Source: a virus. Taken from it: DNA of 27,505 nt. A program made the translations under genes and the position numbers. Below are positions 1-27,505 of the stretch, piece after piece; position 1 is the first letter of the stretch; the number at the start of each line of letters is the position of its first letter. The notes beneath the pieces were generated by a model. The model was not told the DNA's origin. It saw nothing but the letters and a program-made list of their open reading frames with translations, and did not search any database. The stretch lies in IMG/VR virus record IMGVR_UViG_3300017989_000374, positions 1 through 27,505 of that record; one strand, given 5' to 3'.

Positions 1-219
1 ATATTAACTCATGCGGATAACATATTGAAGGGTAGGGCTAGAGAAAATGTATCTTCAAAATATAAAGGAGTTTGCTTTGATAAGAGAAGAAACAAATATA
101 TTGTTTACTTCAAAAATAAGTTTATTGGAAGGTTTAAAACTGAACATGAAGCAATGATGAAATATGAGCAAGTAAAATCTGAATACGTAAAAAGAAATAA
201 TATTAAATTAAAAGCATGA
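1..219 (+). CDS. Homing endonuclease C-terminal part with AP2-like domain (5' end outside window)
   Basis: The frame is open from base 1, so the gene starts upstream of the window and only its last 72 residues are seen. The visible protein has a short linker (ILTHADNI) followed by SSKYKGVCFDKRRNKYIV and GRFKTEHEAMMKYEQ. This pattern is typical of the AP2/ERF-like DNA-binding domain at the C-terminus of phage HNH homing endonucleases. The N-terminal HNH nuclease part cannot be seen, so activity is inferred from the family. The gene is markedly AT-richer and more AAA/AAT/ATA-biased than the neighbouring phage genes, which fits recent arrival as a mobile gene. Its stop codon overlaps the ATG of the next small ORF (ATGA). 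A stand-alone AP2 DNA-binding protein is possible but less likely. Confidence 0.7.
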   Translation: MLTHADNILKGRARENVSSKYKGVCFDKRRNKYIVYFKNKFIGRFKTEHEAMMKYEQVKSEYVKRNNIKLKA

Positions 220-329
220 ACAAAGCAAGAAACCGCAAACACTATACACCATGCGAGGCCAAGCAACGCAAAAGGATAGGAAAGCAAGTTGAAAAGGCTT
301 TTAATATATTCACAGGCTATTACAAGTAA
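216..329 (+). CDS. Small basic protein, 37 aa, unknown function
   Basis: An ATG at 216 opens a 37-residue frame ending with TAA at 327-329. It overlaps the preceding stop (ATGA) and the following start (TAATG), so it is probably translationally coupled to both neighbours. The product is rich in Lys and Arg (MNKARNRKHY at the start, KQRKRIGKQ in the middle) and has no recognisable domain. Support comes mainly from the tight overlaps and from the fact that it fills the only gap between the endonuclease remnant and ninG. It could be a chance frame; no function is assigned. Confidence 0.5.
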   Translation: MNKARNRKHYTPCEAKQRKRIGKQVEKAFNIFTGYYK

Positions 330-880
330 TGCCACGCTGTAACCACTGCAATACCAAATTTAAAAAGCGTTACCCTAATCAGATGGGTGCGCTTTCCTTT
401 TGCTTAGATACTGACGAATGCACAACGGCGTTTTGGGATGCGGTTAAAGCCAAACGAATCAAAGACGCGCAAAAGAAAAAGCGACAATTCAAAAAGGATA
501 ACAAACGAAAACAAGACTATGAAAAAGACTTGGAAAAAGTGTTCAATGAATTTATAAGATTGCGTGACAAATGGAAACCGTGTATTTCATGCGATGCGAA
601 AGGTGGAGAATATACAATGTCGGCTGGTCATTATTTTCCGGCTGGATCACACAAGAACGTGAGATTTGACGAAGACAACGTTCACGGTCAATGTTGGTAT
701 AATTGCAACAAAAACAAAAGCGGCAATTTATCCGAATACCTTCCAAGGCTAATTGACAGAATAGGACAAAAGAGATTTGACGAACTAAGCCAAAGAAGGA
801 ACGAACCAAGAAGGTACACAATACCAGAACTAAAAGAACTGATTGAACATTACAAACAGAAAGTGAAGAATTTGAAATAA
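329..880 (+). CDS. ninG: NinG/Rap-like recombination protein
   Basis: This 183-residue protein matches the lambda NinG (Rap) family, which in lambda is a structure-specific endonuclease acting on Holliday junctions and D-loops during recombination. An N-terminal zinc-ribbon-like cluster has C4, C7, C25 and C31. A Lys-rich, probably helical stretch spans about residues 40-70. The core has C85-x2-C88, then AGHYFPAGS (H101), RFDEDNVHGQC (N117, H119, C122) and C126-N, the metal-binding His/Cys/Asn arrangement of the family. The length fits lambda NinG (about 200 residues). The ATG overlaps the previous stop. The gene belongs to the early/middle recombination functions, although here it lies just upstream of the terminase region. 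Confidence 0.9.
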   Translation: MPRCNHCNTKFKKRYPNQMGALSFCLDTDECTTAFWDAVKAKRIKDAQKKKRQFKKDNKRKQDYEKDLEKVFNEFIRLRDKWKPCISCDAKGGEYTMSAGHYFPAGSHKNVRFDEDNVHGQCWYNCNKNKSGNLSEYLPRLIDRIGQKRFDELSQRRNEPRRYTIPELKELIEHYKQKVKNLK

Positions 881-896
881 TTTGTATATTTATCGC

Positions 897-1142
897 ATGG
901 AATTAATACACAAAACACACGTATTCATTTTCTTATGCGCTTGGTTTGTCACTAACTTTGAGCCATTGACAAGAACATTACACATCGGATTGATGAAATT
1001 ACCGTTGCGGTTTCGAGGTTTATTCGAGCCGCTTTTTTGCTTTAAGTGTTTGACGCTTTGGTCAATTCTACTGATCACACAAGACGTTGTTCCGGCACTG
1101 TTATTTTCTTTTATTGCTTCTTGGTATGACAAAGACAATTAA
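897..1142 (+). CDS. Small integral membrane protein with CxxC motif
   Basis: The frame is open from a TTG at 882, but the ATG at 897 (MELIHKTHVF) is the more likely start, giving 81 residues. Two or three hydrophobic segments are visible: HVFIFLCAWFV near the start, then LWSILLITQDVVPALLFSFIASW near the end. A CFKC motif lies between them. The product is probably an inner-membrane protein of unknown role. Its end (ASWYDKDN) overlaps the start of the next gene by 17 bases. A holin-like role is possible from topology alone, but a better holin candidate lies in the lysis cassette at 22876. Confidence 0.65.
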   Translation: MELIHKTHVFIFLCAWFVTNFEPLTRTLHIGLMKLPLRFRGLFEPLFCFKCLTLWSILLITQDVVPALLFSFIASWYDKDN

Positions 1143-1329
1143 CAAGGAGGATTTCGAACAATACCGTGTAAACGGATGGACGACCAAACAACGAATGAAG
1201 GAACTTGCGCGTCTTTACAATGAACACGTTGAACCAAGCAAACAAATCAAATCTTGCATGTGTAGCAAGGTCAACCGCAAAATATATCACAACATCATTT
1301 TCACTTGGTATGACCAAAAAGCAAATTGA
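1126..1329 (+). CDS. Small conserved phage protein, 67 aa, unknown function
   Basis: The open frame extends upstream to 1087. The start at 1126 (MTKTINKEDFEQYRV) is preferred because it gives a soluble protein and the same overlap geometry as the next junction. The product is basic and probably helical, with TKQRMKELARLYNEH followed by SKQIKSCMCSK. I do not recognise a named family. It ends in TWYDQKAN and overlaps the next gene by 20 bases. The base string around its start (TTGGTATGAC) recurs at the start of the next gene. It sits in an operon-like run towards the terminase genes. Confidence 0.6.
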   Translation: MTKTINKEDFEQYRVNGWTTKQRMKELARLYNEHVEPSKQIKSCMCSKVNRKIYHNIIFTWYDQKAN

Positions 1330-1822
1330 TACTGAAGTTCCGGTGATTTATGACGCGTTGTTGCTGACCGCGCAAAGAATGTGCGCCAAATACAACCGGA
1401 CATATTCCCCGAATGAAGTGGTATCAATTGCATACGAATACGCGGTCAAGGTCAAAGGAAAGATTGAAACAGCAGAAATGCTTAAACGATGGATGACGGC
1501 GCGAATATGTCAAGAAATCGCAAAGACCAACAGCACAACAAATAGAAAACTATCTGTGACAGCTTTTGAAACGATCGACAACATATTAAGAATTGAAGAA
1601 GCTGACGTTGATCCATACGAAGCCGAAGTGAAAGCGGTTGAATCATACGCAAAGATTAAAGACAGGGTGAAACGCCGCGTGTTTGAAGTTTACTACTATG
1701 AAGGAATCAACACATGTCGCAAAATGGAGAATTACTTTGGTATTAGCCGCGTTTCCGCAATGAACTTGATTCAAGAAATGAAACAAGACTTGCAAGAAAT
1801 CGCAAAAAAACAAATATATTAA
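1310..1822 (+). CDS. Sigma-70 region-4-like HTH transcription regulator
   Basis: The frame opens at 1205, but the ATG at 1310 (MTKKQIDTEVP) fits best because it gives a compact 170-residue protein and a short overlap with the previous gene. The C-terminal third contains KDRVKRRVFEVYYYEG, then TCRKMENYFGISRVSAMNLIQEMKQDL. That is a helix-turn-helix layout like sigma region 4 or ArpU-type phage late regulators. The N-terminal half is helical (AQRMCAKYNRTYSPNEVVSIAYEYAV) and resembles the start of small sigma-like factors. Placement just upstream of terminase suits a late-gene activator, as in many siphophages; this is inference. A DNA-binding terminase accessory factor is an alternative. Confidence 0.6.
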   Translation: MTKKQIDTEVPVIYDALLLTAQRMCAKYNRTYSPNEVVSIAYEYAVKVKGKIETAEMLKRWMTARICQEIAKTNSTTNRKLSVTAFETIDNILRIEEADVDPYEAEVKAVESYAKIKDRVKRRVFEVYYYEGINTCRKMENYFGISRVSAMNLIQEMKQDLQEIAKKQIY

Positions 1823-1838
1823 ACAAAATAAATAAGTG

Positions 1839-2171
1839 ATGAAAGTACAATTGAAAGAAGAGTACGTGAACTGTAAAATCATTGTGACGACACAGTTCAA
1901 TCGAAAAGTAAAAATTGACACAAGCCGCGAAGATGTAATGTTGTTCGCTGATGTAGAAGCATTCAAATTCATGTTTGAACCAGTAGAAACAAAGAAGAAG
2001 AAAAAGACCAAAGAACCACTGATTGAAGCGGTTGAGAATGATGGCGAATTCTTCGAGGATAAACCAAAAGCACTTGAAGAACTAACATTGAAGGAATTAC
2101 GCGAAAAGTTCCCAGATATAGAGGCGCGCTCAAAAAAAGACTTTCTTAAACAACTAGCCGGAGAAGAATAA
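1839..2171 (+). CDS. Hypothetical protein with C-terminal HeH/LEM-like motif
   Basis: A GTG at 1836 and an ATG at 1839 are both possible starts; the ATG (MKVQLKEEYVNCKIIV) is preferred, giving 110 residues. The N-terminal half is beta-rich and ends in MFEPVETKKKKKTK. An acidic linker follows, then ELTLKELREKFPDIEARS and KKDFLKQL. That C-terminal segment resembles the short two-helix HeH/LEM or SAP-like motif seen at the ends of several phage structural and DNA-associated proteins. No catalytic residues are seen. The TAA overlaps the next ATG (TAATG). It may be an accessory head or DNA-binding protein, but the evidence is thin. Confidence 0.55.
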   Translation: MKVQLKEEYVNCKIIVTTQFNRKVKIDTSREDVMLFADVEAFKFMFEPVETKKKKKTKEPLIEAVENDGEFFEDKPKALEELTLKELREKFPDIEARSKKDFLKQLAGEE

Positions 2172-2401
2172 TGATATGGCTATCAATTGCAATCGTCATT
2201 TCATCTGGTGTTTTTGTCGCTGGATGGAAGGCGGTTGTCAAGATGAAAGAAGATGGACACACAGAGCGACTAAAGATAGACATTGAAGGCGACCAAGTAG
2301 AGAAGTACAACGAATGGTTGGCCGACACAAACGAACACATGTTATCCGACAAAATAGCAACCAAATTCAAAATAATAATAAAGAATGGCGACCAAGAATA
2401 A
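2171..2401 (+). CDS. Small single-pass membrane protein
   Basis: This 76-residue product begins with one hydrophobic segment (IWLSIAIVISSGVFVAGW, about residues 2-19). A charged, probably helical soluble part with KEDGHTERLKIDIEGDQ follows. The N-terminal segment has no clear signal-peptidase site, so it is more likely an N-terminal anchor than a secreted protein. The gene overlaps the previous stop by one base and the terminase small subunit start by 17 bases, so it is in the same operon. No family was recognised. Possible roles include membrane-linked superinfection functions, but nothing in the sequence shows this. Confidence 0.6.
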   Translation: MIWLSIAIVISSGVFVAGWKAVVKMKEDGHTERLKIDIEGDQVEKYNEWLADTNEHMLSDKIATKFKIIIKNGDQE

Positions 2402-2819
2402 AATGACCAAAGAAAAGTTTGAGGCTATTTGCGTGGAACTAGAAGAAACACACCACGGGTTACTTCACCTTTGTAAAAAACATGGTCTAAATTCACGTAG
2501 ACCGTTCCATACCTACTTGGAAAAGGACACCGAACACATGAACAGATACGCGCGCGCACGTGACAAACAACTGGACTATCTTGAAGAACTACTTCGTGAA
2601 GCGTCATTTGATGGTAGCAAGGATGGAGAAACCGCCGGAACAATTAACATTGGTTCAAACCACATTCAACGTGATCGGCTGAAGGTAGACACACTGAAAT
2701 TCATTTTAGGCAAATTAAGAGCGCGCAAATGGGGTGACAAGATCGATGTAACAAGTGACGGTGAAAAGATCGACGCAATTAATGTGACAATTGTGCGACC
2801 TGAAGACAAGGAGGGTTAA
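2385..2819 (+). CDS. terS: Terminase small subunit
   Basis: The 144-residue protein has the layout of Sf6-type small terminases. An N-terminal HTH region (residues about 8-50, LCKKHGLNSRRPFHTYLEKD) precedes a helical oligomerisation segment starting MNRYARARDKQLDYLEELL. The characteristic C-terminal RDRLKVDTLKFILGKLRARKWGDK follows at about residues 97-120. Small terminases recognise the packaging site and regulate the large subunit. Placement immediately upstream of the large subunit supports the call. The start ATG (MATKNKMTKEK) overlaps the previous gene; the alternative ATG seven codons in would also keep the HTH. The end has IDAINVTIVRPEDKEG, a tail common in this family. Confidence 0.85.
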   Translation: MATKNKMTKEKFEAICVELEETHHGLLHLCKKHGLNSRRPFHTYLEKDTEHMNRYARARDKQLDYLEELLREASFDGSKDGETAGTINIGSNHIQRDRLKVDTLKFILGKLRARKWGDKIDVTSDGEKIDAINVTIVRPEDKEG

Positions 2820-2864
2820 CAAAAATGTGTAATCCTACGGGGTGAAGTATGCAAAGAGTGTGAA

Positions 2865-4031
2865 ATGGAAATCAAAGGCACGATAGTATTTGAAAAGAAT
2901 TGGGCGGCGTTACAGTCGCCTTTTCGTTTTATTGAGAATCGCGGCGGTTCACGTTCTTCAAAGACTTGGAGTTTGTGTCAATGCGTTATACTTGACTGTC
3001 TGGCTGATCCTGTTGCTGATTGGTCAATTGTACGTAAAACGTTCCCAGCACTTCGGGCAACCGTCATGCGTGACTTTATCACTGTATTGTCTGACATGAA
3101 CATGTACAACCAGGTAAGTCACAATAAAACGGAACACGTTATTTTGTTTTCGAACGGCGCACGTGTCGAATTCTTCAGCGTAGACAACGAACAAAAGCTT
3201 CGAGGGCGCAAACGCCGCAAGTGTTGGGTGAACGAATGCAATGACCTATGGACAGAAGACTTTGTTCAACTGAATATGCGTACCACTGAAAAGGTTGTGT
3301 TTGATTATAACCCGTCAGAAGTAGTTGGATGGATTGATGACTTGCCACAGGAAGAAATCAAAGTGATTCATAGTACGTACAAAGACAATCCGTTTCTTGA
3401 AAAGTCTATTGCAAATCAGATTGAAGACCTGAAGCGAACTGATCCTGTATTATACGACATTTATGCGCTAGGTATTCACGCAACAAGCCGTGAAAATGTT
3501 TACCAAATGTGGGAAGTGTTACCAGAGAAACCCGAACGATTCAAGCAATATTGTTACGGTCTTGACTTTGGATATGTTCACCCGCTCGCCTTGGTTCGTA
3601 TTTGGTATCACGAAAATGAACGGTATTACGAAGAAGTGATATACGAAAGTTATCTGAAGCCAAACGACATGCTTCCAAAGTTTGAAGAACTAGGAATTGA
3701 AAAGGACGTTGAAATAATAGCTGACCATGCGCGTCCAGATTTGATCGCCGACCTTCGCGCTGAAGGGTACTACGTTTTGAATGCAAACAAAGACGTTCAG
3801 GCCGGAATAACAATCGTGCGTTCATGTATCAACTATGTCGATAAAAACGCAAAGAATATCCAACGCGAAAACAAAGCGTACAAACACAAGAAGATTAACG
3901 GCGAAATTCGAGACAAAGAGATTCACAAAAGGAATGACGATGCGATGGACGCAATTCGATACGGTGACATGTGGATTCACAAATACAGCATTGAAGGGAT
4001 AGACGAAACACTTTCATTCAGTCTTGATTAA
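2865..4031 (+). CDS. terL: Terminase large subunit (packaging ATPase and nuclease)
   Basis: This 388-residue protein is the motor and nuclease that cuts and packages phage DNA. The N-terminal ATPase has a Walker A motif GSRSSKT (about residues 28-34) and a Walker B-like KCWVNECN (about 119-126, with E124 as the likely catalytic glutamate). A coupling-type segment FDYNPSEVVGW lies near residues 145-155. The C-terminal RNase-H-like nuclease starts at YGLDFG (D234), continues through ADHARPDLIADLRAEGY, and ends with NDDAMDAIRYG (D358, D359, D362). This matches the PBSX/Terminase_3 type. The length is slightly short but complete. A 45-base gap separates it from the small subunit and contains no convincing gene. 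Confidence 0.95.
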   Translation: MEIKGTIVFEKNWAALQSPFRFIENRGGSRSSKTWSLCQCVILDCLADPVADWSIVRKTFPALRATVMRDFITVLSDMNMYNQVSHNKTEHVILFSNGARVEFFSVDNEQKLRGRKRRKCWVNECNDLWTEDFVQLNMRTTEKVVFDYNPSEVVGWIDDLPQEEIKVIHSTYKDNPFLEKSIANQIEDLKRTDPVLYDIYALGIHATSRENVYQMWEVLPEKPERFKQYCYGLDFGYVHPLALVRIWYHENERYYEEVIYESYLKPNDMLPKFEELGIEKDVEIIADHARPDLIADLRAEGYYVLNANKDVQAGITIVRSCINYVDKNAKNIQRENKAYKHKKINGEIRDKEIHKRNDDAMDAIRYGDMWIHKYSIEGIDETLSFSLD

Positions 4032-4059
4032 CGTCAAAACATTGTAAACCTATACAAGT

Positions 4060-5487
4060 ATGGCGACATCAGAAATTGCAAAACCATTCACAATATCACC
4101 GGCGTTCAATCCGCTTCGGTACATCTACGACAGCACAAACAAGAACGAAGAAGGGTTCAAGTACATCTTCGATATTTACGAAGCTGGAACGTCTAACAAG
4201 ATTGCAGAAAGAAAAGTATCACCAGAATTCTCAACAGGGTACGGCAATCAGCAACTTGCAAAACTGTTGCAAGGATTTGTTTCAGGTGACTTTGATCCGA
4301 CCAACAACAGCACGTTTGACGCTACAAATTGCTATTATCGCTATGACGTAAAGATAGGTGAAGAATACATTCTACCAGTATCATACACAGCCGCATTAAC
4401 ACAAAACGGTTCTTTCGTTCGCATTACGGCAACACATTCATTTGATGTTGGTGACGCGGTTGTGATTGAGCAAAATGACGGAGGTACAGCAAATCCAAAT
4501 CTTGAAGGTCTTTTCGTAGTTACATCGGTAAACGGCACAACGGATTTCACAGTCAATTCACCGTGGTCAGATGTCACAGACGCAAATATTGACGGCGAAG
4601 TTCGTTATTCGGACAACCGCAAGACGGTGACACGTGACATTGTGACTGTTTCCGGTGCGTTAGTTTTCAACGGCGCGTTCAGCTTTGTCGATTGGAAGAC
4701 ATACGATGAAGCCGACTACATCACAAACACATCGAGCGCAAAACTATTAACAAGCCTACCTTCGGAATTCACAGCGTATGAAGATCAAACAATTTATGTT
4801 AACAGTCTGACAAATCAACTTTCTACGCTTCTGATGGAGTTCGTCAACTCAACGGGTGACGTGTTCCGTAAATCACTAGACGCAACAGCATACATAAATC
4901 AAACTTTAGTTTGTGGTTCAAATCTTCAGGCAAGTTTGTCGCTCATATCTGGTTCGGGTGACCTAGTGGAAGATGACGTTGAATGGTATGATTTCACAAT
5001 CGTGAATTCTTTTGGAACTGCGCAAAGCGAAACACACCGCATCAATATTGACCGCCGTTGTCGAATCAATGAATATCAACTTGCATTTCGTGACCGCCTT
5101 GGTTCAATGCTTTCTTATTCGTTCACGTTGCATGATGACGAAAGCGGAACAATAAACCGAACGACATACAACAAAGAGGTTGCCGGAAGTGTTAACGGTG
5201 CAACTTCAAGATGGCAATACGATACGCATGAACGCGGAATGAAGTCAGTCGATATAACACAAAAAGAAGTTTTGACATTACGAACGAACTACATCAAGAC
5301 ACAAGCGGAACTTGATTTGTTCAAAGAACTATTAACAAGTCCAGACGTTTACATTGAAATAGACGGCGTTTGGCAAGCGGTCACAGTTCAAGACACAGGC
5401 TACAACATTCCAAGACTTAGACAGAAGCGATTGCAACGATACGATATTAAAGTAATGCTATCAAACCAAGACGTGATAAATGGCTAA
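4060..5487 (+). CDS. Tail-tip or baseplate-type structural protein
   Basis: The 475-residue protein is beta-rich and has no enzyme motifs. The N-terminal part (FTISPAFNPLRYIYDS, then GFKYIFDIYEAGTS) resembles a family I associate with Bacteroidota phage tail proteins. A compact beta domain follows at about residues 105-185 (DVGDAVVIEQNDGG, LEGLFVVTSVNGTTDFTV). The C-terminal third (RRCRINEYQLAFRDRLGSM, then VDITQKEVLTLRTNYIKTQ) has the look of a distal-tail or baseplate component. Its stop overlaps the next gene by eight bases, and the next protein is of the same kind, so the two probably work together. The exact role is inferred from position between terminase and tape measure. Confidence 0.6.
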   Translation: MATSEIAKPFTISPAFNPLRYIYDSTNKNEEGFKYIFDIYEAGTSNKIAERKVSPEFSTGYGNQQLAKLLQGFVSGDFDPTNNSTFDATNCYYRYDVKIGEEYILPVSYTAALTQNGSFVRITATHSFDVGDAVVIEQNDGGTANPNLEGLFVVTSVNGTTDFTVNSPWSDVTDANIDGEVRYSDNRKTVTRDIVTVSGALVFNGAFSFVDWKTYDEADYITNTSSAKLLTSLPSEFTAYEDQTIYVNSLTNQLSTLLMEFVNSTGDVFRKSLDATAYINQTLVCGSNLQASLSLISGSGDLVEDDVEWYDFTIVNSFGTAQSETHRINIDRRCRINEYQLAFRDRLGSMLSYSFTLHDDESGTINRTTYNKEVAGSVNGATSRWQYDTHERGMKSVDITQKEVLTLRTNYIKTQAELDLFKELLTSPDVYIEIDGVWQAVTVQDTGYNIPRLRQKRLQRYDIKVMLSNQDVING

Positions 5488-8164
5488 CAACACAAACGCA
5501 TACATCAAGACTTCAGCTGGAAACATTTCACTTGTCGAAGGTTCAAGATGTTCTTTGAATTTTGGTATTGCTGACATTCGTGATGTTGGTAGTCGAGGCG
5601 GTACATTCTCGAAACAATTGAATGCGGTATGGGATGACGATAACCACAGAATATTTGGACAACTTTTTGATGTAAACGGCACAACGTTTGATTTTGATTT
5701 CAACCGCCGTGTTGAATGTGAGATACTACAAAACGGAATTGTAATTGTTGACAACGCCTATCTTCAGCTTATCGAAATAAACGAAGAACAACACACGGCA
5801 CAGGATCAAGCACAAGGAAGTTATTCGATTCTTGTTAAGTCAGCACAACGCGACTTGTTCACAAAGATGGGAGCGCAAGAACTGACCGATTTGGATTTCA
5901 CGTATTTGAATCACACATACAACGCCGCGAATGTTGTAGCTAGCTTTACGCATACAGTTGCAGACGGCTACGTTTATCCGATGGCGATCAATGACGATAA
6001 CACATTTCTTTTAACTGACTTCCGTCCGGCAATTTATGTCAATGAGTATTTCAAGCAAATTCACGCTACAAATGGATTCAGTTTTGAAGTGCGCGACTTT
6101 CCGACCTTTGACAAGTTGGTGATACCTTTTGCAAGCGACACACCCGCAATTGATAACACTGACTTTTTAGTTGAAGCGGTCAAGTCAAGTTTTTCAAGTG
6201 ATGGTGGAACACTTACGTCATGGACTGAAGTCACAGACAACGAAAATTTATTCAATCCAACAACGGGAGTGTATGATGTTCCTGTGTATTTGTCAGGCGG
6301 TCAAGCAATCAATATCAACGTAGCAATTGATTGTGATTTCATTCTAGACAACACAAGCGGAGCGGACGCATATCTTGTTGACATAACAAACAGTGGATTT
6401 GATAGGTCAGTAAGATACAAGGGATTTTTTCGAGTGTACAAGAATGGAGCGTTGTACAATTCAGGAAACTTTGTTTTTCCAAATAGCGGAGGCGTTGAAT
6501 TCTTTGAATCGGACACGCCAATATCAAACGGTGATAACACGATATATTCAGACACTTCAACAATCAATATCCCAGTTGGAAACGTATTACCAACGGACAC
6601 ACTTACATTCGAAATTGATTCAGAAGTAACCACAGGAAACAACACACCTCCATTCATGGTTTGGAAGGATGCAGTAAGTTCAACGGCAAACAATGTGACA
6701 GTTAACACACGGATTGATATTAATGATGTGACAGTACGCGCAGAACTTACAGCGAATTCAATCGGCTTCGGATTCGAACAAGACATGAATAACTTTGTAC
6801 CGCCTAAGATTAAACAGAAAGAATTTGTGAAAGCGGTGTGTAACATGGCGCAACTTTGGGCGTACCCTGACGAAGACAATCCAAATAAAATAATATATCA
6901 ACCGCGTGACGCTTACCTTGATGAAGGAACACAAAAAGATTGGAGCGAAAAACTAGCCAAAGACAAAAATCAATTAGTTCGTTTCCTTCCTGAAATTGCA
7001 AGCAAGCGTAAAATATTCACGTACAAGGAAGACAAAGACGTTTACAATGTTCAATACAAGGACGCAACAAACGAAGTCTATGGACAGGCTGAATTCATAT
7101 ACGATACAGAATTTCAACAGAAGGTTGATAAACTAGAACTTGTTTTTAGTCCAACACCAATGACTGAAATAAGCATCAATGCCGTTGTACCTTCGTTCGT
7201 TGGTACAGCGCCAAACAACAACATTCGCATATTGATTCACAACGGAACTGCAATATGTAACACATATGACATATTTGATTTTGCAACAACGGGTGAAACG
7301 GGTTTAACTGATTATCCTGTTGTAAGTCATTTTGATGATCCATACAATCCGACTATTGACATCAATTTTGCGGTGTGTGACTATTACTATTACCAAGGAA
7401 TCACACTAACGAACAACAATCTGTTTAATCTGTACTGGAGGCGTACCATGTACCAACTGAACAAGGGAAAGATGTTGACGGCAATGTTTGACTTGTCTGT
7501 TGCTGATATTGCAGACTTGAAACTGAATGACAAAATATATTGTCGAAATGCGTTTTGGAATATCAACCGAATAATTGACTTTGATGCGAACGGCAACAGT
7601 CTAACAAAAGTCGAATTGTTGAGTATCGACGACGAATTACCAGTATTTCAAAGGAAAAAATTTATACCAAGTTTGCCAAACGGCACAGATAACCCAATAA
7701 AGGGATTGTTATCCGAATTGTACGTACATAACAATGTAAACTTTTCAGATGGTCAAGTAACCATAAAAGGAAAGGGTAACGTGATCAACCAGAACGTCAA
7801 AGCGATTGTGATCGGTAGTGATGGCGTTATACAAGAAGATGGGTACTACCTAAATGGCGAAAAGGTCGGTGAAGCAAGTGACGAAATCGTGAACAACTTG
7901 AAATCGTCGGTGAACATCGATTCAGATTACACGATTGATCCAACCACGGCAGATGTGTTTTACTTGGTTGCTGCCACATTAACGATAACACTACCTGATG
8001 CAGACGCCTATACGAATAGACGCATCTACATCAAAGATGTAAACCAAGGAGGTCAAACAATAACGGTTGCAGCCGGAAACATAGACACACAAACAAGTGT
8101 GAATTTAACAAACAACGATTCATTAACACTTCACGCCAAAGGCGGAAAATGGAATATTTTATAA
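5480..8164 (+). CDS. Large tail-tip/baseplate protein with fibre-like C-terminus
   Basis: At 894 residues this is the longest gene in the window. The N-terminus (DIRDVGSRGGTFSKQLNAVW, then FDFDFNRRVECEILQNG) resembles large tail-tip proteins of Bacteroidota phages. The middle is beta-rich, and a helical patch around residues 430-480 contains KQKEFVKAVCNMAQLWAYP. The last 90 residues (SDYTIDPTTADVFYLVA, LTITLPDADAYTNRRIYIKD, LTLHAKGGKWNIL) match the C-terminal beta module common at the ends of phage fibre and tail-spike proteins. It may be a tail hub or baseplate protein that anchors the fibre encoded next. No peptidase or lysozyme motif was recognised. Confidence 0.65.
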   Translation: MANNTNAYIKTSAGNISLVEGSRCSLNFGIADIRDVGSRGGTFSKQLNAVWDDDNHRIFGQLFDVNGTTFDFDFNRRVECEILQNGIVIVDNAYLQLIEINEEQHTAQDQAQGSYSILVKSAQRDLFTKMGAQELTDLDFTYLNHTYNAANVVASFTHTVADGYVYPMAINDDNTFLLTDFRPAIYVNEYFKQIHATNGFSFEVRDFPTFDKLVIPFASDTPAIDNTDFLVEAVKSSFSSDGGTLTSWTEVTDNENLFNPTTGVYDVPVYLSGGQAININVAIDCDFILDNTSGADAYLVDITNSGFDRSVRYKGFFRVYKNGALYNSGNFVFPNSGGVEFFESDTPISNGDNTIYSDTSTINIPVGNVLPTDTLTFEIDSEVTTGNNTPPFMVWKDAVSSTANNVTVNTRIDINDVTVRAELTANSIGFGFEQDMNNFVPPKIKQKEFVKAVCNMAQLWAYPDEDNPNKIIYQPRDAYLDEGTQKDWSEKLAKDKNQLVRFLPEIASKRKIFTYKEDKDVYNVQYKDATNEVYGQAEFIYDTEFQQKVDKLELVFSPTPMTEISINAVVPSFVGTAPNNNIRILIHNGTAICNTYDIFDFATTGETGLTDYPVVSHFDDPYNPTIDINFAVCDYYYYQGITLTNNNLFNLYWRRTMYQLNKGKMLTAMFDLSVADIADLKLNDKIYCRNAFWNINRIIDFDANGNSLTKVELLSIDDELPVFQRKKFIPSLPNGTDNPIKGLLSELYVHNNVNFSDGQVTIKGKGNVINQNVKAIVIGSDGVIQEDGYYLNGEKVGEASDEIVNNLKSSVNIDSDYTIDPTTADVFYLVAATLTITLPDADAYTNRRIYIKDVNQGGQTITVAAGNIDTQTSVNLTNNDSLTLHAKGGKWNIL

Positions 8165-8168
8165 CAAT

Positions 8169-9377
8169 ATGACATTCATCAAAGATTTTCAGAATAGAAT
8201 AGTTGTTAATCAAGCAAATGTATCGACAACTTTAGGCGGCACAATAGACAGTACAAAACAGTATTTCATTGACGGTAGTATTGATATGTCCGGCGTTACG
8301 GTTACTGTTCCAAGTACGGGCATTTTCATAAAGGGTTACAATCTTGATTTGTCCATTCTCACTTGTTCGGATAATAGTTACGTTATGTTTGACGGTGCAA
8401 CGGCCGGAAACGTATTCTTTCAAGATATTACACTAACAACTTCGGGGACAGCTTCACAGGTTTTTGATTTAACAGATGCAACGGGATTTAATGCAGTTGA
8501 GTTAGTACGTGTGAATTTCAATGATTGTACAGCTATTGGAGAATTAAACGGATACAGACAAGGACTAGAAACAAATACAGGTAGATTCGGAGGAACCCCT
8601 GAAATGACACTTTCTGGAACTTGGATTGGTGGGTATTTTATCGACGTTTCAATTGTTCGAAGTTTAACAAATGGGGGTTATACACTATACAAAGCTGGCA
8701 CAGGATTTTCAATGCGTAGTAGATTTAGGACTAATCAAAACATTGACCTACCTGCCTCTGCCTCATTTTTTGATTTTGCACCTAGCAATTTTGTTAACCC
8801 TTCAACAGTTCAAGTACAGGGCGCACTTGTATCGAGAAACGGCAGTTTTGATGCTACTGACACAAATATAACACCAAACATAACACAGGCAGACCTGGAG
8901 AGTTCATGGAGTAATAATATTGGAATGCCTAACACTTTTGAAGGTGGCAAACTAACACTTTCAACAGAAACAGCAACTTCACTTAGTGTTGGAGTTTGGT
9001 CAACAATTGCTGGCACTTGGACGGCTTCAAACTTAGAGCATTTTGACAGCCCCAGTAACGGTGAGTTAAGACACTTAGGAACTTCGCCAAGGGAGTATAA
9101 ATGTATAGTGAATTTCATCATAGAGGGTGGAGGCAATGACGACATAGGTGTGCGTGTTCGAAAATGGGATAACAGCGCAAGTGCATTTGTAGACGGAACA
9201 GAAATAAGAAGGCAAATCAATAACATAGTCGGAGGGCGTGACGTTGCTTTCTACAATATCAGTTTCAATATTGAGTTAGACCAAAACGACTACGTTTTCT
9301 TCCAAGTAAGGAACAATACAGACAACACGAATATCACGCTAGAACTAGATTCTGATTTTGTAATTGAAGAAAGGTAA
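8169..9377 (+). CDS. Tail fibre / receptor-binding protein candidate
   Basis: This 402-residue protein is rich in Thr, Ser, Asn and Gly and almost entirely beta. The first half shows strand periodicity typical of a right-handed beta-helix (TLGGTIDSTKQYFIDGSIDM, SGVTVTVPSTGIFIKGYN, VFFQDITLTTSGTASQVFDL). The C-terminal domain (YKCIVNFIIEGGGNDDIGVR to LELDSDFVIEER, about residues 310-402) looks like a jelly-roll head that could bind a receptor. The gene begins four bases after the large tail-tip gene. Its codon use is less regular and locally more AT-rich than the flanking tail genes, as expected for an exchangeable host-range gene. Glycan depolymerase activity is possible but no catalytic pattern was identified. 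Confidence 0.65.
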   Translation: MTFIKDFQNRIVVNQANVSTTLGGTIDSTKQYFIDGSIDMSGVTVTVPSTGIFIKGYNLDLSILTCSDNSYVMFDGATAGNVFFQDITLTTSGTASQVFDLTDATGFNAVELVRVNFNDCTAIGELNGYRQGLETNTGRFGGTPEMTLSGTWIGGYFIDVSIVRSLTNGGYTLYKAGTGFSMRSRFRTNQNIDLPASASFFDFAPSNFVNPSTVQVQGALVSRNGSFDATDTNITPNITQADLESSWSNNIGMPNTFEGGKLTLSTETATSLSVGVWSTIAGTWTASNLEHFDSPSNGELRHLGTSPREYKCIVNFIIEGGGNDDIGVRVRKWDNSASAFVDGTEIRRQINNIVGGRDVAFYNISFNIELDQNDYVFFQVRNNTDNTNITLELDSDFVIEER

Positions 9378-9380
9378 AAA

Positions 9381-11774
9381 ATGGCAAAGAAAGTAATTGA
9401 TGTAGAAATAAAACCAGACTTGCGGTCGGTTCGTTCTCTGAATTTGGAGATTTCGAAAATGCGCAAGGATTTGGAAGATGCAACCGATCCAAGTCAAATC
9501 ACCCGGTTAAATAAGGAATTAAAGAAAACCGAAAAGCAACTTGAAGAAATCAACGATGTAGCCGACGACTTTAATCTTGGTAAAAAGTTCGACGACCTAT
9601 ACAAAGACACTGCGCCACTATCTTCACGTCTTGGTGAGTTGGAAGATAGAATGTATGAATTGGCGTTTGCCGGACAAGCCAACACGGAAGAATTTCGAGC
9701 GTTACAAAAAGAAGCGGTTGAAATGCGTCAAACCATAATTGAGGTTGATAAGCAAGTTGACATACTTGCAGACAATCGAGGATTCAGTGTGTTTGGTGAC
9801 GGTATCGGAGAAGTCGGTGCATCATTGGCGCGATTGGATTTTGAAACGGCGTCAAAGCAAGCTGGAACATTAGCACAGAACGCCGGAAATATTTCTTTTG
9901 GTAGTGCAGTCAAGTCGGTAAAACAGTTCGGTTCGACACTGATTAATCTAGGAAAGGCGATTTTGGCAAACCCGTTGTTCTTGCTTGTGACTATTATCGT
10001 AGCCATTGCAGTGGCCATTTATGAACTACTAGATTCGCTCGGAATTATAAAGGTAATTTTTGAAGCGGTAGGCGCGGCCATTGATTGGGTAGTCCAACAG
10101 ATAAAGAACTTTCTTGACTGGATTGGACTTACAAACTTCGCTGAACAAGACGCGGCCGAGAAGTCTGCAAAGGCGGCAGAAAAAAGAGCGAAAGCACACG
10201 AAAAAGCAAGCAAGCGAATTATACAGGCATTGGATCAAGAGATTCGAATGGCTGAACTTGTCGGAGAAGACACCGAAGATCTAGAGCGTAAAAAACTCGA
10301 GCGCATTAACCAAACTTCTGGCGCACAGCTTGAAGCATTACGCGCACGCCTAAAAGCAGAGAAGTTAAAAGGCGACATGGATCACGAAGAACTAGTGAAG
10401 CTCCGTGATCAAGTAGACGCGAAACGCCTTGAATATCAGAAGTCATTCGACGATATTCGATTTTTTAACAAGAAAACCGAAGTAGAGCGCGAACAATTCA
10501 ACAAAGACCAAGCCGATGCAGAAGCTTTGGCGGCGGCAAAACTTAGTGACGACCGAATTGAAGGAATGATAAAGCAAGCGCAAATCGAACGTGACATTGC
10601 ACTTCGTGAAGCGAACCTGACGGCATCACAACGTCTTCTAATTGAAAAAGAATTTAACGACAACGTTGCCCAAATTCAAAGCGACGAGCGTGAACGTAGA
10701 TGGAATGAATACAAAGCTTTTCGGGATAGTCGAATAGACGCTGAACGCCAAATTCAAGACGCAGAACTTTCATTGATGCAAGAAGGTTATGACAAAGAAT
10801 TGAAAGCGGTACAACTCCAGTTTGATCGATTGATTGAAGACGCGAAAAACAATGAAGAACTTCGACAAGAAGAACGTGTTCGATTGATTGAGTTATACGG
10901 ACAGCAACGTTTGCAAGCGGAAGAAAAAGTGTATAACGAAAGCGTTAAGGCTGACGAAGAACGCGAGAAGGAAGAAGCCGACCAAGCCGCCAAAGAACTC
11001 AAAGAACTTGAAGACTTCTACGCTAAAAAAGACGCACTTGAAATTGAATTGATGTCGGACGGTTATGAGAAACAAAAAGCCGAACGAATCGCACAGTTTG
11101 AAGATCGTATTGCACAACTAGAAGCCGAAGGACTTTTGACAGCCGAAATCGAAAAGAGAATTCGCAAACAGTTACAAGATGACCTGAACGCGATTGATGA
11201 AGCCGCACGAAAAGAACGTGAAGAAGCTGACAAGGCTGAAGCCGAACGCAAACGAAATCTTGAAATGACAAAAGCGCAAATGGCAATAGATGGCCTTGCT
11301 TTGGTAGCGGGTGCGGCTGAATTATTCTCTGAAAAGAGTGAACGCGCCGCGAAGATTGCCTTCAATTTACAAAAGGCTTCAGGAATTGCACAAGCAACAA
11401 TTGACGGCTATCGTGCAGTATTGTCAGCGTATGCACAAACACCTGGTGGTGTAGTATTGAAAAGTATTGCGGCGGCGATTGCTGGCGGTTTTTCCGCTAT
11501 CCAAATAGCCAACATCGCAAAGACACGTTTTGAAGGTGGCGGCGGCGGTGCGTCTGGTGTTTCTTCATCAGCTTCGGCTGGTGGCGGATCCGTTCCGGCG
11601 GCAACCGCACAAACGCCAAGTCTTGAATTGTTTGGACAGGCAAACGGATTGAATACATTCTTTCAACCGGAAGGCGAAGAACAAACGCAGACCATTCAAG
11701 CGGTTGTGTCGTTGGATCAACTCGACACGTCAAAAGACAAACAGGCACAGATATTTGAAAACGGTTTGTTGTGA
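9381..11774 (+). CDS. Tail tape measure protein
   Basis: The 797-residue protein has an N-terminal helical region (DLRSVRSLNLEISKMRKDLE), a membrane-type hydrophobic segment at about residues 190-215 (ANPLFLLVTIIVAIAVAIYE), and a very long charged coiled coil from about 250 to 620 rich in EERE, KAEAERKR and similar. A hydrophobic helical C-terminal part (MAIDGLALVAGAAELF, AAAIAGGFSAIQIANIAKT) and a Gly/Ser-rich tail follow. This is the classic architecture of siphophage tape measures, which set tail length and are ejected into the cell envelope. Family knowledge (about 0.15 nm per residue) predicts a tail near 120 nm. The stop overlaps a GTG start of the next gene (GTGA). Confidence 0.9.
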   Translation: MAKKVIDVEIKPDLRSVRSLNLEISKMRKDLEDATDPSQITRLNKELKKTEKQLEEINDVADDFNLGKKFDDLYKDTAPLSSRLGELEDRMYELAFAGQANTEEFRALQKEAVEMRQTIIEVDKQVDILADNRGFSVFGDGIGEVGASLARLDFETASKQAGTLAQNAGNISFGSAVKSVKQFGSTLINLGKAILANPLFLLVTIIVAIAVAIYELLDSLGIIKVIFEAVGAAIDWVVQQIKNFLDWIGLTNFAEQDAAEKSAKAAEKRAKAHEKASKRIIQALDQEIRMAELVGEDTEDLERKKLERINQTSGAQLEALRARLKAEKLKGDMDHEELVKLRDQVDAKRLEYQKSFDDIRFFNKKTEVEREQFNKDQADAEALAAAKLSDDRIEGMIKQAQIERDIALREANLTASQRLLIEKEFNDNVAQIQSDERERRWNEYKAFRDSRIDAERQIQDAELSLMQEGYDKELKAVQLQFDRLIEDAKNNEELRQEERVRLIELYGQQRLQAEEKVYNESVKADEEREKEEADQAAKELKELEDFYAKKDALEIELMSDGYEKQKAERIAQFEDRIAQLEAEGLLTAEIEKRIRKQLQDDLNAIDEAARKEREEADKAEAERKRNLEMTKAQMAIDGLALVAGAAELFSEKSERAAKIAFNLQKASGIAQATIDGYRAVLSAYAQTPGGVVLKSIAAAIAGGFSAIQIANIAKTRFEGGGGGASGVSSSASAGGGSVPAATAQTPSLELFGQANGLNTFFQPEGEEQTQTIQAVVSLDQLDTSKDKQAQIFENGLL

Positions 11775-12106
11775 GTGCGCGCAATCTGTTCATATCGCAA
11801 CTTGGTGCATGTACTCGCGTGGTGAATGCTGAAATCAAACGTCAAATAATAAAGGCGAAAGCGGTTGATACTGGCCGCATGAAGAACAATACTAAGGTCA
11901 AAGTTGGTTACGACTTTAACCGTGACGTTTTCACGATCAAATCGGTAAATTCAACAGATTATTATATTTTTGTTGATGAGGGTACGATATACATTAAGCC
12001 GCGAAACATCACCAACAACACTCTAGAAACAAAGCGCGTACAGGATGCCTTTGATAAATTATATGACCGTTGGATTGATTACATGATTGACAGACAATTT
12101 GAATAA
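11771..12106 (+). CDS. HK97 gp10-like tail-completion/neck protein candidate
   Basis: A GTG at 11771 overlapping the tape-measure stop gives a 111-residue protein. Its core is KAVDTGRMKNNTKVKVGYDF, then DYYIFVDEGT and the helical ending QDAFDKLYDRWIDYMID. A DTG motif followed by strands, a YY-x-V/F-D-E strand and a C-terminal helix is the pattern of the HK97 gp10/tail-completion family, which joins head and tail. The GTG start is accepted because no in-frame ATG lies before the conserved N-terminal helix. The gene downstream has the same pattern and is probably a paralogue. Other small tail-assembly roles cannot be excluded. Confidence 0.5.
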   Translation: MSARNLFISQLGACTRVVNAEIKRQIIKAKAVDTGRMKNNTKVKVGYDFNRDVFTIKSVNSTDYYIFVDEGTIYIKPRNITNNTLETKRVQDAFDKLYDRWIDYMIDRQFE

Positions 12107-12108
12107 TT

Positions 12109-12486
12109 ATGGCATTTAGAACACCGCGTGACGTTGACCGTCGATATACAAGAAAGCTGAAAGACGACATTCGGAAGAAAGGTTTAATTGACACAGGTGC
12201 ATTGTTGCAATCCGCTGATGTAACCGTTGAAATTGATTTGAACGTTTCCACTTTTATGAGTTCAAACTACACCTTCACAGTCAAGATATTTGCAGAACCT
12301 TACTACGTGTATCTGGATGAGCGTTTTCAGCTTACAAACGACCTTGTGAATTCTCGATCTTTCCGAAACACTACTGATCGATTACGTTTATATTTTGCGG
12401 CATATTTGACAAATCAATATCCTTTACTTAGATTTGACAATATAACATTAGAAGTTTCCGAAGTTATTATTGTGAATCAACCGTAA
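12109..12486 (+). CDS. Second HK97 gp10-like protein, probable paralogue of its neighbour
   Basis: The 125-residue product repeats the pattern of the preceding gene: KGLIDTGALLQSADVTVEI, then EPYYVYLDE, then RSFRNTTDRLRLYFAAY. The shared order is DTG, a run of strands, YY-x-(F/L)-x-D-E, and a C-terminal helix after an R-N-T segment. Overall identity is low, so the duplication, if real, is old. The C-terminus adds a strand-rich tail (DNITLEVSEVIIVNQP). It starts two bases after the previous stop. A role at the head-tail joint or in tail completion is inferred from family resemblance only. Confidence 0.5.
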   Translation: MAFRTPRDVDRRYTRKLKDDIRKKGLIDTGALLQSADVTVEIDLNVSTFMSSNYTFTVKIFAEPYYVYLDERFQLTNDLVNSRSFRNTTDRLRLYFAAYLTNQYPLLRFDNITLEVSEVIIVNQP

Positions 12487-12489
12487 ATA

Positions 12490-13098
12490 ATGAAAACAAA
12501 GGTTTCAATAATTATACCTTACAACATCGATCGCGGTTGGCTTGATCAAGCTGAAGAATCAATTGACCGCCAAACGTTCGACAATATTGAAATCATACAC
12601 TCACAATCCGACAACGGCGTTTCTTACAATCTCAACAGAGGCATAGAAAAAGCAACAGGCGATTTTATCAAGTATCTTTGTGAAGATGATATGTTGACAC
12701 CAAACAGCATTGAAGACAGCGTGAACGCGATGGAAAGCGTTGACTTTATTCATGGCAATTCGTACACGCTACACGATAACGGACAAGTTCGGGAATACAT
12801 CGCGCTGGAACAATATCCAACACTTTCACAAATGATTCACAGCAATTGCATTCACGGCGGTTCTTTGATGTATCGCGCTGACGTGTTTGAACGCTTCGGT
12901 CTTTTTGACGAATCACTATGGACGGGTGAAGAATATGACTTCAATATGCGGATAATGTCGAAAGGCGCAAAGCTAGGATATTGCAATTCATTTCTTTACA
13001 TTTACCGAAGGCACAACGAACAAAAAAGCCTTGGACTAAAAGCGAACCAACATGAACGAAAGAAAGCAATTAAACAAATAAGAAAACGATATGAGTGA
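12490..13098 (+). CDS. Family 2 glycosyltransferase (GT-A fold)
   Basis: The 202-residue protein begins MKTKVSIIIPYNIDRGW, the usual first strand of a GT-A glycosyltransferase. It continues with LNRGIEKATGDFIKYLCEDD, where E65-D66-D67 forms the metal and nucleotide-sugar binding DxD-type motif. The acceptor-side part has HGGSLMYRADVFERFGLFDE and GEEYDFNMRIMSKG, with the conserved E/D and W/Y positions of family 2 enzymes. It would transfer a sugar from a nucleotide donor; the acceptor is unknown. There are no membrane segments. It heads a four-gene plus-strand cassette and overlaps the next gene by eight bases. Confidence 0.85.
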   Translation: MKTKVSIIIPYNIDRGWLDQAEESIDRQTFDNIEIIHSQSDNGVSYNLNRGIEKATGDFIKYLCEDDMLTPNSIEDSVNAMESVDFIHGNSYTLHDNGQVREYIALEQYPTLSQMIHSNCIHGGSLMYRADVFERFGLFDESLWTGEEYDFNMRIMSKGAKLGYCNSFLYIYRRHNEQKSLGLKANQHERKKAIKQIRKRYE

Positions 13099-13504
13099 TA
13101 AGAGAAAACTAAGTCAAGTAATAAATGATATTGTCATTTGGGGAAATAATAACAGTGAAGGATTTAACGCAGGGGAGATCTCAGACGGTTATCATACGTT
13201 TGATGAGTACTACGATTTTCGAAAAATGTATAACGCTGTTTTATTTAATGAATGGGCAAAGTACGACACACCTAAATACGATGTGCATAAATCGCTAAAA
13301 CATCACGATGGGGAAGATTGTTTTGGTGGTGGGTGGTTTATTGTTGTGGCAGTTCTACCAGAGGGGCAGATAAGCACTCATTACCCTGTTTCAGATTGGG
13401 ATCTTTTTAATATTCCAGAAGCTGAAAAGGCAAAGTACGAGTTTGACGGTCACACATCACTCAATGTATTGTATCGACTTAAAGCTTTGACAGGGAATGT
13501 TTAA
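13091..13504 (+). CDS. Conserved phage protein with DGYHTF and DGHTSLNVLYRL motifs
   Basis: This 137-residue protein has a set of motifs I recall from many unrelated phages: SDGYHTFDEYYDFR near residues 30-45, KSLKHHDGEDCFGGGWFIVV at about 68-87, THYPVSDWDLFNIPE at about 98-112, and FDGHTSLNVLYRLKAL at about 118-133. I know of no established function. The invariant-looking His/Asp residues (H in YHTF, HHDG, DGHT) could form a metal site, which is inference. It overlaps both glycosyltransferase neighbours by eight bases. Its base composition looks more AT-rich and its codons differ from theirs, suggesting a later insertion. I know of no link between this family and glycosylation beyond the context here. 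Confidence 0.75.
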   Translation: MSDKRKLSQVINDIVIWGNNNSEGFNAGEISDGYHTFDEYYDFRKMYNAVLFNEWAKYDTPKYDVHKSLKHHDGEDCFGGGWFIVVAVLPEGQISTHYPVSDWDLFNIPEAEKAKYEFDGHTSLNVLYRLKALTGNV

Positions 13505-14141
13505 GCACTACATTTTTTGTCGTCACAACCTTGGTTTGTACTCGGTCAATCCTTATGGAATTGAAGACAAAGAACAATGGATGACTGAACGCGTTCCGCT
13601 TCTTGGAAGGTTGCTGTCATCATTATCGCGTCAAAGAAACAAGAACTTCACATTGATACTATCAATTGATCCTGAAACGCCTGAAGAATGGATTGACACA
13701 CTTGAAAATTTTCTTGAAGGATTTATGATTCCGGTGATACTTTGCGAAGGCGACCCGAGGACATACATATCTCAACAGGCTACCCATCCAGAATGGTTGA
13801 TCACTTCAAGAATTGATAATGACGACGAATACCGTCCTAACTTTGTCGAAACGATTCAGAAAGCATTCAGAGCAAAAGAAGAAGTGATTGACGTGCATGG
13901 TGTTCAGTTTGACGGATTGAATTACTACACATCTGGACGCAAGCGTTCAAATAGTCCGTTTATTACATTGGTTGAGAAATGGGAAAACCCTGTGACCGTA
14001 TTCCACCGGCCACACTCAACAATGAATACCGTCTTTACTGGTCGATTCGCTTCAAATGAAAAGCTTTACATTCAACACATTCACGATTCGAACTTGATGA
14101 ACAAAGTTGTCGGCGACAAAATCCCATGTCCATGGAGGTAG
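13497..14141 (+). CDS. Putative rhamnosyl-transferase-like glycosyltransferase
   Basis: The 214-residue protein starts MFKHYIFCRHNLGLYSVNP. It carries ERVPLLGRLLSSLSRQRNKN followed by FTLILSIDPETPEEW, then LITSRIDNDDEYRPNFVE with D107-N-D109-D110 as the donor-binding acidic motif. This combination fits the putative rhamnosyl transferase family found in phage and bacterial surface-glycan clusters. The later segment KWENPVTVFHRPHSTMNTVF resembles the acceptor-side loop. It overlaps the previous gene by eight bases and the next by 16, so the three enzymes are probably expressed together. Sugar specificity cannot be read from the sequence. Confidence 0.75.
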   Translation: MFKHYIFCRHNLGLYSVNPYGIEDKEQWMTERVPLLGRLLSSLSRQRNKNFTLILSIDPETPEEWIDTLENFLEGFMIPVILCEGDPRTYISQQATHPEWLITSRIDNDDEYRPNFVETIQKAFRAKEEVIDVHGVQFDGLNYYTSGRKRSNSPFITLVEKWENPVTVFHRPHSTMNTVFTGRFASNEKLYIQHIHDSNLMNKVVGDKIPCPWR

Positions 14142-14779
14142 TCATTGCAATTGCCACAATGGAAGGACGCGAAGAATTCCTTGCAAACACGATTCGTTCA
14201 CTTGCGCCACAGTGCGACCAATTAAGAATTTACAAGAACCATCACCGTGACATTGATTACACAGACAACGCAAAGTTCTTCTTCCTTCAGGAATACGATC
14301 GATCGGTGTACTACCTAACATGTGATGATGACATCATATATCCGGCCGACTACGTTCAAAAGATGATTCAAGGCATCGAAACACACGGCGGCATCGTCAC
14401 GCTACATGGTAGAATATTGAGATACAAAGGGCTTTCGTATTACCGTGGCCGACACAAAACGTTTCATTGCGCAAAATGGGTGAATCGAACACAGCGGATC
14501 CATGTCGGCGGTTCGGGTGTTATGGGATGGCGTACCGATCAATTTAACCCGGTTGACCTTTACAAACACGAACATCAAAAAATGTCTGATTTGATTGTGT
14601 CACTAGAAGCCGCAAAAAAGGGCGTCCCAATTACAGTATTGGAACACCCTAAAAACTACGTGACCGTCCAGCCTGTGCCAAACGAAAAAACAATCTTTGG
14701 TCAACACGTCATGAACGACACTATCCAGTCCTCTTTGGCAGATGAGGTTTTAAGGATTCTCCCAAAGCTACCCAATTGA
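14126..14779 (+). CDS. Glycosyltransferase-like protein
   Basis: This 217-residue protein starts MSMEVVIAIATMEGREEFL; a second ATG two codons in is equally possible. It has an N-terminal Rossmann-like beginning and a DxD-type motif in YYLTCDDDIIYPADYVQKM (D67-D69). A conserved middle section RIHVGGSGVMGWRTDQFNP looks like the substrate loop of family 2-like enzymes. It is the last gene of the glycosyltransferase cassette. Its 3' end overlaps the 3' end of a minus-strand gene by 59 bases, so the two transcripts converge. Its acceptor is unknown; virion proteins or host surface glycan are both plausible. Confidence 0.75.
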   Translation: MSMEVVIAIATMEGREEFLANTIRSLAPQCDQLRIYKNHHRDIDYTDNAKFFFLQEYDRSVYYLTCDDDIIYPADYVQKMIQGIETHGGIVTLHGRILRYKGLSYYRGRHKTFHCAKWVNRTQRIHVGGSGVMGWRTDQFNPVDLYKHEHQKMSDLIVSLEAAKKGVPITVLEHPKNYVTVQPVPNEKTIFGQHVMNDTIQSSLADEVLRILPKLPN

Positions 14780-15407
14780 AAACAAGTATGTGCGGCAAAG
14801 ACATCACGTGTTGATACTTCGTTATGTCGCCTTGTGTCAATCCGAACACAACCGTCAACCATTGTTCGTCAGTTGAACGGCCTTTGTTCGCTTCTTCAAG
14901 TTCTTCTGGTTCTGGTTCATACCCTTCAGGAAATTCGCCGTCTTCATCTGAATCAAAAACCGTTGGGTATTTTTCACCGACTTGCTTCCGGTAAGTTCTG
15001 AATTCCATGACAGCACCATATACGTCCGTTATTTTAACATCATATACCGCATCATTCAAATCATACAGAATTTTGACAGCGTTGGGCAGTGCATCGGTCA
15101 AACTGTTATTCACAAGCAGAACGTCAAGATCAATATAATTAGCCAAAGATAAGCGGCTCAATTTTTTGATTTGATTGCCGTTCACTTCTTGTTTGTACTT
15201 CTCACTGACTGGTGACTTGATAAATGAAATTGCAGTTTTCAGCTTTCGAAGATCACGTTCACCGAGGTCGTCAGGAATATCAAAAAACACGTCACCGATT
15301 TCAAGCACAAAATCAGTCGGAAGGATTCCTTTCGTGGCGATTATTTCAAGAACTTCTTGCCATTGTTCAACGGTGCAATCATTCCACGTTAGAGGCTTGA
15401 ACTCCAT
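14721..15407 (-). CDS. Second minus-strand tail-assembly-chaperone-position protein
   Basis: A TTG at 15413 extends the frame, but the ATG two codons later (MEFKPLTWNDCTVEQWQ, from 15407) is preferred, giving 228 residues. The N-terminal half is helical. The middle has DVKITDVYGAVMEFRTYRK, and a very acidic linker (DSDEDGEFPEGYEPEPEE) follows. The C-terminus has DEQWLTVVFGLTQGDITK and HVMSLPHILVFNWVAL. No enzyme motif is seen. It overlaps the upstream minus-strand gene by 29 bases. Two overlapping genes of this size near a tape measure are typical of tail assembly chaperones (lambda gpG/gpGT), but here they lie on the opposite strand. The role is inferred. Confidence 0.6.
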   Translation of the reverse strand: MEFKPLTWNDCTVEQWQEVLEIIATKGILPTDFVLEIGDVFFDIPDDLGERDLRKLKTAISFIKSPVSEKYKQEVNGNQIKKLSRLSLANYIDLDVLLVNNSLTDALPNAVKILYDLNDAVYDVKITDVYGAVMEFRTYRKQVGEKYPTVFDSDEDGEFPEGYEPEPEELEEANKGRSTDEQWLTVVFGLTQGDITKYQHVMSLPHILVFNWVALGESLKPHLPKRTG

Positions 15408-15969
15408 TTTCAATATCTTTTTGTGAAACGCCTTCTTCTAAGTCTTTTACTTTTCTCCTGACTAATCGCGCCATTAATGGAACGACAATATCAGTCTTCA
15501 GGTTGTCACGGAAAAGATTCGCTTTGTGTTTGATGTGATTCCAGTCATAGTGTTCATTCCTTCCAAGTTCTTTGTCCTTGTAAAGTATAGCCATCACCCA
15601 AGACGGGAAACGTTTATCTTGTTTTAATTGGGCTTGTTCGATGTACGAAATGTCACGCGCCTTGAATTCGAATTCTTCACCTGTAAACAGAACGTATTTG
15701 CGTCCGTTCACTTCAATTTCTTGTTTCAGTTCGTTCGGCATCTCGTAATCATTGTACAGCTTTACCGCTTCAATGAATTCTTTTTGTGTGAGGTTGTCAA
15801 GAATGTATTCTGGAACACCCATTGATTCAAGGATTTCAAAAAATTTCGTTACTTGGTCGCCTTGTGGCCGGTCAACAATTGAATGAATGTTGTCGAATTC
15901 CTTCAACGTCAATTCGTTTGGTTCGTTGCGAAGTTCAAATGATTCTTCACCGCATTTAATAATTAACAT
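15379..15969 (-). CDS. Minus-strand tail assembly chaperone candidate
   Basis: The 196-residue protein begins MLIIKCGEESFELRNEPNEL. A helical body has LTLKEFDNIHSIVDRPQG and FIEAVKLYNDYEMPNELK, then GRKYVLFTGEEFEFKARDIS and a helical end with SWVMAILYKDKEL and VPLMARLVRRKVKDLEE. This layout resembles Bacteroidota phage proteins encoded before the tape measure and interpreted as tail assembly chaperones; I am only moderately sure. It is the first gene of a two-gene minus-strand unit, transcribed away from the head operon. The 47-base divergent spacer upstream has a -7-like element and an inverted repeat. A regulatory role is a less likely alternative. Confidence 0.55.
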   Translation of the reverse strand: MLIIKCGEESFELRNEPNELTLKEFDNIHSIVDRPQGDQVTKFFEILESMGVPEYILDNLTQKEFIEAVKLYNDYEMPNELKQEIEVNGRKYVLFTGEEFEFKARDISYIEQAQLKQDKRFPSWVMAILYKDKELGRNEHYDWNHIKHKANLFRDNLKTDIVVPLMARLVRRKVKDLEEGVSQKDIENGVQASNVE

Positions 15970-15971
15970 AA

Positions 15972-15995
15972 TATGTTTGTTTTATAACAAAAATA
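15972..15995. promoter_or_regulatory. Possible divergent Bacteroidota-type promoter pair
   Basis: The spacer between the minus-strand chaperone-type genes and the plus-strand head operon has a plus-strand TATGTTTG (15972-15979) and, on the minus strand, TATTTTTG (15995-15988). Both fit the TAnnTTTG -7 consensus of Bacteroidota. No good TTG/TTTG -33 element is present at 19-21 bases for either, so activity is uncertain. The two elements would drive transcription in opposite directions with start points almost overlapping. Confidence 0.35.
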
Positions 15996-16014
15996 ACGTT
16001 TTCCCCTAAACGTT
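15995..16014. repeat. Perfect 7-bp inverted repeat next to the head-operon start codon
   Basis: AACGTTT, loop TCCCCT, AAACGTT spans 15995-16014 and ends two bases before the protease ATG at 16017. The arms are exact complements. It could be an operator between divergent genes or an mRNA hairpin that shields the protease start. It borders the putative minus-strand -7 element. Confidence 0.6.
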
Positions 16015-16016
16015 TA

Positions 16017-17477
16017 ATGATACCAAGATACGAATTGTCTATAAATCCAGAATTTGCCGAAGACGGTGAAGAACTTGGAATTTTTCAAATCGCAAACACG
16101 GAGAATCCCGCGATCATGTTGAAAGGTGTTGCGTTCAATGCGCACAAAAAATCTGTGTACTTTGCTGATGACTTAAAGTATCGAATTGCCGCGCCGGTAT
16201 TAACTCCCATGGACGTATATCGAAAGGATGAAAAAACCGGTGAAGAATATTACGCAGTCGTGACAACGGAATACATCGAACAAGTATTTGTTGACTTCAT
16301 GGCCAAGCGCACCGGCGGCGTTGTATTCAATGACGAACACGACGAATCAAAAGAAGTTCCAGCGTACATACTGGAAACATGGCTAGTTGAGAATCCAGAA
16401 ACGGACAAATCAAAAACGGTTTATGGTTTAGACGTGCCACAGGGTTCATGGTTTGCAGTTCAGCAATTCACAGACAAACAAGTTTACAAACAATTTGTAA
16501 AGGAAGGGAAAACAGGATTTTCAATTCACGGTCATTCAGCAATGTTGTTGATGTCAGGTTTGAAATTTGAAGAGACTTACAACGATTATCCAGAAAGCGC
16601 AAGCAACAACGCTCAAAAGGTTCTTGATTGGCGGGATGAGCATGGCGATGAGGTTAAGGGAATGACTCGTGTAGGCTGGACTAGAGCGAACCAACTTGCA
16701 AAAGGTGAGAAAATAAGCCGTGACACAATCGCAAGAATGGCATCATTCAAACGACACGAAAAGAACGCTGAAGTCAGCAAAGAAAACGAAAGCACACCTT
16801 GGAAGGATGCTGGTCGTGTTGCATGGCTTGGATGGGGTGGCGCTTCTGGTATCAATTGGGCAATTAAAAAATTAGAATCAATTAATAATACAACAATGGC
16901 AAATGAAAAAAAAGAAGTCGAGATGAATGCAGACGGAAAGCCGTCAGCATACTTGGAACTCCCAGTTGGAACACACGAAATCGCCGGTTCAATTTACACG
17001 GTTGAAGAAGTGGTTGAAAACGAAGGAACGGAAAACGAATACCGTTGCAACAAAATCGTTTCAATCGTTCCGGTTGAAGGTGGTGAAGCTACGGAAATGG
17101 GAGAAGACAAAAAAGAGGAAGAAACTGAAATGTCAAACAATGTCGAAATGAACGAAGACAAGGAAGACAAAGACGAGGAAACCGAAGACACTGAAATGGC
17201 CAAAGAGGAAGAAACCGAAATGGCTGAACACGAAGACGAAAAAAAGAAGGAAGAAACTGAAATGCAAGAGGAAGGTGAAGAAATTGCGTACTATTCGAAA
17301 GAAGAAGTTGACGCGAAATTTGCTGAATTATACGACATGATTGCAGAGTTGAAAACTTCCGGTGAAGCTGAAGAAGCTGAAGAAGAAGCAAGCGTTCAAA
17401 TGTCGGAACAACCGAAAGGACGCATTCAATCAATTAGTGAAAAATTAAACAAGTTTCGTGCGGTAGGTACGAAGTAA
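16017..17477 (+). CDS. Prohead protease (XkdF-like) fused to acidic scaffold domain
   Basis: In this 486-residue protein, residues about 1-170 match the XkdF-like putative phage serine protease: GIFQIANTENPAIMLKGVAF, YYAVVTTEYIEQVFVDFMA, FNDEHDESKEVPAYILETW and FVKEGKTGFSIHGHS. A second conserved segment follows at about 205-285 (GMTRVGWTRANQLAKGEKIS, KDAGRVAWLGWGGASGINWA), a module I recall from phage protease and head-gene regions. The remainder, from about 294, is very acidic with four ETEM repeats and a helical end (SKEEVDAKFAELYDMIAEL), as expected for a scaffold. It lies directly before the capsid gene. Such proteins process the capsid precursor and themselves. The catalytic Ser/His pair was not assigned with certainty. 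Confidence 0.85.
   Translation: MIPRYELSINPEFAEDGEELGIFQIANTENPAIMLKGVAFNAHKKSVYFADDLKYRIAAPVLTPMDVYRKDEKTGEEYYAVVTTEYIEQVFVDFMAKRTGGVVFNDEHDESKEVPAYILETWLVENPETDKSKTVYGLDVPQGSWFAVQQFTDKQVYKQFVKEGKTGFSIHGHSAMLLMSGLKFEETYNDYPESASNNAQKVLDWRDEHGDEVKGMTRVGWTRANQLAKGEKISRDTIARMASFKRHEKNAEVSKENESTPWKDAGRVAWLGWGGASGINWAIKKLESINNTTMANEKKEVEMNADGKPSAYLELPVGTHEIAGSIYTVEEVVENEGTENEYRCNKIVSIVPVEGGEATEMGEDKKEEETEMSNNVEMNEDKEDKDEETEDTEMAKEEETEMAEHEDEKKKEETEMQEEGEEIAYYSKEEVDAKFAELYDMIAELKTSGEAEEAEEEASVQMSEQPKGRIQSISEKLNKFRAVGTK
16896..17477 (+). CDS. Probable nested scaffold protein (in-frame internal start)
   Basis: An in-frame ATG at 16896 (MANEKKEVEMNADGK) would give a 193-residue protein made only of the acidic scaffold part of the protease gene. 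Its leader, ATCAATTAATAATACAACA, is A-rich. It shares AATCAATTAA and ATGGCAA with the start of the capsid gene at 17501. MA is also the start used by many genes here (2385, 4060, 5480, 9381, 12109, 17501, 20645). The protease domain ends just before it after a short Asn-rich linker. Lambda makes its scaffold Nu3 from an internal start in the protease gene C; an analogous arrangement is inferred here. Confidence 0.5.
   Translation: MANEKKEVEMNADGKPSAYLELPVGTHEIAGSIYTVEEVVENEGTENEYRCNKIVSIVPVEGGEATEMGEDKKEEETEMSNNVEMNEDKEDKDEETEDTEMAKEEETEMAEHEDEKKKEETEMQEEGEEIAYYSKEEVDAKFAELYDMIAELKTSGEAEEAEEEASVQMSEQPKGRIQSISEKLNKFRAVGTK
17115..17264 (+). repeat. Acidic ETEM repeats in the scaffold region
   Basis: The string GA(G/A)GAAGAAAC(T/C)GAAATG occurs near-identically at 17115, 17205 and 17247, and a shortened copy (GAAGACACTGAAATG) lies near 17184. 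They encode the repeated E-E-E-T-E-M or D-T-E-M motif. The copies are irregularly spaced inside a Glu/Lys-rich stretch, so they look like slippage or recombination products in a low-constraint scaffold linker. Confidence 0.7.
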
Positions 17478-17500
17478 CAACAACAAACAAATCAATTAAA

Positions 17501-18481
17501 ATGGCAACAAGAGAATTAAGAATGTCAATGAACGTAGCTACCGAGGCGTTGCTACAAGTGAACCCGAAAGAGTTCTACGAACAAGCACTACTTGAAAACC
17601 GATCAAGTGCGCAATTCCGTCAAGTATTAAACATCAAGGAAAAAACAAAGATTGGTTCTTTGGATTTCGGAACATTATTGTTTCCGGCTGACTGTACGTA
17701 CCAAGGTGGTGATTCAAACCTTGGAGCGAAGGAAATGGACGTGTGCAAAATCCAAATTGGTACAGACCTTTGTATGTACGAATTGGAAACATCTTTCCTA
17801 GCGGATTGGATGAACGCTGGTTCAAACGGTGACTGGTTACCGGCTGAATTCGCAAACTACATGTATTCAGAATTGTCACGCGAAGTGTCTGACTACTTAG
17901 AGCAGTTAACATGGCAAGGTGACACAAGTGTAACGTTTGACGCAAACGATCCGGCGACTTTCATCGGATTGTGTGACGGTCTTGAAAAGCAATTGTGTGG
18001 AGCGAACATTCCTGTAGCACAGCGTGTTTCTGGAACAACTATTGATTCAACGAATGTGATCGCTGAAATGACGAAAGTGTACAACGCACGTCCGGCAAAA
18101 GTGAAAGCACAGCCAAAAACTAACGTTTCATGGTTCGTTTCACAGAATGTTGCAGACGCTTACCGTTTGGCGGTTGCTTTGCAGTCGGCTGAAGTTTACA
18201 CAGCGCAAGAAGCTTCTTTGAACTTCCTTGGATATGAATTGAAAGTTGCAACAGGAATGTCTGACGATGTCATGACACTTTCTTTAAAAGACAACTACGT
18301 GTTCCTTGCGGATTTGGTTTCTGATCCAGAAGACTTGAACGTGATCGACTTGTCAAAAACAACTGGTGAAAAATCAATTCGTGTACGTTCTGACTTCAAA
18401 GTTGGTTTCAACTACTTGAATGATTCAGACGGGCCGGGAGAAAACGAATGGGTGACTTACGGATTGGATTGCAACTCGTAA
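17501..18481 (+). CDS. Major capsid protein
   Basis: The 326-residue protein follows the protease/scaffold gene and precedes a hairpin, the usual place for the major capsid protein. The N-terminal helical arm (VATEALLQVNPKEFYEQALL) is followed by a beta/alpha body with KIGSLDFGTLLFPADCTYQG, CKIQIGTDLCMYELETSFLA and EFANYMYSELSREVSDYLEQ. The C-terminal part (GYELKVATGMSDDVMTLSLK, RVRSDFKVGFNYL) resembles the end of HK97-fold capsids. I recognise it as a Bacteroidota phage capsid-like sequence, but the HK97 fold is inferred. The A-rich leader and codons favouring GAA, AAA and CGT fit high expression. Proteolytic removal of the N-terminal arm would be expected if the protease acts on it. Confidence 0.85.
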   Translation: MATRELRMSMNVATEALLQVNPKEFYEQALLENRSSAQFRQVLNIKEKTKIGSLDFGTLLFPADCTYQGGDSNLGAKEMDVCKIQIGTDLCMYELETSFLADWMNAGSNGDWLPAEFANYMYSELSREVSDYLEQLTWQGDTSVTFDANDPATFIGLCDGLEKQLCGANIPVAQRVSGTTIDSTNVIAEMTKVYNARPAKVKAQPKTNVSWFVSQNVADAYRLAVALQSAEVYTAQEASLNFLGYELKVATGMSDDVMTLSLKDNYVFLADLVSDPEDLNVIDLSKTTGEKSIRVRSDFKVGFNYLNDSDGPGENEWVTYGLDCNS

Positions 18482-18497
18482 AAACTGACAATTGAAA

Positions 18498-18527
18498 AGG
18501 GCGGTTTCGTGCCGCCCTATTATTAAC
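18498..18527 (+). terminator. Hairpin after the capsid gene (weak terminator or stabiliser)
   Basis: AGGGCGG, loop TTTCGTG, CCGCCCT forms a perfect 7-bp GC-rich stem at 18498-18518, followed by ATTATTAA rather than a solid T-run. It lies 17 bases after the capsid stop. It probably reduces read-through or protects the capsid mRNA 3' end. Confidence 0.65.
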
Positions 18528-18543
18528 CATAAAATTAAAAAGC

Positions 18544-19065
18544 ATGCCACAAAATTGCACAGCACTTGAAGAAATTGTGATTGGTTGTACGCGTAACACC
18601 GGCGGGATCTCTGATATTCTTGTTGGTGATATGGAAGATGTCGTGAGCGTTGTTGAAGACGATGCGACTTGGACGCTGACAACATTCACCGTTTCGACTG
18701 CGCCGGTATCGATCAACGTGAAGCGTAGACATTCAGACGTTACCGAAGAAGAAACGCAAGATCTTGACAACGGGAGCGCGAAAGTAGTACGAAATATTAA
18801 CGCAACCTTGCCACGTAGAGAAGCAGACAAATCACGCTCATTGAAAATTATGGGTGACGGACAGCGTTACTTGTACGTACTTGCGTTGGATTTAAACGGA
18901 AACTGGACATATTACCCATACGTTCAACTATTAACGAACGGCGGTGGTTCTGGTCGTCAACGTGAAGACGGAAGCCGTTACGAAGTTGTATTTTACGGAG
19001 AAGATGACCGACTTGCCAAAGAAATTCCGGCGGCATTGGTAGAAGCTGCACAAGCGGTTTCATAA
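18544..19065 (+). CDS. Tail tube / major tail protein candidate
   Basis: The 173-residue protein is placed between two hairpins right after the capsid gene, which suggests that it too is made in large amounts. It is beta-rich (WTLTTFTVSTAPVSINVKRR) with a central acidic loop (TEEETQDLDNGS). A second half with SLKIMGDGQRYLYVLALDLN and GSRYEVVFYGEDDRLAKEIP resembles the closing strands of tail-tube-like folds. The C-terminus is helical (AALVEAAQAVS). A capsid decoration or head-completion protein would be an alternative. The start at 18544 (MPQNCTALEEIV) has an A-rich leader. Confidence 0.5.
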   Translation: MPQNCTALEEIVIGCTRNTGGISDILVGDMEDVVSVVEDDATWTLTTFTVSTAPVSINVKRRHSDVTEEETQDLDNGSAKVVRNINATLPRREADKSRSLKIMGDGQRYLYVLALDLNGNWTYYPYVQLLTNGGGSGRQREDGSRYEVVFYGEDDRLAKEIPAALVEAAQAVS

Positions 19066-19085
19066 AACAATAACCTCAAATTGTA

Positions 19086-19115
19086 AAAGGCGGTGACTTC
19101 GGTTGTCGCCTTTTT
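19086..19115 (+). terminator. Strong intrinsic terminator with UUCG tetraloop
   Basis: A 12-bp stem (AAAGGCGGTGAC pairing with GTTGTCGCCTTT, including three G-U pairs) closes on a TTCG loop within C-TTCG-G at 19086-19113. The T-run is TTTTT (19111-19115). This is a textbook Rho-independent terminator, 20 bases after the tail-tube candidate stop. No convincing promoter is visible in the following 40 bases, so the portal genes may rely on read-through or a non-consensus promoter. Confidence 0.9.
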
Positions 19116-19155
19116 CGTTTAATAACAACACACACTTCGATTCCTATACTATCAA

Positions 19156-19482
19156 ATGATTAAGGTCGTAAAAGATACAGCAACAGAATTCGCCGTGACG
19201 TTCTTTGAAAACACCACGGTTTCAAATCCGTACTATCTCATCCAAGTAATCAATACACAAGACGAGGTTGTACAAACCATCACACCGACAGACATAAGCG
19301 ATGCAAAAGAAAGATACAACCTTTTTTCTGTGACATCGACACTTGCCAAAGGTGAATATTACTACACCGCATACGAAAGTGAAACGGAAAACCCGACAAT
19401 CAATGACGTTGTTGGTGTGGTTGAATATGGGATTTTTGTTGTTGATTCTGAAGAAGACCTTGAAGACAGCGTATATTTATGA
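19156..19482 (+). CDS. Small beta-rich structural protein, unknown role
   Basis: The 108-residue product is almost wholly beta-strand: MIKVVKDTATEFAVTFFENT, NPYYLIQVINTQDEVVQTIT, KGEYYYTAYESETE and VVGVVEYGIFVVDSEED. This looks like a small Ig-like or decoration fold. It starts 40 bases after the strong terminator, and its stop overlaps the portal ATG by four bases, so it is coupled to portal expression. I recall similar small proteins beside portals in Bacteroidota phages, but no function is established to my knowledge. Minor capsid or neck protein is the best guess. Confidence 0.6.
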   Translation: MIKVVKDTATEFAVTFFENTTVSNPYYLIQVINTQDEVVQTITPTDISDAKERYNLFSVTSTLAKGEYYYTAYESETENPTINDVVGVVEYGIFVVDSEEDLEDSVYL

Positions 19483-20645
19483 AAATTCTAGGGATTGAAT
19501 TCGGTAGTGCAAAAACGCAAGTTGTAAGGACTGAACCACAGTCATACAACACGCCATTCTTAAAGATTGGGAAGGGTAATTTGTCACTTCCATACATACA
19601 ATCAAACGTCAGCAAAACGGGCGTGATTTACTTCGGACAAGACAACCTTTTTCCGCAAGTCCTTTCGCAGATGTATTATACATCACCTTTGCATTCGTCA
19701 ATTATTGACTTTACAGTTAATGCGGTAATGGGTGGCGGCGTTGAAATTATACCGAAAGAAGACACAGCGAAATCACAAGTTGACATTCGTGTGTTCTTGA
19801 CAAAAATCGGAGGTAAAAAAACGTTTAGACTTTTGGAACGTGATTACTACATTCATCGCCGTTGTCATATGATATTGGAATACAGTCAAAGCGGTAAGTT
19901 CTTACGCGCTGAACGTGTAGATCCGACACAAATCCGCTACCGTTTTGATGGCAATTACGAATACTGTAAGGATTGGAGCAACAACCGCGAACGGCGTATT
20001 GTTATGGCCTACAATCCGGCTGGCAACATCGGTGAAGTTCTTTATACTAAGCAAGACGACAGTCCAGCGCAAGACTATTATCCACTACCAGGCTATTCAA
20101 GCGCGTTAAATTGGTGTTATTTGGACGGCGAACAAAGTTATTTGCACAAATCAAACATTCAGAATAGCGTGTTTCCATCGGTTTATATTAGAAGACCGAA
20201 ACGATTCAGCACAAAGGAAGAAATTCAAAAGTTCGTTGAAGGAATACAAGGCAAGAAGGGCGCGGAGAATGCCGGTCATGTTGGTGTTTTGACGGGTGAC
20301 GGTTTTGAAAATACGCCTGAAGTTGTACAAGTAACGACGAACAACAATGACAAATTATTTGTTCAGACTTCAAAAAGCATTCAAGACAACATTTGTTTTG
20401 CTCACAAAATCAATCCGTCAATCATGGGTATCAAAGTCGCTGGAAGTCTTGGAAACGCACAAGAACTTGAGATGTCATACGCTATTTGGGAGAAAAACGT
20501 AGTGTATCCAGAGCGTGAAACGGCTGAAGAAATCGGACAAGAATTAATGCACATCGGAGGTATTGAAGGGATTTTCAACGTGAAGGAATACAGCATTTTT
20601 GGAAAGTCTGAAATTGTTGAAGAAAACGAAAACATTGAAGAATAA
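19479..20645 (+). CDS. Portal protein
   Basis: The 388-residue protein has portal hallmarks. These are an entry segment FGQDNLFPQVLSQMYYTSPL, then SSIIDFTVNAVMGGGVEIIP; a helical and strand wing region with FRLLERDYYIHRRCHMILEY and YDPTQ-like RVDPTQIRYRFDG; and a crown region PSIMGIKVAGSLGNAQELEM with SYAIWEKNVVYPERETAEEI. It would form the dodecameric ring through which DNA passes and onto which the tail joins. It overlaps both neighbours (four bases upstream, one base downstream). It sits after the capsid gene, whereas in most siphophages it directly follows the terminase. Confidence 0.85.
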   Translation: MKILGIEFGSAKTQVVRTEPQSYNTPFLKIGKGNLSLPYIQSNVSKTGVIYFGQDNLFPQVLSQMYYTSPLHSSIIDFTVNAVMGGGVEIIPKEDTAKSQVDIRVFLTKIGGKKTFRLLERDYYIHRRCHMILEYSQSGKFLRAERVDPTQIRYRFDGNYEYCKDWSNNRERRIVMAYNPAGNIGEVLYTKQDDSPAQDYYPLPGYSSALNWCYLDGEQSYLHKSNIQNSVFPSVYIRRPKRFSTKEEIQKFVEGIQGKKGAENAGHVGVLTGDGFENTPEVVQVTTNNNDKLFVQTSKSIQDNICFAHKINPSIMGIKVAGSLGNAQELEMSYAIWEKNVVYPERETAEEIGQELMHIGGIEGIFNVKEYSIFGKSEIVEENENIEE

Positions 20646-21154
20646 TGGCAACAACTTACTTTGTCACACAGGAATACATCAAACGAAATACATCGTTAAC
20701 GAAGAACATCGATGCGCACGAGATCGAACCGTTTATTTCGACGGCCGCACAAACTTGGATGCAATCGATTCTTGGTACATACTTCTTTGATTATTTACTT
20801 GCCGCATACAACGCGCAAACGTTGAACGCAAACGAAACTATTCTTGTTCAAAAGATTCAACCGGCGGTTGCATGGCGCGCCGCTTCTGATTGCGTTGTGT
20901 CCACCACATACCAAGTGAAGAATAAGGGGCTACAAAAACAATCCGGCGACTATTCCGAAAGCGTTGAATTGTCTGAAATGGGATTCATCAAAACGCATTA
21001 TGAAAACAAAGCGGAATTTTTCGAATCGTTTGTTGTGAAGTATTTGGAGAAGAACAAGGATTCGTTTCCTGAATTCATCGCAGACGAAAATGATGACGGT
21101 GTAATAAAACCACAAGACGACAACAATTTTGGTTCTGATATTTTGTACGTATGA
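20645..21154 (+). CDS. Head-tail connector / adaptor protein
   Basis: The 169-residue protein starts MATTYFVTQEYIKRNTSLTK. It shows the helical adaptor pattern seen in gp6/gp15-like connector proteins: EIEPFISTAAQTWMQSILGT, VQKIQPAVAWRAASDCVVST and EFFESFVVKYLEKNKDSFPE. It lies directly after the portal and overlaps it by one base, the standard position for the adaptor that binds the portal ring. The C-terminus is acidic and loop-like (DENDDGVIKPQDDNN). The family was recognised from layout more than from a specific motif. Confidence 0.65.
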   Translation: MATTYFVTQEYIKRNTSLTKNIDAHEIEPFISTAAQTWMQSILGTYFFDYLLAAYNAQTLNANETILVQKIQPAVAWRAASDCVVSTTYQVKNKGLQKQSGDYSESVELSEMGFIKTHYENKAEFFESFVVKYLEKNKDSFPEFIADENDDGVIKPQDDNNFGSDILYV

Positions 21155-22419
21155 TAAGCTACAATGAAATACTGTTAATTCTTGAACGGTTCGCAAACAA
21201 CCACAAATTCAATCCGCGTTTTTATGCGGAGTTTGCCGAACAACTTCCGAACCTTGCGACAGAAGATATTGAATTTCCGGTGTTATTTTGCAATCCGGTT
21301 GCGGGTGACACACTCGAGAATGTTGATGTGACCGAAGTGGAAATTTACTGTTTGGACAGGCTTCGAAAAGACCGCAAGAACACGAACGATGTTGTCAGCG
21401 ATACCAAACAAATACTGTCACAAGATTTGACACGATGGTTGGAAGAAGGACAGCAAGATATAGAGATTGAACGAACGTACCCTTGTCAACCGTACAACAA
21501 CTACCTACTTGACTATACGGCCGGATGGTCAATGCGTGTGAGATTTCAGAACGAAAGGATTTCAATTTGTGAAGTTCCTGTTGATGACGTAACGCCCGAA
21601 CCTGTTGTGTGTGATCCGGCAAACGTTAGCAATTCAGACGCTTCATATACTGCAAGCGTAGCAAGCGGCGGCACACTGTCACTGCCTGACATTGATATAA
21701 ATGTAAATGGAAGCGACGAGGGCGATATACCAAGCGTAACAGATGTAAACGTAACACTCACGAACAACAACGGAACAGTAACACCTGACGCTGTAAACGT
21801 AACAGGCTCGACGGTTGCTATTACCTTGCCGGATTCAGCACCTTCTCCAGTTGGCGCTACCCTAGTAAAAACAGGGCAAACTATATCTTACAGAACTGGA
21901 GATGATGGTGACTTAGAAAAAGGTAGGGCGGTAGACTTTTCAACACTGAATGTTAACAATCCATTTGGTAATACAAATAGATTTACCGATGAGTTAGGCG
22001 GTCAGACCTACACAAATGACATTGTAATTGATTGGAGTACATACGACACTGTCGCGGGCACAGTGCTAGGGTACTATCGTGTATTGTCAGCAACTCAAGA
22101 CTGGAATGATGCCGTTGATAATGCGCTACTTACTTCTGTTGGCTCTTATACTTCGGGATGGTATTTGCCTAATATTTACCAGCTAGAAAATATCGCTCAA
22201 TTAACTTCGGTTATTACACGATCCACTAACTATGCCCCGTTTAACATCTCTTACACAGGATTCTTGTGGAGCAGCACAACCAAACCTAACAATACTTCGA
22301 GTGCTATGGTTCTTTACCCTTTTCAGTTTCAAACATCGGACAGCCCAAAAACAACAAGCTCTGGACGTTTGTATATTCCAGTAAGAGAATTCACAGTAAC
22401 AGGAACAACACTAACATAA
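21151..22419 (+). CDS. Tail-terminator-like domain fused to lectin-like (DUF1566/Lcl_C-type) domain
   Basis: In this 422-residue protein, residues about 1-140 (ISYNEILLILERFANNHKFN, TEVEIYCLDRLRKDRKNTND, LDYTAGWSMRVRFQNE) resemble a neck or tail-terminator protein, fitting the place after the connector. A Pro/Val linker (VPVDDVTPEPVVCDPANVSN) leads to a Thr/Val/Asn-rich beta region. The C-terminal domain, about 245-415, has GWYLPNIYQLENIAQL, FLWSSTT and a terminal RLYIPVREF. This matches the GWRLPT-x-EL...WSS...VR pattern of the DUF1566/Lcl_C C-type-lectin-like fold. Such domains bind surface ligands, so the fusion would display a lectin at the neck. The C-terminal half is less GC-rich, suggesting separate acquisition. 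Confidence 0.6.
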   Translation: MISYNEILLILERFANNHKFNPRFYAEFAEQLPNLATEDIEFPVLFCNPVAGDTLENVDVTEVEIYCLDRLRKDRKNTNDVVSDTKQILSQDLTRWLEEGQQDIEIERTYPCQPYNNYLLDYTAGWSMRVRFQNERISICEVPVDDVTPEPVVCDPANVSNSDASYTASVASGGTLSLPDIDINVNGSDEGDIPSVTDVNVTLTNNNGTVTPDAVNVTGSTVAITLPDSAPSPVGATLVKTGQTISYRTGDDGDLEKGRAVDFSTLNVNNPFGNTNRFTDELGGQTYTNDIVIDWSTYDTVAGTVLGYYRVLSATQDWNDAVDNALLTSVGSYTSGWYLPNIYQLENIAQLTSVITRSTNYAPFNISYTGFLWSSTTKPNNTSSAMVLYPFQFQTSDSPKTTSSGRLYIPVREFTVTGTTLT

Positions 22420-22664
22420 TGAAATACAAATTCGAACAATTCAATACAGAAATAATTGACCCAACGGTAATTATTGATCCAACGCGCATACAAGTTGACG
22501 CGGCAAACAGTGCTATCACATTAAGCGTAACACTTGAAACGGCAAACGCGAAAATATACGGTGTTCTTTTGGAAGATATACCCGTTTCAAATTTGAACTA
22601 CGAGGGGGAAGCGAATCTTATGGAACGCGCAATGCAAGGACTTTCAAAATATGAAGTTAAATGA
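22419..22664 (+). CDS. Small hypothetical phage protein, 81 aa
   Basis: The product has an N-terminal strand region with a repeated phrase (IIDPTVIIDPTRIQVD), then AITLSVTLETANAKIYGVLL and a helical end (GEANLMERAMQGLSKYEVK). No domain was recognised. It overlaps its upstream neighbour by one base and its downstream one by four, so it belongs to the late operon between neck and lysis genes. It is probably a structural accessory protein because of this position. Its small size and soluble character argue against a lysis role. Confidence 0.6.
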   Translation: MKYKFEQFNTEIIDPTVIIDPTRIQVDAANSAITLSVTLETANAKIYGVLLEDIPVSNLNYEGEANLMERAMQGLSKYEVK

Positions 22665-22906
22665 CAACAATTGACCTTTCAAAAGTTGGTGAGTTTCTAA
22701 TCAAAAACGGATCAAAGGGAGTTCTTGTTGTTTGGGTAGCCATGCAACAAATTCAAATTAATCAGATTCGCGAAGAATATAAGGATTGCATGAATAACCG
22801 AGTAGAGGATAACCGGATGCACTACCCGTTAAATCGTCCCGTTGCCGTATTACCAGAACAGATAAACGTTAAACAATGGGTAGAGAAACAGCCAAGAAAA
22901 TCATAA
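22661..22906 (+). CDS. Small membrane-associated protein in the lysis cassette
   Basis: The 81-residue product has one short hydrophobic stretch (GSKGVLVVWVAMQQIQI, about residues 17-33) followed by a charged region with REEYKDCMNNRVEDNRMH. It could be a single-pass membrane protein, holin partner or antiholin. Its end overlaps the two-TM holin candidate by 31 bases, which points to coupled expression. The hydrophobic segment is marginal in length, so membrane insertion is uncertain. No named family was recognised. Confidence 0.55.
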   Translation: MTTIDLSKVGEFLIKNGSKGVLVVWVAMQQIQINQIREEYKDCMNNRVEDNRMHYPLNRPVAVLPEQINVKQWVEKQPRKS

Positions 22907-23130
22907 GCTATCTGGACAAGCTGATAAAGCACGATAGCCGCGAAAGTTCAAAACGCGCTATTGCTATATTTGTGACTACTTTAATCGGTGTTATTGTCAT
23001 TGCGTACACGGACAAATCAAATATGCTTTTGGTGCTTGCTGAATTGATTGCTTTTGTTTCTGCGTTGGTCTACGTATATTCACGCGAAAAAGGAACTAAA
23101 TTAAAAGACGATGAAGACAGTAATAATTGA
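22876..23130 (+). CDS. Holin candidate (two transmembrane segments)
   Basis: The 84-residue protein has a basic N-terminus (MGRETAKKIISYLDKLIKHD) and two clear hydrophobic helices, AIAIFVTTLIGVIVIAY (about residues 28-44) and MLLVLAELIAFVSALVYVYS (about 49-68). A charged tail ends in KLKDDEDSNN. The topology fits a class II holin with both ends in the cytoplasm. Its 3' end overlaps the amidase start by 20 bases, and a probable spanin follows, so the lysis context is strong. Sequence family was not recognised; a two-TM membrane protein with another job cannot be fully excluded. Confidence 0.7.
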   Translation: MGRETAKKIISYLDKLIKHDSRESSKRAIAIFVTTLIGVIVIAYTDKSNMLLVLAELIAFVSALVYVYSREKGTKLKDDEDSNN

Positions 23131-23701
23131 TTGCGGTCATGGTGGAGTTAAGGACGGCGTATATCAAACAAGCGGCAAACGCTCCCCACTTTGGGAAGAT
23201 GGCACACAATATTTCGAAGGTGAAGGAAACCGACAAATAGGACACGCAGCGGCGCAATACTTACGTCATTTAGGTTGGAAGGTTTTATTTACAGTAGAGC
23301 CGAAAGATGCAACGGATGTAAGTCTATCCGAGCGCATAAAACGGTCTAACGATTATTATCGAAAGTATCCGACAGCGTTTCAAATTTCTATCCATTCCAA
23401 CGGATTCAGCAAACCAAGCGCAAAGGGTTACGAGGTATTCACGTCCAAAGGTCAAACGAAAAGCGATAAAATCGCACGTGTTTGGTTAGAAGAACACGGA
23501 AAACTATTTCCAAAGTTGACAAACCGAGGACATAAAGAAGCAAACTTTGCAATGAATCGCGTACACTGCCCGAGTATTTTAATCGAATCAATGTTCCATA
23601 CCAACCCTGACGAGTGCAGAATACTACTTTCAAGGGAAGGACGCGAAAAAATAGCCATTGGAATAGTTGAAACTTGCGAACGAACACACAACGAACTATG
23701 A
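23111..23701 (+). CDS. N-acetylmuramoyl-L-alanine amidase (Amidase_3 endolysin)
   Basis: This 196-residue zinc amidase would cut the bond between muramic acid and the peptide stem during lysis. The motifs are complete: IIDCGHGG with H10, FEGEGNRQ with E38, ISIHSNG with H95 as the third zinc ligand, and ILIESMFHTN with E159 as the likely catalytic glutamate. The length is that of a bare Amidase_3 catalytic domain with no cell-wall-binding module, as usual for phages of Gram-negative hosts. No signal peptide is present, so export would depend on the holin. It overlaps the holin by 20 bases and the spanin candidate by four. Confidence 0.92.
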   Translation: MKTVIIDCGHGGVKDGVYQTSGKRSPLWEDGTQYFEGEGNRQIGHAAAQYLRHLGWKVLFTVEPKDATDVSLSERIKRSNDYYRKYPTAFQISIHSNGFSKPSAKGYEVFTSKGQTKSDKIARVWLEEHGKLFPKLTNRGHKEANFAMNRVHCPSILIESMFHTNPDECRILLSREGREKIAIGIVETCERTHNEL

Positions 23702-24141
23702 AATACATACTTATTTTGAGCCTCTTAACGGGGCTTTTTTCATGCTCTGCATACTATCACACTAGACAAGCGGAGAAACACACGCAGAAAGCGTTAAATA
23801 AAGGTGCAACATTAACGAGTGACACGACCTACCTAACAATATCGGACACGCTAACAGAAATAGACACCATAGACAACTACATTCGTATTACCCAAACAAT
23901 ACGCGACACGGTAAAAGCAAAATGTAAAACCGTGTATATTGCCAAGAGTAGAACAGAAGTAAGGCAAGAGCAAAAGACAGAGCGCACAAAGGTACGCCAG
24001 GAAGCGAAGACCATGCGCAAAGCAAACAAGCAAGCGGAAAAGACAAAGCGAAAAGAGAAGAAACGCCGTTCATGGTGGTGGTTGTGGTTGTTGATAGGTG
24101 GCGCGGTTACTCTTATTGTTCAACGAATTTTAAAACTATGA
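23698..24141 (+). CDS. Probable unimolecular spanin (lipoprotein with C-terminal TM)
   Basis: The frame is open from 23674, but the ATG at 23698 starts a proper lipoprotein signal (MKYILILSLLTGLFSCSAYY, lipobox L13-F14-S15-C16) and overlaps the amidase stop by four bases. The 147-residue protein continues with a Thr/Ile/Asp-rich middle (TLTEIDTIDNYIRITQTIRD) and a Lys/Arg/Glu-rich helical stretch of about 40 residues. The end is one transmembrane segment (SWWWLWLLIGGAVTLIVQR). A lipobox at the N-terminus plus a C-terminal membrane anchor is the topology of u-spanins such as T1 gp11. These tie outer and inner membranes and fuse them in the last lysis step. The assignment rests on topology and position after holin and amidase. 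Confidence 0.75.
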   Translation: MKYILILSLLTGLFSCSAYYHTRQAEKHTQKALNKGATLTSDTTYLTISDTLTEIDTIDNYIRITQTIRDTVKAKCKTVYIAKSRTEVRQEQKTERTKVRQEAKTMRKANKQAEKTKRKEKKRRSWWWLWLLIGGAVTLIVQRILKL

Positions 24142-25184
24142 AACCAAACCAAGGGCGTGGGATACGCAAACGACTAACGCAAGAAGAAGCCGACTTGATT
24201 TGTGAGTATCGAAGAATCAAAAAAGAAAGCGAAGCGGCAAACCTAAACTTTGAAGATGTCAAACACGGTTGGATCAAGACCGACACAAGCAGTTTGTTTT
24301 TTAAAAATCCAGATTATAAAGATGAAACACAGAAAGAAATTGAAGCGTTTCGCACTGCGTTACTTAAAGACTTTTCAAAATTTTCACCCGAATACGTTGA
24401 GGTAAAAAGAACAAAATCAAAGGACGCGCACTTACTTGCTATCAGTCCGGCTGATGTTCACATTGGTAAACTTTGCAGCGCGTTTGAAACGGGCGAAGAA
24501 TACAATCAACAAATTGCAGTTCAAAGAGTAAAGAACGGCGTTATTGGAATACTGAATGAATCAAGCGGCTGGAACATTGATAAGATACTTTTGATTGTAG
24601 GAAACGACATATTGCACACGGACACGCCGCGCCGAACAACCACAAGCGGAACGCCACAAGATACAGACGGTATGTGGTACGAAAACTTTCTGACGGGTGT
24701 GCGTTTATACGTTGATGTTATCAATACGCTGAAACAAGTTGCAAACGTTCATGTTCAATTCAATCCATCAAATCACGATTATACAAACGGTTTCTTTTTA
24801 GCGCAGTTGATCGAAACGCATTTTCGACTTGACAAACAAGTTACCTTCGACGTTAGTATATCACATCGTAAATACTACGCTTATGGGCTTAACTTGATAG
24901 GTAGCACACATGGAGACGGCGCAAAAGTTCAAGACCTACCGTTACTGATGGCGCATGAATCGGACAAGTGGCAAGAGTGCAAACACCGCTACATCTATAC
25001 GCACCACTTACACCACAAGACGAGCAAAGACGTTATGAGCGTTTGCGTTGAAGCGTTGAGAAGTCCAAGCGGAACAGATAGTTGGCATGCAAAAAATGGA
25101 TTTATGCACGCTCCCAAAGCTATTGAAGGCTTCGTGCATCATAAAAGGAACGGACAGGTCGCCCGTCTTACACACCTGTTTTGA
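24138..25184 (+). CDS. Calcineurin-like metallophosphoesterase
   Basis: The frame is open from 24072, but the ATG at 24138 (MKPNQGRGIRKRLTQEEAD) fits the domain start and overlaps the spanin stop, giving 348 residues. An N-terminal helical, possibly HTH-like part (about 12-60, ending HGWIKTDTSSLFFKNP) precedes the phosphoesterase. The metal-binding motifs are in order: ADVHIGK (D106, H108), GND (N156, D157), SNHD (N212, H213, D214), STHGD (H258) and THHLHH near 290-297. Phage relatives are often labelled as phosphoesterases or nucleases; the substrate is unknown. It is placed between lysis genes and a homing endonuclease, which does not suggest a clear pathway. Confidence 0.8.
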   Translation: MKPNQGRGIRKRLTQEEADLICEYRRIKKESEAANLNFEDVKHGWIKTDTSSLFFKNPDYKDETQKEIEAFRTALLKDFSKFSPEYVEVKRTKSKDAHLLAISPADVHIGKLCSAFETGEEYNQQIAVQRVKNGVIGILNESSGWNIDKILLIVGNDILHTDTPRRTTTSGTPQDTDGMWYENFLTGVRLYVDVINTLKQVANVHVQFNPSNHDYTNGFFLAQLIETHFRLDKQVTFDVSISHRKYYAYGLNLIGSTHGDGAKVQDLPLLMAHESDKWQECKHRYIYTHHLHHKTSKDVMSVCVEALRSPSGTDSWHAKNGFMHAPKAIEGFVHHKRNGQVARLTHLF

Positions 25185-25210
25185 TTGTTGGCACGTAAAG
25201 GTTATATTTG
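25180..25210 (+). promoter_or_regulatory. Bacteroidota sigma-type promoter before the homing endonuclease
   Basis: TTTG at 25180-25183, a 19-base spacer and TATATTTG at 25203-25210 match the TTTG-N19-TAnnTTTG Bacteroidota consensus. The -33 element overlaps the stop codon of the phosphoesterase gene. The expected start point lies about 4-7 bases past the -7 element, at or just after the endonuclease ATG (25214), so the message may be leaderless. Confidence 0.7.
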
Positions 25211-25213
25211 TGT

Positions 25214-25702
25214 ATGGAAATATTTACACAGATAAGTGACCGTTATTACATTGGTAACAAAGGAACGGTAAGAACAATAGGAAAAAACCTATCACAAAAA
25301 ACAAAGTCGAACGGATATAAGGAAGTCTGTTTGTATATTGATAAGAAACCAAAAATGAATTATGTTCATAGATTGGTTGCTCAATATTTTATTGGTGACA
25401 TTCCAGAAGGTTATGCGGTTAATCATAAGGATGGTAATAAAGCAAATAATGATGTTTGTAATTTAGAGATTGTTTCGTATTCAGAAAACAGTAGCCATTC
25501 TTATCATGTTTTAGGTAATAAAATAAAACCTAAAAAAGGTGCTGAACATCACAAATCAAAAGTAACTGAAGAAGAAGTGTTAAAAATTAGAAGCCTTTAT
25601 GATTCTGGTGCAGATACTAGAGATATACATAATGGTTTTCCAATGTTGTCTTTAAGTGGAATCAGAAAAATTTGTTACAGATCGACTTGGAAACATTTAT
25701 AA
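25214..25702 (+). CDS. NUMOD4-HNH homing endonuclease
   Basis: From the ATG at 25214 the protein is 162 residues. It opens with a NUMOD4-like segment (MEIFTQISDRYYIGNKGTVR) and then an HNH nuclease core (YVHRLVAQYFIGDIPEGYAV, NHKDGNKANNDVCNLEIVSY, SENSSHSYHVLG). The catalytic NHKDG and N-x-x-N-L-E residues are intact. The C-terminal part (KSKVTEEEVLKIRSLYDSGA) is a helix-turn-helix-like DNA-binding module common in these enzymes. Composition is far more AT-rich than the flanking genes, typical of a recently mobile gene. It has its own promoter and no overlap with its neighbours. It is probably a free-standing homing endonuclease that spreads by cutting alleles lacking it. Confidence 0.92.
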   Translation: MEIFTQISDRYYIGNKGTVRTIGKNLSQKTKSNGYKEVCLYIDKKPKMNYVHRLVAQYFIGDIPEGYAVNHKDGNKANNDVCNLEIVSYSENSSHSYHVLGNKIKPKKGAEHHKSKVTEEEVLKIRSLYDSGADTRDIHNGFPMLSLSGIRKICYRSTWKHL

Positions 25703-25716
25703 TTTCATTATATTTG
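25687..25716 (+). promoter_or_regulatory. Bacteroidota sigma-type promoter after the homing endonuclease
   Basis: TTG at 25687-25689, a 19-base spacer and TATATTTG at 25709-25716 match the consensus. The -33 element lies in the last codons of the endonuclease gene. The expected start is near 25720-25723. The -7 octamer is identical to the one upstream of the endonuclease. Confidence 0.65.
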
Positions 25717-25719
25717 ACG

Positions 25720-25800
25720 CGTTCAATAAATTTTAGGTTTTTCTATTTTTCATAGAAGTTTAGATGTTTACCGCCTTCGTTAATTCGTGGGCGGTTTTCT
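25720..25800 (+). ncRNA. Candidate short non-coding RNA or attenuated leader
   Basis: Between the promoter at 25687-25716 and the terminator ending near 25800 there is no convincing ORF. A transcript of about 80 bases would hold two hairpins: TTCTAT-TTTTC-ATAGAA (25741-25757) and the terminator stem (25770-25795). It could be a regulatory RNA or a leader whose terminator is controlled. This is a prediction from architecture only. Confidence 0.35.
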
Positions 25801-25804
25801 TTTG
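25770..25804 (+). terminator. Intrinsic terminator upstream of the small early-type genes
   Basis: ACCGCC (25770-25775) pairs with GGCGGT (25790-25795) around a 14-base loop (TTCGTTAATTCGTG), followed by TTTTCTTTT. It would end transcription from the lysis/endonuclease side and also any RNA from the promoter at 25687. Confidence 0.7.
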
Positions 25805-25833
25805 CCGTTCATCCTTGATATTTACCGTTCATC
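25805..25833 (+). repeat. Paired direct repeat CCGTTCATC, 20-base spacing (site 1)
   Basis: CCGTTCATC occurs at 25805-25813 and again at 25825-25833, start to start exactly 20 bases, about two helical turns. The pair lies upstream of the promoter candidate at 25846-25874. A second pair with the same spacing lies at 26883-26911. An operator or activator site is the likeliest reading. Confidence 0.7.
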
Positions 25834-25841
25834 ACAATTTG

Positions 25842-25874
25842 CGTATTGCGATACGAGATATTGCCATACATTTG
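25842..25874 (+). promoter_or_regulatory. Promoter candidate with palindrome in its spacer
   Basis: TTG at 25846-25848, 18 bases, and TACATTTG at 25867-25874 fit the Bacteroidota promoter form. The 14-base palindrome CGTAT-TGCG-ATACG (25842-25855) overlaps the -33 element and could be a repressor site. The first ATG downstream is at 25890, giving a leader of roughly 10 bases. Confidence 0.5.
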
Positions 25875-25889
25875 AAGAAAAACAAAAGC

Positions 25890-26123
25890 ATGAAAGCAAC
25901 ATTGAACAAAAAGCTACACGAGCAAGCGTTGGCAATTATTGAAATGATTGAAGAAGCTGAACGCAGAATTGAACAGCAAGAGCGAAACAAAATTGAGGTA
26001 GTTCCAGTATTCTTTGACATTGCATCGCATTGTGATAAACGCATAGCAACACACCGCGCCGCTATCGAACGCCTCGAAAAGTCTTACATTGAAACAATTA
26101 ACAGAATAAATAAAGCAATATGA
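25890..26123 (+). CDS. Small helical/coiled-coil protein, 77 aa
   Basis: The frame extends upstream to 25764, but that part reads through the terminator, repeats and promoter. The ATG at 25890 (MKATLNKKLHEQALA) is therefore chosen. The product is nearly all helix and highly charged (IIEMIEEAERRIEQQERNK, HRAAIERLEKSYIETINRI), a likely short coiled coil. No family was recognised. It is the first gene of a small-gene operon running to the right edge and overlaps the next gene by four bases. Confidence 0.65.
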   Translation: MKATLNKKLHEQALAIIEMIEEAERRIEQQERNKIEVVPVFFDIASHCDKRIATHRAAIERLEKSYIETINRINKAI

Positions 26124-26461
26124 AAACATCATTTGAAACACTCAAACAAGTTGACGGAATGATTGAATACATTACCGAAGAAGACGACAGAACATTGATG
26201 TACTGTTACATTTACCGCCGTGTATTGGATTGGACACCGAAAGAAGTAGCCGACCGATTTGGTCACAGTCCAGTCACAGTAAATTCATACGCACAACGCG
26301 CCGCAATTGTCTTCGATTTGCCGAATTATAAACATTCAATCTATTATACTATACTAGAAGCATGTCAAAACGCCGTTAAACTTGAGCAATTAAAGCGACA
26401 GCGCAACCATTTGAATGAAGTATCAGAACGATTGACAAAAAGACTAATAAAAAAAGCATGA
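26120..26461 (+). CDS. Small HTH protein, sigma region-4-like
   Basis: The 113-residue product begins MKTSFETLKQVDGMIEYITE. It then has a clear helix-turn-helix: YIYRRVLDWTPKEVADRFGH followed by SPVTVNSYAQRAAIVFDLPN (about residues 31-70). A basic helical C-terminus (LEQLKRQRNHLNEVSERLTK) follows. The HTH resembles region 4 of sigma factors or small phage regulators. Its position downstream of an apparent control region, second in a small-gene operon, suits a transcription regulator. Neighbouring genes overlap by four bases at each end. Its target is unknown. Confidence 0.6.
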   Translation: MKTSFETLKQVDGMIEYITEEDDRTLMYCYIYRRVLDWTPKEVADRFGHSPVTVNSYAQRAAIVFDLPNYKHSIYYTILEACQNAVKLEQLKRQRNHLNEVSERLTKRLIKKA

Positions 26462-26694
26462 TTTACAAAGTAACACTGTACGATGAAGATCTGCCAGAAG
26501 TCGCAAGGTATCACAAGCAAACCAAACAAGATGCTTTGGACTTATTGGAGTCTTTATTTCTTGACTATGACATTGACGCAAAAGAAGACTTCAAAATCCC
26601 AAGTGATGAACAGGCGAATATTCCGGCGGTTACTTGTTGGAGCAAAGGAACAACCGAGATCACTTGCAATTTTGCAGTTGAAATAAATTTTTAA
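26458..26694 (+). CDS. Hypothetical protein, 78 aa
   Basis: The product is small and acidic with an alpha/beta pattern: MIYKVTLYDEDLPEVARYH, KQDALDLLESLFLDYDIDAK, then ITCNFAVEINF. It may be a single-domain protein of the small phage early type. I do not recognise a family. Its ATG overlaps the previous stop (ATGA), and the next gene starts two bases after its own stop, so expression is likely coupled. Confidence 0.6.
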   Translation: MIYKVTLYDEDLPEVARYHKQTKQDALDLLESLFLDYDIDAKEDFKIPSDEQANIPAVTCWSKGTTEITCNFAVEINF

Positions 26695-26696
26695 CC

Positions 26697-26882
26697 ATGC
26701 GACCAATGACAAAAAACGACTTGCTGTTTTTCCTTGTGATGATTTTGATTATGTGCATGCTTGGCCTTTGGGTTAAGGGTGAAATTGAAGGCAACCAGGA
26801 ACCGCCGAAGCCAGAAAACGGAAATATTACGCTCGATGACGATAGTATTGAGTTCACGAAAAAGCCTTTTGAATTCAATTAA
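26697..26882 (+). CDS. Small single-pass membrane protein, 61 aa
   Basis: One transmembrane segment (LLFFLVMILIMCMLGLWV, about residues 9-26) is preceded by a basic N-terminus (MRPMTKND) and followed by a polar acidic tail (EPPKPENGNITLDDDS). The inside-positive rule suggests the tail is outside the cytoplasm. There is no lipobox or cleavage site. An alternative in-frame ATG at codon 4 exists. A role in superinfection exclusion or host takeover is possible but not shown. The stop abuts the second pair of CCGTTC repeats. Confidence 0.6.
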   Translation: MRPMTKNDLLFFLVMILIMCMLGLWVKGEIEGNQEPPKPENGNITLDDDSIEFTKKPFEFN

Positions 26883-26911
26883 CCGTTCATCAAGCACACA
26901 GACCGTTCGTC
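26883..26911 (+). repeat. Paired direct repeat CCGTTC(A/G)TC, 20-base spacing (site 2)
   Basis: CCGTTCATC at 26883-26891 and CCGTTCGTC at 26903-26911 repeat the site-1 pair with the same 20-base spacing. The pair begins directly after the stop codon of the preceding gene and lies 12 bases before the next possible ATG. Confidence 0.65.
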
Positions 26912-26922
26912 ACATTCCCAAA

Positions 26923-27330
26923 ATGGAAACCGGACGTATCACATACATTTACAGAAAACATTTGAACATGAGAAAACAAGGATTTTTGGAGATTATCAGA
27001 AACAAAGCACCTTATCCAACTGTGTATGTTGATGGACTTGCAAAAGAGATTGACCACATACACGGTGAAAACATCGTGACCAAGGACGGATTCGAATACA
27101 ACTATCGTCACGTTGCGCGTCGATTTTACGCGGCCGACTTGCCTGTTCGCGTTTATGATGCGATCATTGAAGAACTGATGCAACACTATATCTTTGGCGA
27201 CGAACGACAAGACGCAGTGTTGATTCGTATATCCGACAAATACGGACTAGAACAAAATGAAGTAAAGCGGATCAATGACCGTATCACAGTCGAAGACATG
27301 AAAGAATACCAAAAGAAAAAAAATGGATAA
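26923..27330 (+). CDS. Hypothetical phage protein, 135 aa
   Basis: The frame is open from 26761, but the upstream part overlaps the membrane-protein gene and the repeats. ATG 26923 (METGRITYIYRKHLNMRKQG) or ATG 26968 (MRKQGFLEIIRNK) are realistic starts. The first is listed because it is in frame and close to the repeats. The body has TVYVDGLAKEIDHIHGENIV, NYRHVARRFYAADLPVRVYD and IRISDKYGLEQNEVKRINDR. The C-terminal part looks helical and could be a degenerate HTH. No family was recognised. A weak AACATTTG (26957-26964) just upstream of the second ATG is a poor -7 match. Confidence 0.6.
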   Translation: METGRITYIYRKHLNMRKQGFLEIIRNKAPYPTVYVDGLAKEIDHIHGENIVTKDGFEYNYRHVARRFYAADLPVRVYDAIIEELMQHYIFGDERQDAVLIRISDKYGLEQNEVKRINDRITVEDMKEYQKKKNG

Positions 27331-27490
27331 CATCTACACACCACCAAAGTTCAAGACGGTTACACCGCCTATTGAACACCACAGAACAACGCCGGATCGT
27401 TTGCACATTGACGACGATCACCGTCGAATGTACTGGACAAACTTTGACGAAAAATTAATCAAGGCAATTCGCCGAATCAAAAACCAATAA
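27323..27490 (+). CDS. Small hypothetical protein, 55 aa
   Basis: The ATG at 27323 overlaps the previous stop by eight bases and the frame ends at TAA 27488-27490. The product starts MDNIYTPPKFKTVTPPIEHH, has an acidic/His stretch (RLHIDDDHRRMYW) and a helical basic end (FDEKLIKAIRRIKNQ). The A-rich leader (a run of A before ATG) and overlap support it being real. No domain was recognised. An ATG at 27503-27505, the last three bases of the window, may be the start of the following gene. Confidence 0.55.
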   Translation: MDNIYTPPKFKTVTPPIEHHRTTPDRLHIDDDHRRMYWTNFDEKLIKAIRRIKNQ

Positions 27491-27505
27491 ATCAAAACAG
27501 TTATG

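Follow-up and report, generated by a model that had tools for sequence, protein, structure and literature searches.

Paired Direct Repeats Resembling LytTR Boxes Upstream of Predicted Promoters in a Lineage of Uncultured Bacteroidota Phages

Results and Discussion

Genes and Repeat Pairs at the Right End of the Window

The DNA analyzed here, referred to as the window, is an entire 27.5-kb IMG/VR record without terminal repeats. The left and middle portions encode a terminase, a portal protein, a tape-measure protein, and further virion proteins. Among deposited phages, the terminase is most similar (32–33% identity) to its counterparts in Bacteroides and Parabacteroides phages, and no close relative of the window DNA was found among 50,697 deposited phage records. 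The right end carries small genes without assigned function behind two sites, each of which contains a pair of CCGTTCRTC 9-mers on the + strand. The sequence CCGTTCATC appears at positions 25805, 25825, and 26883, and CCGTTCGTC appears at position 26903. A pattern scan of the window thus recovered the four copies, the one-base difference, and the 20-base pairing as given in the preliminary description, together with TACATTT at 25867 and 26944, which are 42 and 41 bases past the starts of the second copies, respectively. No further copy of CCGTTCRTC was found on either strand of the 27.5-kb window, and the reversed-pattern control gave none. The count of four compares with 0.62 expected from shuffles, and 1 of 100 shuffles reaches four. 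No other 9–44 bp pair with three or fewer mismatches in total was found across the window. The half-sites at both sites are direct repeats with a pitch of 20 bp and a spacer of 11 bp.

Site 1 is followed on the + strand by an operon of four small genes at 25890–26123 (77 aa, no PHROG match), 26120–26461 (113 aa), 26458–26694 (78 aa), and 26697–26882 (61 aa). The first and third of these have relatives in record G039. The product of the gene at 26120 contains a helix-turn-helix (HTH) that is similar to region 4 of sigma-70; its match to PF08281 (E = 1.6e-5, just short of the cut-off) is the sole noteworthy Pfam resemblance. Site 2 directly abuts the stop codon of the fourth gene and is followed on the same strand by genes at 26968–27330 (120 aa, no assigned function) and 27323–27490 (55 aa), with the end of the record soon after.

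Both sites were originally described as intergenic; two listed open reading frames, at 25764–26123 and 26761–27330, overlap them. The listed starts at 25764 and 26761 are start-codon artefacts, and the likely starts are ATG 25890 and ATG 26968. ATG 25764 lies upstream of the predicted promoter at site 1, and at site 2 ATG 26968 suits the predicted promoter better than ATG 26923.

A likely intrinsic terminator for the upstream genes is located at 25770–25803 on the + strand, where the stem ACCGCCT/GGGCGGT is followed by TTTTCTTTT; it ends one base ahead of the first repeat of site 1. The fold has a calculated energy of −14.6 kcal/mol (z = −2.99), and 1 of 200 shuffles was equally stable. This terminator was missed by a consensus scan, which gave an overlapping alternative stem. 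Just upstream of it, a gene at 25214–25702 encodes an HNH endonuclease (PF13392, E = 3.3e-15) that may be a mobile homing-type insertion.

Predicted Promoters behind the Repeat Pairs

Previously, the −7 element of Bacteroidota promoters, with the consensus TAnnTTTG, was placed at −12 to −5 in Flavobacterium johnsoniae (PMC6847099). This signature of the sigma-ABfr promoter occurs behind both repeat pairs on the + strand. At site 1, the box TACATTTG at 25867–25874 is an exact match that begins 33 nt past the proximal half-site. At site 2, the box TACATTTA at 26944–26951 has one mismatch and begins 32 nt past the proximal half-site, an offset equal to that found at other phage and host sites. 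Transcription is predicted to start near 25879 and 26956 for sites 1 and 2, respectively. Because TACATTTG corresponds to the Bacteroidota −7 box, the repeat pairs would occupy about −45 to −75 of the promoters. The distal and proximal half-sites of site 1, both CCGTTCATC, are found at 25805–25813 (about −74 to −66) and 25825–25833 (about −54 to −46), respectively. The corresponding half-sites of site 2 are found at 26883–26891 (about −73 to −65) and, with the sequence CCGTTCGTC, at 26903–26911 (about −53 to −45). The position of the −33 element implied by the −7 box is about 7–10 bp from the repeat, and the −33 motif itself is weak. The distance from the start of the box to the ATG is 23 nt at site 1 and 24 nt at site 2.

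Similarity to LytTR Binding Sites

The half-site consensus reported for LytTR-domain regulators is (TA)(AC)(CA)GTTN(AG)(TG) (PMC8826819). Three of the four window copies fit this consensus as ACCGTTCAT or ACCGTTCGT; among them are the proximal copies of site 1 (ACCGTTCAT) and site 2 (ACCGTTCGT). The distal copy of site 1, GCCGTTCAT, fits at eight of nine positions only, because a G precedes it. In published LytTR sites, the direct repeats are mostly separated by 12 bp, with a minority at 11 or 13 bp, and tend to lie 10 bp ahead of the −35 box; the examples from Bacteroides show an 11-bp spacer with TATCTTTG about 34 nt downstream (PMC6193735). The 11-bp spacer in the window falls inside the range of 11–13 bp, the −7 box follows 32–33 nt downstream, and both pairs are placed shortly upstream of the −35 element, here the −33 element. 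The half-site fits the LytTR consensus at the published spacing, and the chromosomes of Bacteroidota were therefore examined for the same element. The earlier proposal of a protein that would bind cooperatively to one face of the helix is supported: each site has the form of a sequence-specific protein site, with two direct half-sites on one helical face upstream of a predicted promoter.

Distribution of the Element in Uncultured Phages

The pattern CCGTTCRTC-N11-CCGTTCRTC was found in at least 119 IMG/VR stretches, where arithmetic with 17 effective bases gives a chance expectation of a handful. With a free gap of 2–32 bases, a 20-bp spacing was seen in 73 of 101 distinct sampled pairs, and every other spacing was represented by eight pairs or fewer. 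In 22 motif-bearing phage records totalling 672 kb, 38 close pairs of the 9-mer were found, each member with at most one mismatch, and the spacing is exactly 20 bp in 37 of them. The same records contain 71 exact copies of the 9-mer; 63 belong to 20-bp pairs, and 57 of these fall in non-coding DNA, which makes up 8.7% of the sequence. The 9-mer is thus not scattered at random through coding DNA without a preferred spacing, as 37 of 38 pairs are at 20 bp and the copies are mostly non-coding. The full element was not found in the 50,697 deposited phage records, and no paper describing it was found in the literature search.

Alignment of the site contexts revealed a shared T-rich spacer and, at almost every AT-rich site, an A right behind the second repeat. 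At 75 distinct AT-rich sites, TAnnTTTG was found 62 times against 4.3 expected, and it starts mainly 31–34, 41, or 51–53 nt past the second repeat. These offsets are about one and two helical turns apart, as required for an activator that touches RNA polymerase from one face.

The sites belong largely to one phage lineage. At 104 of the 119 motif loci listed, two or more of the encoded proteins have relatives in the 22 fully read records. The window and the other larger records, 16 in all, share ten protein families of the portal, capsid, terminase, tail, and similar types. The remaining motif loci outside the lineage are mostly GC-rich chance matches. GC-rich pair matches in IMG/VR and in genomes (L017, L050, L113, L125, and similar) were treated as chance coding matches. 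Two loci without lineage proteins (L105 and L118) have the full promoter geometry and may be other phages. Five near-identical viral contigs outside the lineage (L018, L036, L043, L048, and L053) contain a pair followed by the non-promoter-like sequence CCGTTCATCACCGTGCTTCACCGTTCATCAGCG, probably a chance match.

In the full records, each genome has one to five sites, which lie almost exclusively between genes, with a first gene immediately after them on the same strand. The genes that follow the sites head small-gene operons; in G041, the site is directly ahead of the gene for an ERF single-strand annealing protein. Short identical direct repeats with a regular pitch are also a property of replication iterons, and the pairs might be such a structural DNA element that acts apart from transcription. 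The number of copies, two and rarely three per site, and the one to five scattered sites per genome argue against this explanation, as does the constant placement of the sites, in both distance and orientation, relative to TAnnTTTG and the downstream gene; its probability is negligible.

The Element in Host Chromosomes

A perfect copy of the element is present in a Saprospiraceae MAG (L137), where it is followed by TAGATTTA 32 nt downstream and lies ahead of an operon (271–3573) that encodes a hydrolase, a LytS-type kinase, and, at 2860–3573, a response regulator with LytTR (PF04397, E = 2.5e-19) and PF00072 (E = 2e-18) domains. The same operon occurs in a related genome (L325, 2451–5685, with the LytTR regulator at 2451–3155) behind an element that is one mismatch off, with the box at 32 nt. 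LytS-LytTR operons also lie directly behind the element in L316, L317, L321, L326, and L327, and divergently adjoin it in L323. The boxes of the ACCGTTCATC type ahead of host LytS/LytTR operons are mostly followed by TAnnTTT at 31–32 nt, with L321 lacking it. This arrangement suggests autoregulation. In two further Saprospiraceae MAGs, L127 (3971–4966) and L134 (2556–3445), the element is located between two tandem genes for stand-alone LytTR proteins of 117–123 aa, and no membrane inhibitor gene was identified beside them. The element adjoins LytTR genes in L126, L200, and L247 as well. L126 is a Chloracidobacterium MAG, outside the Bacteroidota, in which the pair at 3818 is beside a LytTR gene with TAnnTTT 53 nt downstream. 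Upstream of the LytS/LytTR operon of L331, a single half-site is recognizable.

Sites with at most one mismatch are enriched in host genomes (33 against 14 in the control). Among 16 such non-coding sites in Bacteroidota, from two genome samples, LytTR or LytS genes are near nine, a count that used wider windows for the non-coding than for the coding set. Against an assumed background of 4–8%, the lower value being derived from 14–21 LytTR genes per host genome, the binomial probability of this association is 2e-9 to 9e-7. With equal 1.5-kb windows, LytTR association is found for 6 of 16 non-coding and 1 of 14 coding sites (Fisher p = 0.06). TAnnTTT appears at 31–32 nt in 8 of the 16 non-coding sites. 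Pairs with up to two mismatches were not enriched in host genomes (36 against about 50) and are dominated by chance. A half-site plus −7 box gave 30 matches in 298 host genomes and 23 in the reversed control, with no clear excess. In a tree of LytTR domains, the box-linked members group together more closely than in any of 500 shuffles without forming one clade, and near-copies inflate this clustering. A search of the 298 genomes of the sampled order for prophages with the window capsid gave one weak match.

Search for the Binding Protein in Phage Records

The HTH protein encoded at 26120 was previously put forward as the protein that binds the pairs. No relative of it was found in IMG/VR or in any of the 21 further records with the motif that were examined. 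Since conservation of the site is not matched by conservation of this protein, it is disfavored as the binder. The identification of the pairs as operators of a phage lysogeny repressor would be in keeping with several intergenic sites per genome ahead of operons and with a two-turn spacing that suits cooperative binding. However, the half-sites are direct and CCGTTCATC is not self-complementary, which speaks against a two-fold symmetric repressor operator, and the sites precede the promoter instead of overlapping it. The boxes also occur at host two-component operons, and conservation of the site does not extend to the nearby HTH gene. A lysogeny operator is therefore very improbable.

No match to PF04397 (LytTR) was found in the window or in 46 related phage records, whereas the same search returned 14–21 matches in each of three host genomes. 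In a maximum-sensitivity search with a profile built from Bacteroidota LytTR proteins, the lowest E values were 0.2 among 1091 phage ORFs and 0.27 among 3295. A LytTR regulatory system (LRS) comprises a LytTR gene and a membrane inhibitor, with the LytTR gene in the same element as the sites, and no such gene was detected in these 47 phage records. The window and most of its relatives are fragments, so that a phage-encoded regulator could sit in the missing parts. A phage LytTR protein that is too divergent for detection or encoded in unsampled parts of the genome would have precedent in the LytTR-domain proteins reported for Pseudomonas phages (PMC11945551). The negative PF04397 search and the best E value of 0.2 in the sensitive search argue against a hidden phage LytTR. 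Records G009, G017, and G045 have terminal repeats of 121–127 nt and are thus probably complete, which argues against one in unsampled parts. The presence of such a protein is quite doubtful.

A family of sigma-like proteins (140–175 aa) is the best candidate for a phage-encoded activator or repressor of another kind, in which case the likeness to host boxes would be convergence. Members are found in 16 of the 22 motif records, including the four with terminal repeats, and relatives are found in L206–L245. G039_33 (14537–15064) contains sigma-70 region 2, and G045_45 is another member. In several records, the gene is part of a long operon downstream of the site, and control encoded by a phage typically involves a single regulator that acts at one to five sites of the genome. 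However, a sigma factor contacts DNA at about −35 and −10, and the pairs are at −45 to −75. The family was absent in a sensitive search of the window, G021, G016, and G043, although G021 and G043 are 32–34 kb long. In hosts, LytS-LytTR operons are preceded by this element with its 32-nt promoter geometry unchanged, which also argues against a binder encoded by the phage. A non-LytTR phage regulator is thus unlikely, and the sigma-like proteins may serve later phage transcription, possibly as a sigma factor or late activator.

Proposed Mechanism

The pairs are probably LytTR activator boxes through which a LytTR regulator of the host drives phage operons. A LytTR-domain activator would bind both direct ACCGTTC(A/G)TC half-sites from the same side of the helix, a short way ahead of a host-type sigma-ABfr promoter with the −7 box TAnnTTTG. 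The activated promoter would drive a small-gene operon of the Bacteroidota phage, presumably early in infection. If the activation is supplied by a LytTR response regulator of the host, then the phage operons would be expressed when that host signaling pathway is on. Activation is favored over repression because the sites are upstream of the promoter at helically phased distances. The regulator is most likely encoded by the host, since no LytTR was detected in the phages and hosts carry the box at the same distance before LytS/LytTR operons. On balance, the evidence tilts toward the broader proposal that host LytS/LytTR signal transduction governs the non-structural operons of this whole lineage of uncultured Bacteroidota phages, which would have no regulator of their own.

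Comparison with Known Systems

The closest precedent is provided by the CtrA boxes of pili- and flagellotropic phages of Alphaproteobacteria, whose promoters contain dense, high-scoring CtrA sites; binding and regulation by the host regulator were demonstrated by experiment, and a function in lytic deferment was proposed (PMC9437464). In both cases, phage promoters carry sites for a host response regulator as a lineage-wide genomic signature, and the sites found here are likewise concentrated in phage promoter regions across the lineage. The systems differ in that the regulator proposed here is of the LytTR rather than the OmpR type, the phylum is Bacteroidota, the promoter is of another type, and the binding is deduced from the DNA. 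If the proposal is correct, control of phage genes by host response regulators would extend from CtrA in Alphaproteobacteria to LytTR in Bacteroidota.

Known LytTR boxes, including AgrA P2/P3 (PMC4227749), those of HdrR/BrsR in S. mutans, and those of Bacteroides (PMC6193735), are direct repeats of approximately 9 bp, 11–13 bp apart, that are located just upstream of the promoter and are often autoregulatory. The phage sites differ from these in that their genomes lack a detected LytTR gene, the core CCGTTCATC and the 20-bp pitch are distinct, and some of the pairs are one or two helix turns further upstream. The phages would read the physiological state of the host through boxes like those of host autoregulated LytTR promoters. 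Use of the host LytTR regulator AgrA has been proposed for phages with agrBCD and without agrA, according to the account cited in PMC11945551. As described there, those phages carry signal and sensor genes, whereas the phages examined here have DNA boxes only and belong to another phylum.

The element provides a candidate binding-site code for Bacteroidota LytS/LytTR systems, consisting of ACCGTTCATC pairs at 20 bp that are 32 nt before TAnnTTTG. This code is a simple prediction that can be tested with a reporter, and the regulator could help to identify the hosts of uncultured phages. No description of the targets of the box-linked Bacteroidota LytS/LytTR systems was found in the literature searched. 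In one host genome, three tandem half-sites with a 20-bp pitch appear at 7938–7986 of L322 (G047:C16:131937–131985), with a −7 box 31 nt past the last. The gene behind this triple site encodes a probable secreted protein, and the same host regulator might here act on a target other than its own operon.
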